DNA from: an uncultured bacterium
GTDB taxonomy: Bacteria > Bacillota > Clostridia > Lachnospirales > Lachnospiraceae
Direction of reading: 5' to 3'
Assembly: GCA_947651225.1 (NCBI GenBank)
Contig: CANSYK010000020.1
Coordinates: 1-51,160, forward strand
Length of the DNA stretch: 51,160 nt
Positions 1-51,160 of the stretch are shown piece by piece; positions within the stretch are counted from its first letter, which is position 1; the number at the start of each line of letters is the position of its first letter. A program made the translations under genes and the position numbers. Below the pieces are notes generated by a model. That model worked only from the letters and a program-made list of their open reading frames with translations, was not told the DNA's origin and made no database searches.

Positions 1-14
1 ACTTCTTATTAGTC

Positions 15-54
15 ATGCAAAAAAGTCGTAGGTTAACCTGCGACTTTTTTGCAT
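15..54. terminator. Hairpin terminator at window start
   Basis: A 14-bp perfect stem (ATGCAAAAAAGTCG and its complement), extended by AGG/CCT around a TTAA loop, carries A and T tracts on both sides, so it could end transcripts from either direction. The gene it serves lies outside the window on the left. Confidence 0.75.
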
Positions 55-60
55 TTGGTT

Positions 61-167
61 GCACCGTGAATTGTAACTACTTCTTCATTGCTGTGTCGTT
101 ACGGGTTTCGGGTTTGGCATAATAATTTAAAATATGAGCTGGCCTTTCTGAATTGCCACCTGCTTAA
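61..167. other. Gene-free stretch
   Basis: No reading frame with a ribosome site is seen. CACCGTGAATTGTAAC near 62-77 resembles the right arm of the dispersed GTTACTATTCACGGCT palindrome found elsewhere in the window and may be a decayed copy. Confidence 0.35.
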
Positions 168-229
168 AATAATATAACACATAAGCCAGAGTATACAATA
201 TACTACTCTGGCTTATGTGTTATATTATT
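168..229. terminator. Perfect 26-bp inverted repeat, probable bidirectional terminator
   Basis: Arms 168-193 and 204-229 are exactly complementary over 26 bp with a 10-nt loop. The repeat lies 80 bp beyond the stop codon of the leftward ABC permease gene and probably ends that operon. It lacks a long T tract, so it may also stabilise RNA ends. Confidence 0.65.
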
Positions 230-310
230 ATTCCTCCTGTTACTGCTTACGGCCAATGTCGTCGAACCAGAAACCATTTCTTTCATTAATCCCCGAATAT
301 CACTTTCCTT

Positions 311-1045
311 TTACGCCTTTCTTGCTTTTTTCTCTGAGAGTCTGACATTTATCATAATAAGCATTATTCCGCCCGCAAAATAGAGAAACCTTGCAAGGTA
401 AAACGGCAGACTTATATGAAAAGCTGGCTCTCCAAAGGCATCAACAGCAAGGGATAATGGTGCACTCACAAAATATCCTGCTCCAAAAAAATCAAAAAAG
501 CTGCTGATATTAGAAAAACCCAGAACAAAGACAACTAACATCAAAAAATATAGCAGATTCTGATGAATTCTTCCTGCAAGCAATCCGATACCTGTCGAAA
601 AAACAAAGCAGGGAGGCAGGATTAATACTGTCGGAAGCAAGAAATCAAAAAACGGATAGCGGTCAAAAAAGCGGATATAAAAAAATATGCTAAGTCCGAT
701 AATCAACATGCAAATCAGCAAAAAGCAAACGAACAATACCGCAATCCGTATTGCCAGAAACTGTCCAGGGCTTACAGGTGTTTGTGCTGTCAGGGTTTCC
801 ACGCTCTTTTGCTTTTTGGAATAATAGAAAGATAACAAAAATAATATCGCTAAAATACAAAATGGCATCACCTTCCCCAGATAAGCGCCAAAACTCCATG
901 CAGAAAAAGGAGCTGTATAGGCAATTCCTGCAATAATATCCCTTGTCAGAAGGTACCACGCAAGCACCCCGTTTACTATGAACAGCCCAACAAAAATTTT
1001 GTTACATATCAATCTTTTTAATTCATAATAAAATATTCTATTCAA
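311..1045 (-). CDS. ABC-2 type transporter permease, small subunit
   Basis: A 244-residue integral membrane protein with about six hydrophobic segments starting around residue 18, and no catalytic motif. It has the look of an ABC-2 transporter membrane subunit: a cytoplasmic N-terminus beginning MNRIFYYELKRL, then a hydrophobic core. The start is TTG, which overlaps the upstream gene by 8 bp; a GAGGAGG site inside that gene lies 9 nt before it. It is the last gene of a three-gene operon with the ATPase at 3221-4087 and the permease-peptidase fusion at 1038-3224, so it is probably the second membrane half of the same transporter. The substrate is unknown. Confidence 0.75.
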   Translation of the reverse strand: MNRIFYYELKRLICNKIFVGLFIVNGVLAWYLLTRDIIAGIAYTAPFSAWSFGAYLGKVMPFCILAILFLLSFYYSKKQKSVETLTAQTPVSPGQFLAIRIAVLFVCFLLICMLIIGLSIFFYIRFFDRYPFFDFLLPTVLILPPCFVFSTGIGLLAGRIHQNLLYFLMLVVFVLGFSNISSFFDFFGAGYFVSAPLSLAVDAFGEPAFHISLPFYLARFLYFAGGIMLIMINVRLSEKKARKA

Positions 1046-3224
1046 GATTCAAATCCTCCTCTGTCAGGCCGCAGGCATCTAAAAAGTCTTGATAAGTAAA
1101 TGGATTACTATATGAATCATATTCTGAACGTTTTTCGTACATGCTGCGTAAAATTTCATCCATCTTTTCTTCGCCGCCAACTAATTCCTCTGCCTTTTTT
1201 ATCATCAACGGCATCCTGCAATACCAATTCGTTCCCTCGTTCTGTTCATTCAAAGTAGCACGGTACTTTTTGGGCAGCTTTTTAAGATATTTCGGATAAC
1301 GGTAATAGAATTCTCTGTTCTGCCTGTCTACCGCCTCCTTCCAAATATCAAGATAATATTTCTTTGCATAAAGCTCCCCATATTTTTCTTTCGCAATACG
1401 ATAAGTGGAGTAAGCTGTCAAGCCTTCTGTTGACCACAGCTCTTCTTCTTTACACTCCAGTCCGTAAGAACCCCACCATTGGTGTACCATCTCATGGATA
1501 AAGACCTCTGTAGCATTTGCCCCTTTTCGCAGATCACTCAGGGTTTCTGGCGACAAAACGACCTCAAACCATTCACTGTAGCCTTCCCATGCATGTCCAC
1601 CCATAGCCATGATACTTATCTGCTGCAGCGTCAGCCTTTTATCACCTGCATAGCTGCTTTTCCCATAGTGCTTTATACAATAATCAAAGACATCAATAAT
1701 TGCCTGTTCCACATTATTGTCTTTCACAGTTTTCTCATACTTTTTACCATATACAAAGTCAATTCCCATATCTCCAACAGAAAATTTTTCTGTCTTATAA
1801 TCGCCTGCACGAAACGACATTGGACAAGTCAAATCACTTTCCGCAGTCCATGTCCTGGTCCCATCGTGGTTGTCCACAAAATCATTCATAGGCTCATAAT
1901 CCAAAAATGGGATAAGTTTCTCAGGCAGCGTAACACTTATAGTAGATTTGCCTAAAGTCTCCAAATCTCCAGGAGCTATGCAGGCATTGCTTAATGAAAT
2001 ATACTCCTTATCAATACTGTCATATACCAAATAAGGATATTGATACCTTGCCATTGCCGGAAAGCCTTCAAATTCTATGGTCAACACTCCGCCTTTCCCT
2101 TTGGGAAGCGTAAAAAGGACTGACTGCTCGCCGTTAATAATATCCCCTGGCATTTTAAATGGAAGTGCTTCACCTGCGTATGTGACAGAAGCAATCTTGT
2201 ATCCTGTATTAATCATCATTTTTCTTTCCCCACCGCCAGTATAATGGCTGTAATCATATTCCGATTTGCCGGAAAGCCTTCCGGTAAGAGGCTCCAAAAC
2301 TAAAGAATGTTTTATGGAGTCCGCCTCAATAAATTCCCCTTCTTCCTCATCTACTACTACAACCTCTCCTTCGTCTATATATTCTTCCGCCCCATGATCC
2401 ACGAAAGGCTGCTTTATCCACAATAGTGCGCCCATCAAAATGAAAACTGCAGATAAAACGGGAATATACAGCTTTTTAAACCCTCTGATAAAGGAACAAA
2501 CGAGATTCTTCTGGTATCTTCGGATACATAATAGCGCAAAAAGCCAAACCCCCGCAGCAAGCAAAAACCAAATCATGCGGGTATATACCCCAACCCTTAA
2601 AGGCCATATGCTGGGAAACCCATCTGAATATGCTATAACAAGAGGATTAACCCAGCGCATAAAGTAATCATCGCTAGCAAATTTGCTAAAACTAAAATAG
2701 CTAAGTGCGGCATAGAGCATAGCAGCAATTTCTATACGCCTCGTAATCTGATAAAATGCCTCTGCAAACAAAATGGAAACAAACCATGTAAACATCATAA
2801 ATACTAAAAAATTCTCTATATAAAAACTAAGAGAAAAAAGATACTCTAGCTTATCTGCCGTATATGGCAGATAAATAAGGATACATAAAAATGTTGTCAG
2901 CATGGAAAATGTGAGTATCGCTGCCGTCCTTGCAATACAAAGCCTGATGGGAGAACCAATCGAATCCGTAATGACATCTGTTCCTGTACGATGTAACCTG
3001 TCAGATTCTATTACGGTAAATACCGCCCACAGAACCGCTCCAATGGTTGTACCTGCAAGTACAGGATTTGCAATGTATTTCCCTGACATAACCTCAGAAA
3101 AGCTCATAGCAAAAACTGAATATCCCAAAAGGGGAGCACACAGGCACAATGCCATAATAATCCATAAAACTTTTGAAAACACTAATCTTTTAAACTCCAC
3201 ACGGTAAAGTGAGATAAGCCTCAT
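1038..3224 (-). CDS. ABC-2 permease fused to M1-family metallopeptidase domain
   Basis: This 728-residue protein has two parts. Residues 1 to about 280 are a polytopic membrane domain of ABC-2 type with roughly seven hydrophobic segments. Residues from about 300 to 728 form a predicted extracytoplasmic M1 (gluzincin) domain with HEMVHQWWG at about 576-584, followed 18 residues after the second His by Glu in WSTEG, giving the full HExxH-x18-E zinc site. An acidic stretch (about 280-305) links the halves. The usual GAMEN exopeptidase motif is not obvious; a GGHAWEG segment sits near that place. ATG overlaps the ATPase stop (ATGA), showing translational coupling. Permease-M1 fusions are known in Firmicutes, but their substrates are largely unassigned. 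A peptide-degrading or peptide-sensing transporter is an inference. Confidence 0.85.
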   Translation of the reverse strand: MRLISLYRVEFKRLVFSKVLWIIMALCLCAPLLGYSVFAMSFSEVMSGKYIANPVLAGTTIGAVLWAVFTVIESDRLHRTGTDVITDSIGSPIRLCIARTAAILTFSMLTTFLCILIYLPYTADKLEYLFSLSFYIENFLVFMMFTWFVSILFAEAFYQITRRIEIAAMLYAALSYFSFSKFASDDYFMRWVNPLVIAYSDGFPSIWPLRVGVYTRMIWFLLAAGVWLFALLCIRRYQKNLVCSFIRGFKKLYIPVLSAVFILMGALLWIKQPFVDHGAEEYIDEGEVVVVDEEEGEFIEADSIKHSLVLEPLTGRLSGKSEYDYSHYTGGGERKMMINTGYKIASVTYAGEALPFKMPGDIINGEQSVLFTLPKGKGGVLTIEFEGFPAMARYQYPYLVYDSIDKEYISLSNACIAPGDLETLGKSTISVTLPEKLIPFLDYEPMNDFVDNHDGTRTWTAESDLTCPMSFRAGDYKTEKFSVGDMGIDFVYGKKYEKTVKDNNVEQAIIDVFDYCIKHYGKSSYAGDKRLTLQQISIMAMGGHAWEGYSEWFEVVLSPETLSDLRKGANATEVFIHEMVHQWWGSYGLECKEEELWSTEGLTAYSTYRIAKEKYGELYAKKYYLDIWKEAVDRQNREFYYRYPKYLKKLPKKYRATLNEQNEGTNWYCRMPLMIKKAEELVGGEEKMDEILRSMYEKRSEYDSYSNPFTYQDFLDACGLTEEDLNLE

Positions 3225-4087
3225 TCTTTTCCCTCCTCTCGCCTTATGCAGTAAAGGTAGGCATCTTCTAATGTCGGCTCCACGCCTTTTGCAAACGAAG
3301 GCAGCTTATCCCCCACAATCCTGCATTGTATGCCATCTGCAACATTGACCTTTGAGACCGCCTCACACCCTTGCGGAATATCTTCGCCAGGCTGTGATAC
3401 ATAGAGTCCGACATGTCCTTCTGTCTGCGAAATCAATGCAGACGGCGTTCCATCGAACAGAATCGAACCACTATAAATAACAAGAACACGATTACATACA
3501 GCCTGCACATCTTCTACAATATGTGTTGACAGCAAGATAATCTTATTCTGAGCCATCTCCGAAAAAATATTTCGAAACTTCACACGTTCTTCTGGATCAA
3601 GCCCAACCGTTGGCTCATCAAGGATAATCAGCTCTGGATTGCCAAGCAATGCCTGCGCAATGCCCACCCTCTGACGCTGCCCACCCGAAAGACTGTAGAT
3701 TTTCATTTTTCGTAATTCTGACATATTTGTCTGCCCTAAAACAAAGTCAATTGCCTTATTTTTATCCTTTACCCCCTTTAACGCTGCCATATAATCCAAA
3801 AATTGCCAAACGGTCAGCTCATCATACAAACCAAAACTCTGCGGCAGATATCCAAGACGGGATTTCAATCTCTTTTCCTGTGAAATCAACGGCTTCCCAT
3901 CTAGCAGAATTTTACCTTTTGTAGGAACCATGCCCGCAATCAATAATTTCATAAGCGTTGTTTTCCCTGCGCCATTCGGCCCTAATATCCCAATGAAATT
4001 AGGGGTTTCTGCCTGCAGTGTAATGTCTTGCAGCGCTTTTTTCCCTGAAGGGTAAATCATTGTAATGTCATTTACTTCAATCTTCAT
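3221..4087 (-). CDS. ABC transporter ATP-binding protein
   Basis: 288 residues. Walker A is GPNGAGKTT (about 38-46), the signature is LSGGQRQRVG, Walker B is LIILDEP, and the switch histidine is in LLSTHIVED. The C-terminal 80 residues after the nucleotide-binding domain match the extension common in ABC-2 ATPases. The start is set by AGGAGG 8 nt upstream of ATG-AAG; a longer frame beginning 18 nt earlier places that site inside the coding region and is rejected. It is the first gene of the transporter operon and is preceded by four 11-bp boxes expected to bind the neighbouring OmpR-type regulator. Confidence 0.9.
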   Translation of the reverse strand: MKIEVNDITMIYPSGKKALQDITLQAETPNFIGILGPNGAGKTTLMKLLIAGMVPTKGKILLDGKPLISQEKRLKSRLGYLPQSFGLYDELTVWQFLDYMAALKGVKDKNKAIDFVLGQTNMSELRKMKIYSLSGGQRQRVGIAQALLGNPELIILDEPTVGLDPEERVKFRNIFSEMAQNKIILLSTHIVEDVQAVCNRVLVIYSGSILFDGTPSALISQTEGHVGLYVSQPGEDIPQGCEAVSKVNVADGIQCRIVGDKLPSFAKGVEPTLEDAYLYCIRREEGKE

Positions 4088-4113
4088 ATTAAGCACCTCC
4101 TGCATACTATCCT

Positions 4114-4166
4114 ATCATAAAATATGTGGAGTTTATCTGTAGCCTATGTGTGTTTTATGTGGAGTT
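4114..4166 (-). promoter_or_regulatory. Promoter with four 11-bp tandem response-regulator boxes
   Basis: On the plus strand, four units begin at 4123, 4134, 4145 and 4156, exactly 11 bp apart: TATGTGGAGTT, TATCTGTAGCC, TATGTGTGTTT and TATGTGGAGTT. A leftward -10-like TATGAT lies at 4114-4119, so the boxes cover the -35 region. PhoB/OmpR-family regulators characteristically bind tandem direct repeats with 11-bp spacing. The gene pair at 4222-6345 is the obvious candidate regulator, acting as activator. Confidence 0.7.
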
Positions 4167-4208
4167 TTTGTGTAAAACCACTATGTTGTGTTAATTTCCT
4201 ACTCTATG

Positions 4209-4235
4209 AAAAAAGCGCCGGCTAAACCGACACTT
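4209..4235 (-). terminator. Terminator after the sensor kinase gene
   Basis: Read leftward, AGTGTCGG, a TTTA loop and CCGGCGCT pair with G-U wobbles and are followed by TTTTTT. The kinase stop codon TAG lies in the loop. This separates the two-component genes from the transporter operon, which then needs its own promoter. Confidence 0.75.
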
Positions 4236-5586
4236 CCTTAAATTCTGCTGTAAACCTCACTCCATCTCCACAATTTACAATATTATGCTCTACTCCATAC
4301 GTTTCTAAAATCATACGCAGAATATATAACCCCAGCCCACTACCTTGTGCCACATCTTTTCCGGCACGGTAAAATGCCTCATAAATATGTGGCAAATGCT
4401 CCTCTGCTATATGCGCCGGAAAATTTATAACAGAAAATACAGGTTTACCATTCTTTTTTTGGAAGGTCACGCTGACAGTTCCACCTTCAGGAGAATGTCC
4501 CACGGCATTTCCTATCGCATTGCCAAGTGCTTTTTTCAAAAGCTTCTCATTACCATGCACATAAATATTTTTTTCTATATCTGACATCAGACGGATCGAC
4601 CAAAGCTCCATCATATCACGATATTCATTTAGCAATTCTTCTATCACAGAGGAAAGCAGTACAAGACCGTCCTCTTCTCCCCCTGCCATATCAATATAGG
4701 AAACTGACAGGATTTCTTTTATAAAACCATTTAATGACTGCAAGATTTGGGCAGAACGAGCAAGGTATTTTTCTCTGTCTTTATAAACTCCGATTCCTGC
4801 CTGCATACCTTCAAGCTGTCCGATAACTATTGCAATCGGTGTTTTTAATTCGTGAGATACCCCTGAAAAGAAAAGCATGCGCCTGCGTTCCCTCTCCTTT
4901 TCAAAAGTAATTTCATCTGCAAGCAGGGCATTTTGGCCACTCAGCTCCGTCAGTGCCTTATGAAGCCTGTCAGACAATTCATTAATACTTTTTGACAATT
5001 CGCCAATTTCGTCATCGCGGACATCTGGGCAATACCAGCTAAAATCCAGATTTGCAATCCGGTAAGCAATCTTACTGATACGGATAATCGGACGCGTTGT
5101 ATAATGCGAAAAAAATAATGCGCATAAAAATGATAAAGCAAGTATGCTCCCACCAACAAATGGCAGGCTTTTCCACGCCGCATTTATTATCTCCCTCGTA
5201 TGTGCAGGATTGTAGCTTACCATAAGAATATATTCGTCATCTGAATCGGCAAAACGAAAGGGATACTCTGTTTTTCCTGTTTGCGTCTGCTGTTTTCCTT
5301 TCTTGTTCATAAAGGTAAATAAGCTGATTTCCTCATAGCTGCTATTCACTAATTTTAAATCCGCACCACTTTCCTGGATAAAGGATAAAAACAAATCCTC
5401 GCTTTCTGATGCCTTTCCCGTTCTAAGCCTGGCAACCAACATTTCCGCCTTCTCCTGCAAATGACGGCGCGACTGCTTTTCATTTGCAGCCGGAAGAAAA
5501 ATTCCAACAAAAACATACGACAAAACACTGACAATAAGGCAGAGTGCCAGAAGCATAAAAAAAGTTTTCTGTGTTAATTTTTTCAT
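4222..5586 (-). CDS. Two-component sensor histidine kinase (HAMP, HisKA, HATPase)
   Basis: 454 residues. Membrane segments lie at about 9-31 and 143-161, enclosing an extracytoplasmic sensor domain of about 110 residues. A HAMP linker follows (about 162-215), then the phospho-acceptor H245 in FFSGVSHELKTP, an N box (NAIGNAVGHS) and a G box (GSGLGLYIL). The protein is therefore a complete orthodox kinase. It is transcribed after the response regulator, but a 76-bp two-hairpin repeat separates the two genes. No strong ribosome site lies between that repeat and the ATG; the good AAGGAG lies on the other side of the repeat. The target is probably the ABC operon downstream. Confidence 0.92.
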   Translation of the reverse strand: MKKLTQKTFFMLLALCLIVSVLSYVFVGIFLPAANEKQSRRHLQEKAEMLVARLRTGKASESEDLFLSFIQESGADLKLVNSSYEEISLFTFMNKKGKQQTQTGKTEYPFRFADSDDEYILMVSYNPAHTREIINAAWKSLPFVGGSILALSFLCALFFSHYTTRPIIRISKIAYRIANLDFSWYCPDVRDDEIGELSKSINELSDRLHKALTELSGQNALLADEITFEKERERRRMLFFSGVSHELKTPIAIVIGQLEGMQAGIGVYKDREKYLARSAQILQSLNGFIKEILSVSYIDMAGGEEDGLVLLSSVIEELLNEYRDMMELWSIRLMSDIEKNIYVHGNEKLLKKALGNAIGNAVGHSPEGGTVSVTFQKKNGKPVFSVINFPAHIAEEHLPHIYEAFYRAGKDVAQGSGLGLYILRMILETYGVEHNIVNCGDGVRFTAEFKEVSV

Positions 5587-5594
5587 TTATATAT

Positions 5595-5670
5595 CCCGTC
5601 TTTCTCAATTTTGAATGCCCTCTCAAAATTGAGAAAGCATTAATAAGTAGTTTGAAAGGAATTTTCAAAC
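5595..5670 (-). repeat. Two-hairpin element, copy 1 (between response regulator and kinase)
   Basis: Read leftward: hairpin 1 is GTTTGAAAA...CTTTCAAAC and hairpin 2 is CTTTCTCAATTTTGA...TCAAAATTGAGAAAG, followed by GACGGG. Its GTTTGA end supplies the TGA stop of the response regulator gene. AAGGAG (5674-5679) lies just before it and the kinase ATG 8 nt after it. It is nearly identical to the copies at 45397-45472 and 48198-48275. Confidence 0.9.
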
Positions 5671-6345
5671 TTTCTCCTTATCCACACATTTTTGTAGCTT
5701 ATACCCCACACCCCGGACTGTTTCAATACATTCCTCTTCTCCTAATTTTTTCCTGATATTCTTAATGTGGGTGTCCACAATTCTTGTATCTCCATAAAAC
5801 TCATATCCCCACAGCTTTGCAAGCAGTGACTCTCTGGTTACCACTGTACCTGGCACCTGCATCAGTTCTAATAAAATTTCATACTCCCGCAGTGTAAAAT
5901 CAACACTTTTTCCAGCAACAGTTACAGTATGCCCTTTTAAATCTAATGAAATATTATGATAGTTCAGGCAGTCTATCCCGAAATGCTGCGTCCGTCTTAG
6001 TACAGCCGCTACCTTAAGCAGCAAGACCGTCATGGATATAGGCTTTGTAATATAATCATCAATATACAGGTTATATCCCCTTATCTGATGCTCCTCACTA
6101 TCAAGTGCCGTAAGCATAATTACAGGAACATCAGAATCCTTGCGGAGCATCTCACAGACACCATACCCATCAATGATTGGAAGCCGCAAATCCAATAGCA
6201 CCAAATCAAAATCATATTTTCTGGCAAGCTCCAGAGCCTCTGCTCCATCCGTCGCTGCTATTACCCTATACTCTACACTTTCTAAAAAATTCACAAGAAG
6301 CTCCCTGTAATCAGGATTATCCTCCACAACGAGAATCAATGCCAT
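5665..6345 (-). CDS. OmpR/PhoB-family response regulator
   Basis: 226 residues. The receiver domain carries acidic residues near E8/D9, the phospho-acceptor D52 in LVLLDLRLP, T79 and K101 (YITKP). A winged-helix DNA-binding domain follows (FTLREYEILLELM to TRIVDTHIKNIRKKL to RGVGYKL). GGAGGTGG 3-5 nt before ATG-GCA fixes the start; a much longer frame upstream runs through the rnf terminator and is not credible. Downstream it is joined to the kinase through a repeat element that forms its stop codon. The 11-bp boxes at 4123-4166 are its likely target. Confidence 0.92.
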   Translation of the reverse strand: MALILVVEDNPDYRELLVNFLESVEYRVIAATDGAEALELARKYDFDLVLLDLRLPIIDGYGVCEMLRKDSDVPVIMLTALDSEEHQIRGYNLYIDDYITKPISMTVLLLKVAAVLRRTQHFGIDCLNYHNISLDLKGHTVTVAGKSVDFTLREYEILLELMQVPGTVVTRESLLAKLWGYEFYGDTRIVDTHIKNIRKKLGEEECIETVRGVGYKLQKCVDKEKV

Positions 6346-6370
6346 ATGCCACCTCCGGTAATCTGTTAAG

Positions 6371-6408
6371 AAAAGAGCAGATGCCATACCCTGCGCACCT
6401 GCTCTTTT
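6371..6408 (-). terminator. Terminator after rnfB
   Basis: AAAAGAGCAG and CTGCTCTTTT form a 10-bp stem with an 18-nt loop between rnfB and the response regulator start. The T-run lies inside the stem, so termination may be partial, and read-through from rnf into the two-component genes is possible. Confidence 0.55.
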
Positions 6409-6436
6409 TCCAAATATTCTTTTTTGAGAATTAAAA

Positions 6437-7228
6437 TTAATGTGCCAGAATAACCTTTTTCGGACACTTTGCAGCACATGCGCCACAACCCGTACATTTA
6501 CTCTGGTCAATATGTGCAATATTATTTTCTACAGTAATTGCCCCTGCTTCACACTGCTTTGCACAGATACCGCATCCAATACAACCGGTATCGCACACTG
6601 CCATAACCTTTGGCCCTTTATCCTTATTAGAACAGGACACACCAAATTTTGCATCATATGGTACCAATTCAATCAGTCCATTTGGACACTCTTCAATACA
6701 TTTTCCACAGGCTACACAGTGCTCTTTGTCAACAACTGCGATACCCTGCTGCACATGGATTGCATCAAACTGGCAGGCAGCCACACAGGAACCAAAACCC
6801 ATACATCCAAAAGAACATGCCTTATCACCACGCCCCGGAATTGCCGCTGCACGCTTACAGTCAGAAATTCCATAATAATTCGCCTTAATACCGGCTTTTG
6901 CACAGGTTCCAGCACATTTTACAAATGCTACCATCTTTACGGCTTCACCACCGTCAACACCCATTACTTCACCGATTTTAGATGCTACTGCCGCACCACC
7001 AACCGGGCAGGCATTTACTGCCGCCTCGCCTGCAGCAATTGCTTTTGCCAGAGCGTCACAACCTGCATAGCCGCAGCCACCACAGTTATTACCTGGCAAA
7101 AACTCACGGACAGCAATTTCTTTTTCATCTATCGGTACTTCAAACTGAATTGCGGCAAATCCGAGAAGAAGGGCAATGAGAAGTCCCGTAACACCAATTA
7201 CTGCTGCTGCAATGATTACTTGTGTCAT
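6437..7228 (-). CDS. rnfB: Rnf complex subunit B, multi-FeS ferredoxin subunit
   Basis: 263 residues. An N-terminal membrane anchor (about 4-28) is followed by the four-Cys FeS motif NNCGGCGYAGC (C49, C52, C57) with C74. Next come several CxxCxxCxxxCP ferredoxin repeats in the C-terminal half (for example CVACGKCIEECP, CIGCGICAKQCE and CTGCGACAAKCP). RnfB is the entry point for electrons from reduced ferredoxin in the Na+/H+-translocating ferredoxin:NAD+ oxidoreductase. It is last in the operon, 15 bp after rnfA, as in other clostridial rnfCDGEAB operons. Confidence 0.96.
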   Translation of the reverse strand: MTQVIIAAAVIGVTGLLIALLLGFAAIQFEVPIDEKEIAVREFLPGNNCGGCGYAGCDALAKAIAAGEAAVNACPVGGAAVASKIGEVMGVDGGEAVKMVAFVKCAGTCAKAGIKANYYGISDCKRAAAIPGRGDKACSFGCMGFGSCVAACQFDAIHVQQGIAVVDKEHCVACGKCIEECPNGLIELVPYDAKFGVSCSNKDKGPKVMAVCDTGCIGCGICAKQCEAGAITVENNIAHIDQSKCTGCGACAAKCPKKVILAH

Positions 7229-7243
7229 ACTTTCTCCTCCTTC

Positions 7244-7816
7244 CTAGACCAATCCTGCGAAACCGCAGAATGCAATCGCCATTAAGCTTGCCGTTACCAA
7301 TACAATCGGAGTTCCCTTAAAAGACTCCGGTACATCATTAAACTCAATGCGCTCACGGATTCCTGCAAGAATTGTAATTGCAATCAGGAAACCAAGCGCC
7401 GTAAAGATGCCACACACAACACTCTCAATAAAATTATAACCATCTGAAATGTTATTGATTGCCACACCAAGTACCGCACAGTTTGTTGTAATCAGAGGAA
7501 GATATACACCCAATGAAGCATGGAGGGATGGCATAAATTTCTTCAATGCCATTTCCACAAACTGTACCAAAGCCGCAATAATCAAGATAAATGCAATTGT
7601 CTGAAGATATTCCAGCCCTAACGGCACTAAAATCCCATAATAAATCGGATAGGTAATCATACATGCAATCGTGATAACAAAGGTAACTGCGGCACCCATG
7701 CCCACAGAAGTCTCAACCTTTTTCGATACGCCAAGGAATGGGCAGATACCGAGGAACTGACTAAGCACTACATTGCTCACGAGCATAGATGAAATAATAA
7801 TCACAAATAAATTCAC
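7244..7816 (-). CDS. rnfA: Rnf complex subunit A, membrane subunit
   Basis: 190 residues with six predicted membrane helices and the family hallmarks NVVLSQFLGICPFLGVSKK near residues 15-33 and TTNCAVLGVA near 110-119. RnfA and RnfE are homologous, oppositely inserted membrane subunits whose paired cysteines hold an intramembrane FeS centre in the Rnf complex. Both conserved Cys regions are present here (C25 and C112). It lies 5 bp after rnfE and 15 bp before rnfB, so translation is tightly coupled. Confidence 0.96.
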   Translation of the reverse strand: MNLFVIIISSMLVSNVVLSQFLGICPFLGVSKKVETSVGMGAAVTFVITIACMITYPIYYGILVPLGLEYLQTIAFILIIAALVQFVEMALKKFMPSLHASLGVYLPLITTNCAVLGVAINNISDGYNFIESVVCGIFTALGFLIAITILAGIRERIEFNDVPESFKGTPIVLVTASLMAIAFCGFAGLV

Positions 7817-7821
7817 TTAAA

Positions 7822-8625
7822 TCACTCCTCCTTTTTCTTTGCTGCTTCCTGTGCTGCTTTTGCAGCCTTCGCAGCTTTTGCTTTTTCTGCAGCTTCCTTA
7901 GCGGCCTGTGCCTTTGCAGCCTTTTCTGCCGCACGCTCTGCTTCTACGATTCCTTTGTTCGCCACACAGCTTGCACCTGTACAGGAGGCACAGTTCCCAC
8001 CGCATGACAGACTGGCATCACCGGCTACATTAGTAGCAGATGGCAGCTTTAACTTATTCTGGATTGCTGTCAGGAAAGACAATACAAGGAATGCTCCCGG
8101 AGCCAATACAAAGAATGTAATATGGAAATCTTCTGGAATAAACTCCTTGCCAAAAATCGCACCTGCTCCAAGAATTTCACGGCAGATACCAAGACAGGTA
8201 AGGCCAAATGTAAATCCAAGCCCCATACCAAGTCCGTCAAAAATAGATGGCAGAACCGTATTCTTTGACGCATACGCTTCTGCTCTTCCCAAAATAATAC
8301 AGTTTACAACAATCAGCGGAATATATACGCCAAGCGCACTGTCAAGGAATGGCAGAAAAGCCTTTAATAGCAACTGGATAATCGTAACAAAAGATGCTAC
8401 TACTACGATAAATCCCGGTATACGTACTTTATCCGGAATCACTTTACGGAGCAGTGAAATAAAAGCATTGGATAAAACTAATACTACTGTTGTCGTAAGT
8501 CCCATACCTAATCCGTTCATTGCGGAAGAAGTTACCGCTAAGGTAGGACACATACCAAGCATCATTACAAAGGTGGGATTTTCCGTAATGATACCATTCT
8601 TTAAACGTTCTGTACATGAATTCAT
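7822..8625 (-). CDS. rnfE: Rnf complex subunit E with extra Cys-rich, Ala/Lys-rich tail
   Basis: 267 residues. Residues 1 to about 200 form the normal RnfE membrane core (NPTFVMMLGMCPTLAVT, IVVNCIILGRAEA), paired with RnfA. Typical RnfE ends near residue 200-210. Here about 63 residues follow: a C-x3-C-x2-C-x4-C cluster (C208, C212, C215, C220) and then a highly charged Ala/Lys/Glu helix rich in KAAKA-like repeats, probably cytoplasmic. The tail is in frame with no sign of frameshift, and rnfA starts 5 bp after it. An additional metal site or a docking arm is an inference. Confidence 0.94.
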   Translation of the reverse strand: MNSCTERLKNGIITENPTFVMMLGMCPTLAVTSSAMNGLGMGLTTTVVLVLSNAFISLLRKVIPDKVRIPGFIVVVASFVTIIQLLLKAFLPFLDSALGVYIPLIVVNCIILGRAEAYASKNTVLPSIFDGLGMGLGFTFGLTCLGICREILGAGAIFGKEFIPEDFHITFFVLAPGAFLVLSFLTAIQNKLKLPSATNVAGDASLSCGGNCASCTGASCVANKGIVEAERAAEKAAKAQAAKEAAEKAKAAKAAKAAQEAAKKKEE

Positions 8626-8636
8626 GAATTTCCCTC

Positions 8637-9290
8637 CTATTCTGATAATGATGAAATAAACAATAAGGAGCTATTAACTGCTCTTGTTACAGCACTACTG
8701 GTAATTGTAGCACCACTTATGGCATTGATTGTACCATTGTCTGCACTTCCGCTTCCATCTTTTACAACAGAAACCTCCTGCGTTGTATTCATACCAATAT
8801 ACTGTTTGTTCCAACTTTCATTGGAACTGTTCTGACCAAGGCCAGGTGTCTCATTTGTACAATCCATAATCTGGATTCCTTTAATGCCACCTTCGGCGTC
8901 AATACCAAGCGCAACCTTTACTGCTCCACCATATCCTTTACCACTGCAGGTCAATACATATCCGGCATCCTGACCATCTACTGTCGCCTTCATAACTTCC
9001 TGAATCTCCACATCAGATAAGTCGGCGCCAGATTCTGTTGTTATCATGCCTGCTGAAAGATCAGCCTGAAAAGCTTCCAGAGAAGAATTAATAGTATCAT
9101 CAGAAACAAATTCTGCTCCGTCATAAACAGCCGCATATGCTTCCTGCTTTGTCTTTTCCTCTTGCTCTTTAATCGGGTCTACTGTAATCATATTCACAGC
9201 GCCAAGTAAAATACCAGCAATCAGCGTAATCAGAAAAAGACAAATTGTATCATGTACCAATGTGCTCTGTGATTTCTCATTACTTGCCAT
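8637..9290 (-). CDS. rnfG: Rnf complex subunit G, covalent FMN-binding subunit
   Basis: 217 residues with one N-terminal membrane helix (about 13-35) and an exported FMN-binding domain. The flavin attachment motif is SGATITSSAV near residue 190, where the second Thr is the expected phosphoester-FMN site. The GxG-rich segment SGKGYGGAVKVALGID is typical of the FMN-bind family. It overlaps rnfD by 11 bp, supporting coupled translation. Confidence 0.95.
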   Translation of the reverse strand: MASNEKSQSTLVHDTICLFLITLIAGILLGAVNMITVDPIKEQEEKTKQEAYAAVYDGAEFVSDDTINSSLEAFQADLSAGMITTESGADLSDVEIQEVMKATVDGQDAGYVLTCSGKGYGGAVKVALGIDAEGGIKGIQIMDCTNETPGLGQNSSNESWNKQYIGMNTTQEVSVVKDGSGSADNGTINAISGATITSSAVTRAVNSSLLFISSLSE

Positions 9291-10221
9291 CTTTTATTCC
9301 CTCCTTTCCAAACGGAACAGGGATTGTCGCCTTCTCAATCAGTGGAACTAAAAGATTGGAAATAATAATCGCATAGGAAACTCCCTCTGCGGAAGCACCA
9401 AAAATACGAAATACCCCTGTAAGGACACCAAGAAGAATACCGAATGCAATCTGCCCTTTCGGTGTAATCGGGCTCGTAACGTAATCTGTCGCCATAAAGA
9501 AAGCACCCAGAATCAATCCACCACCGCAAATTTCTTTTGCAAGATATGTCATATCAAATCCATGGCCACCAAACAACAGAGCAAAAACTGCAAAAGTAAC
9601 AATGTAGCACACCGGAATCTTCCATGTGATTACTTTACGTATCAGCAGATACGCCGCACCAATCAACAACGCAAGCGTAGATGTTTCACCAATTGTACCG
9701 CCGATCGTTCCAAGGAACATATCAATAAGCTGTGTAGAATCATCTCCGCTCTTAATCAATGCAAGAGGTGTAGCGCCTGTTACCCCGTCATATGTAAAGG
9801 AGGTCATTTTGCCGGCAAAGGATACCATAAGGAAACATCTTGCGCCGAGCGCCGGGTTCATAAAGTTCTGTCCCAGTCCACCAAATAACTGCTTTACAAT
9901 AATAATTGCAAATACACTTCCCAAAACAGCCATCCAAATCGGGAAAGCGGCTGACAGGTTCAATGCCAGTAAAAGTCCGGTCAGCGCCGCACTTCCGTCA
10001 CTTACTGTAAGTGGAAGTTTCATTGCTTTTTGCCAAATATACTCTGCCAGTACACTGGCAGCAATACAGACAACAATCAAAACCGCTGCCTGATAACCAA
10101 AATTCCAGACACCAAAAAGAGCAGCAGGCATAAGCGCAAGAAATACATCCCACATAATACTTCTCGTGCTGGATTTGTCACGAACATGCGGTGACGATGA
10201 TATATTTAATAAATTACTCAC
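9280..10221 (-). CDS. rnfD: Rnf complex subunit D, membrane FMN subunit
   Basis: 313 residues, NqrB/RnfD family, with eight to ten hydrophobic segments. It has SSPHVRDKSST at the N-terminus, GQNFMNPALGARCF in the middle and the flavin site DGVTGATPLAL, where Thr is the expected covalent FMN residue. It forms part of the ion-translocating core with RnfA, RnfE and RnfG. It follows rnfC by 15 bp. Confidence 0.95.
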   Translation of the reverse strand: MSNLLNISSSPHVRDKSSTRSIMWDVFLALMPAALFGVWNFGYQAAVLIVVCIAASVLAEYIWQKAMKLPLTVSDGSAALTGLLLALNLSAAFPIWMAVLGSVFAIIIVKQLFGGLGQNFMNPALGARCFLMVSFAGKMTSFTYDGVTGATPLALIKSGDDSTQLIDMFLGTIGGTIGETSTLALLIGAAYLLIRKVITWKIPVCYIVTFAVFALLFGGHGFDMTYLAKEICGGGLILGAFFMATDYVTSPITPKGQIAFGILLGVLTGVFRIFGASAEGVSYAIIISNLLVPLIEKATIPVPFGKEGIKDGK

Positions 10222-10236
10222 TTTACATTACACCTC

Positions 10237-11559
10237 CTATTTCTTTCTGGCCTGCGCAGCCACATACTGGCGTGCCTGCTTAAAGGACTGTGTCAGCGGG
10301 CGTTTTGCCGGGCAGACATACGTACAGCTTCCACATTCGTAACACTCCATGCCATTTAAGCTTACAAATGTGTCATAATCGTTATTCATTGCGGCAACTG
10401 CCATTTTCTGCGGCACCAGATTGCCAGGACATGCCTCCACACAGCGTCCACAGCGGATACATGGCGTTGGCTCAAATTCTGCCACTTCATCCTTTGTCAT
10501 TGCCAGGATAGAAGAAGAGGTTTTTGTCACCGGTACATTCAAATCAAACATGGCAAATCCCATCATTGGACCACCGGATATAATCTTTGCCGGTTCCTGC
10601 CCAAAGCCTTCTCCTTCCGGAACTAAATCCGCATGGTTACAACCTAAACGAACATTCACATTAATCGGCTTCTTAAATGCATCTCCTGTTAAAGTCATAA
10701 CCCTTGTAATCAGCGGCGTCTGTTTGCAGACAGCACGATAAATCGCAATAACTGTAGAGATATTATCCACAACACAGCCTTCATCCGCAGGAAGCTTCTT
10801 GGAATAAATCTTCCTTCCTGTTGCAGCGGAAATCAGCGTGCGCTCACCTCCCTGTGGATATTTTGTTTTCAATACCCTGACCTCAATGCGGCTTTCATTT
10901 GCAACCGCCGCCTTCATCTTTTCAATCGCCGCTGGTTTATTGTCCTCAATGCAGATTAACCCTGTTGCCTTGTCAAAAAGCTTAAGCATCACCTTTAAGC
11001 CTCCTACAATCTCCTCAGGGCATTCTAACATTTGACGGTAATCAGAAGTCAAATACGGCTCACATTCTGCACCATTTACTAAGATGTAGTCAATTTTGTC
11101 CGGCTCTTTTGGAGCCAGTTTTACATTTGTCGGGAATCCAGCACCTCCCATACCCACAATTCCTGCTTCTTTCACGATATCACGAATCTCATCTTTGGAA
11201 AGTTTCGTATAATCACGGTCTTCCCCAAGTCCTTCGATTCCTGTGTAGGCTCCATCATTTTCCACTACCACACACATTGCAGATGAGCCGTTTAATAACA
11301 TCCTTGGCTCAACGGCCTTTACCGTTCCAGAAACTGAGCAGCAGATATTAGCAGAAATAAAACCACTGGCTTCGCCAATCTTCTGCCCAACTAATACCTT
11401 ATCGCCCTTGCTCACAATCGGTTTTGCGGGTGCGCCAATATGCTGTGACATAGGAAATATCATGTCACCTTTTGGCATCACCGTCTTAATCGGTAAATCA
11501 CTAGACAGTTCTTTTCCTTCGTAGGGATGCACTCCCCCCCGAAACGTTGCTTCACTCAT
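10237..11559 (-). CDS. rnfC: Rnf complex subunit C, NADH-binding subunit
   Basis: 440 residues. An N-terminal RnfC barrel domain is followed by a Rossmann-like FMN/NADH-binding domain (GIVGMGGAGFPTNVKL, VNGAECEPYL) and an SLBB segment. Two [4Fe-4S] clusters near residues 368-380 (CIRCGRCVEACP) and 406-417 (CYECGSCTYVCP) complete the protein. RnfC passes electrons to NAD+. It is the first gene of the operon; AAGGGG lies 7 nt before ATG-AGT. A promoter candidate lies about 90 bp upstream. Confidence 0.96.
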   Translation of the reverse strand: MSEATFRGGVHPYEGKELSSDLPIKTVMPKGDMIFPMSQHIGAPAKPIVSKGDKVLVGQKIGEASGFISANICCSVSGTVKAVEPRMLLNGSSAMCVVVENDGAYTGIEGLGEDRDYTKLSKDEIRDIVKEAGIVGMGGAGFPTNVKLAPKEPDKIDYILVNGAECEPYLTSDYRQMLECPEEIVGGLKVMLKLFDKATGLICIEDNKPAAIEKMKAAVANESRIEVRVLKTKYPQGGERTLISAATGRKIYSKKLPADEGCVVDNISTVIAIYRAVCKQTPLITRVMTLTGDAFKKPINVNVRLGCNHADLVPEGEGFGQEPAKIISGGPMMGFAMFDLNVPVTKTSSSILAMTKDEVAEFEPTPCIRCGRCVEACPGNLVPQKMAVAAMNNDYDTFVSLNGMECYECGSCTYVCPAKRPLTQSFKQARQYVAAQARKK

Positions 11560-11644
11560 TCCGGTTCCCCTTTCTGTATTTTTTCATCTATGTACTGGAT
11601 AATCCTGACATTTTAACCAAGAAACCCATTACATTTTAAGTTTA

Positions 11645-11673
11645 ATTTTATCAAATATGCCCAAAAAAATCAA
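11645..11673 (-). promoter_or_regulatory. Putative promoter of the rnf operon
   Basis: Read leftward, TTGATT and TAAAAT are separated by exactly 17 bp. This would give a leader of roughly 80 nt before rnfC. No operator palindrome is evident next to it. Confidence 0.55.
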
Positions 11674-11969
11674 CACAAAGGTTTATATTCCCTTTTCTTT
11701 TTCCATTTTTGCCCTCAAACTGCCTTTAAATGACGCTTATAAATCAGACTATCAAGGTTGAAACAAGATTGAAAGCTACTATTTGCGTTGATAAGAACGA
11801 TAATCGAAATTGTTAATCCTTTCTTATGAGGATATTTTAATAATTATTATAAGCTATCATAAAAAATACCGTCAATCCTTGTGGCATGGTACTATATAGT
11901 GTTTGTTTATATGATTATGGTGGGTTTGCTGATATAAAATTAAATATAATAAATTAAAAGGAGTGCATA
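11674..11969. other. Intergenic region between rnfC and the truncated regulator
   Basis: Apart from the rnf promoter, this AT-rich stretch holds no convincing frame. TATAAAATTAAATATAAT just before 11970 may serve as the -10 region of the rightward gene. Confidence 0.4.
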
Positions 11970-12329
11970 ATGATTTATATTGCAGTTTGTGACGATGATA
12001 ATTATTTCCTTTATTATAGGAGAAAAAAAATAATTGATAAATATATGAAAACGATGAAATATTCATATAAAATTGATACCTTTACATCGGGATTGGAACT
12101 TGTTCAGATGAGAGATGATATTACCCAATATGATATTATTTTTCTGGACATTGGCATGAAAGATATGGGCAGAATGTCAACCGTGGGATATGTTAGAAAA
12201 TACACTAAAAATACTTATATTGTATTTGTAACAGCATTCATTTCATATTCTTTAGAGGGTTATAAAGTAAATGCAATTCGATATATTCTCAAGGATAATG
12301 ATAATGCTGAAAGAGAATATGATACATAA
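11970..12329 (+). pseudogene. Truncated LytTR-type response regulator (receiver domain only)
   Basis: 119 residues. The receiver domain of an AgrA-like regulator is recognisable: the acidic cluster CDDDN near residue 7, the phospho-acceptor D in IIFLDIGM (about 56), T/A near VTAF, and SLEGYKVNAIRYILKDN, which in intact homologues joins the receiver to the LytTR DNA-binding domain. The protein stops directly after that point and no LytTR domain follows in any frame. AGGAG lies 6 nt before ATG, so it may still be expressed. The truncation coincides with a 13-bp direct repeat (12313-12325 and 12578-12590). Confidence 0.75.
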
Positions 12330-12590
12330 AATAATGAAAAATTTGCCAAAGTAACTTCCGCAGTAAGCACAGAAAGGGGTAGTTTTTGCTTTGGCAAATA
12401 ACGCTTATGCGTTTATACTGTTTATATGCCTGATAATTTTTTGACAAATAAATAATTATATGATATATTATTATCGTTATTATTATTATTAATTGTTTGT
12501 AGTGATTTGCAATATTGTTTGGGTTTTAAGAATTAAAGAAATAATCTTGATTCCGGCAAGGGACTTATCCTTATCCGGAGAATATGATAC
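12313..12590. repeat. 13-bp direct repeat flanking a 252-bp segment
   Basis: GAGAATATGATAC occurs at 12313-12325 and 12578-12590. The segment between begins exactly at the end of the truncated regulator gene and holds an 11-bp inverted repeat (12341-12351 with 12389-12399, ATTTGCCAAAG). This may be a scar of insertion or recombination. No terminal inverted repeats or transposase are seen. Confidence 0.5.
12441..12469 (+). promoter_or_regulatory. Putative promoter upstream of the secreted amidase gene
   Basis: TTGACA and TATATT are separated by 17 bp. The nearest well-supported downstream gene starts at 12877, so the leader would be about 400 nt. The stretch 12470-12876 holds a short open frame (12584-12796) without family resemblance and a G8 run near 12803; nothing else is recognisable. 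Confidence 0.5.
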
Positions 12591-12876
12591 TTGGAAGGTT
12601 TCCTTTCAGAAGGCTATGCCCGAATAGAAAGGATTTTGTCCACTTATTATTCATCAACCCAAACGACCAATTAGAAAGGCAAGCAAATAGTGAAGTTTGC
12701 AAAAATTACAGAGAGTTTCTGAGGATTAATCAGCAACTGCCCCATAATATGATTGGTCAGGAAAATTGTATGAATATGCCTTTTTATGATAAATAAATGG
12801 ATAAGGGGGGGGTGGGAATCAGCAATGGATAGAAGGCATTTCAGAATAAATTTAGTTTATTAAGGAGGGAAAAGAA

Positions 12877-14232
12877 ATGAAATTTAAATTATTTATTAAA
12901 AAATGCATTTCGTTAATGTTGCTATTAGTTATTTTGGTAAGTTGTGATTTGCCATATGTCGCTAATGCAAAAACTAATGTTGCAGATGGTAGTGAACAGG
13001 AGGAAGTTTATTATTATCTGAAAAGCTACTTTTCAGATTTATTGGATACCATCAAGGCAGATAGCGAGAAGGATTATACTACAGAAGATTTTTCCAGTGT
13101 AAAAGGATATATTGTAGCTAAGCAGCTGGTAAATAAACGACAAATTTACAAAAAATTATTAGGTGGAATTGAAAAAGTCAGATTAAACGAAATAATATTG
13201 GAAGATGTATCTTCAACTGGAGATACAATGGAGGCAATGGCATATGTAAAATATTCATTTACTTATCCAGAGGAACAAGAAGAATGTTCTGTTGGAACAC
13301 TCTATCGGGTGATTTTATCAAAGACCAGAGAGGGCTATTGTGTGTTGGATTTAGATTGTGATGATATAGAAACAAAGATGGCTAAAGAGGCAATTTTAGG
13401 AAATTCTGATTTAAGAAATAAGATTGAATCTGATTCCAATTCAGTGAGCATTTACGGTTGTTCTGATACAGATTTAGAACTGGATTATTCTGTAGCTGAT
13501 GCTTATTTTGCAGAAGCAGAACAGAATACAGAAAGTTTATTACAGGATGATATTTCGTATGCAGAAGCAGATGAAGATGAAAATGAAATAAGTACTCTGT
13601 CAACAAGTGCTTCATATAATAAAACAAAGGCTAGAAATTGGGGTTATAAATTAGGTGACAATAAACAAAATTATATATTTAAAAGAGCTTCTTTAGATTG
13701 TACAAACTTTGTTTCGCAGTGTGTTTGGGCAGGTTATGGTGGCACTGACGGATATACAATACCATCTGATCCATCTGTGAATAATGCTACCTGTGTGGCA
13801 TTGAAGAAAAGAGTTGCATCTGATTATCGCATGACCAGTTCCTGGTATGGTAGAAATTATGATTCCACATTAGGTGACCCACCAACTAATTTTTGTAGTG
13901 TTGTTAATTTTTGCAATTATGTGTCATCAAATACCGGAAATGGTCCTAAAGCTACCGTATATAACAATGGAAAAGTTTATACAAATTTAAGTGTAAAAAT
14001 GAAAGCAGGGGATGTGTTGCAGTTTTATAATAATAGTACTGGTACATGGTATCATTCTGTTATTGTAGTTACAGAAACGGATTATAGTGTTTCGGATTAT
14101 AAAAAAGTTAAGGTTGCCCAACATGAATCCGATTATAATAATAGAAGTTTGTCAGAGTTAATATCTAATTTTGGTGGTTCATCTTGCAAAATGAGATTAT
14201 TACGATTTAAATCAACAACATTTTCTGAGTAA
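12877..14232 (+). CDS. Secreted protein with C-terminal amidase-like domain (Amidase_6 type)
   Basis: 451 residues. The N-terminus has a strong export signal with two possible ends: a lipobox-like LVSC near residue 23 or signal peptidase cleavage after VANA near 31. Residues about 40-200 are an uncharacterised helical/NTF2-like region and about 200-245 an acidic linker. From about 250 the sequence matches the putative amidase family: YNKTKARNWGYKLG, DCTNFVSQCVWAG (candidate nucleophile Cys), a late YHSVIVV His and QHESDYNNRSLSEL. GGAGGGAAAAGA precedes the ATG. Cell-wall or amide hydrolysis is inferred from the family. The gene is AT-rich and lies next to an anchored protein of unknown role. 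Confidence 0.8.
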   Translation: MKFKLFIKKCISLMLLLVILVSCDLPYVANAKTNVADGSEQEEVYYYLKSYFSDLLDTIKADSEKDYTTEDFSSVKGYIVAKQLVNKRQIYKKLLGGIEKVRLNEIILEDVSSTGDTMEAMAYVKYSFTYPEEQEECSVGTLYRVILSKTREGYCVLDLDCDDIETKMAKEAILGNSDLRNKIESDSNSVSIYGCSDTDLELDYSVADAYFAEAEQNTESLLQDDISYAEADEDENEISTLSTSASYNKTKARNWGYKLGDNKQNYIFKRASLDCTNFVSQCVWAGYGGTDGYTIPSDPSVNNATCVALKKRVASDYRMTSSWYGRNYDSTLGDPPTNFCSVVNFCNYVSSNTGNGPKATVYNNGKVYTNLSVKMKAGDVLQFYNNSTGTWYHSVIVVTETDYSVSDYKKVKVAQHESDYNNRSLSELISNFGGSSCKMRLLRFKSTTFSE

Positions 14233-14274
14233 AGATTATAAACAAAAGCTGCTGTTTTTGCAGGGCCAGATGGC

Positions 14275-14324
14275 ATAGCCGGATGGTTTTTTGCATGATG
14301 TTTAGAATAGCCATGAATAGTAAC
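14275..14324. repeat. Dispersed palindrome, copy with degenerate left arm
   Basis: GCATGATGTTTAGAATAG and the right arm AGCCATGAATAGTAAC are intact, while the left arm is degraded to TGGCATAGCCGGA. It belongs to the family with perfect 16-bp arms seen at 17635 and 42849. Confidence 0.75.
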
Positions 14325-14326
14325 AA

Positions 14327-14371
14327 GCAAAGAATAGTTAGAGTTTGTTTATCAGATTTTAACTATTCTTT
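14327..14371 (+). terminator. Inverted repeat between amidase and propeller genes
   Basis: CAAAGAATAGTTA pairs with TAACTATTCTTTG around a loop of about 19 nt. Transcripts from 12877 probably end or are processed here before the next gene at 14404. Confidence 0.5.
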
Positions 14372-14403
14372 GGTTTATAATTATTTAAGGGGAGGATAAT
14401 AAC

Positions 14404-15732
14404 ATGAACAAGAAAATATTTGTAACAGGATTGTGTCTGATATTGATTGCTTGTGCTGCGGTTGGGTGGTATTATATCAATAATGACAACAGAACTGTTA
14501 ATGAATATTTACTAGGAAAGACACCCCATTCCTATCAATGTACATTTGGAGAAGATTTTGTACTTTACAAAGAATACGTATTAAAAAATGATGAGAAAAT
14601 TTTTAGCGGATTGTATCGATGCAATCTAAATGATAATAAGGATTCTAGCACAACCCCTCAGCTGCTATCGGATTCTTTTTTTGCTTGTGCCAATATCTAT
14701 CGGGATAAAGTTATCTTTATAAATGATGAATGTAAAATTCAACAAATGGATATGGAAAATAGCAATAGTGAAATCTTATACGATAATAATGGTAAAACCA
14801 TTATGGATGTACTGATTATGGATGATTATTTATATTTTATTGCAGAATGTGATGAGGATGTTTATAATTTGTTGGCATTAAATTTAACTAATAATATTCA
14901 AAAGCAAATTCTAGAAGACATTAATCCACATTATTTGTATCATTATGGTGAAGGTGTAGCTGTTATAACTAAAGATAACGAATTTATAGTAAAATGTAAT
15001 TTCGATGATGGTGTAACAGAAAAATATTCAACTCCTGAAGATGAAATACAGGGATTTTTTGATGATGGTGATATACTGTTGGTTCAGAATTGTGATACAG
15101 TATATCAATTAAAGGATTTTTATACAGACAAAAAGACAGTATTGTTGCAGAAAGAAAACATTTACCGGACAATCATGCATTCAGATGAATTGTTAGTATG
15201 TACACTGGATGATTATGGCTTAATTGAAGTTTTTGTATACGATTTTGCTAGTAAAAAAGTAACTAAAATTGCTAATGCAAATGCTATACCGCTTGATTTT
15301 AATAAAGAATATATAATTTGTAATGATGAAGGAATAGGAATGCCGGAACTTATAAACCGAAGTACGGGAGAATTTGAGAATATTGTGACAAATTATACGA
15401 AAGAAGAAAAATATGATGACCAAAGAGAAGAAACTTCATTGGGGAATATTGAGAAAGGAGACTATAAAAACGCTTTTTCTGATGATGAATTAAATGATTT
15501 GCTTAAAATAGTAACCCAATATTATCAAGATAAATTGTCATGGGAAGTTGTAGATTATCGTGTCGCTGATAATAACCATTCTTTCTACCAACTATATAAT
15601 GACTATGAATCGGGAGATATTATTGTTTTTGAGGTTCACACAACGAATAATCCCAGTGGATTATTCAGAGCTATTGTGCTTGGAAGGAAAAAGAATAATA
15701 CAAAATGGGAGGTGCTAAATGAGGGGGTATAG
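14404..15732 (+). CDS. Membrane-anchored extracytoplasmic protein, propeller-like, function unknown
   Basis: 442 residues. An N-terminal hydrophobic segment (about 5-23) contains LIAC, so the product may be a lipoprotein or a simple membrane-anchored protein. The body has repeated strands of the type YRDKVIFIN, MDDYLYFIAE and GEGVAVITKD spaced about 40-50 residues apart, as in beta-propeller proteins of the DUF5050 kind, and a separate mixed C-terminal domain after about 350. It is preceded by GGGGAGG. A similar anchored propeller-like protein is encoded at 36954-38111. No enzymatic motif is seen. Confidence 0.65.
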   Translation: MNKKIFVTGLCLILIACAAVGWYYINNDNRTVNEYLLGKTPHSYQCTFGEDFVLYKEYVLKNDEKIFSGLYRCNLNDNKDSSTTPQLLSDSFFACANIYRDKVIFINDECKIQQMDMENSNSEILYDNNGKTIMDVLIMDDYLYFIAECDEDVYNLLALNLTNNIQKQILEDINPHYLYHYGEGVAVITKDNEFIVKCNFDDGVTEKYSTPEDEIQGFFDDGDILLVQNCDTVYQLKDFYTDKKTVLLQKENIYRTIMHSDELLVCTLDDYGLIEVFVYDFASKKVTKIANANAIPLDFNKEYIICNDEGIGMPELINRSTGEFENIVTNYTKEEKYDDQREETSLGNIEKGDYKNAFSDDELNDLLKIVTQYYQDKLSWEVVDYRVADNNHSFYQLYNDYESGDIIVFEVHTTNNPSGLFRAIVLGRKKNNTKWEVLNEGV

Positions 15733-16126
15733 TTTGGTGGATTAGAAACTTATACGATTGCTCTTGGAAACTTTTAGACAATACCATCCATTGATGCGTA
15801 ATATATAGTGTGGCAATAGAATATTACCTATTTATATTTAATTTTCCTTTAAAACCATTAACATATATCGTATCATTATAAAATTTGAAACATATTATTT
15901 CTGGTATTTGAAAAGATAGCTCAACTCCTGGTAATCAGCAAAATTTTCGGGGTGAAGGTTCAAAAGCGTGATAGTGACAATCATCATAAACGGGTTCGCT
16001 GCAATATGGCGAATCTGGATACAGCAGAGTCAGAAAAAGGCATTAAGTTTGATGAAAAGTTTTTGGGATATGCGGAGGAGTATGGCAGACAGGCAGGATG
16101 ATTTTTGAAGCACAGTAAAAATATAG
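15733..16126. other. Intergenic region holding a gene relic
   Basis: Apart from the 70-codon open fragment at 15889-16101, this AT-rich region shows no regulatory motif or second frame that can be supported. Confidence 0.4.
15889..16101 (+). pseudogene. C-terminal relic of an unidentified protein
   Basis: An open fragment of about 70 codons without start codon or ribosome site ends in EKFLGYAEEYGRQAG and a TGA stop. The composition looks protein-like (charged, with a helical C-terminus as in flavodoxin-fold oxidoreductases), but the 5' part is absent and an in-frame stop lies just upstream. A strong terminator follows, which fits a remnant of a former gene. The family assignment is only a guess. 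Confidence 0.4.
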
Positions 16127-16170
16127 AAGCTCTGTGATACTGCTTATTCAGCAGTTACAGAGCTTTTTGT
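16127..16170 (+). terminator. Rho-independent terminator
   Basis: AGCTCTGTGATACTGCT pairs with AGCAGTTACAGAGCT, with a two-base bulge, and is followed by TTTTT. It closes the relic region and lies just before the end of the convergent XRE gene. Confidence 0.8.
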
Positions 16171-16184
16171 AAGGAGTTAATATA

Positions 16185-16652
16185 TCATTTAAGTTTAATT
16201 TCATAATATCTTACAAAATAGTCGACAAAGAGTATAAGTCCAACTAATGCAATCAAAAGCCCGACTCCTGTGCCTTTATTTTCAGGATAATAATAGTTTA
16301 CAGCAAAATGAATAGGACTTACCAAAACGGCTACTGCTAACCATATTAATTCAACTCTTAATAATCCCTTTTGTGCCTTATCCTTCTTTTGTTGTAAGTC
16401 AATAAGATTTTCTTCTGCTTTTTTCTGATAATTTTCCATACTAATCCTTTCCCCAGAGAGCAGTTCATTTACGGTAATCCCCAAAATATCACATAATTCC
16501 AGCATAATAGATGTATCTGGGCAGCTTTTCCCCGTTTCCCATTTAGAGACTGCTCGATTGGTTATGTTAAGTTTTTCTGCTAACTGCATTTGTGTAAGTT
16601 TCTTTTCCTTACGACAAGCGGCAATAAATTTTCCGATTGCTTCCTGACTCAT
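16185..16652 (-). CDS. XRE-family regulator with C-terminal membrane segments
   Basis: 155 residues. A helix-turn-helix of the HTH_3 type occupies residues 5-60 (LTQMQLAEKLNITNRAVSKWE, then LCDILGITVNELL). A Gln/Lys-rich linker and two hydrophobic segments follow (about 96-115 and 127-146). Proteins of this shape are common membrane-tethered regulators in Firmicutes. AGGAGG lies 8 nt before ATG. Its target is not visible; the gene stands alone between relic DNA and a repeat-rich region. Confidence 0.85.
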   Translation of the reverse strand: MSQEAIGKFIAACRKEKKLTQMQLAEKLNITNRAVSKWETGKSCPDTSIMLELCDILGITVNELLSGERISMENYQKKAEENLIDLQQKKDKAQKGLLRVELIWLAVAVLVSPIHFAVNYYYPENKGTGVGLLIALVGLILFVDYFVRYYEIKLK

Positions 16653-16748
16653 ATTCTGACCTCCTTATCATCATCATACATAAAAAATCCCATACATAAA
16701 AGGAACTGATAGTGGATTTTTAACGATTCCACTATTGGTTGACACCTT

Positions 16749-16869
16749 AGGACCTGTAAATAATTAAATGAAACAACTTTTCAACCTCTTCCTGCTTTTA
16801 TAATACCACAAGATGTAAATATTCGTTACTATTCACGGCTGATTTCAGAAAATAGCTGTGAATAGTAAC
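16749..16869. repeat. Composite repeat: AT-rich block plus palindrome
   Basis: A block with CTGTAAATAATTAAATG and AACAACTT (16749-16780) lies 45 bp before a palindrome with arms GTTACTATTCACGGCT (from 16825) and AGCTGTGAATAGTAAC (to 16869). The same two parts occur together, inverted, at 42849-43047. The stretch between 16653 and 16908 holds no gene. Confidence 0.75.
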
Positions 16870-16908
16870 TGGTCGCCCAATGGACTGCTGCGGCTCAAAG
16901 TCTTTCAC

Positions 16909-16969
16909 TTGACAATATCGCAAGACAGTGTTATTATGTTTACGAACATAATATTAGAATATTCGTAAA
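16909..16969 (+). promoter_or_regulatory. Promoter and operator of the TetR gene
   Basis: TTGACA (16909-16914) and TATTAT (16932-16937) have a 17-bp spacer. Directly downstream an inverted repeat TTTACGAA (16939-16946) and TTCGTAAA (16962-16969) covers the expected start of transcription. This is where a TetR autorepressor would bind. Confidence 0.8.
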
Positions 16970-16997
16970 TGTGGTTCGCAAAAAAGGAGGATTAGAT

Positions 16998-17588
16998 ATG
17001 CCGTCAAAGCCAGTGCTTTCAGATACCGACAAAGAGAATATCCGAGAAAGGCTTAAAAAATTATGTGAAGAATGCTGGATAGAGCAAGGGTATAAAAAAA
17101 CGAACATTAAAGGCCTGTGTGTGAAAACGGGTATATCAGTTGGCACATTTTATACGCTCTACCAAACAAAAGAAGATTTGTTTTTAGAAACAATCGAAAC
17201 AATACAAAGGAGGCTGAAAGAAAAGATTTTTGAGATTAACAGAGACAGACAGACAAAGGACGGGTTTGCTGAATCAATGAAAGAGCTTTTTAAGGAATAT
17301 GACAGCAAGCCTTTCCTGTATAATGTCAATACACCAGATTTCCAATCTTTTATTACAAAACTGCCAGAAGAAACAATGAAAAAAATTAAATTTGACAGTT
17401 TTGATTTTTTTAGGCAGGCAGTCCATACCGCTAACCTTGAACTGAAAATGGAAGAATCTAAGGCATTTGGAATACTAAGTGCGTTATTATCTACCATCAA
17501 CGCAAAAGAAACCCTTTCTGCCACCTGCGACTATTTTGCTGTCTTCGATTTTATGGTGGACAGCCTTGTGGCTGATATTTTTAAGTGA
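16998..17588 (+). CDS. TetR/AcrR-family transcriptional regulator
   Basis: 196 residues. The N-terminal TetR helix-turn-helix is clear at about 15-60 (GYKKTNIKGLCVKTGISVGTFYTLYQTKEDLF). The C-terminal ligand domain has no recognised motif. GGAGG lies 7 nt before ATG-CCG; a GTG 27 nt upstream would put that site inside the gene and is rejected. The promoter carries an inverted repeat, so autorepression is likely. A separate 87-residue membrane protein follows at 17763, and may be its target or simply a neighbour. Confidence 0.9.
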   Translation: MPSKPVLSDTDKENIRERLKKLCEECWIEQGYKKTNIKGLCVKTGISVGTFYTLYQTKEDLFLETIETIQRRLKEKIFEINRDRQTKDGFAESMKELFKEYDSKPFLYNVNTPDFQSFITKLPEETMKKIKFDSFDFFRQAVHTANLELKMEESKAFGILSALLSTINAKETLSATCDYFAVFDFMVDSLVADIFK

Positions 17589-17624
17589 AGGAAGTCTTTA
17601 CGACGGAATTTGGTTCAAAATAAT

Positions 17625-17698
17625 GTTGGCAAACGTTACTACTCACGGCTGGATTTTCGCATGATGTTTAGAATAGCCGTGAATAGTAACCGGCCAAC
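17625..17698. repeat. Dispersed palindrome, extended copy
   Basis: Arms GTTACTACTCACGGCT (from 17635) and AGCCGTGAATAGTAAC (to 17690) surround GCATGATGTTTAGAAT. Outside them, TGTTGGC and GCCAACA extend the pairing, so the whole is a long cruciform or RNA hairpin between the TetR gene and the small membrane protein gene. Confidence 0.85.
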
Positions 17699-17762
17699 AA
17701 CAAAAAAACAGAGAAAACAGACAATCTGCTGGCATACAGTTGATATTTTAGGAGGATAGAGA

Positions 17763-18026
17763 ATGATTAAAAAGGTAAATCAAGTTTGTGGAAAATTAAA
17801 TGATGTGTTGGGCATTTCTGTTACGTTCCCAAATCCTGGGACAAGAGCGGTAAAAGCTGCTGCATTATTCAACTTTATTTCGGGGGCTGGCTTAATGGCT
17901 GCAGGAGCAGCTTTTTCTTCAAAATGGTGTGCGGCATTGGGAGGCTTAGGAATTGCCAGCAGCATTATATTGCGAAAGGAAATCAGCTATAAATCCAATG
18001 ACAAAAAACAGCGGTGCCAATCCTGA
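17763..18026 (+). CDS. Small hydrophobic protein, function unknown
   Basis: 87 residues with a hydrophobic central part (about 33-73, Gly/Ala-rich: FISGAGLMAAGAAF and ALGGLGIASSIIL) that could form two membrane helices, flanked by basic ends. AGGAGG lies 7 nt before the ATG. It ends at a terminator shared with the convergent GH5 gene. Its position behind a TetR gene suggests a regulated membrane function, but no family is recognised. Confidence 0.6.
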   Translation: MIKKVNQVCGKLNDVLGISVTFPNPGTRAVKAAALFNFISGAGLMAAGAAFSSKWCAALGGLGIASSIILRKEISYKSNDKKQRCQS

Positions 18027-18050
18027 CACCACTGCCATATTTTCTTATAG

Positions 18051-18087
18051 TAAGGAACTGTAGTAAAAATGTTTCTACAGTTCCTTA
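18051..18087. terminator. Bidirectional terminator between small protein and GH5 genes
   Basis: TAAGGAACTGTAG and CTACAGTTCCTTA form a perfect 13-bp stem with an 11-nt loop and A/T-rich flanks on both sides. It serves both convergent genes. Confidence 0.8.
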
Positions 18088-18094
18088 TTGATTT

Positions 18095-19765
18095 TTAATT
18101 AACAGCCTCCAAGTACCATTTCTGGCAATTATGGCCATTATGTTCCCACTGCTGAACATTTCCATTGTTTGTTGTATCTGCATTACTGATTTCTACGACG
18201 CTTTTACAACCAGAAGCCTTTGTGTATAAGGTATAACTTCCATCGGAATTTTTCACCGGCTTATACAACTGTGCATCACAGTAAGTATTTTCCCAGATTC
18301 CAACGTTCGCACCATTCGCACTACTGTTATTCTCAACATCCAGAAGGAAAGTTTTTCCATCGCCTAAAGCGGAATAAATGTAATAATAGCCATCTCCGGC
18401 AGCAACAAATTTCCATGTATTATTACTCTTAGCAGAAGAAGCTGTATACTGTAGGACATTTGCACCATTTGCGGCATATCCGCCTGATACATCCATATAC
18501 AAGCCACTGTTTACATTTTTCAGCATATAGCTTTTGCCTGTGTCAATCCCTGTGCTGCTGCTATTGCCATATACACCCATAATCGCATCAATAATAGACT
18601 GTTGTGTTACCTCATATGTATAACGGTTAAACAGGGCAAGGCCATATGCTCCGGTTACACCGTTATCCCACCAGATTGGTACACAGCCATTTTTCTTTGC
18701 GGTAGCGCAGACCTTTGCAGCAAAATCTGCACGGCATACTGCATTTTGAGAATCATCCTGTGACTTATCTGCAGCGCCATATTCGCCAATTACAACCGGA
18801 TAACCCTGACTCGTAAATTTACTTCCTAATAAACCAAATGCATAGTTCAAATAAGATTCATCACAATAGCCTGGTACTTTGGAGCTATCCGTTGCTGTGC
18901 TACCCCACTGCGTATGGTTGCCATTTTCTACAAGGCAAAAATCATAAGGGGCATAATAATGAACAGAAATCATAATCCTCTTCTCATTGGAAGGAATTGA
19001 ACTGGAACGATAGTTATCGGATGGGATTACAAAACCATAATCCCCAGCCGTAAATTCGATATCCGTATTCCATCCTGGAAGCATCAGCCATCTCTTTGCA
19101 TTGTTCCCGCCAGTCTGGCGCACAGTATCAACAAAAATCTGGTTTAATGTATTGATATTAGAGTAATAGGTTCTGTTTGGTGTGCCATAAGTACCATCAA
19201 ATTCCTCATTCATTGACTCAAATATCAAGTGATGGTCATAGTCCTTAAATTTGTTTGCAATCTGTTTCCAGCAAGCCGCATATTTGTTTCGGATTGTTGT
19301 CTGGTCTGAACCATTACAAAGCAGCCAGCCGCCATCAATTGTAGTGTAGCCATCTCCATGTATATTAATAATGACATACAAATCATATTTAATACACCAG
19401 TCAACTACCTCCTGCACACGGTTCAGCCATGCAGAATCAATTGTGTAAGAAGAACCGCTGCCAATTTTGTTGAAATACGAAACTGGCACTCTGATTGAAC
19501 GAAAACCAGCGTTTTTAACAGCTTTAATCAAGTTTTCAGAAATTATTGGGTTTCCCCAGTTCGTTTCATGTGGGGTACCATTAATTACAGACTCTAACTG
19601 ATTTCCAAGATTCCAGCCTGCCCCCATTGCTTCCACAATCTGGCTCTGGTTCAAATCCTGAAAGGAAGCAGCACTCGCTTCTTTCTCTGAAAGACCTGTA
19701 ACCCCAATCATCGACAGTAACATTGCCACTGCAAGTACAATTGCAGAAAGTTTTTTGAAACGCAT
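18095..19765 (-). CDS. Secreted GH5 endoglucanase-like enzyme with ricin-type lectin domain
   Basis: 556 residues. A Sec signal ends at about ASA (33). The GH5 barrel spans about 36-395: GWNLGNQLE (50-58), RVPVS (92-96), the acid/base pair N186-E187 in FESMNEEF, H269 in ISVHYYAPY and the nucleophile E328 in VVIGEYG. After a short linker, residues about 411-556 form a ricin B/CBM13-like beta-trefoil with repeated Q-x-W-type ends (NTWKF, AQLYKP, CQKWYL). Beta-1,4-glucan or mannan hydrolysis is expected from the family. AAGGAGGAG lies 6 nt before ATG. The GH53 enzyme at 32184 has the same tail architecture. Confidence 0.93.
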   Translation of the reverse strand: MRFKKLSAIVLAVAMLLSMIGVTGLSEKEASAASFQDLNQSQIVEAMGAGWNLGNQLESVINGTPHETNWGNPIISENLIKAVKNAGFRSIRVPVSYFNKIGSGSSYTIDSAWLNRVQEVVDWCIKYDLYVIINIHGDGYTTIDGGWLLCNGSDQTTIRNKYAACWKQIANKFKDYDHHLIFESMNEEFDGTYGTPNRTYYSNINTLNQIFVDTVRQTGGNNAKRWLMLPGWNTDIEFTAGDYGFVIPSDNYRSSSIPSNEKRIMISVHYYAPYDFCLVENGNHTQWGSTATDSSKVPGYCDESYLNYAFGLLGSKFTSQGYPVVIGEYGAADKSQDDSQNAVCRADFAAKVCATAKKNGCVPIWWDNGVTGAYGLALFNRYTYEVTQQSIIDAIMGVYGNSSSTGIDTGKSYMLKNVNSGLYMDVSGGYAANGANVLQYTASSAKSNNTWKFVAAGDGYYYIYSALGDGKTFLLDVENNSSANGANVGIWENTYCDAQLYKPVKNSDGSYTLYTKASGCKSVVEISNADTTNNGNVQQWEHNGHNCQKWYLEAVN

Positions 19766-20178
19766 TGTCTTCTCCTCCTTCTTTTTTGGGTCAGTTCAGT
19801 GCACTTTCCCCATCAATTTTGCACTGCCTCTTAACCTTGTTGATACATTTACCTATTTCACATTGATTGTAATAATTTTTGTTGGATTTGTATAGCACTT
19901 TTTTGATGCCTTTGCGTACTACATTGATATATTTACTAATTTTATGAGCTGACATCAAAAATTTCGGCTAAATTGCACAAAATTACAAAATTCGACAAAT
20001 GCCCTTCAAAAAGCAATTTCAAACACGTTCTAGGGAATTGTAAATATAGTAAACGAAAAAAACGCTTGCGTTTTGCTTCGTTTACAGCGCCAGATACACG
20101 CTGCAAAGCAGCATAACTTCCTATGTGTATCCGTGCGCATCCATTATAGTAAACGCATGTATTTTATGCGTTTACTAT
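19766..20178. other. Structured gene-free region upstream of GH5
   Basis: No gene is seen. 20004-20033 matches, in inverted orientation, the left end of the TAG-ended palindrome at 28613. Next come an imperfect inverted repeat (about 20050-20090, GTAAACGAA...TTCGTTTAC), a weak GATACAC/GTGTATC pair and a perfect 13-bp inverted repeat, ATAGTAAACGCAT (20146-20158 with 20166-20178). No clean GH5 promoter was identified. Confidence 0.5.
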
Positions 20179-20212
20179 AAAAGGGATTGCCTATTACAAA
20201 GCAATCCCTTTT
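20179..20212 (-). terminator. Terminator after pgi
   Basis: AAAAGGGATTGC pairs with GCAATCCCTTTT (12 bp, 10-nt loop) 25 bp beyond the pgi stop codon. Confidence 0.8.
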
Positions 20213-20236
20213 ATTTACAAATGATGATATCTTTTT

Positions 20237-21586
20237 TTACAGTCTTTTCATCAATTCTTCTCTCTGCGCCTCATAACCCGGCTTTCCAAGAAGAGCGAAC
20301 ATATTTTTCTTATAATCTTCTACACCTGGCTGGTTAAATGGATTTACACCAAGGATATAACCACTTACACCACATGCAAACTCAAAGAAATAGAAAAGCT
20401 GTCCTAAATAGAACTCATTCTGCTCTGGAATCTTTAAAGCAAGGTTTGGCACATTGCCATCTGTATGAGCAAGCTGTGTTCCTTTCATAGCGCTTTTATT
20501 GATAAAGTCCAGTGTCTTTCCAGTCAGGTAATTTAAACCATCTAAATCAACTGGTTCTTCCTTGATCTCAATATCCAGTGATGGGCTTTCCAGTTCCATA
20601 ACTGTCTCAAACATAATACGGCTTCCGTCTTGGATAAATTGTCCCATAGAATGAAGGTCTGTTGTCAAATCAACCGATGCAGGGAAGATTCCCTTCTGGT
20701 CTTTTCCTTCACTTTCCCCATAGAGCTGCTTCCACCACTCAGATACATAATGAAGTGCTGGTTCATAGTTACAGAGAATCTCAACGCCTTTGCCCTTACG
20801 ATAGAGAATATTGCGGATTGCAGCATACTGCAATGCATTATTCTCTGCAAAGTCTTTATTTAAGCACTCTTCTCTCATAGAAGCAGCACCTTCCATTAAT
20901 TTGGAAATATCTGCTCCACTGACAGCAATCGGAAGAAGGCCTACTGCAGTCAGTACAGAATAGCGTCCTCCAACATCATCTGGTACGACAAATGTTTCAT
21001 ATCCCTCTTCTGTCGAAAGGCTCTTCAAGGCTCCCCTTGCCTTGTCCGTTGTTGCATAAATCCTCTTTGCTGCACCTTCTTTGCCATACTTTTCTTCCAA
21101 CATTCCTTTAAAGATGCGGAACGCTACAGCAGGCTCTGTCGTTGTACCAGACTTACTGATTACATTTACAGAAAAATCTCTGTCTCCAACTACTTCAATT
21201 AACTGTTTTAAGTATGTCCCACTTAAGTTGTTTCCACAATAATAAATTTCTGGAGTCTTGCGGATTTCTTTTGATACGCTGTTATAAAAACCATGTCTTA
21301 AAAACTCAATTGCTGCTCTCGCTCCTAAGTAAGAACCGCCAATACCAATTACCAGAAGTACCTCAGAATCGGACTGAATCTTCTTTGCAGCTTCCTGAAT
21401 CCGTGCAAACTCTTCCTTGTCATAATCAACTGGAAGGTCAATCCAACCTAAGAAATCATTGCCTGCACCACTTTTTGATACCAATACTTCCTTTGCATCA
21501 TTTGCAATTTTTTCCATGGACTTTACTTCATCTTCCGAAATTACATTTTTTGCCAGTCCATAATCAAATTTAACCTGATTTGCCAT
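20237..21586 (-). CDS. pgi: Glucose-6-phosphate isomerase
   Basis: 449 residues, the length typical of Firmicutes PGI. Family signatures are present: [13 protein letters not shown] near 79-91, [12 protein letters not shown] near 141-152, [14 protein letters not shown] near 199-212 and [13 protein letters not shown] near the C-terminus. It interconverts glucose-6-phosphate and fructose-6-phosphate in glycolysis. GGAGGG precedes the ATG by a few bases, and the gene appears monocistronic, with a small TGCCGT/ACGGCA hairpin upstream (21600-21616). Confidence 0.97.
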
Positions 21587-21682
21587 AATCCCTCCATCCT
21601 GCCGTATCAGACGGCATATATATTATTATCTTTTATTCTATCCAATTCATCTTCTCAAATCAAGACAAAATAATCTTTTTTT

Positions 21683-23026
21683 CTAATTTCTTTCCGGTTC
21701 CAGATTACCAAATTTAGTAAGATTGGCAATCCAGGCCAGTTTTACCTTACCAGTCGGACCGCTGCGCTGTTTGGCAATAATTACCTCTGCCACGCCTTTG
21801 TCCTCTGTATCAGGATTATAATATTCATCTCGGTAAAGAAACATTACCATATCCGCATCCTGTTCAATCGCACCAGACTCACGTAAATCCGAGAGCATCG
21901 GTCTTTTATCTGGGCGCTGTTCTACTGCACGGGAAAGCTGTGACAATGCAATGACTGGCACATTTAACTCCCTTGCCATAACTTTCAGCGAACGGGAAAT
22001 ATCTGAAATTTCCTGCTGGCGATTATCTCCTCTGCGCTTTCCAGAACCTGTCATCAATTGCAAATAGTCAATAATCACAAGATCAAGTCCTTTGCTTAAT
22101 TTCAGTTTTCTACACTTAGTACGCAGTTCGGATGCTGTGATACCAGAAGTGTCATCAATTACAAAATTTGTATTTCCAACTTTTCGCACACTGTCCACCA
22201 ACTTTACCCAGTCCTCATCCTCTAATGTACCAGTTCGTATTTTCTGAAAATCCACTTTAGAATTCATGGAAAGAAATCTCTTTACAATCTGCTCTTTACT
22301 CATTTCGAGACTGAACATCGCAATTGTCCCAGCACCATGTAATGCGATATGCTCAATCAGATTCAGTACAAAAGAGGTCTTCCCCATTGCCGGACGTGCG
22401 GCAATCAATATCAAATCAGACTTTTGCAGCCCTGCCGTCTTAAAATCCAAATCCCGAAATCCTGTTTCGATTCCTGTAATATGCCCTTCCTGTTTTGATG
22501 CTTTTGAAATTTCGTCCAAAGCTCTTAAAACCACTTGGCTGATTGGTTCAAACTCACTGCTGGAACGCTGCTGCAAAACATCAAAAATATCTTTTTCCGC
22601 TGTATCCAAAATATCCTCCAGCGGCTGGTTATCCATATAGCAAAGATTTGCAACCTTTTCTGTTGCCTGTATCAGACGTCTCTCAACTGCTTTACTCCGC
22701 ACAATATCTGCATAATATTTAATATTTGTCGAAGTTGGGACACTTAACATCAGGCCTGCAAGATATTCCTGGCTGGAAAGTTCCGGAGAAGTTTCCATTT
22801 CCCTTAGCTTATCCTGAAGCGTTACAACATCCGTCGCAATACCACTATGGTACAAATCCACCAATGCCTGAAATAATTCTGCGTACTGCCCCTGATAAAA
22901 ATCCTGTGGCTCAAGCATTTCAGAACTGACCAGTATCGCATCCTTATCCATCATCATAGAACCAATCACCGCACGCTCAGCTTCTACACTGTGAGGAGGT
23001 ATCCTCTTAATCAACGCTTCATCCAT
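21683..23026 (-). CDS. dnaB: Replicative DNA helicase
   Basis: 447 residues. The N-terminal DnaB domain (IPPHSVEAERAVIGSMM) is followed by a RecA-like core with Walker A AARPAMGKTSF (about 208-218), Walker B LVIIDYLQLM and the arginine-containing LSQLSRAVEQRPDKRP, MLSDLRESGAIEQDAD segment. It unwinds DNA at the replication fork. It is the last gene of gdpP-rplI-dnaB, a widely conserved Firmicutes order. The ribosome site (AGAGGG) is 11-12 nt from ATG, somewhat far. Confidence 0.97.
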   Translation of the reverse strand: MDEALIKRIPPHSVEAERAVIGSMMMDKDAILVSSEMLEPQDFYQGQYAELFQALVDLYHSGIATDVVTLQDKLREMETSPELSSQEYLAGLMLSVPTSTNIKYYADIVRSKAVERRLIQATEKVANLCYMDNQPLEDILDTAEKDIFDVLQQRSSSEFEPISQVVLRALDEISKASKQEGHITGIETGFRDLDFKTAGLQKSDLILIAARPAMGKTSFVLNLIEHIALHGAGTIAMFSLEMSKEQIVKRFLSMNSKVDFQKIRTGTLEDEDWVKLVDSVRKVGNTNFVIDDTSGITASELRTKCRKLKLSKGLDLVIIDYLQLMTGSGKRRGDNRQQEISDISRSLKVMARELNVPVIALSQLSRAVEQRPDKRPMLSDLRESGAIEQDADMVMFLYRDEYYNPDTEDKGVAEVIIAKQRSGPTGKVKLAWIANLTKFGNLEPERN

Positions 23027-23082
23027 ATTGTATAGTGCCCTCTTTTAATGATTTCTACGCTGCAAAAACAGCAGCTCTTGTT

Positions 23083-23532
23083 TTATTTCGTCTCATTAAC
23101 GATTACTTTTAATTCACCAGTAACCTTCTGATGAAGTTTAATTGGTATCATATATACGCCTGGACTTTTAATTGGCTCATTCAATACCATTTTCTTTTTA
23201 TCCAAATCATAACCAAGCTGTTCTTTTGCGGCCAGAGCCACTTCCTTTGTAGAAACAGAACCAAAGCTCCTTCCTCCAGAACCTGTTTTAATAGAAACCG
23301 TAATGGATTTTTCCTTTAACTCTTCCGCAAATGCTTTTGCTTCCTCCAGTTTTTCCAGAGCCACTTTCTCTTCATGTTGCTTTTGCAGTTTTAACTCATT
23401 CCGGTTCTTTGCTGTCGCTTCCACTCCAAGCTTCTTTTTTAACAGGAAATTCCTTGCATAACCATCATTGACGTTTACCAGTTCTCCTTTCTTACCAAGT
23501 GACTTTACATCTTCTAATAAAATAACTTCCAT
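23083..23532 (-). CDS. rplI: 50S ribosomal protein L9
   Basis: 149 residues from the second of two adjacent ATG codons ([16 protein letters not shown]), matching the family's usual start and length. The first ATG at 23535 would add one Met. The L9 signature [19 protein letters not shown] is followed by a long helical connector and the C-terminal domain ([10 protein letters not shown]). The gene overlaps the gdpP stop codon (ATGATG/TGA), so its translation is coupled. Confidence 0.97.
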
Positions 23533-25586
23533 CATGCCTCTCCTTCCGTAATCATATTATCTATCGTTTCTTTAATCAGGTTCTTTGCATCCCCCACCGA
23601 TATGTCTTTCAACTGTGCTCCTGCCACATTAATATGTCCGCCGCCGCCAAGCCGTTCCATCATTACTTGAACATTTAGTTCATCAATAGAACGTGCGCTG
23701 ATATGAACCTTTCCATTGTATTTTGTCAGTACAAAAGATGCTTTCACACCGTTAATATCCAAAAGTGAATTTGCAATTTTAGCAGCTAAAACGGTAGGGC
23801 TTTCTACGCCCTGTGCAAAACTCTCGGCAATCGCATATGCTTCAAGATATAATTCTGTATCCTGGATTGCTGCCGCCTTTACTTTGTACTCCTCAATATC
23901 CTCTCTAAATGCTTTTCTTACCCGGACAGCATCTGCGCCATTTCTCCGCAGATATGCCATTGCTTCAAAGGTACGCACGCCTGTTTTATTGGAAAAATAA
24001 TTTGTGTCAATCATAATCCCTGCATACATAGCATCGGCCTCTGCCGGATGCAGACGTAAACCATTGCCTATATACTGAGAAATCTCTGCTACCATTTCAC
24101 TTGCCGAAGACGCATATGGTTCAATATAGAAAAGAACCGCTTTCGTAATAGCATCTCCCGCCTGGCGGTGATGGTCGATTACTACAACAGACTGTGCCTG
24201 GTCAATCAGTTCCGGACACTCTGTATAACTTCCCCTGTTTACGTCTACAATAACAAGAAGCGTTGACTCATCAACAATTTCTTTTGCCTCCTCCCCATCA
24301 ATAATCATATCCGGCTCATATTCTTTCGAATTGAACCGTTCACGAATCGGGGTTACAGAAGAATTCATTTTATCTAAAACAACATATGCTTTCCGGTTCA
24401 GTGTTTTTGCAATTCGGTAAATTCCAACAGATGCCCCAAAAGAATCCGTATCTCCAATCGAATGTCCCATTACTACAACACGTTCCTTGCCCTCAATCAG
24501 CTCTTTTAGCACATGTGCCTTAACCCTTGCTTTTACTCTTGTATTTCTCTCAATCTGAACACGTTTTCCGCCAAAGAACTGTTCCTTATCTCCATTTTTG
24601 ACCACAGCCTGATCGCCGCCGCGCCCAAGTGCCAAATCAATCGCAGCACGTGCCCATTCATAACGCTCCATATAAGTGCCTTTTCCAACACCAATTCCAA
24701 TACTTATTGTTGCGCTCTGATCATATCCAAGATTGATGTTCCGAATCTCTTCTAAAATGGAAAAACGGCTGTTCACCAATCCATCTAGCTGACTTTGCTT
24801 AAATGCAAAGAAAAATTTGTCCTTTTCCAGCTTCTTTGAAATAGCGTCAATTCCCTGCATATATTTATTCACCTTACGGTCAATCAAGGCAATTGTCAAA
24901 GACTGACGCACTTCATCAATACTGTCAATCAATTCATCATAATTATCAATATATAGAAGCCCTACTACAAGATTTTCTGCTTCTCGTACCTTTTCCAAAT
25001 TGATAATTTCCGTTTCTTCATACATACACATCGAAATGATATGCCCTGCTTCCATTAGCTGATTCAGTGGCAGAATAGAATCTTCTGTCTCTTTTTCATG
25101 GTCACTATCTGTCAAAAGACTAAGTACACAACGATAATACCGCTCCTGCGCCTGTACATGAATAACCTTATCCTCTGGCTCTTTTGGAAGCTTTCCACTT
25201 GTTATTTCTGGAAATACATTTGTAATGCTTCTCCGTGCCGCCTTTTTATTGACAACAACTTCCAAAAAACGGTCATTTCCCCATAAAAGCTGCCCTTCTT
25301 CACTTAAGATACAATAGGGAACATCCAGTTCTTTTAGAAGTCCCATTTGCGTCTGCCTATAATTGGCGGCAAATTCTACCAAATCTCTCCGTATTCTCTT
25401 TCTCCCTGTTAAATAAATCAGACAGGCTATCAAGCTATATACAATCCAAAAAATTCCTCCAATCACTCCCGCCTTGTGGTTCGTCAGAAAAATTTTTATA
25501 TTCAGCAGAAAAAAGAAAACCCCCAGGATAATCGGCCAAGAAAGATAGGTTCGAAGCGCCCCCTTTAATTGTAATTTTTGTTTCAT
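23532..25586 (-). CDS. gdpP: Cyclic-di-AMP phosphodiesterase, GdpP family (DHH-DHHA1)
   Basis: 684 residues. Two N-terminal membrane helices (about 15-60) precede a PAS-like domain (about 85-150) and a degenerate GGDEF domain (about 195-310, with [13 protein letters not shown] in place of an active GGDEF). The DHH phosphoesterase domain has [13 protein letters not shown] (about 370) and [11 protein letters not shown] (about 475). The C-terminal DHHA1 domain has [13 protein letters not shown]. GdpP hydrolyses c-di-AMP to pApA and so tunes potassium, turgor and beta-lactam tolerance. It is the first gene of the gdpP-rplI-dnaB operon. Confidence 0.94.
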
Positions 25587-25639
25587 ATCCCTAACTAACC
25601 TCCCCGTCAGAAAACCATGACCAGCTTATAATTATAACA

Positions 25640-26512
25640 TCATTCTAAATCTCCGTCAAACCAGCGTCCTGACGCCCCACATGGCAGCACCAGGCCATTT
25701 GATGAAACCGGAAGGCCAATTTCTCCCGCCTCTGTCTTTCCGCCAAATTTTGAAACAATCTCTGTTCCCAACATATAGGAAAGTACTGCTGGCTGTAAAC
25801 CTGTCGTATAAGAATTAATCAGGAAAAACAAAGGTTTTTCACTTAAAAGTTTTACACATAACTGAATCAGTGGAAAAATCCCTTCTTCTATTTTCCAGAT
25901 TTCTCCTTTTGGCCCTCTTCCGTAGGAAGGCGGGTCCATAATTATGCCTTCATAGTGATTTTCACGGCGGATTTCACGCTCTACAAATTTTACACAGTCG
26001 TCCACAAGCCAACGGATTGGCGCTTCGGAAAGCCCTGACGCTGCTGCATTTTCCTTTGCCCAACCCACCATTCCTTTGGAAGCATCAACATGGGTTACAG
26101 AAGCTCCCGCTGCCGCTGCTGCCAGCGTAGCGCCCCCTGTATAGGCAAAAAGATTTAAAACTTTAACCGCTCTGTTTGCTTTTTTAATCCTTCTGCTGAC
26201 CCAATCCCAATTTACTGCCTGTTCTGGAAACAGCCCTGTATGTTTGAACTGAAATGGCTGCAATCGGAACGTAAGCGTCTTATAATGCACCTGCCACATA
26301 TCTGGCAAATCAAAAAACTCCCACTCGCCGCCGCCTTTATTACTCCGGTGATAGTGAGCATTTGGTTTTTTCCATCCCCTGTGCTTTTTTACAGTATTCC
26401 AAATCACCTGCGGATCGGGACGTACTAATATATAGTCTCCCCAACGTTCCAGCTTTTCTCCTCCAGAAGTGTCAATCACTTCATAATCTTTCCATTGGTC
26501 AGCAATCCACAT
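25640..26512 (-). CDS. Class I SAM-dependent methyltransferase (RlmI/RlmK-like core)
   Basis: 290 residues. The methyltransferase fold carries NLFAYTGGATLAAAAAGASVTHVD (motif I, about 119-142), followed by WAKENA and the catalytic-loop type motif MDPPSYGRG near 193. It resembles the C-terminal half of 23S rRNA m5C/m7G methyltransferases but lacks the N-terminal PUA domain. AGGAG lies 4-5 nt before ATG-TGG; an ATG 12 nt earlier would overlap that site. RNA methylation is inferred from the family. Confidence 0.85.
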   Translation of the reverse strand: MWIADQWKDYEVIDTSGGEKLERWGDYILVRPDPQVIWNTVKKHRGWKKPNAHYHRSNKGGGEWEFFDLPDMWQVHYKTLTFRLQPFQFKHTGLFPEQAVNWDWVSRRIKKANRAVKVLNLFAYTGGATLAAAAAGASVTHVDASKGMVGWAKENAAASGLSEAPIRWLVDDCVKFVEREIRRENHYEGIIMDPPSYGRGPKGEIWKIEEGIFPLIQLCVKLLSEKPLFFLINSYTTGLQPAVLSYMLGTEIVSKFGGKTEAGEIGLPVSSNGLVLPCGASGRWFDGDLE

Positions 26513-26655
26513 AATTCTCCTCATTCCCGCAAAGCACTTATATGGCTGCTTTGCTATCTTTTATAAATAGTAACCCAAAAGCTAATTACTTCTTATTTCG
26601 CACTTTCACAGTACATTATAACTGACTGGCGTAATAGAAGCAACCATTCCTTTTC

Positions 26656-26683
26656 TTGACCTTTTCGCCAAATGCGATATACT
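26656..26683 (+). promoter_or_regulatory. Promoter of the zinc-ribbon/TPM operon
   Basis: TTGACC and TATACT are spaced by 16 bp, about 80 bp before the start codon at 26769. The transcript start falls next to a partial dispersed palindrome. Confidence 0.7.
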
Positions 26684-26710
26684 GTTACTATTCATAGTCA
26701 CATGAAAACA
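26684..26710. repeat. Partial dispersed palindrome
   Basis: GTTACTATTCATAG followed by TCACATGAAAA matches the left arm and central part of the family at 34704 and 50999; the rest is missing. Confidence 0.55.
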
Positions 26711-26768
26711 GGAGCAGAGGAAGCTGTCACTCTACTGCAACAATTAAGAACCAGAAAGCGAGGAACTT

Positions 26769-27818
26769 ATGGTTATTCAATATAAATGCCCAGACTGCGG
26801 GGCAGATATGATTTTTGACAGTGCCACTGGCGGTTTACACTGCAATAGCTGTGGGCACGAAGAGAGGATTGAAGGCTATCGGAAGGAATATGAGTCCTAC
26901 GAGCCGCATTTCCATAATGCTACTTTTGAAGATGAAGATACACGCCAATACCAATGCAGAAATTGCGGTGCTGTTTTATTCACCGAAAAACACACTTCTG
27001 CCGCAATCTGCAGTTTCTGCGGCTCTCCCATGATTTTAGGAGACAGGCTGACTGGCAACTATGCACCAACAAAAGTGATTCCTTTTTCCATTTCAAAAGA
27101 AGAGGCTGAAAAAGCATTCCATAAATGGTGTAAAAAGCTGCGTTTCTCTCCAAAAGAATTTACAGAAGGAAGCCGTATCAAGGAAATAACAGGGATTTAT
27201 GTCCCTTTCTGGCTTTACAATTTGCGTGGGCAGGGTGAGGCACACCTTCGCTGTACAAAAACCCACGTTTTCAGCCGTGGTGATGAAGAAGTGACAGAAA
27301 CAAGCTATTTCGATGTGTATCGTCAGGTAGACTTAACCTTAAAAGATGTTCCCGCAGATGCCTCTGAGAAAATGGCAGATAATCTAATGGATAGTTTAGA
27401 ACCTTTCGACTATTCTGCCATGAAGGAGTTCCAGACTCCTTATCTGGCAGGCTTTCTTTCGGAAAAATACAGTTTTACCGATAAAGAAATGCTCCCACGT
27501 GTTACAAAGCGGGCAAATGAGTATATGGATGATTTCATCCGGAATACCATTCAGGGTTATGACAGTGTAACCTTCGAAAACAGAGATTACCATATTGGGC
27601 AGCTTTCTTCCGAATATGCCTTATTTCCTGTCTGGATGGTTTACTATGACTATAATGATGCAGAATATACTTTTGCCATGAATGGGCAGACGGGGAAGCT
27701 TGCCGGTGATCCGCCACGCTCTATTCCCAAAATCGCCACATCAATCGGACTGCTTACTTTACTTATTTTCCTGGTGTGCAGGATTATCACTATATTGTCA
27801 GGAGGGCCACTTTTATGA
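26769..27818 (+). CDS. TFIIB-type zinc-ribbon protein, C-terminally membrane-anchored
   Basis: 349 residues. Two zinc ribbons are evident: CPDCGADM...CNSCGHEE (about 8-31) and CRNCGAVL...CSFCGSPM (about 61-88). A conserved domain of unknown function follows (KVIPFSISKEEAEKAFHKW, PFWLYNLRGQGEA, LFPVWMVYYDY), and one membrane helix lies near the C-terminus (about 324-345). It overlaps the following TPM gene by 4 bp (ATGA). Zinc-ribbon/TPM pairs recur in Firmicutes; a role in membrane protein quality control or envelope maintenance is an inference only. Confidence 0.85.
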   Translation: MVIQYKCPDCGADMIFDSATGGLHCNSCGHEERIEGYRKEYESYEPHFHNATFEDEDTRQYQCRNCGAVLFTEKHTSAAICSFCGSPMILGDRLTGNYAPTKVIPFSISKEEAEKAFHKWCKKLRFSPKEFTEGSRIKEITGIYVPFWLYNLRGQGEAHLRCTKTHVFSRGDEEVTETSYFDVYRQVDLTLKDVPADASEKMADNLMDSLEPFDYSAMKEFQTPYLAGFLSEKYSFTDKEMLPRVTKRANEYMDDFIRNTIQGYDSVTFENRDYHIGQLSSEYALFPVWMVYYDYNDAEYTFAMNGQTGKLAGDPPRSIPKIATSIGLLTLLIFLVCRIITILSGGPLL

Positions 27819-28615
27819 CTATTTCCTATCCTACAAAAAAACATACCACTTATACTAATGCACTGCCAAAAAAAGCAGCACGGTATCTTTTGCTTTCGTT
27901 TTTTCTGCTTTTTTCCTGTCTTTTTATGAAACAATATGCGTGTGCAAAAACTGTTATCTCAGATAACGCACATATGCTGACTGCAGAAGAAGTTGAACAG
28001 ATTCGTTCAGGCTGTGACTCCATTTTAGAACATCATAATACCTCTGTCTACATCCTGACTTCTGACAGTATTGGAGCAAATGATAATTATGAAGGATATA
28101 TGGAACAAGTCGGAAATGACACCAAATCGCCCAAAAACCTTGTACTCCTTTTTATCAGTACTAAGAAAAGTGGACGCATCTATCAGATTTATGGATATGG
28201 AACTGCCGAAACACAATTAAATCACGGCCGTTGTAATAAAGTGATGGATCGTATGCAGAAAAACATGAAAGATGGCAACTACTATGATGCTCTCAACACT
28301 TTCTGCAATGAAGTTGACATATATCTGGGGAGAGATCCAAAACTGGATTCTTTTCTTTTCCAGTCGATTCCACAACTTATTTTCAGCCTTGCGATAAGCC
28401 TTTTCATTATTCTTCCAATGGTTCGCAAAACAGCAGGAAAAAATACAACAACAGCACAAACTTATATTGATGCAAACCATTCACAGCTTCTTGGAAGAAT
28501 CGATCACTTTCGGTATATGAATGTACATCGTGTCAAAAAAACGAATACAAACAACCACAAAAGTGGTGGCGGTGGTGGAAAAAGCCATAGCAGCGGTACT
28601 CCCCATTCGTTTTAG
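27815..28615 (+). CDS. TPM-domain (YgcG-like) membrane protein
   Basis: 266 residues. A long basic N-terminus and signal/anchor (about 20-45) precede the TPM domain (VISDNAHMLTAEEVEQIRSGCDSIL...VLLFISTKKSGRIYQIYGYGTAE), a second membrane helix near 190-210, and a basic tail ending in SGGGGGKSHSSG. The start is set by GGAGG 9 nt upstream and the ATGA overlap with the upstream gene. The stop codon TAG is the first triplet of the palindromic element at 28613. TPM proteins have been linked to acid phosphatase activity and photosystem repair in other groups; the bacterial role is unclear. Confidence 0.85.
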   Translation: MTISYPTKKHTTYTNALPKKAARYLLLSFFLLFSCLFMKQYACAKTVISDNAHMLTAEEVEQIRSGCDSILEHHNTSVYILTSDSIGANDNYEGYMEQVGNDTKSPKNLVLLFISTKKSGRIYQIYGYGTAETQLNHGRCNKVMDRMQKNMKDGNYYDALNTFCNEVDIYLGRDPKLDSFLFQSIPQLIFSLAISLFIILPMVRKTAGKNTTTAQTYIDANHSQLLGRIDHFRYMNVHRVKKTNTNNHKSGGGGGKSHSSGTPHSF

Positions 28616-28697
28616 AGTGTGTTTGAAAATTGCTTTTTGCAAGATGTGCTTCTCACTTTGTGGGAGATTGTGAGAATGAATTTTCAAACACGCTCTA
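28613..28697. repeat. TAG-ended palindromic element between convergent genes
   Basis: Ends TAGAGTGTGTTTGAAAATT and AATTTTCAAACACGCTCTA are complementary except for one G-T position, with a 47-nt middle. The left TAG is the stop of the TPM gene and the right end read leftward gives the TAG stop of the permease gene. A shorter copy is at 42744-42790 and a partial one at 20004-20033. Confidence 0.9.
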
Positions 28698-29204
28698 GCA
28701 ACACTTCCAGATAAAAAAGACGCCTGGCAGCAAAATGCTGCCAGAACACATTGCGGCAGCATATGCAATTCCTTCAAAAGATAATTCCGTTCCCATAAAT
28801 GCTTTTGACAGTATCTGAAACACCATCTGGATAATCACAAAACAGAGAAATATTTTTCCAGTGTAACTGAGAAGCACCTGATATCGGTGGCATCGATATG
28901 ATTTCCAGTCCACTGGTACATATTTCAAATATTCTTTCCATGGAACTATTTTTCCATTTTCTGATAAAACTAATAGCCATTTCATTCTCCAGTATCCTCC
29001 CAGAAAAAGCAGAAGTCCATGAAATGCCGTCCAGAAAACCCCCAATTCCCAAAATATTTCTTTAAAAGGAACGCACATCAAAACAAACGCAAACGCATTT
29101 GCAAAGATACACGGTAATGAAAGTCCCGCAAAACCAGATTCCCGATGTTCTTCATATTTCACAATTCTTTTGTCAAATAATTTTATTTTCTGCCATTCTG
29201 TCAT
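28695..29204 (-). CDS. Small integral membrane protein of the GntR-ABC operon
   Basis: 169 residues with four or five hydrophobic segments (about 27-50, 55-75, 110-130 and 140-165) and no catalytic motif. It overlaps the ABC ATPase gene (ATGA) and GGAGGAGG lies 10 nt before ATG, so it is probably the membrane partner of that ATPase. The last codons are followed directly by TAG provided by the palindromic element, so the original C-terminus may have been longer. Confidence 0.7.
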   Translation of the reverse strand: MTEWQKIKLFDKRIVKYEEHRESGFAGLSLPCIFANAFAFVLMCVPFKEIFWELGVFWTAFHGLLLFLGGYWRMKWLLVLSENGKIVPWKEYLKYVPVDWKSYRCHRYQVLLSYTGKIFLCFVIIQMVFQILSKAFMGTELSFEGIAYAAAMCSGSILLPGVFFIWKCC

Positions 29205-29848
29205 TCCAACCCAGCCTCCTCCCATTTTACCAGCCGACCATTTTCAAGTATCCCCCTGTAATCACACTTTAACCTGATTTCCTCCAAAATATGTGTCACA
29301 AGCACAATACTTGCTCCACTGGCTGCCAGTTCCCTCATGATGCACCACAGTTCCCTGCGAAAAACGGGATCCATACCTCCGGTCACTTCATCTAATAAAA
29401 ATACATCCGCCTTATGTGCCAGCCCAAGGGCAAGCTGCATCCTGAAAAATCCACCACGGGACAAATTTTTAATTTGTTCGTTTTCCAGAACACCAAATCG
29501 CCGAAAAGACTTTTCTAAAATTTCCTGACTCCAATCCTCATAAAAATACTGATACAGTTTACAGACTTCCTTCACTGTGTATACTGCTGGCATCCTATGG
29601 TCATCAGACACCAAAGCAACCTGATTCAAACAGGCATTTCTGTCCTTTTTTATATCTATACCACCAATCAGAATCCTGCCTTGATAAGAAATATCCGGTT
29701 CTAAAATATGTTTCAGTAAGGTTGTTTTTCCAGCTCCGTTTTCTCCGGCAAGCACCATAATAAATCCATCTTCCAGACAAAAAGAAATATTCTGTAACCG
29801 GAATCCATTTCCTTTTGTTGTCACATGCTCAAATGCAATCACTGTCAT
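29201..29848 (-). CDS. ABC transporter ATP-binding protein, YtrB-like
   Basis: 215 residues, short for an ABC ATPase. Walker A is AGENGAGKTTLL (about 36-47), the signature is NLSRGGFFRMQLALG (a variant of LSGGQ), Walker B is VFLLDEVTGGMD and the switch His is in VLVTHILEE. Walker B ends in DEV rather than DEP. The start ATG overlaps the GntR stop codon; GGGAGGG lies 2-8 nt upstream. The downstream membrane protein is its likely partner. Confidence 0.88.
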   Translation of the reverse strand: MTVIAFEHVTTKGNGFRLQNISFCLEDGFIMVLAGENGAGKTTLLKHILEPDISYQGRILIGGIDIKKDRNACLNQVALVSDDHRMPAVYTVKEVCKLYQYFYEDWSQEILEKSFRRFGVLENEQIKNLSRGGFFRMQLALGLAHKADVFLLDEVTGGMDPVFRRELWCIMRELAASGASIVLVTHILEEIRLKCDYRGILENGRLVKWEEAGLE

Positions 29849-30219
29849 TCCCTCCCATACAAAACCTGTACCATTTCCATAACATCTTCCTGCGTCAGGC
29901 CCGCCTGCCGGCATTCTTCCAGAATCTCTCTCATACGATTTTCCAACATCATAAGTTGTTTTTCCCGTAAATAGTCCTGATTTGCCTCGCAAACATAAAA
30001 CCCTTTTCCAGAGACAGAACGCACAAGCCCTTCCTTTTCCAATTCTTCATAAGCACGTTTTGTAGTAATCGCACTGACTTCCAAATCACTTGCCAGACGC
30101 CGGATTGACGGCATTGCCTCTCCTGGTTTTAATTCACCGGAAATAATACCATTCTTTAATTGATTTACAATCTGCTCATAGATTGCCATGGTTCCCTGCG
30201 ATTTAATTACAATTTTCAT
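29845..30219 (-). CDS. GntR-family regulator, YtrA subfamily
   Basis: 124 residues. A winged helix (about 9-75: IYEQIVNQLKNGIISGELKPGEAMPSIRRLA) is followed by only a short helical tail, the hallmark of the YtrA subfamily that controls ABC transporter operons. It is embedded between two ABC modules. The perfect inverted repeat at 31988-32031 upstream of the operon is a candidate operator. Confidence 0.9.
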   Translation of the reverse strand: MKIVIKSQGTMAIYEQIVNQLKNGIISGELKPGEAMPSIRRLASDLEVSAITTKRAYEELEKEGLVRSVSGKGFYVCEANQDYLREKQLMMLENRMREILEECRQAGLTQEDVMEMVQVLYGRE

Positions 30220-30285
30220 GTTAATCCCTTACGCTGCATCTTTTGCAACTCAAATAGCTATATTTTACTGGCAATTATTTACCAT

Positions 30286-30984
30286 TTAACAGTTCATAAT
30301 TTCATTGCACGAATCCCGAAGTATCATGCGCCAGTAGGAAAATCCAGCAATAGCCGCAAAAAGCAGTTCAATGCCCGATGTTGCCGCTTCCCAGGAAGTC
30401 ACTGACCATGAAGCAGTATCTGTCCATATATTGTTGCCAGGAGATGCCCTGTAAAGTAAAAACAAACTTATAAATGCGACAATATAAGATACAATCCACC
30501 GCCATCGGCCATGTCTTTTTTTGGCATAATTTGTCATATGATTCAAATCTGTATTTATCATACACATAATCAAGAAATAATGAAACAGACAATATCCTGC
30601 CCAAAAAAGCGATAACTTTTCCATAACCGCCCAGAGAAGAAAATAGCAGCCAAGAAGTGCCGTAAAAAACAAAACCCGAAACCAGTATCCGGTCAGCAAA
30701 TAGACTCTTCTGTCCTTTTCTGGTACAGGAAGCAGATAAAACATTTCTTCCAGACGGTTCGGATAAAGCCTGCATATACCAAGGCCAATCCATATAATAA
30801 CCCACAATATGTTTATCCACAAATGGTTCTTTCCTGTAAACCATTTTTCCTCAAACAGCATGCCAGGCAATATAAATGCAAAATAACAGACATACCAGGT
30901 ATCCAACATCCACTCTGATCTTTTCCTGCCTTTTGCCAGATTCTTTAATTCAATCCAATAGTCATTTATAATTAATTTAATCAT
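30286..30984 (-). CDS. Integral membrane protein, ABC-2-like permease
   Basis: 232 residues with about six hydrophobic segments (MLDTWYVCYFAFILPGMLF, LWINILWVIIWIGLGI, and others). The start is taken at MIKLIINDYW, which overlaps the preceding ATPase stop (ATGA); an ATG 21 nt upstream lacks a better site. It is the membrane partner of the ATPase at 30981-31856. A 66-bp gap follows before the GntR gene, without a clear promoter. Confidence 0.75.
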   Translation of the reverse strand: MIKLIINDYWIELKNLAKGRKRSEWMLDTWYVCYFAFILPGMLFEEKWFTGKNHLWINILWVIIWIGLGICRLYPNRLEEMFYLLPVPEKDRRVYLLTGYWFRVLFFTALLGCYFLLWAVMEKLSLFWAGYCLFHYFLIMCMINTDLNHMTNYAKKRHGRWRWIVSYIVAFISLFLLYRASPGNNIWTDTASWSVTSWEAATSGIELLFAAIAGFSYWRMILRDSCNEIMNC

Positions 30985-31856
30985 CTGTTTCCATCTCCCT
31001 TCCAACCCAACCCCTTTAACCGATAATAAAAAATATCCTCTAATGCAGGAATCTCCACCAGCAATTCTTTATCATATTTTCGGAACTGGTTATGTTTTAC
31101 CAGTGCTTTTGTATTGTAAACCCCATTTTCCTGATATATTACCCTTTCCTGTTTTAGCAGATTAACCTTGTATTTTTCCCCACTGACAAGGCGGTAACGC
31201 TCCCGCAATTCCTCAATGTCCGCAAACTCCAACAGGTGTCCCTTATGAAGAATTGCGATGTAATCTGCCATCTGCTCTAACTCCTGCGTCAGGTGGCTTA
31301 CGATGACTACACTGTGCTCTTCATCCGCTACAAAATGACTTAAGTATGTCAAAAACTTTTCCCGGAATGATAAATCAAAACTTCCCAGCGGTTCATCCAG
31401 CAAAAGAAGCTTTGGATGGTGGGACAAGGCAAAAGCAAATTGAAATTTCAACTTTTCTCCACGGGAAAGGTTGCCATATCTTCTCTTTTTCTCCAGTCCA
31501 AACTCCTGTAAATACCCCCAAAATTCTTCCCTGCTAAAATCTTTATAATATTTTCCATAACGCAGCCCATTATCCAACAACGTATTATAATGCGAAAAAA
31601 AATCTTCCTGCAATACAAACCCTAGTTCATTTTTTATTTCCCGCTGAACCTCTCCAGATTCCCACAGATTCTTCCCGTTCATAAAAAGGCTGCCCTGGTC
31701 TGGTTTCACATATCCTAACAGTATTTTTAGTAAAACTGATTTTCCTGCACCATTTTCACCTAGTACACCGACAATATACCCTTTTGGAATCTCTAAAGAA
31801 ATATCCTCCAACCGAAAACGGTCATAATATTTACTGATATGAACCACTTGAAACAT
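30981..31856 (-). CDS. ABC transporter ATP-binding protein
   Basis: 291 residues. Walker A is GENGAGKSVLL (about 36-46), the signature LSRGEKLKFQFA, Walker B LLLLDEP and switch His VIVSHLTQE. A C-terminal extension of about 80 residues ends near the membrane-protein gene. The start ATG-TTT has GGAGG 8 nt upstream; the ATG two codons earlier is closer to the site than usual. It is first in the five-gene operon ABC, permease, GntR, ABC, permease. Confidence 0.88.
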   Translation of the reverse strand: MFQVVHISKYYDRFRLEDISLEIPKGYIVGVLGENGAGKSVLLKILLGYVKPDQGSLFMNGKNLWESGEVQREIKNELGFVLQEDFFSHYNTLLDNGLRYGKYYKDFSREEFWGYLQEFGLEKKRRYGNLSRGEKLKFQFAFALSHHPKLLLLDEPLGSFDLSFREKFLTYLSHFVADEEHSVVIVSHLTQELEQMADYIAILHKGHLLEFADIEELRERYRLVSGEKYKVNLLKQERVIYQENGVYNTKALVKHNQFRKYDKELLVEIPALEDIFYYRLKGLGWKGDGNR

Positions 31857-31883
31857 TCGCATTTCCTCCCACATAGCATTTAA

Positions 31884-31902
31884 TTTTCTAATAATTAGAA
31901 AA
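31884..31902. repeat. Palindrome in the leader of the GntR-ABC operon
   Basis: TTTTCTAAT-A-ATTAGAAAA is a perfect 9-bp inverted repeat around one base, about 28 bp before the start codon at 31856. It could be a regulator half-site pair or an RNA hairpin close to the ribosome site. Confidence 0.5.
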
Positions 31903-31987
31903 GCGCACAACTATGTTACAACACAATTACCTATCATATAAAAAATACCCTGTATATCATGGTACTGTAACACAATTTCTAAAAAAC

Positions 31988-32031
31988 GTGTATATATACT
32001 GTGTATGTCATTATATACAGTATATATACAC
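31988..32031. promoter_or_regulatory. Perfect 15-bp inverted repeat, candidate GntR operator
   Basis: GTGTATATATACTGT (31988-32002) and ACAGTATATATACAC (32017-32031) are exactly complementary around a 14-nt centre. It lies between the leftward GntR-ABC operon and the rightward GH53 gene. YtrA-type regulators bind AT-rich inverted repeats with GTNTA ends, so this is the best candidate operator. Confidence 0.6.
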
Positions 32032-32061
32032 TTGTCAATAACAATTTGAAAATGTTAATGA

Positions 32062-32090
32062 TTGACAAAAAGGACTATAAGTGCTATACT
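32062..32090 (+). promoter_or_regulatory. Promoter of the GH53 gene
   Basis: Consensus TTGACA and TATACT are separated by 17 bp. Transcription would start near 32097, nine bases before the palindrome at 32106. Confidence 0.85.
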
Positions 32091-32105
32091 TAATTTATAA
32101 ATTAG

Positions 32106-32131
32106 ACAGACCGATTGCGCAATCAGTCTGT
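32106..32131. promoter_or_regulatory. 26-bp near-perfect palindrome, candidate galactan operator
   Basis: ACAGACCGATTGC and GCAATCAGTCTGT pair with one mismatch and no loop, directly downstream of the GH53 promoter. The absence of a loop and of a T tract favours a DNA-binding site, such as a LacI-family operator, over a terminator. Confidence 0.65.
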
Positions 32132-32183
32132 ACAACTTATTCAAATTCGCAACACAAAAAATATCACAGAAATGAGGTGGCAT

Positions 32184-33719
32184 ATGAAAATAGGGTTTAA
32201 AAAATTTGTTATGATGGTATTGGCAGTGGCTGTAACGCTGATAACAGGAATATCAATGGGAACAGTATGTGCAACGGCTGCAACTTCTATATCTGGAACC
32301 AGTTCCGTTTCAGGAATGCCTGATGACTTTGCAAGAGGTGTGGACATTTCTGCATTGACAGCATTGGAAAAAAGCGGAGTAGAATTCCATTATCTGGATG
32401 GCTCTCAGGGTGATATGTTTGATATTTTAAATGGAGCAGGCGTAAATTATGTCCGTATCCGCATATGGAATAACCCTTATGATTCCTCTGCACCATATAA
32501 GACATACGGTGCTGGCAACTGCGATCTTTACAATGCCAAGATATTGGGCAAAAGAGCAACAGATGCAGGCATGAAGGTTTTCATTGACTTCCATTACTCA
32601 GATTTCTGGGCAGATCCGGAAAAACAATTTGCACCAAAGGAATGGGCAGATTATAGCCTTGCATACAAAAAAGACGCCGTCTACAATTTCACTTATAACA
32701 GCCTGAAAGAATTACTGGATTATGGAGTAAATATAGGAATGGTTCAGATTGGTAACGAAACGAATGGTTCTATGTGCGGCGTAGGTGGCTTGTATGATGG
32801 TGTTTGGGATTTAAGTTCAGGAGTAGCGGTGCTCATGCAGCAGGGCTGTTATGCTGTAGATGATATTAATGCCCTGTATGGGAAATCCCTGCTTAAGGTA
32901 TTGCATTTCACCGATTTAGTAGAAAGAGGCGAATGGTATGCAGCGTGCGTAGATAAACTTGGTGTAGATTATGATGTATTCTCCACATCATATTATCCAA
33001 TGTGGCATGGCACAGCTTCTGATTTAACCACAAAGCTTACCAATATTGCCAAAACCTACAATAAAAAAGTTATGGTGGCCGAAACGGGTTATCCTTACAC
33101 CTATGAGAAGCTTTACAGCGAAAATGTTACATTTTATTCCACTACAGACGGCGGCAGTACATGGGATAACATGACACTGTTTGACAAAAACGGAAACGCA
33201 ATGAAATCCCTGTATGTATTTAACGATATCTGCGGCAAGGCAAGTGTAACTTCCTCCGGCATATTTAACGGAAGCTCACTGGACGGCACTTACTATATCA
33301 AAAGCGCATTCAGTGGTTTATATCTTGATGTTGCCAATGGTTCTTCTGCTAACAATGCCAATATTCAGCAACACTCTTATCTTGGCAGTGACAGGCAGAA
33401 ATTTAAACTGACCAAAAATGAAGATGGCTATTATTTTATCTATACTGGTGCGTCCGGTTACTCCAAAGTGCTTGATATTGCCGGGAAGGAGAGCACAGAT
33501 GGCGCAAATGTTGTACAATATAGTTATAATGACGGAAAAAACCAGATGTTTGAAATCGTTCCGGTATCTCCTGGCAAATACGCAATTAAGACACGCATCT
33601 CAGATAGCGCCTCTTGTCTGGATGTATATGAATGGAGCCAGGAATCTGGCGGCAATATTGTACAATGGAATTATTGGGGCGGAGACTGCCAGCTTTGGGG
33701 TCTGGAAGCCGCTTCCTGA
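32184..33719 (+). CDS. Secreted GH53 endo-beta-1,4-galactanase with ricin-type domain
   Basis: 511 residues. A signal peptide ends near ATA (32). The GH53 barrel spans about 47-365: FARGVDISALTALEKSGVEF, NYVRIRIWNNPYD (88-100), FIDFHYSDFWADP (133-145), acid/base E192 in QIGNETNGS and nucleophile E300 in MVAETGYPY. Residues about 370-511 form a ricin B/CBM13-like trefoil. The enzyme should cleave type I arabinogalactan outside the cell. GAGGTGG lies 3 nt before the ATG; an upstream ATG 69 nt earlier lies before the palindrome region's end and has no ribosome site. Strong promoter and palindrome precede the gene. Confidence 0.94.
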   Translation: MKIGFKKFVMMVLAVAVTLITGISMGTVCATAATSISGTSSVSGMPDDFARGVDISALTALEKSGVEFHYLDGSQGDMFDILNGAGVNYVRIRIWNNPYDSSAPYKTYGAGNCDLYNAKILGKRATDAGMKVFIDFHYSDFWADPEKQFAPKEWADYSLAYKKDAVYNFTYNSLKELLDYGVNIGMVQIGNETNGSMCGVGGLYDGVWDLSSGVAVLMQQGCYAVDDINALYGKSLLKVLHFTDLVERGEWYAACVDKLGVDYDVFSTSYYPMWHGTASDLTTKLTNIAKTYNKKVMVAETGYPYTYEKLYSENVTFYSTTDGGSTWDNMTLFDKNGNAMKSLYVFNDICGKASVTSSGIFNGSSLDGTYYIKSAFSGLYLDVANGSSANNANIQQHSYLGSDRQKFKLTKNEDGYYFIYTGASGYSKVLDIAGKESTDGANVVQYSYNDGKNQMFEIVPVSPGKYAIKTRISDSASCLDVYEWSQESGGNIVQWNYWGGDCQLWGLEAAS

Positions 33720-33773
33720 TTCAGGACATTAAAATGCAGTTAGTTACAACATTATAATTTTTTCAAGTCAAAT

Positions 33774-33800
33774 GCCCCGCAGCTCATGCTACGGGGTCTT
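33774..33800 (+). terminator. Terminator after GH53
   Basis: CCCCGCAGC, TCAT and GCTACGGGG form a stem with one mismatch, followed by TCTTT. The stop codon of the convergent ABC ATPase gene at 33789 falls inside it. Confidence 0.65.
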
Positions 33801-34673
33801 TGGCTGCTCGCCAAAATAATACATATACACATCTTCCAACGTCAATGCAGCATGTTCAATATCCGCATTTTGGGGAAGCTGTCCGCCGACCAGATGCAAA
33901 ATGAAATCTTCTTTTCCCTGTGTAATGCTGCTAACACAGTATTTTTCCTGATAAGCAGGAATTTCCTCCGCCCCGCAATGTACTACGCCAACCCTGCCGC
34001 TTATCATCTCCAGTAGCCGTCCCGGTGTATCACAGCGGACAACCTTCCCTTTGTCCAATATAATAATGGAACCGGCAAGGCATTCAATGTCGCTCACAAT
34101 ATGTGTCGCTACCATAACAATCCGATTTTTGCTGCTTCTTGCAATACTATTGCGCAGGGCAATCCTCTCCTTCGGGTCAAGTCCGGCAGTCGGTTCGTCC
34201 AGAATCAAAAATTCCGGCTGTCCAAGCAGCGCCTGTGCAAGCAGGATACGCCTTTTCATTCCGCCGGAAAATCCTCCGATTTTAAATGACCTTTTCTCAT
34301 ATAGATTTACTTCCTGCAAAATATGCTGTATTTCTTCCGATGTACTTTTTTGCTTCCGATCCATTCCCTTTATCACTGCCATATATTCTAGAAATTCCTG
34401 TGCCCGAAAAGTATCATAACAGCTCTGTGTCTGCGGCATATATCCTACCCGTTTCCGATAGCTTTTCCCAAGCTGCATGATTTCTTCGCCATCACACAAT
34501 ACGGTTCCGCTGCTCCTTTTGATATTATCCGTTAATATATTAATCAATGTTGATTTTCCAGCGCCGTTTGGCCCTAACAGTCCGTATATTCCATTTTCCA
34601 GGGTAAGGCTTAACCCATCTAATGCCCTGGTTTCTCCATATTCTTTTACCAAATCACGAATTTCTATTACCAT
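33789..34673 (-). CDS. ABC transporter ATP-binding protein of the LytTR cluster
   Basis: 294 residues. Walker A is GPNGAGKSTL (about 33-42), signature FSGGMKRRILLAQ, Walker B FLILDEPTAGLD, switch His VATHIVSD. The C-terminal extension of about 80 residues is like other ABC-2 ATPases and resembles the protein at 3221-4087. GGAGGGG lies 4 nt before ATG. It follows the 714-residue permease by 56 bp, a gap occupied largely by a dispersed palindrome. It is probably the motor for that permease. Confidence 0.9.
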   Translation of the reverse strand: MVIEIRDLVKEYGETRALDGLSLTLENGIYGLLGPNGAGKSTLINILTDNIKRSSGTVLCDGEEIMQLGKSYRKRVGYMPQTQSCYDTFRAQEFLEYMAVIKGMDRKQKSTSEEIQHILQEVNLYEKRSFKIGGFSGGMKRRILLAQALLGQPEFLILDEPTAGLDPKERIALRNSIARSSKNRIVMVATHIVSDIECLAGSIIILDKGKVVRCDTPGRLLEMISGRVGVVHCGAEEIPAYQEKYCVSSITQGKEDFILHLVGGQLPQNADIEHAALTLEDVYMYYFGEQPKTP

Positions 34674-34703
34674 ACATCCCCTCCATTATAAACCTGGCCG
34701 AAA

Positions 34704-34743
34704 GTTACTATTCACAGCTATTTTCAATATCATGTGAAAAACC
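34704..34743. repeat. Dispersed palindrome overlapping the end of the permease gene
   Basis: GTTACTATTCACAGCT with the TCATGTGAAAAACC part of the repeat family. Read leftward, GGTTTTTCACATGA encodes the last residues (W-F-F-T) and the TGA stop of the permease at 34730-36874. Confidence 0.8.
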
Positions 34744-36874
34744 ATCTGGTTATGCCGCCTGAGGCTGCAAAAACAGGAATAGCAAAAATAACAAAAGATA
34801 CAAAAACAGTCAATATATAGTTATCCATTTTCTTTCTGACAATCCGTACCAAGGTTCCAAATAAATAAAGATACAGCAGATGCAGCAAGCCAAAAAGCCC
34901 TGCTGCTGCCGCAATCGGCGCCTTCCCAAACTGCATACCCTGATACCGCATAATGCTTCCTATAGGTGCAAGCCACTGGCTGCAATCATAAGCCTGTGTC
35001 ACATTCCACACCCATGGTACATATGTTATCACAAAAATAACCAATGACAGTAGGGCAATATGATGCCGTTTCAATCTCCTGAGAGAACGCTCACCTTCTG
35101 CACTGATGCGCAGAACCTGAGCCATTCCGCTCCATGTCTCTATTCCCCAGACAGAAGCTGCAAGCCCCGCCATTATCAGCAAAGATATCACACGCAGCTT
35201 CAAAAGCTCCCAGCCTCCCTCATATTCCCCAAACAGCGTAAGATAGCCCTTTTCATATACAAAATGGGAGAAGCCGTTTTCTTGTACATACTCCGCATTC
35301 CGGATTGCCATTTCAAGCCCCGTCAGCCGTTCCGCCTTCTGTGCCAAAATCTCCATCTGCGCTGCCGTGTAGTGCTTCCCTGAACTCAAATCCTCCTGTA
35401 TCTGCTCCAGCTCTTCCCTTTCCTGATAAAGATACGCCATTTTCTCTTCGGAATATTTTCCCTGCAGCCTTAGCATATAATGGCTGTAATAGATTTCATC
35501 TTTATCCGAAAAGGTTTCCCCCAAAGGAGAATACAGGCAAAAAAGAAAAAGAAGCCCTATCAGAAACAGCAAAAGCCCCTTCTCCCCAATCCATACCTTT
35601 TTTAATTCCTTGCCAAAAAGGAAAACACCATCCGGGCAATGCCAACTGCGAGCCTCTCTTCGTCCGACAAGATAAGCAGCATAATGCCATATCTGGTCTT
35701 TTTTCTTTTTTAGAAAGAAACTTTCTTTTAACTCTATACACCGCTCAAAGCTGTAAATTCCCAGTACCGAAAAAACAGCAAAAAAGCAAAGCTCTATCAC
35801 TGGTACTACAAAAGCATAATCGGCAGGACGTTGGAATACGTTCACATTTTGATATTTCCCAATGACAATATCACTGTTCAAGAATGGAATGACATTGAAA
35901 CTCCGCAAAAAGCCAACCCAACTGTATTCCTCAACTACAACAGAAAAAATTCCCTCCAGTCCAAGAAAGATTCCACAAGAACAATAGAAAATCACTCCCC
36001 TTTTGATAAAAACAGCCAAAAAAAACAAAACTGCATAAAGAGAGAAATAAGCCATTATCTTCCCTATCGCAGACAAAACCAGAAATTCCCAGACACAAAT
36101 CCCATATCGACAGGAACCGTACAGATAGACGGACTGTATTGCCCCATTCCAATCTCCGGCCCCATAGGTGGCTAAAATAATAAAACTCTTGCAGGCAAAA
36201 AGGCAAAATACGCTTGACAGCAGCAAAGACAGGCCTCCAAGAAATTTAACTGCCCCCACTCTTTTCCTGCCATGGAATGTACTATGCAGCAAAGGCAGCG
36301 TCTGGTTTTCCTTTTCCATTGTAACCATTGATGCCACAAGCAACACAAGAATAACCAGAATAACAATGTCTCCTAAGTCGAATTTTGCCAGCAGATATGC
36401 CCCTCGGTATGGCGCAAAAATAACAGGATATGTACGCAGCCTTTCAAAATCCTGCACTGTTTTTTCCTGCTCTCTCCTTGTATAATGATTCTCCTGAAAC
36501 AGACCGATTTCCCCTTTTTGCGCATTTTCCACTATGTCCTCTGCATACTCTGCATATCCCGCCACATGACGCATCTGCCGCAACACCTCGGTATATAATG
36601 CATTCTCGGCCTGAAAACTGTCTGTATACAATTCTTTATCCAAAAAATCTTCCGACTCCCTTTCCAAACGCTCAATCTCTTTGGGTAAATTTTCCGAATC
36701 AACCGTTGCTGCAAGGTTTTGGTAGGCCTGATAAGAATACTGTTCTCTGCCTGCCTTCCCATACACCTCTAAAACAAGAAAAAAAAGATAACCAGCAAAA
36801 AGAATCAATATAAAGCCGCATACGGTATGTTTCCGCAGCACCTTCCTTATTTCCCCGAAGTAAAGTTCCCTCAT
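34730..36874 (-). CDS. Large ABC-2-like permease (714 residues)
   Basis: A membrane protein with two similar halves. Each starts with a hydrophobic helix (about 19-38 and 425-445), then a helical, Glu/Lys/Gln-rich extracytoplasmic domain of about 120 residues (YQNLAATVDSENLPKEIERLE... and YQEREELEQIQEDLSS...), then about five more membrane helices. This duplicated ABC-2 arrangement is seen in transporters beside bacteriocin and two-component loci. The C-terminus and stop codon come from a dispersed repeat. GGGGTGAAG precedes ATG. The ATPase at 33789 is the expected partner; the substrate is unknown. Confidence 0.8.
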   Translation of the reverse strand: MRELYFGEIRKVLRKHTVCGFILILFAGYLFFLVLEVYGKAGREQYSYQAYQNLAATVDSENLPKEIERLERESEDFLDKELYTDSFQAENALYTEVLRQMRHVAGYAEYAEDIVENAQKGEIGLFQENHYTRREQEKTVQDFERLRTYPVIFAPYRGAYLLAKFDLGDIVILVILVLLVASMVTMEKENQTLPLLHSTFHGRKRVGAVKFLGGLSLLLSSVFCLFACKSFIILATYGAGDWNGAIQSVYLYGSCRYGICVWEFLVLSAIGKIMAYFSLYAVLFFLAVFIKRGVIFYCSCGIFLGLEGIFSVVVEEYSWVGFLRSFNVIPFLNSDIVIGKYQNVNVFQRPADYAFVVPVIELCFFAVFSVLGIYSFERCIELKESFFLKKKKDQIWHYAAYLVGRREARSWHCPDGVFLFGKELKKVWIGEKGLLLFLIGLLFLFCLYSPLGETFSDKDEIYYSHYMLRLQGKYSEEKMAYLYQEREELEQIQEDLSSGKHYTAAQMEILAQKAERLTGLEMAIRNAEYVQENGFSHFVYEKGYLTLFGEYEGGWELLKLRVISLLIMAGLAASVWGIETWSGMAQVLRISAEGERSLRRLKRHHIALLSLVIFVITYVPWVWNVTQAYDCSQWLAPIGSIMRYQGMQFGKAPIAAAAGLFGLLHLLYLYLFGTLVRIVRKKMDNYILTVFVSFVIFAIPVFAASGGITRWFFT

Positions 36875-36953
36875 ACTTCACCCCATTTCTTTCTATCGCC
36901 GCAAATCAGCGCTTTCACATTTTTTTCAATTTTAAAACGTCCTTTCAGTCACT

Positions 36954-38111
36954 CTATTGTGCCTGAAAAGAATAATGCACCTCAAAATCCCCTTTCTTCC
37001 ACTTTTCCGTGTCCAAAACAGTCCAGCCGTTTTCATCGATTGCATAGGTTACATGGTCATAGGCCGCCAGAAAAATAAGCGGTGTTTTCCCAATCCATTC
37101 CAGGGAACCATCCTTATCACAAATATAATAATCGGAATTCTCATTGTCTTCTGCAACCTGCCTTACAACGGCCTTCTCCCCTGTAAGCCTGCTTGTCACA
37201 TTATAAATCCGTTCCCCTTCTTTGATGGTTTTTGTTTTCTTTGTTTCAGGAAAATATGCCTGCAGCCCCTCTTCTGTGGAATACAGCACCATATCCCCCA
37301 TTCCTGTCACCCCAGAAACGGAAACAGATATCTTATCTGCAATATATTCTGCCTCACCACCCTCTAGCGGCACTCTGTACAACTCCATCACTTGTGCCAA
37401 AGCCTCATCGGATTCCTCTGCCTCCTGCTGCATGATTTCTTCCTCCGAAAGCGGGCTGTAGCTTCTGCAAAAATAAATGTCACCATCTATCACATCTAAC
37501 GAAGACACCAGGTTTGCCCATGCTGTTGCATGGTATATCTTCTTCCCCTCCTTTGTCTTTCTGTTATATACATAAATCCCTGCCTCCCTGTTGTTTATCT
37601 CCTCCCTTTTTTCCCAATCAAATCCATTCATATATGCAATAATGATATAATCTTCATAATAGGCGATTGCCTGTGGCGACTGAGCCCCTTCAAAATCTGC
37701 CAGCTTTTTCCTGTTGCTGCCATTAATATCACATTCTGTCAGGTTTAATGACTTTAGTTCCTGCTCCTCACTGTTACTGACGTAATACAGCTTTTCCCCA
37801 TCATATACAATGCCTGTACAATACAACGCTTCTAACTTTGCCGGACAGGAGATATCCTCATGGCTGCAGCCCGCTTTGGTGCAGATCGAGACCTCCCTCC
37901 CTGTTTCCGCATCCAGATAGCTGATTCCATCATTCCCATAATAAAATACACCGTTATCGGAATAATTGAGGTTTCCAAACATTGTCGGACAATATCGGTC
38001 ATTTAACGAATCCGTCGCCTCTTTGCTGCTCCGATAAGAAAAAACACCTGCTGCCACGGCCAAAGCTGCGGCAAGGACTGCCGCACCCATGATTATTTTT
38101 CCTTTTTTCAT
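36954..38111 (-). CDS. Membrane-anchored propeller-like protein, function unknown
   Basis: 385 residues. An N-terminal hydrophobic anchor (about 7-26) lacks a lipobox Cys. The rest has repeated strand motifs such as DNGVFYYGNDG, DGEKLYYVSNS, YEDYIIIAY and DGDIYFCRS, spaced 40-50 residues apart as in DUF5050-type propellers. A Cys motif CTKAGCSHEDISC lies near 77-89 and could bind metal or form disulfides. The gene starts right after two-hairpin element copy 2, and the nearest G-rich ribosome-site candidate lies before that element. It follows the solute-binding-like gene, so it is probably part of the same surface system. Confidence 0.7.
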   Translation of the reverse strand: MKKGKIIMGAAVLAAALAVAAGVFSYRSSKEATDSLNDRYCPTMFGNLNYSDNGVFYYGNDGISYLDAETGREVSICTKAGCSHEDISCPAKLEALYCTGIVYDGEKLYYVSNSEEQELKSLNLTECDINGSNRKKLADFEGAQSPQAIAYYEDYIIIAYMNGFDWEKREEINNREAGIYVYNRKTKEGKKIYHATAWANLVSSLDVIDGDIYFCRSYSPLSEEEIMQQEAEESDEALAQVMELYRVPLEGGEAEYIADKISVSVSGVTGMGDMVLYSTEEGLQAYFPETKKTKTIKEGERIYNVTSRLTGEKAVVRQVAEDNENSDYYICDKDGSLEWIGKTPLIFLAAYDHVTYAIDENGWTVLDTEKWKKGDFEVHYSFQAQ

Positions 38112-38123
38112 CTTTATACACAG

Positions 38124-38196
38124 CCTTTCTTAATTTTGAATGCTCTTCTTAAAATTGAGAAAACACGAATGAATCGTTTGAAAGGAACTTTCAGAC
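38124..38196 (-). repeat. Two-hairpin element, copy 2 (divergent)
   Basis: Same two hairpins as copy 1 but with several substitutions, mostly keeping the pairing of hairpin 2 (TCTCAATTTTAAGAAGAGCA and so on). GGGGTGA, including the upstream gene's stop codon, precedes it and the ATG of the propeller-like gene follows 12 nt after it. Confidence 0.8.
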
Positions 38197-38201
38197 TTTT
38201 T

Positions 38202-39749
38202 TCACCCCACTAATTTTTTCCATTCTTCCAGCTGCTTTTCTAACTTTTTAACAATCGGCCCTTCTACCTTTGCCACAGCCTTTTTTACCTTCTGATACCG
38301 CTTTTCAAAGTCTTCCTTTTTCCAGATATCAAGATTGCTTTCTGCCGTATCGGCATTTTCTATCTCCTCCTCCGAAAAAACGGTTTCATCCACCTGAAAG
38401 CCCGCTACTGCAGACGTCTTGCAATGCTGCGAACGGTATACCTCCCTTTTCTGTTGCCGGATATTCTTTGTATAAACATTCCGTTCTTCCCCTTGTGGAT
38501 AAGAACTCCGGTAAATTCCCAGGACATCAATTGTCCAAATACCTGTATAATCCTCTGACACAATTTTTCCATCTTCTATTTTGTAATCCTTTCCCTCCTC
38601 GCCATATAAAAGCAAATGCGCATACTCGGACTGTGTATGGAGCAATGTCAAAAGCTCCATTGCCGCTTCTGCATTTTCCGATTTGGCACAAATGCCGTTT
38701 GTGCCTCCCACTCTTGCAAAATTTGGCGAAAAGTCAAGAGTTGTTACTGTTACATCATCTTTCATTGCTTTTATCGTATCTGTCTGGGTTGTTAAAAGAA
38801 TACTAAACTCTTTTCTCTCTACCTTTTTTATAACTTTTTCATTTGGAGAAACTGAGCGCAAACTACATTCTTTTGGCACACACCCCGCCTTTTGAAAAGC
38901 ATTCAGCATTTCCAAAAACTGATACAGCTCCTTACAGTCAAACGGCAAGCTTACTTCTCCCGTTTCTGCGTTAAAATATGCCCCAAACTTCTGATAATAC
39001 CCAAGGGCAATCACCACATCGGAGCTGTCCCATGTAATAAGAAACTCCCTGCCTTCTGGTTCTTTTCTCATTTCTTCTGTTAAAAATGCCTCCAACTCAG
39101 TAATATCCCCTGTAAACTTTTTACTTTCATTCTTGTCAATATACTTGTTGTTAAATACAACGCAAAGCCTCCCATCATCATAAATTCCATTGGGAATTGT
39201 ATAAATCTTCCCATCAACCGATACACTTTTCCAAAGAGGTTCCTCATACTCCTCCCAAAGCGCTTTACACGCTTCCGATTCCAGATATGGTGACAACTCC
39301 GAAAAAAGCCCGTCACGGCAAATTCCTGCCACTACATTTTCAAATTCCCCGTTATCCTGTCCGCCAAGGGCAATGTCTGTATCACCATCTTCTAACACCT
39401 TCCGGATCTCTTCATTATAATGTTCTGTATTCAAATATTGAAACTTTAACTGAAAATTATATCCATCCTGCTTTAGCCTTTTATTCAAAAGTTTTAAATA
39501 ATCCTCATTAATAAAAGCATCATCAGAAATTGTCCAGATAATGTCGCCTTCCTTGCGTTCCACCAAATGCGACCTGACATCTGTCGCAATATCAATCTCT
39601 TCTTCCTCAGGCTCCTCTTCCTCAATGTAATGCCCAGGAACCTCTGCCTCCTGCTTATCGGTCTTTTGCATCTGCATATAGGCAACTATGCCTGCAAATA
39701 ATGCAATCACACATACCGAACAGATGATAACCCAATTTTTCTTTTTCAT
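38202..39749 (-). CDS. Anchored extracellular solute-binding-like protein
   Basis: 515 residues. An N-terminal uncleaved-type anchor (about 5-25) is followed by an acidic linker (EEEEPEEEE, about 43-52). The body matches family 1 solute-binding proteins: tandem alpha/beta lobes with DGDTDIALGGQDNGEF, DGLFSELSPYLES, VDGKIYTIPNGIYDD and CAKSENAEAAMELLTLL. The C-terminal 60 residues are strongly charged and helical. AGGAGG lies 5 nt before ATG. No carbohydrate permease genes are nearby, so it may act as a sensor or peptide-binding accessory instead of a transport protein. Confidence 0.75.
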   Translation of the reverse strand: MKKKNWVIICSVCVIALFAGIVAYMQMQKTDKQEAEVPGHYIEEEEPEEEEIDIATDVRSHLVERKEGDIIWTISDDAFINEDYLKLLNKRLKQDGYNFQLKFQYLNTEHYNEEIRKVLEDGDTDIALGGQDNGEFENVVAGICRDGLFSELSPYLESEACKALWEEYEEPLWKSVSVDGKIYTIPNGIYDDGRLCVVFNNKYIDKNESKKFTGDITELEAFLTEEMRKEPEGREFLITWDSSDVVIALGYYQKFGAYFNAETGEVSLPFDCKELYQFLEMLNAFQKAGCVPKECSLRSVSPNEKVIKKVERKEFSILLTTQTDTIKAMKDDVTVTTLDFSPNFARVGGTNGICAKSENAEAAMELLTLLHTQSEYAHLLLYGEEGKDYKIEDGKIVSEDYTGIWTIDVLGIYRSSYPQGEERNVYTKNIRQQKREVYRSQHCKTSAVAGFQVDETVFSEEEIENADTAESNLDIWKKEDFEKRYQKVKKAVAKVEGPIVKKLEKQLEEWKKLVG

Positions 39750-39803
39750 AGCGCTCCTCCTGAAATTGTAATATCACACAGAGAGAAGGCAAATGCCCCC
39801 TCC

Positions 39804-39876
39804 CCGCTGGAAAGCCAAAAACCCCGCAGCAAGCTGATGGAGCATCAAATTTCCAGCGTAGCAAGCTACGGGGTAT
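39804..39876 (-). terminator. Terminator with interleaved inverted repeats
   Basis: Read leftward, ACCCCGTAGC...GCTGCGGGGT is followed by TTTTTGG, a terminator after the secreted-protein gene. A second pair, CGCTGGAAA (39805-39813) and TTTCCAGCG (39850-39858), is interleaved with the first, so the two stems cannot form simply at the same time. From 39877 to 39964 no further feature is seen. Confidence 0.6.
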
Positions 39877-39964
39877 TTAACCCTTGCGGCAGTCGCCAAA
39901 TGAACATGCAAGCATGTCCACTTGGTTCATTGCTTTGCGGGAATAAAGACCGTCTCTGCCAAAA

Positions 39965-40372
39965 CTATCTTCTGATATATTCTACAGATGTCTTATCAGA
40001 CCATGTACCTGTCCTAATTGCTGCGGAATGTGTCGTATCTAACCTCTTCATAAAATCCTCATCGTACACTGTAAAAGTCTTTGTGACACTGTTTGTCCCT
40101 GTTTTAATATCTGACATTGTTTTGTCTGTGCCCGTACTAACGTCACGATATTTATTTTTACAATTAACTTTAACTGTCCCTTCCCCAGCACCTCCCATAT
40201 GGGAGGTAGTTGTTGTAGCTGTCTGTTCCGTTATCAGAGCCGAACCAACTACACCGATGCCACTACACTTACTACTAACCGTAGCTGTTTCAGCCGCTGA
40301 TGCAGTAGCTCCTACAGCGCTGACAAGAACAGCTCCACACAATAATCCGCCTACAATCTTTTTTATTATCAT
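39965..40372 (-). CDS. Small secreted Thr/Ser-rich protein, function unknown
   Basis: 135 residues. A clear Sec signal (MIIKKIVGGLLCGAVLVSAV, cleavage after ASA near 27) precedes a mature part of about 108 residues. It is rich in Thr and Ser with two cysteines (about 35 and 71) and alternating strand-like stretches, ending THSAAIRTGTWSDKTSVEYIRR-like (only partly quoted here: HSAAIRTGTWSDKTSVEY). It lies between LytTR two-component genes and an ABC-2 transporter, the usual place for a secreted signal or bacteriocin-like peptide, but no known family was recognised. Element copy 3 separates its AAGGAG site from the ATG. Confidence 0.7.
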   Translation of the reverse strand: MIIKKIVGGLLCGAVLVSAVGATASAAETATVSSKCSGIGVVGSALITEQTATTTTSHMGGAGEGTVKVNCKNKYRDVSTGTDKTMSDIKTGTNSVTKTFTVYDEDFMKRLDTTHSAAIRTGTWSDKTSVEYIRR

Positions 40373-40383
40373 ATTTATAACCT

Positions 40384-40457
40384 GACTTTCTTAATTTTGA
40401 ATGCTCTCCCCTAAATTGAGAAAGCATTAATGAGTAGTTTGAAGGAAACTTTCAAAC
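40384..40457 (-). repeat. Two-hairpin element, copy 3
   Basis: GTTTGAAAGTTTCCTTCAAAC and a second hairpin CTTTCTCAATTTAG...CAAAATTAAGAAAG lie directly before the secreted-protein ATG. AAGGAG lies 8 nt before the element. The reading frame across the element is broken by TAG here, unlike in copies 1, 4 and 5. Confidence 0.85.
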
Positions 40458-40471
40458 TTAATCTCCTTATG

Positions 40472-40493
40472 TTCTTTCAGATTTGCAAGAACT
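40472..40493. repeat. Short hairpin after the small ORF
   Basis: GTTCTT and AAGAAC pair around a 10-nt loop between the small ORF and element copy 3. It may be a weak processing or pause signal. Confidence 0.35.
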
Positions 40494-40514
40494 TTTCTAA
40501 ACGGTAACCATTGT

Positions 40515-40571
40515 CTACCCCAAAAAACCAAATAAAATATTCCATAAATTTTTCGAAGAATATCCGCTCAT
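40515..40571 (-). CDS. Tiny ORF, 18 residues, possible peptide gene
   Basis: Read leftward, AAGGGGAG lies 5 nt before an ATG that opens an 18-codon frame encoding MSGYSSKNLWNILFGFLG. The peptide is hydrophobic and aromatic at its C-terminal half. It lies after the sensor kinase and before the secreted-protein gene. It may be a leader or signal peptide, or chance. An alternative overlapping frame (starting MEYFIWFFG) has no ribosome site. Confidence 0.35.
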   Translation of the reverse strand: MSGYSSKNLWNILFGFLG

Positions 40572-40664
40572 GAAATCTCCCCTTCCCTAAACTGCCAGCA
40601 TTTCTTTACTTCAACGTTGTGTTTTTATATTATCATATTGGTTATTCAAAATATACCTGTCATG

Positions 40665-41981
40665 TTATAAACGTCTATTTTTGTTATAAGCGTCATTTCT
40701 GTCCACTGGCAGAAAAATTTCCACCTTCATTAATCCATCAGCAACTTCCCAGAATATACTCCCATGATATTTATCGACTACTCTTTTCATATTCTTAACT
40801 CCATAACCGTGCTCTTCCCTTTCTGGTTTATCGGTTACGGATAAATCAATTTTTTTATCTTCTGTCACGGAATTTTGTATGGTAATATGGATTTCCTGCC
40901 GCCCCTGTTTTACCGTCAGATAAAAACGCAGATTCTGTTTTTGTTTTTGCAGAGCTTCACTGGCATTTTGGAATGCATTTGAAAAAAGGATACAGCTATC
41001 CACATCCTCCATCGGCAAATCACTTGGCAGTTTTCCTAAAACCTCAAATTCTGCCAATTCTCTGTTTCTCAATCCATCTAACATTTCTGCCAGTAGACAG
41101 TCTGCAATTACATTCCCTGTATACCCAGCTATTGTTTTTTTATAATCATCATTTAGTCGTCCAGCATATTTTGCTGCCTCTTCAGATCGTTTCTGTTCAC
41201 AAAGGGATTGTATAATTTGCATATGGCTTCGGATATCATGCCGATAACTTTTCAGTTCCTCATACTTTTCTATAGATTTTATATAGTATTCTTTTTGCAA
41301 TTCTAAATACTGATTGCTTATCTGTGTAACTTCTTCTAAATATCGTTTCTTATGATAGGTCTGAATCAATATGCCATATACAAATATAATATAAATAATC
41401 GCTACGATAAAGAAAACTATCGTATATTTTTTCATTCTTACTGTCATTTCGTCAAATAAAAACCCCTGCATACAAGCAAGTGACAATTCTAAAACAAACA
41501 GCCCTATCGTCCCAAAAAATTTTTGCGACCATGTCATTTTCTTAAAAAAACTTTGGATTCCGGCTTCCTTTTTATGTAGCCAAATACAAATAAAACACCA
41601 CAAAGTAAAATTTCCTATTCCACATGCCATATCATATACATCACCAGTTCGTTTCACCTTATCAGAAGAAAACAGTAAACTAATTCCCCACACTAAAGTA
41701 TCTGATAAAATAATAATAAGATAAACCAAAAAAGAATCCAAGAATCGTTTCAACATCTGATTTTGAAAAAATATACATACAACAGCCATAAACCAAATAG
41801 TTGAAAAAAAGCTTTGTTCCATGCCGTTGGAAAAACAATATATTCCTATCACAAATAGTATTAAAAACTTGACGTACTTCCCCCACCCCTTTCGCCACTC
41901 TAACCCCAATATCTCTTTTCCAATGATAAGGCATTCCAGGCTTCCTATTATCACATCATATAGCCAGTACCATATACTCAT
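40665..41981 (-). CDS. AgrC/GHKL-type sensor histidine kinase
   Basis: 438 residues. The first 210 residues hold six or seven membrane helices, as in peptide-sensing kinases. A coiled linker (KEYYIKSIEKYEELKS) leads to the phospho-acceptor in YRHDIRSHMQ (about 250), a GHKL ATPase with the N box FSNAFQNASEAL and the G box EHGYGVKNM. The start is set at ATG-AGT by GCGGGG 8 nt upstream, one base after the response-regulator stop codon; an ATG 15 nt earlier lies inside that gene. Peptide sensing is inferred from the class. Confidence 0.88.
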   Translation of the reverse strand: MSIWYWLYDVIIGSLECLIIGKEILGLEWRKGWGKYVKFLILFVIGIYCFSNGMEQSFFSTIWFMAVVCIFFQNQMLKRFLDSFLVYLIIILSDTLVWGISLLFSSDKVKRTGDVYDMACGIGNFTLWCFICIWLHKKEAGIQSFFKKMTWSQKFFGTIGLFVLELSLACMQGFLFDEMTVRMKKYTIVFFIVAIIYIIFVYGILIQTYHKKRYLEEVTQISNQYLELQKEYYIKSIEKYEELKSYRHDIRSHMQIIQSLCEQKRSEEAAKYAGRLNDDYKKTIAGYTGNVIADCLLAEMLDGLRNRELAEFEVLGKLPSDLPMEDVDSCILFSNAFQNASEALQKQKQNLRFYLTVKQGRQEIHITIQNSVTEDKKIDLSVTDKPEREEHGYGVKNMKRVVDKYHGSIFWEVADGLMKVEIFLPVDRNDAYNKNRRL

Positions 41982-41982
41982 A

Positions 41983-42714
41983 CTAATACCCCGCATTCTT
42001 CCTGCAAAAAATCCGATATGCTTCTTTCACTTTTTTTCTTAGCCGCACACTGACGGGAATATTCTGTTGGCCAACCGATACGGTATCTGTAATTTTGCCA
42101 GTTATTTCATGCATATTAACCAAATAAGAGCGATGTGTTCTGATAAAGTCTACGCCCACCAGCTCTTTTTCCAATTCCTTAAGATTTTTCCGTATGGTAT
42201 GCCGCTCCCCGCTGCGAAAATATAAGTCCGTATACGAACCCTCTGCCTGCAGATAAAGAACCTCTCTGCTGTCATAGAGCCTGTCTATTTTCACATATCG
42301 GCATATCCTCTCTATTAACTCTGGAAGAATACGCTTCAAATCCTTCTCTATATCCCCCTTATCCACAAAGGCAAATACCCAAGGTCCAAATGCCTCCCTC
42401 ATTCGCTCTGAATAATTTGTCACAAATATAATATTAGTATTTCGGTTTTTCTTCTGCATCTGATTTTTTACCTGAATACCATCTATACCAGGCATATCAA
42501 TATCCAAAATGAGAATATCTATTTCCCCCTGATAAGCAAGAACCTCTTTGCCGCTCTTTCCATGCACAATCGTACATTCTGTCCATTTTTCTCCAAAAAC
42601 ACTCTCACATATTTTTCTTATCTTCTGCTGCCATATCATCTCATCATCACAAATATATAGTACTAACTCTTTTTCGCTTTTTGTATTCACTTTTTCCCAC
42701 CATCCTTTATACAA
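41983..42714 (-). CDS. LytTR-family response regulator (AgrA-like)
   Basis: 243 residues. The receiver domain has CDDE near 22-25, phospho-acceptor D71 in ILILDIDMPG, T in IIFVTNYSE and K in FAFVDKGD. The LytTR domain follows (EVLYLQAEGSYTDLYFRSGE, FIRTHRSYLVNMHEI). The start may be this ATG (AAAGG 6 nt upstream) or a GTG 24 nt downstream behind GGTGGG. The gene leads the cluster ending at 33789 and is preceded by a TAG-ended palindrome. The cluster's secreted protein and transporter genes are likely targets. Confidence 0.88.
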   Translation of the reverse strand: MYKGWWEKVNTKSEKELVLYICDDEMIWQQKIRKICESVFGEKWTECTIVHGKSGKEVLAYQGEIDILILDIDMPGIDGIQVKNQMQKKNRNTNIIFVTNYSERMREAFGPWVFAFVDKGDIEKDLKRILPELIERICRYVKIDRLYDSREVLYLQAEGSYTDLYFRSGERHTIRKNLKELEKELVGVDFIRTHRSYLVNMHEITGKITDTVSVGQQNIPVSVRLRKKVKEAYRIFCRKNAGY

Positions 42715-42743
42715 AGCCTTTTACAGCTTCTTATCTTGTGTAT

Positions 42744-42798
42744 TAGAGTGTGTTTGAAAATTTATTCCAGGAATTTTCAAACACACTCTAGTATAACA
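42744..42798 (-). promoter_or_regulatory. Extended -10 promoter followed by a TAG-ended palindrome
   Basis: Read leftward, TGTTATACT (42790-42798) is an extended -10 motif. It runs straight into the palindrome TAGAGTGTGTTTGAAAATT...AATTTTCAAACACACTCTA (42744-42790; 19-bp perfect arms, 9-nt loop). The transcript of the LytTR regulator would therefore begin with this hairpin. It is a shorter relative of the element at 28613-28697. Confidence 0.6.
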
Positions 42799-42848
42799 CA
42801 TCTCCCCAAACAATTTTATATATTGCACTTACCGTTATATTGCCTGAC

Positions 42849-43047
42849 GTTACTATTCACGGCTGGTTTTTCGCATGATGTTTAGAATAGCCGTAAATAG
42901 TAACAATACGGAAGAACCTTGGGGAGGTTTTGGGAAGATAAAGGAAGTTTGCAGATTATAGGATGTGGGCTACGGCGAGGCTTTTTGATGCAGCAATCGA
43001 AAAAACAGGCGAGTAAGTTGTTCCATTTAATTATTTACAGTTCCTTA
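42849..43047. repeat. Composite repeat, inverted copy
   Basis: A full palindrome (42849-42904; arms GTTACTATTCACGGCT and AGCCGTAAATAGTAAC) is followed after about 110 bp by AGTTGTTCCATTTAATTA and TTTACAGTTCC (43018-43047), the complement of the block at 16749-16780. The DNA between holds no supported gene. Confidence 0.7.
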
Positions 43048-43392
43048 CCTTTCTTTTTGAATTTTATATAGCCAGTCTGCCACCTCGCTGGCGGCATCCG
43101 TGACATCATCATCAAATACTTCAAGAGCCATATCACTGACTTCTGCCTTACATATTGCCTTGATATCTTCTACACTATTTCCTGCCCCGCTCCCACCATG
43201 CGTAATCAGTGTATAAAGTGCTATTCTCGACAAATCATCTGACTGTAAAACTGTCCTGACTGCATTGGGAATCGTTCCCCACCACACAGGATAAACTAAA
43301 AACACTATGTCATACTGGCTAAAATCAGGCAGACTTCCTGTAAGTGCCACCTTTTCGTTGGAATCAATTTCCTCTTGTGCAACAGATACCAT
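43045..43392 (-). pseudogene. Truncated flavodoxin-family gene
   Basis: About 115 codons encode the middle and C-terminal part of a flavodoxin: LPDFSQYDIVFLVYPVWWGTIPNAV (the FMN-ring-binding loop with the WW aromatic pair), then TLITHGGSGAGNS and a C-terminal helix. The N-terminal strand and the phosphate-binding loop (a TxSGNT-type motif) are missing, and upstream sequence in this frame is not flavodoxin-like. No ribosome site precedes the Met at 43392. The GH13 promoter lies directly next to the break. Confidence 0.7.
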
Positions 43393-43434
43393 ACACGCTA
43401 TAAGTTCCTTACGGAAGAATCTGAAAAAATTACA

Positions 43435-43464
43435 TTGACGATAGAACAGGACAGGCAGTATAAT
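43435..43464 (+). promoter_or_regulatory. Promoter of the GH13 gene
   Basis: TTGACG and TATAAT are separated by 18 bp, with transcription expected near 43471 and a leader of about 60 nt. The promoter lies next to the truncated end of the flavodoxin relic. Confidence 0.75.
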
Positions 43465-43530
43465 TATTGTGATACATGGTTGTTTAGAGATTATTTCGTA
43501 ATATTTCTCAAAAATTGTAAAGGAGGGCGT

Positions 43531-45291
43531 ATGGATTTTAATGCTGTATATCATCGTGCGAATGACAATTATTGTTATCCATTAGACGGTGACAATTTGA
43601 TTATCAACATAAAAACTGGATATGACGTGAAAGAAGTTCACATCATCCAGGGAGATCCGTTTCAGGCAGGCATTTTAGGTGGTGCAGAGGAATGGACTGG
43701 TGAATTGGAAAATATCCCTTTTAAGAAAAACCTGAAGCACCAACTTTGGTGGACAACAACGATAAAACCAGAATATAAGCGATTGAAATATTATTTTGAG
43801 TTAATTACAGATACAGAGATATGGTATTATTTTGAAGATGGTTTTGTAAGTGAGGAGCAGATGAAGCTTCCGGGCAGGAGCCGTCAGTGTTTTGTAATGC
43901 CATGGATGAATCCGTGTGATATCTTACAGACACCATTCTGGGTAAATAAAACAATCTGGTATCAAATTTTTCCAGAGCGTTTTTGCAATGGAAATCCTGA
44001 TTTGAATCCAGAAAATACTCTGCCGTGGCGGGAAGAAGGGGAAGTTACCAATCAGGAGTTTTTTGGAGGAGATTTGGAAGGTATTATCAACAAACTGGAT
44101 TATCTGCAAGATTTAGGGATTTCAGGTATTTATCTGACGCCAATTAATAAATCACCATCTTCTCATAAATATGATACAAGTGATTACACAGAAATAGACC
44201 CCCATTTCGGAACAGATGAAACTATGGTGCAACTTGTGGAGGAAGCGCACCGCCGTGGAATAAGGATTATGTTAGATGGTGTTTTTAACCACAGTGGAGC
44301 AGAATTTGAACCATGGCTGGATGTGCAGAAAAATGGAAAACGTTCCAAGTATTTCGACTGGTTTATGATTAATGAATGGCCGTTTGACCATTCAAAAGGT
44401 TCTGCAAGGCAGAAGCAGTATTACAGTTTTGCGTTCTATGATTCTATGCCAAAGCTGAATACAAACAATCCAGAGGTGCGGGAATATCTGATACGTATCT
44501 GTGAAAACTGGGTGGAGAAGTATAATATTGATGGACTCAGACTGGATGTCGCAAATGAGGTTTCCCATGTTTTCTGTAAAGAACTGCGTGCAAGAATGAA
44601 AAATCTCAATCCTGATTTGTATATTCTTGGTGAAATCTGGCATGATGCTATGCCTTGGCTGCGTGGTGATGAGTTTGACGCAGTAATGAACTATCCGCTT
44701 GGTGAGAGTATCAAGGATTTCTGGATTGATAAAACATTGACAGGAAGAGATTTTGAAACAACGATTAACCGTTGCTATACAGTGTATACGCAACAGACGA
44801 ACGATGTTTTATTTAACCTTTTAGATTCACATGATACGAAGCGCCTTCGCTCTGATGTGAAAAATATGGACGAATATTTTCAGCAGCTTGCAGTATTGTT
44901 TTCTATGCCAGGAAGTCCATGCATTTTTTACGGAACAGAGATAGGACTGGAAGGCAGCTATGATCCAGACTGCAGGCGTTGTATGCCATGGAAGAGGATA
45001 GAGGCTGGAGAATTTACAGAATGTATGGAAACCGTGCGTTCTTTGATTGCCTTGCGAAAGGAAGAGCCTTTGATGCGGAGCCGTAATTTTCATTTTCCAG
45101 AAAAATTTGAAAATCCAAGAGTGATTGATTTTATCAAAGTGGAAAATGAAGATAATTATGTTGAAGTGATTTTGAATTGTTCAGAAGAAGCAGTCTGTGT
45201 GCCACAGGAAGGTGATGTTAGGTTTGTACGTCATTATGAGGACGATTCTTTAGCGCCAAATGGAGTTTTAATCCGAAAAATTCAGAAATAG
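43531..45291 (+). CDS. GH13 neopullulanase/cyclomaltodextrinase-like alpha-glucosidase
   Basis: 586 residues. An N-terminal immunoglobulin-like domain (about 1-125) precedes the barrel. Conserved regions are GVFNHSG, GLRLDVANEVSH with nucleophile D339, LGEIWHDA with acid/base E368 and LLDSHDTKR with D435. A C-terminal beta domain follows. No signal peptide is present, so it acts in the cytoplasm on imported maltodextrins, as in the GH13_20 subfamily. GGAGG lies 4-5 nt before ATG-GAT; an open frame extends 156 nt upstream across the promoter and is not used. Confidence 0.93.
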   Translation: MDFNAVYHRANDNYCYPLDGDNLIINIKTGYDVKEVHIIQGDPFQAGILGGAEEWTGELENIPFKKNLKHQLWWTTTIKPEYKRLKYYFELITDTEIWYYFEDGFVSEEQMKLPGRSRQCFVMPWMNPCDILQTPFWVNKTIWYQIFPERFCNGNPDLNPENTLPWREEGEVTNQEFFGGDLEGIINKLDYLQDLGISGIYLTPINKSPSSHKYDTSDYTEIDPHFGTDETMVQLVEEAHRRGIRIMLDGVFNHSGAEFEPWLDVQKNGKRSKYFDWFMINEWPFDHSKGSARQKQYYSFAFYDSMPKLNTNNPEVREYLIRICENWVEKYNIDGLRLDVANEVSHVFCKELRARMKNLNPDLYILGEIWHDAMPWLRGDEFDAVMNYPLGESIKDFWIDKTLTGRDFETTINRCYTVYTQQTNDVLFNLLDSHDTKRLRSDVKNMDEYFQQLAVLFSMPGSPCIFYGTEIGLEGSYDPDCRRCMPWKRIEAGEFTECMETVRSLIALRKEEPLMRSRNFHFPEKFENPRVIDFIKVENEDNYVEVILNCSEEAVCVPQEGDVRFVRHYEDDSLAPNGVLIRKIQK

Positions 45292-45316
45292 GGACATGCA
45301 GTCCGTTTTAAAAATA

Positions 45317-45366
45317 AAAAATGTCTGTAAAGGACGCTGGTTTTGCATTCTTTACGGACATTTTTT
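45317..45366 (+). terminator. Terminator after GH13
   Basis: AAAATGTCTGTAAAG pairs with CTTTACGGACATTTT (one G-U wobble) and ends in seven T residues. Confidence 0.85.
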
Positions 45367-45396
45367 TCATGCTTTAGAAAAACTTCATATCTATAT

Positions 45397-45472
45397 CCCG
45401 TCTTTCTCAATTTTGAATGCCCTCTCAAAATTGAGAAAGCATTAATAAGTAGTTTGAAAGGAACTCTCAAAC
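45397..45472 (-). repeat. Two-hairpin element, copy 4 (after metF)
   Basis: Almost identical to copy 1. Its GTTTGA end provides the TGA stop of metF. The other end points toward GH13's terminator; only a four-codon frame (ATG-AAG-TTT-TTC-TAA) follows, so this copy has lost or never had a downstream gene. Confidence 0.9.
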
Positions 45473-46321
45473 TTTTGCCACAATCTCCTCTACCATTTTC
45501 GGACGGTTCATGGTATAGATATGAATCCCATCTACGCCATGTTCTTTTAAGGCAAGAATCTGGCGGATTGCATAATCAATTCCAGCTTTCCTCATTTCCT
45601 CTGGTTTCTCGCCATAGTTGGCAATCATGTCAGACAGTTCTTTCGGGACAAAAGAACCAGAAAGGCTGACGCTTGTACCAATCTGCTTTGCAGATGTAAC
45701 CGGCATAATTCCCGCACAGATTGGAACGGTGATTCCAATATCTGCAGCCCGTTCCTGAAAATCGTAAAAGACATCATTGTTAAAAAAGAGCTGGGAAATA
45801 AGAAATTCTGCGCCAGTATCTACTTTTTCCTTTAAATGCTGTAAATCAGTTTCAAAGCTTTCCGCTTCATAATGTTTTTCGGGATAGCAGGCACCGGCAA
45901 TTTTTAGGGCAGTATGTTCTTTTAAATAACGTACCATATCTGCCGCATAGAAAAATTCTCTGTTCTGAAACTGTTCATCGGTCATTGTTTTCGGTCTGTC
46001 ACCACGAAGTGCCAGCACATGCTGAATTCCTTCTTTTTCTAACATTTTGCAGTTTTCTTCTAAGTCAGATTTTTGAAAACCAACACAGGTCATATGGGCG
46101 ATTGCGTCAATATGAAGTGTATTTTGAATATAAGATGAAATTTCTGCTGTTTTGCCGGATTTTGAACCTCCTGCACCATAAGTACAGCTTATAAAATCAG
46201 GCCGCAGAGCAGCAAGTGCGTCCAGTTTGCCATAAATTTCCTGAAATTCGTCCTCTGTTTTTGGAGGGAAAACCTCAAAGGAAAGGCTTGTTTTTGTCTT
46301 AGCCAGTAAATCTTTTATCAT
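45467..46321 (-). CDS. metF: Methylenetetrahydrofolate reductase
   Basis: 284 residues. The FAD-binding TIM barrel has SLSFEVFPPKTEDE (about 12-25), FISCTYGAGGS (about 40-50), HMTCVG (about 78-83), LALRGDRP (about 104-111) and LISQLFFNND (about 183-192). It reduces 5,10-methylene-THF to 5-methyl-THF for methionine synthesis and one-carbon flow. GAGGAAACT precedes the ATG. The stop codon is formed by a repeat element. A homocysteine methyltransferase gene starts 4.8 kb to the right. Confidence 0.95.
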   Translation of the reverse strand: MIKDLLAKTKTSLSFEVFPPKTEDEFQEIYGKLDALAALRPDFISCTYGAGGSKSGKTAEISSYIQNTLHIDAIAHMTCVGFQKSDLEENCKMLEKEGIQHVLALRGDRPKTMTDEQFQNREFFYAADMVRYLKEHTALKIAGACYPEKHYEAESFETDLQHLKEKVDTGAEFLISQLFFNNDVFYDFQERAADIGITVPICAGIMPVTSAKQIGTSVSLSGSFVPKELSDMIANYGEKPEEMRKAGIDYAIRQILALKEHGVDGIHIYTMNRPKMVEEIVAKV

Positions 46322-46366
46322 AGTTTCCTCATTTCTACGCTGTTTCTTTGTTCTTTCTTTTATCTA

Positions 46367-46396
46367 AGTATATCATACGGCAGACTACGTCTGCAA
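46367..46396 (-). promoter_or_regulatory. Putative metF promoter with overlapping palindrome
   Basis: Read leftward, TTGCAG and TATACT are 18 bp apart. GCAGAC-TAC-GTCTGC (46380-46394) overlaps the -35 region and could be an operator. No S-box or T-box type leader is recognisable. Confidence 0.5.
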
Positions 46397-46738
46397 CCTA
46401 ATTAAAAAGAGCATGGCACAAAACGCAACCCAGGGGTTACTGTTCACAGGTATTTTTGTGCTTTTTTCAGATAGATTGTGCTATTACGATATAAAGGAAA
46501 GACAAAATGCACAAAAGAATTGCAAAATAAATGGTGAATTAAGGCACAATTTATTTGCATTCAATGTTATACTAATACTCGTAACCCCCAATACATTATA
46601 TAGTTTTTGCTACACCCCATAAGTAACAAAAATATACCTTCTCCAAAAGAGGGACTGCATGGCAGTCTCTCTTTTATAGTGTAGAAAGCTGCTGTAATAG
46701 AAAAGTTGAGGGAATTTTTTACGAAAGGGTAAGATTTT
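46397..46738. other. Intergenic region between metF and MATE genes
   Basis: GGTTACTGTTCACAGG near 46434 is a decayed palindrome arm. TGTTATACT near 46565-46573 is an extended -10 motif for the rightward MATE gene. AAAAGAGGGACTGC (46645-46658) and GCAGTCTCTCTTTT (46662-46675) form a terminator-like hairpin in the leader, possibly an attenuator. Confidence 0.45.
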
Positions 46739-48088
46739 ATGAAAGATAAAACAATTGACATTTTTGCAAATGCTCCTGTGCCAAAGGCAGTAATCAGTAA
46801 TATTATTCCATCTATAATCAGTATGATTATGGTTCTGCTTTATAATCTGGCAGATACCTTTTTTATTGGACAGACAAAGGATGCTTATATGGTTGCGGCA
46901 GTATCTATTGCAACTCCGGTATTTTTAATTTTTATGGCTGTGGGGATGTTGTTTGGAATAGGCGGCACTTCATTGATTTCACGAATGCTTGGACAGGGAA
47001 AAGGAGAGAAGGCAAAACAGGTTTCTTCTTTTTGTTTCTGGACAGGCCTTATTATCGGTATCCTTGCCATGTGCTTTATCTGGCTGTTTGTAAAGCCGCT
47101 TTGTAATATGGTAGGAGCCAGTAAGGATACGGTCGGATATGCTTCTGAGTATTTGAATATTGTAGCAGTGGGAATTCCTTTTCTAATTGTCAGCAATACT
47201 TTCAGTAATATTATACGCTCTGAAGGAAGGGCAAAAACTGCTATGGCAGGAATGATTATTGGTAATTTGATGAATATTGTGTTAGATCCTATTATGATTT
47301 TGGGATTTCATTGGAATGTGGCAGGTGCAGCAGTTGCAACGGTAATTGGGAATGTTTTTTCTGCCGTATTTTATCTTGTTCATCTGCTTTCAAAACGTTC
47401 CATGCTTTCTGTTCACCCAAAGGATTACCGTATAAGGAATCAAATTGCTACAGGTGTTATGGCAATTGGGATTCCGGCTTCTTTAAACAGCATTTTAATG
47501 AGCGTTTCTAATATTTTAATCAATAATGTAATGACACGTTTTGGCGATATGGCAGTGGCTGGGCTTGGTGTTGCCATGAAAGTGAACTTGATTGTGGTTA
47601 TGCTTTTAATTGGACTAGGAACAGGAATCCAACCGTTACTTGGTTATTGCTTTGGTGCAAGAAACAGGGAGCGTTACATAGCTGTATTAAAATTTTCATT
47701 AAGCCTTGCTCTTTGCCTGAGCCTGATTATGACGGCTGTTTGCTACCTTGGTGCAGGACCTTTGGTTACAGCATTTTTAGATAATCCAGATGCATTTGAG
47801 TTTGGAATGTCCTTTGCACGGATTTACATATTATCTGGTCCAATCATTGGTATATTGTTTGTAATGATTAATGCGATTCAGTCTACTGGAGCGGCAATAC
47901 CATCTCTGATTCTGTCTGTCAGCAGACAGGGATTGCTCTATATGCCAATTTTATTTCTGTTCAGTCAGATATTTGACACAGCAAGAATGATTGCCATGGC
48001 ACAGCCAGTTACCGATTACCTGTCAGCGCTGCTTTCTATCGTTTTGTTTATAATGACCTATCGGAAATATTTTAAGGATTTTGAATAG
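46739..48088 (+). CDS. MATE-family efflux transporter, MepA-like
   Basis: 449 residues with twelve predicted membrane helices in two homologous halves. N-terminal features are IIPSIISMIMVLLYNLADTFFIG; the second half begins IGIPASLNSILMSVSNILINN. GIGTGIQPLLGYCFGA (here LGTGIQPLLGYCFGA) is the typical conserved loop. It should export cationic drugs or metabolites with Na+ or H+. AAAGGGT precedes the ATG at 8 nt. A terminator-like hairpin in the leader may control expression. Confidence 0.93.
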   Translation: MKDKTIDIFANAPVPKAVISNIIPSIISMIMVLLYNLADTFFIGQTKDAYMVAAVSIATPVFLIFMAVGMLFGIGGTSLISRMLGQGKGEKAKQVSSFCFWTGLIIGILAMCFIWLFVKPLCNMVGASKDTVGYASEYLNIVAVGIPFLIVSNTFSNIIRSEGRAKTAMAGMIIGNLMNIVLDPIMILGFHWNVAGAAVATVIGNVFSAVFYLVHLLSKRSMLSVHPKDYRIRNQIATGVMAIGIPASLNSILMSVSNILINNVMTRFGDMAVAGLGVAMKVNLIVVMLLIGLGTGIQPLLGYCFGARNRERYIAVLKFSLSLALCLSLIMTAVCYLGAGPLVTAFLDNPDAFEFGMSFARIYILSGPIIGILFVMINAIQSTGAAIPSLILSVSRQGLLYMPILFLFSQIFDTARMIAMAQPVTDYLSALLSIVLFIMTYRKYFKDFE

Positions 48089-48130
48089 TAACTATTATTT
48101 ATAATATTTTACGGAAATTGAAAATATTTC

Positions 48131-48159
48131 TTGCTTTTTCCTGTAAAAGACATTACAAT
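48131..48159 (+). promoter_or_regulatory. Promoter of the lipoprotein gene
   Basis: TTGCTT and TACAAT are separated by 17 bp. The leader then includes AAGGAGG (48189-48195) and the complete two-hairpin element before the ATG at 48282. Confidence 0.65.
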
Positions 48160-48197
48160 GAGGAATGGTTTTAGTTGATTGCATATACAAGGAGGAA

Positions 48198-48275
48198 GTT
48201 TGAAAGTTCTTTTCAAACGACTTATTAATGCTTTCTCAATTTTGAGAGGGCATTCAAAATTGAGAAAGACGGGGG
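48198..48275 (+). repeat. Two-hairpin element, copy 5 (clearest case)
   Basis: GTTTGAAAGTTCTTTTCAAAC, then CTTTCTCAATTTTGA...TCAAAATTGAGAAAG and GACGGG. The perfect ribosome site AAGGAGG ends 2 nt before the element, while the lipoprotein ATG lies 6 nt after it, about 86 nt away from that site. Confidence 0.9.
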
Positions 48276-48281
48276 ATAAAA

Positions 48282-48863
48282 ATGAAAAAGAAATTGTTAT
48301 TATTGACACTCTGTACTACATTACTTTTTACTGGCTGTGCTGGCGGGAATTTAGCAAAAACAGTGAAGAAGGTTACAGATTCTGTTGCAACGCAAACACC
48401 GGAGCCGACGCCAGAGCCAACACCAGCACCAAAAGTAAAGAAACTTGCACTTGGCAAAAAAGGGACGGTTGGTGACTGGAAAATCTGTGTAAAAAAGGCA
48501 GTGGTTAAAACGCAGATTAAAAATGGAAGTTATTATTATTTTAAGCCAAGTAAGGGCAATAAATTTGTGCATCTTACAATGAGTGTTAAAAATAATGGTA
48601 AGAAAGAAGCAGAGTTTCTTCCACGCATTGGCTATGAAAATGAAATGATTACGGCAACTCTTTGCTATAAAGATGATTATGAATATAAACCTACAGAATT
48701 GCTTTCTTATGATAAGGATTTGACAACAAAAAAGATAAAGCCCTTAGCAAGTGAAAGTGGTATTCTTGTTTTTGAGGTTCCGAAAAAAGTTGCCAAAGAA
48801 AAAAAGAAGATGGTTGTAAAAATTGGAACGACGATGGATTATCTGGAGTATACGTTGAAATAA
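48282..48863 (+). CDS. Lipoprotein with DUF4352-like domain
   Basis: 193 residues. The signal sequence ends in the lipobox LFTGC (Cys19). A Pro/Glu/Thr linker (TPEPTPEPTPAP, about 39-50) spans the wall region. Residues about 55-193 resemble DUF4352-type immunoglobulin-like domains (GDWKICVKKAVVKT, FVHLTMSVKNNGKKEAEF, ILVFEVPKKV). The function is unknown; such domains occur in surface and telomere-repeat-factor-like proteins of Firmicutes. The ATG is preceded by GGGGG and, before the repeat element, by a much better AAGGAGG. Confidence 0.8.
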   Translation: MKKKLLLLTLCTTLLFTGCAGGNLAKTVKKVTDSVATQTPEPTPEPTPAPKVKKLALGKKGTVGDWKICVKKAVVKTQIKNGSYYYFKPSKGNKFVHLTMSVKNNGKKEAEFLPRIGYENEMITATLCYKDDYEYKPTELLSYDKDLTTKKIKPLASESGILVFEVPKKVAKEKKKMVVKIGTTMDYLEYTLK

Positions 48864-48902
48864 AAGAGCCCCGCCCCTTCTTTGAAGGATAGGGGCTCTT
48901 TG
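48862..48902. terminator. Bidirectional terminator
   Basis: AAAAGAGCCCC pairs with GGGGCTCTTT around a 19-nt loop that can itself pair (CCTTC/GAAGG). It lies between the convergent lipoprotein and MATE genes. Confidence 0.85.
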
Positions 48903-48949
48903 GTTTTTCGCCATAAGCCACTCAGTAAACCAAAGACCAGACAACTAAA

Positions 48950-50308
48950 TTATATTGAAATCTTCCTGTCGCTTTCCATTTCTTTTGTAATCTTTCTGAC
49001 ACACAAGATACAGGCAGGTACAATATAGCAGCAGGCTGAAATCCATGCTGCCTGGTCAGCAAAACAAATGGCTGTAAATCCATAAAGCGGTACAAACACA
49101 AAACTTACAAAAGTTCTGGCTATCATTTCAGCAACACCTGCAAATACCGTCCTTCCAGAATATCCCAATCCCTGTGTAGTCATTCGGCATGTATTTAATA
49201 TACCAAGACTCCAGAAGAAAAATCCCAGACAGCGCAGATATTTCGCAGAGGCATCCAGAACTTCCACAGAATCCTTGCTGACAAATAACATAGAAAGAAT
49301 TCTTCCGCCAAAAATCAGTACCAGCCCAGCAACTGTTCCATATCCAACACCTAGCAAAACACCTTCCCTGATTCCCTTTTTAATTCGTTCCGGCTTGCGT
49401 GCTCCAAGATTCTGCCCACAAAAAACGGAAACTGCTGTAGCAATCGCATCGAAGGGGCACATTAAAAACTGCTTAATCCTCATAGATGCTGTAAATCCTG
49501 AAACATAAACACTTCCCAGTCCATTATTTGCTGACTGCATTACCATGCTTCCAATTGCTGTAATGGAATACTGCAACCCCATTGGAAGTCCCATAACCAA
49601 TAATTCTCTCACAAATTTCCCCTGCAAAGCGCAATCCTTACGGGAAAGGCGGAGCAATTCAAAATGGTGGTTCATATAAAAGAAACATAAAATTCCACTG
49701 ACAGCCTGTGCAGACACCGTAGCAATTGCTGCCCCAGCGCACCCCCATTTTAAGACAATGATACAAAACAAATCCAAAATAATATTTAATATAGTAGAAA
49801 AAGCTAAAAACATAAATGGGGTTCTGCTGTCACCTACCGCCCTTAAAATGCCAGATACCAGATTATATAACAAGATAAATGGTATTCCAAGAAAAATAAC
49901 CAGTAAATACTGGTAAGCTCCCTTGTAAATATCTTCTGGTGTTGACAGGATATAGAGAATCTGCGGACATAGCAGCACACAGGTAAACGTCAGCACAACA
50001 GCCAAAACGCCCGTTAAAAATATTGCGTTAAAAATAAATTTCCGCATTTTTCCATAATCCCTGGCTCCAAAACTCTTTGCCACCGGAATTCCAAATCCAC
50101 AACAAATGCCAATACAAAAACCAAGTACCAGGAACTGGACGCTGCTTGATGCTCCTACACTTGCCAATGCATTTGTTCCCAATATTTTTCCTACTATTGC
50201 CGCATCAATAATATTGTAAGTCTGCTGCAATAAATTTCCAACAAAAAGGGGCAGCGCAAATCGAAAAATTAACTTTATTGAGCTGCCCTCTGTCATGTTC
50301 TTTGCCAT
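48950..50308 (-). CDS. MATE-family efflux transporter
   Basis: 452 residues, twelve membrane helices in two halves: IFRFALPLFVGNLLQQTYNIIDAAIVGKILG at the N-terminus and VMGLPMGLQYSITAIGSMVMQ at the start of the second half, with VSVFCGQNLGARKPERIK as the conserved loop. It is not closely similar to the MATE at 46739. It is last in the operon TSCPD, DUF6774, MATE; AAAAGGAAAACCT precedes ATG and the gap to the small gene is 16 bp. Confidence 0.93.
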   Translation of the reverse strand: MAKNMTEGSSIKLIFRFALPLFVGNLLQQTYNIIDAAIVGKILGTNALASVGASSSVQFLVLGFCIGICCGFGIPVAKSFGARDYGKMRKFIFNAIFLTGVLAVVLTFTCVLLCPQILYILSTPEDIYKGAYQYLLVIFLGIPFILLYNLVSGILRAVGDSRTPFMFLAFSTILNIILDLFCIIVLKWGCAGAAIATVSAQAVSGILCFFYMNHHFELLRLSRKDCALQGKFVRELLVMGLPMGLQYSITAIGSMVMQSANNGLGSVYVSGFTASMRIKQFLMCPFDAIATAVSVFCGQNLGARKPERIKKGIREGVLLGVGYGTVAGLVLIFGGRILSMLFVSKDSVEVLDASAKYLRCLGFFFWSLGILNTCRMTTQGLGYSGRTVFAGVAEMIARTFVSFVFVPLYGFTAICFADQAAWISACCYIVPACILCVRKITKEMESDRKISI

Positions 50309-50324
50309 AGGTTTTCCTTTTTCT

Positions 50325-50489
50325 TCACTCCCGCCTGTCTTTCCGCTGACAGGTCAATAGGGTTTCCAACATATACCCAAGAGTAGTAAGTTCTGATGAT
50401 AATACTTCAAGTTCTTCTCTGTCAAGGCATTCTGAAAGCTGACAAGCTATCATAGATAATATGTAAAGTTTAGAACATCTATTTTCCAT
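50325..50489 (-). CDS. DUF6774-like small protein
   Basis: 54 residues, with AAAGGGA about 5 nt before ATG. The pattern CSKLYILSMIACQLSECL, DREELEVLSSELTTLGYML matches the short DUF6774 family of Clostridia (a Cys-containing helix, then EEL-x-L-x6-LG). It lies 25 bp after the TSCPD gene and 16 bp before the MATE gene, so all three are probably one transcript. The function is unknown. Confidence 0.7.
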   Translation of the reverse strand: MENRCSKLYILSMIACQLSECLDREELEVLSSELTTLGYMLETLLTCQRKDRRE

Positions 50490-50514
50490 ATATGTCCCTT
50501 TCTTTTTTTATCTA

Positions 50515-50775
50515 TTATATGCCCTTTTGTGCTTCATATGCTGCCCTGCACGCCCTTGCAAGCTGATCCGCACAAGATGTCTGCTTCCAGCCACAAGTAA
50601 TTCCTGCCAGTTTACTCTCAATTTCTTCCACAGTCATACCATCCACCAGTGCCGGAACTGCCTTTAAGTTGCCATTACAACCCCCTGTAAAAGAAACATT
50701 GGTAATCCTGTCTCCCTCAATATTCAAACTTATTTCTGTAGAACAAGTCCCTTTTGTTTTGTATACATAATTCAT
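50515..50775 (-). CDS. TSCPD domain-containing small protein
   Basis: 86 residues. The family (TIGR03905 type) is recognised by YKTKGTCSTEISLNIEGD, VSFTGGCNGNLKAVPALVDG, ITCGWKQTSCADQLARA. Cysteines near 10, 33, 61 and 67 are conserved-type positions; here the name motif reads TSCAD. Related domains occur at the C-terminus of B12-dependent ribonucleotide reductases. GGGGG lies about 7 nt before ATG. First gene of the TSCPD-DUF6774-MATE operon. Confidence 0.88.
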   Translation of the reverse strand: MNYVYKTKGTCSTEISLNIEGDRITNVSFTGGCNGNLKAVPALVDGMTVEEIESKLAGITCGWKQTSCADQLARACRAAYEAQKGI

Positions 50776-50790
50776 AATAATCCCCCATTC

Positions 50791-50812
50791 TGCCGCCCTT
50801 CAGTTGGCGGCA
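50791..50812 (-). promoter_or_regulatory. Leader hairpin upstream of the TSCPD gene
   Basis: TGCCGCC and GGCGGCA form a GC-rich stem, out of keeping with the AT-rich surroundings, about 15 nt before the start codon and close to the GGGGG ribosome site. It could restrict translation or stabilise the mRNA. Confidence 0.45.
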
Positions 50813-50931
50813 CAGATAGTAATGAACAAGGAATGCTATCTTAGGGTGCGTTTTTTGCGACCTTAGAATCATTTTTCCTACTATCCATCATTTTCTAAAA
50901 AGTTTTTATCCTAATTTGAAAAGTCAGTCTG

Positions 50932-50960
50932 ATTGTACACAACCATGTATAAATTGTCAA
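50932..50960 (-). promoter_or_regulatory. Promoter of the TSCPD-DUF6774-MATE operon
   Basis: Read leftward, TTGACA and TACAAT are separated by 17 bp, a near-consensus promoter. It gives an unusually long leader of about 150 nt before the TSCPD start. Confidence 0.8.
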
Positions 50961-50998
50961 TGGAAAGATACAACCATTTTATAAGTATAATCCAATTT

Positions 50999-51054
50999 GT
51001 TACTATTCATGGCCGGTTTTTCACATGATGTTTTAAATAGCCGTGAATCGTGAC
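50999..51054. repeat. Dispersed palindrome copy
   Basis: Arms GTTACTATTCATGGCC and AGCCGTGAATCGTGAC (slightly diverged) around TTTTTCACATGATG. It lies between the divergent TSCPD and methionine synthase genes. Confidence 0.8.
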
Positions 51055-51083
51055 GTCTGAAAAGTTAAATGGAAATGGAGAGA

Positions 51084-51160
51084 ATGATGAAAATACGGGA
51101 ATATCTGAGAGAAAAACCACTTTTGTTTGATGGTGCAATGGGAACTTTTCTGGCAAAAAA
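51084..51160 (+). CDS. Homocysteine S-methyltransferase / methionine synthase, 5' end
   Basis: Only 25 codons are in the window. REYLREKPLLFDGAMGTFLA is the standard start of the homocysteine S-methyltransferase domain, found in MetH and in fused homocysteine methyltransferase/MTHFR proteins. GGAG lies 3 nt before the first ATG and 6 nt before the second, so the second (51087) may be the real start. The metF gene at 45467 would provide its methyl donor. Confidence 0.85.
   Translation, partial: MMKIREYLREKPLLFDGAMGTFLAK

Follow-up and report, generated by a model that had tools for sequence, protein, structure and literature searches.

The stretch of DNA analyzed here (the window, 51,160 nt) lies in contig 20 of the 4.38-Mb draft genome of an uncultured Lachnospiraceae bacterium, labelled G000 below. 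Near its right end, a gene on the forward strand (48282-48863, +) encodes a 193-residue lipoprotein-like protein with a DUF4352 domain. It is preceded by a Shine-Dalgarno (SD) sequence, AAGGAGG (48189-48195, +), which the left-flank duplex statistics given below mark as the original one, and then by a repeated element (48196-48284, +, counted to the G of the ATG) that scores 113.4 bits with a covariance model. Within the element, hairpin 1, GTTTGAAAG/TTTTCAAAC (48198-48218, +), was recognized from the sequence and from consensus and single-copy folds, and hairpin 2 (48231-48268, +), with a 14-bp stem and a 10-nt loop, from the folds. An SD-like run of the element's own, GGGGG (48271-48275, +), lies 6 nt before the ATG and has a calculated binding to the anti-SD of -8.6 kcal/mol.

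A sequence-only reading of the window had reported five copies of this element, and all five are real: with the unit read, aligned and placed from these copies, the covariance model finds the one above and four on the reverse strand, at 5584-5672, 38109-38198, 40370-40459 and 45386-45474 (E 1e-24 to 4e-18, with a model built partly from the same five). That reading had the five loci right but ended the element near hairpin 2, whereas the conserved unit extends to the ATG. The complete element is about 85 nt long and is spelled AAGTTTGAAAG-loop-CTTTCAAAC (hairpin 1), linker TAYTTATTAATG, hairpin 2 and a tail GRGG-TATARNN, after which comes the ATG.

As had been claimed for four of the copies, an ATG adjoins the element, and its distance is equal in all five. 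The ATG of the copy at 5584-5672 (5586-5584) starts a histidine kinase gene (4222-5586); those of the copies at 38109-38198 and 40370-40459, which are diverged and have a weak right-end SD, start genes for proteins of 385 residues (36954-38111) and 135 residues (39965-40372); and that of the copy at 45386-45474, straight after the MTHFR gene (45467-46321, -), opens a 4-codon ORF only. A copy in the related genome G008 (L060) stands before a gene like that at the 40370 copy. The stop codons of MTHFR (45467-45469) and of the response regulator upstream of the kinase (5665-6519, -; TGA, 5665-5667) fall within the left end of the element, so that insertion may have changed the last codons of both genes.

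The SD-like motif said to precede the element is present at four of the window copies (AAGGAGG, AAGGAG, GGGGTGA and AAGGAG), and at the 45386 copy the left side offers only GAGGAG, 10 nt off. The description of the stretch between hairpin 2 and the ATG as a poor ribosome site is fair for two of the five copies, but a G-rich run is present 6-8 nt before the ATG. Besides the -8.6 kcal/mol at 48196, the predicted anti-SD binding of this stretch is -4.1 kcal/mol at 5584 and 45386, -3.2 at 40370 and -2.1 at 38109, against a mean of -2.1 kcal/mol in control windows.

Distribution of the element and its downstream genes

A blastn search showed about 30 copies or part-copies in G000, most alignments reaching the G of the ATG, and the covariance model (R1) found 32 copies there at an E-value of 0.001 or better. 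With one genome taken per species, R1 detected the element in 11 of 28 genomes of the genus (32, 16, 8, 8, 5, 5, 4, 3, 1, 1 and 1 copies) and gave no match in 17; as R1 is tuned to G000, copies with a different hairpin 2 may go undetected. A second model, R2, which describes the left end alone without right end or ATG, gave 71 matches in 12 of 397 genomes of the family. Three of the single matches (G396, G355 and G269) look like chance, with neither hairpin 2 nor right end visible, and were set aside; with G150:C7 also left out, 67 matches from nine Lachnospiraceae genomes were used. The matches in G335, considered as a separate repeat, turned out to be the same element on the opposite strand. 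A pattern of hairpin 1 plus linker occurs at 11 loci in named records, including Eisenbergiella porci, Robinsoniella peoriensis and CE91-St56. With regard to a phage or plasmid source, the window copy had no match and the left-end pattern was absent from the viral contigs searched, and no title or abstract describing the element was found in the open-access literature.

The genes that start at the element in G000 include thrS, gltX, gatC, ruvA, coaD and panC, beside kinases, lipoproteins and membrane proteins, and those in relatives include pheT and dxr (names assigned by eye from the N-termini). This mixture of functions rejects the earlier suggestion of an envelope gene family under shared control. 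At two G000 copies the downstream gene itself looks unusual: behind L003 (G000:C1) a permease gene appears frameshifted a few codons after its start, and at L024 (G000:C11:59736-59824), before an aspartokinase-like gene, the ATG slot reads ATAGG, with a new SD and ATG about 20 nt later.

RNA structure

Three copies were folded, two from the window and one from elsewhere in G000, and every one is predicted to form the two hairpins (z of -3.8 to -5.4 versus shuffled sequences). In the RNAalifold consensus of 23 G000 copies, double changes occur at two pairs, and at one of these in three sequences. The hairpin 2 found in G000 shares 20-35% identity with those of other lineages, but a fold at z below -2 is retained in 64 of 65 copies. 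Pairing holds for 328 of 364 cells across 28 distinct hairpin-2 arms of the GCAGTATCGCAGGC type, with the loop length picked for best pairing, and compensatory exchanges (T-A/C-G, C-G/T-A and G-C/A-T) are found; L146 was excluded from both of these statistics. By eye, linker and tail can also form a short stem, UUAU/AUAA, and its double change to UUUG/CAAA, being limited to one lineage (G335), is suggestive.

A stable fold with covariation, held at a constant place in leaders, would also be expected of a conserved cis-regulatory RNA, a switch or thermosensor governing a regulon. We consider this improbable, given that the element is patchy among species of one genus, that thrS and gltX lack it in most of the relatives whose orthologues were read, that the downstream functions are unrelated, that hairpin 2 is unrelated between lineages, and that no Rfam family matches the element above its gathering score.

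Insertion between SD and start codon

Three orthologous sites that are empty in G008 bear out the claim of an insertion between SD and start codon. At thrS, G008 reads ggaggtaaaATAAATG and G000 reads ggaggtaaa, element, ATAAATG; at an ABC transporter gene, the G008 sequence gggaggaataAGTGATG corresponds to gggaggaata, element, AGTGATG; and at gltX, ggaggaAAAAATG corresponds to ggagga, element, AAATATG. Single substitutions aside, the filled junctions differ from the empty ones by the element alone, the insertion point lies 4 nt before the ATG at all three, and no target-site duplication is visible at these sites beyond at most one ambiguous A. Since the G008 proteins start at the same Met in all three cases, no N-terminal extension was created.

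The search of related genomes that the sequence-only reading had proposed extends this preference for the SD-to-start position to nine genomes. R2, which has no right end, affords the fairer test of the ATG position, and copies found by R1 only were kept out of the count because R1 includes the ATG. Sixty-one of the 67 left ends are testable, five others running straight into another element and one lacking a right end. An ATG lies 11-14 nt past hairpin 2 in 57 of these 61 (an interval chosen after looking at the copies), compared with about 9% expected by chance, given how often ATG occurs in these loci; the exceptions are L168, L175, L179 and L146, the last of which, its anchor being hand-set, has GTG at that place. 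An ORF of at least 60 codons, or one that runs off the end of the locus, begins at 44 of the 57 ATGs; the remaining 13 open shorter frames, so that not every insertion puts a gene at stake. As the ATG occupies the same place even there, it seems to be itself part of the insertion target. At position -4, 54 of the 57 copies have A, and the two bases preceding the ATG are variable. On the other side, anti-SD binding by the 16 nt that precede the element averages -6.8 kcal/mol versus -2.1 in windows farther upstream, and 40 of 66 left flanks reach -6 kcal/mol or better, versus 31 of 335 control windows. The copies in G009 and G018, which are R1 matches outside the 67, have no clear left SD.

Evidence of movement

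Tandem copies are found in G150, G222, G085 and G335 (L170, L165, L151, L145 and L153), where an element has entered the preceding copy right after its SD, by the same rule as at genes. Together with these, the empty orthologous sites, the patchy distribution and the dispersed near-identical copies, which are the marks of a non-autonomous mobile repeat, point to movement. The ends of the element, AAGTTTG and GRGGTAT, as read from the sequence, are not inverted repeats, and it thus shows neither the terminal inverted repeats nor the target duplication of a classical MITE. An autonomous long version was considered and rejected, as a right end lies within about 100 nt of all but one (L176) of the 67 left ends; of the ORFs around L176, read by eye, none was recognized as a transposase.

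The mobilizing enzyme was not found among the two transposase types sought. Y1 (HUH) transposases are present in six of the 12 carriers searched and in genus genomes without the element, with none in the draft assemblies of G150, G085, G400, G042, G007 and G009, nor in that of G008. IS110-type DEDD transposases are above the cut-off in seven of the 12, with none in G150, G007 and G009 and only sub-cut-off matches in G085 and G400. Both are thus absent from G150 despite its 12 copies, and both were rejected as the mover, since their presence does not track the element.

Several other repeats lie near element copies. A palindromic repeat, TATAGTAAACGCAT..ATGCGTTTACTATA, was seen at L021 (G000:C60) and L027 (G000:C16), inside one element copy and, slightly altered, beside another, and a further repeat with TTTTCAAACACGCTCT or part thereof adjoins two copies, L012 and L029. 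L142, L150 and L173 (G150:C92) belong to a tandem array, spaced at 139 nt, in which the element is joined to a sibling repeat that has a different first hairpin (AAGATTGAAAATTTAAATTTTCAATC) and GCCCGC/GCGGGC as its second.

A proposed replacement ribosome-binding site

Several features can be read directly from the genomes: the three insertions into the spacer, the fixed distance to the ATG, the SD-like flank and tail, the pairing of the hairpins, the patchy spread and the tandem copies. Their best account, to which we give a probability of roughly two in three, is a mobile repeat with a replacement ribosome-binding site of its own. A small non-autonomous repeat, dispersed in Clostridia of the gut type, would enter the SD-to-ATG spacer some 4 nt upstream of the start codon, leaving no visible target-site duplication, perhaps through a recombinase that recognizes SD-spacer-start DNA. 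The gene would be separated from its original SD, and the element would end in a substitute, in most copies GRGG or GGAGG, placed 5-8 nt upstream of the gene's start codon; if ribosomes use this tail, as its sequence suggests, translation could continue from the element's own site. The element may be tolerated because its tail looks like a substitute ribosome-binding site. Movement probably requires the two hairpins, the second of which may in addition help to hold the replacement SD open. The gain in SD exposure predicted in silico is slight (SD unpaired 0.55 with the element body versus 0.48 with a shuffled one), which counts against the reading.

Most tails are GAGG or GGGG in G000 and GGAGG in G222, G306, G335 and others, and they lie 5-8 nt before the ATG. 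The mean anti-SD binding of the tail is -6.5 kcal/mol in G000, -7.0 to -11.1 in G150, G085, G400, G335, G222 and G306, and -11.6 in G194 (one copy); it is weak, -3.9, in G216 (two copies). Eleven part-copies lacking hairpin 1 were examined, eight in G000 (before gatC, ruvA, coaD, panC and others) and three in G004 (before thrS, coaD and a MATE gene), and all 11 keep the tail, at -5.4 to -8.6 kcal/mol. Three of them (L029, L030 and L046) have no SD-like motif across the 110 nt farther up. The other eight have one 36-125 nt before the ATG, some within remnants of hairpin 2, and those above L028, L048 and L218 may be the original SD.

These data bear on a mechanism proposed by the sequence-only reading, in which the ribosome would bind the original SD, and folding of both hairpins would bring that site beside the ATG. 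The left SD is often good, as the flank statistics show, and this holds for older full-length copies too, in which an idle site might have been lost, an observation that counts against a portable SD. With both hairpins and the linker-tail stem closed, moreover, only a short path would separate the SD and the ATG. That stem, however, consists of four mostly A-U pairs and would mask the initiation region; most copies end in an SD-like site at normal spacing; and part-copies without hairpin 1 still precede housekeeping genes, three of them with no upstream SD-like motif. The SD-like tail at normal spacing and its retention in every part-copy lead us to prefer a portable ribosome-binding site; the part-copies are the main argument for it, though not an airtight one. 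We regard hairpin bridging as unlikely overall, and it stays a candidate for the copies at 38109 and 40370, where the tail is near background yet the left SD is good. A comparison by eye of copies before like genes, L020 in G000 and L060 in G008, found aaggag on the left with a poor tail in one, and aagg on the left with a GCAGGG tail in the other.

Comparison with known repeats

The MIRU elements (mycobacterial interspersed repetitive units), whose target is DTGA, a start/stop overlap that becomes duplicated, are the nearest precedent. No duplication of the MIRU type was found for the element at the three empty sites, beyond the one ambiguous A. Part of a 2025 review (PMC12548453) describes MIRU as apparently mobile and inserted at start codons, where an ORF inside the repeat is coupled to the gene at a -4 nt spacing, and on that description start-codon insertion, apparent mobility and apparent harmlessness are common to both. 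By analogy, the original SD might start a short ORF at the TTG of AAGTTTG, which would deliver ribosomes to the ATG; the left SD is indeed at start-codon distance from this TTG, and 30 of 57 copies keep the frame open to the ATG, 8 of them in frame with it and 22 not. The frame stops within the element in 22 of the 57, however, the TTG is missing in 5, and the 22 out-of-frame copies have their stops 1 to 1385 nt beyond the ATG, one alone at +1. The internal frame is thus not conserved as a coupled ORF would be, and we reject such coupling as very improbable. Unlike MIRU, the element occupies the SD spacer and brings in an SD-like site.

Hairpins between SD and AUG are known from phage mRNAs of the T4 gene 38 type. 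These resemble the element in placing structure between SD and start codon; unlike them, the element is a dispersed repeat with a second SD-like site past the hairpins. REP/RAYT repeats, in the part of PMC3733652 that treats them, are short palindromic repeats with many copies, hypothesized to be mobilized in trans, and in these respects are like the element. Their palindromes, however, are GTAG- or CGTC-tagged and the ends of the element show neither; its copies sit at start codons, and Y1 transposases do not follow its distribution. The pneumococcal BOX, RUP and SPRITE repeats, taken as parasitic in the passages of PMC3049150 that concern them, share with the element an interspersed, clustered and nested habit, but those passages describe no fixed SD-to-ATG position or built-in SD.

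Implications

If its two ends are joined, the sequence across the junction is GRGGTAT|AAGTTTG. This resembles an SD, spacer and start codon and also the targets of the element, for example GGAGGAATA|AGTGATG, and a recombinase could therefore use the ribosome-binding site as its attachment site. Another, more abundant repeat also has a tail with a built-in SD, GCAGAAATGRGG-N3-7-ATG, which was found at L245-L274 and further loci in 28 of 28 genomes of the genus, from 1 to 89 times (89 in G042), with the pattern GCAGAAATGRGGN{3,7}ATG; the reversed pattern occurred 0 or 1 times. In nine of 10 instances of GCAGAAATGRGG in loci fetched for other reasons, an ATG follows 3-8 nt later and begins an ORF of at least 60 codons. 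Upstream of this tail there is sometimes TTTGTGTCTGTGCG or a variable hairpin. We suggest, as a tentative possibility, a class of mobile elements that integrates at the translation start signal, the recombinase treating the ribosome-binding site as its attachment site and leaving a working one behind, and the second repeat tail would belong to the same class.

Bacterial genomes offer mobile DNA little neutral space. If our reading is true, supplying a substitute SD within the SD-to-ATG spacer of housekeeping genes would be a distinct route to harmless insertion, translation rates would be altered gene by gene, and recognizing ribosome sites as DNA would be an unusual way to choose a target. 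In practice, start-site calls and operon readings in the Lachnospiraceae would be affected, and the elements would offer a set of natural ribosome-site cassettes.
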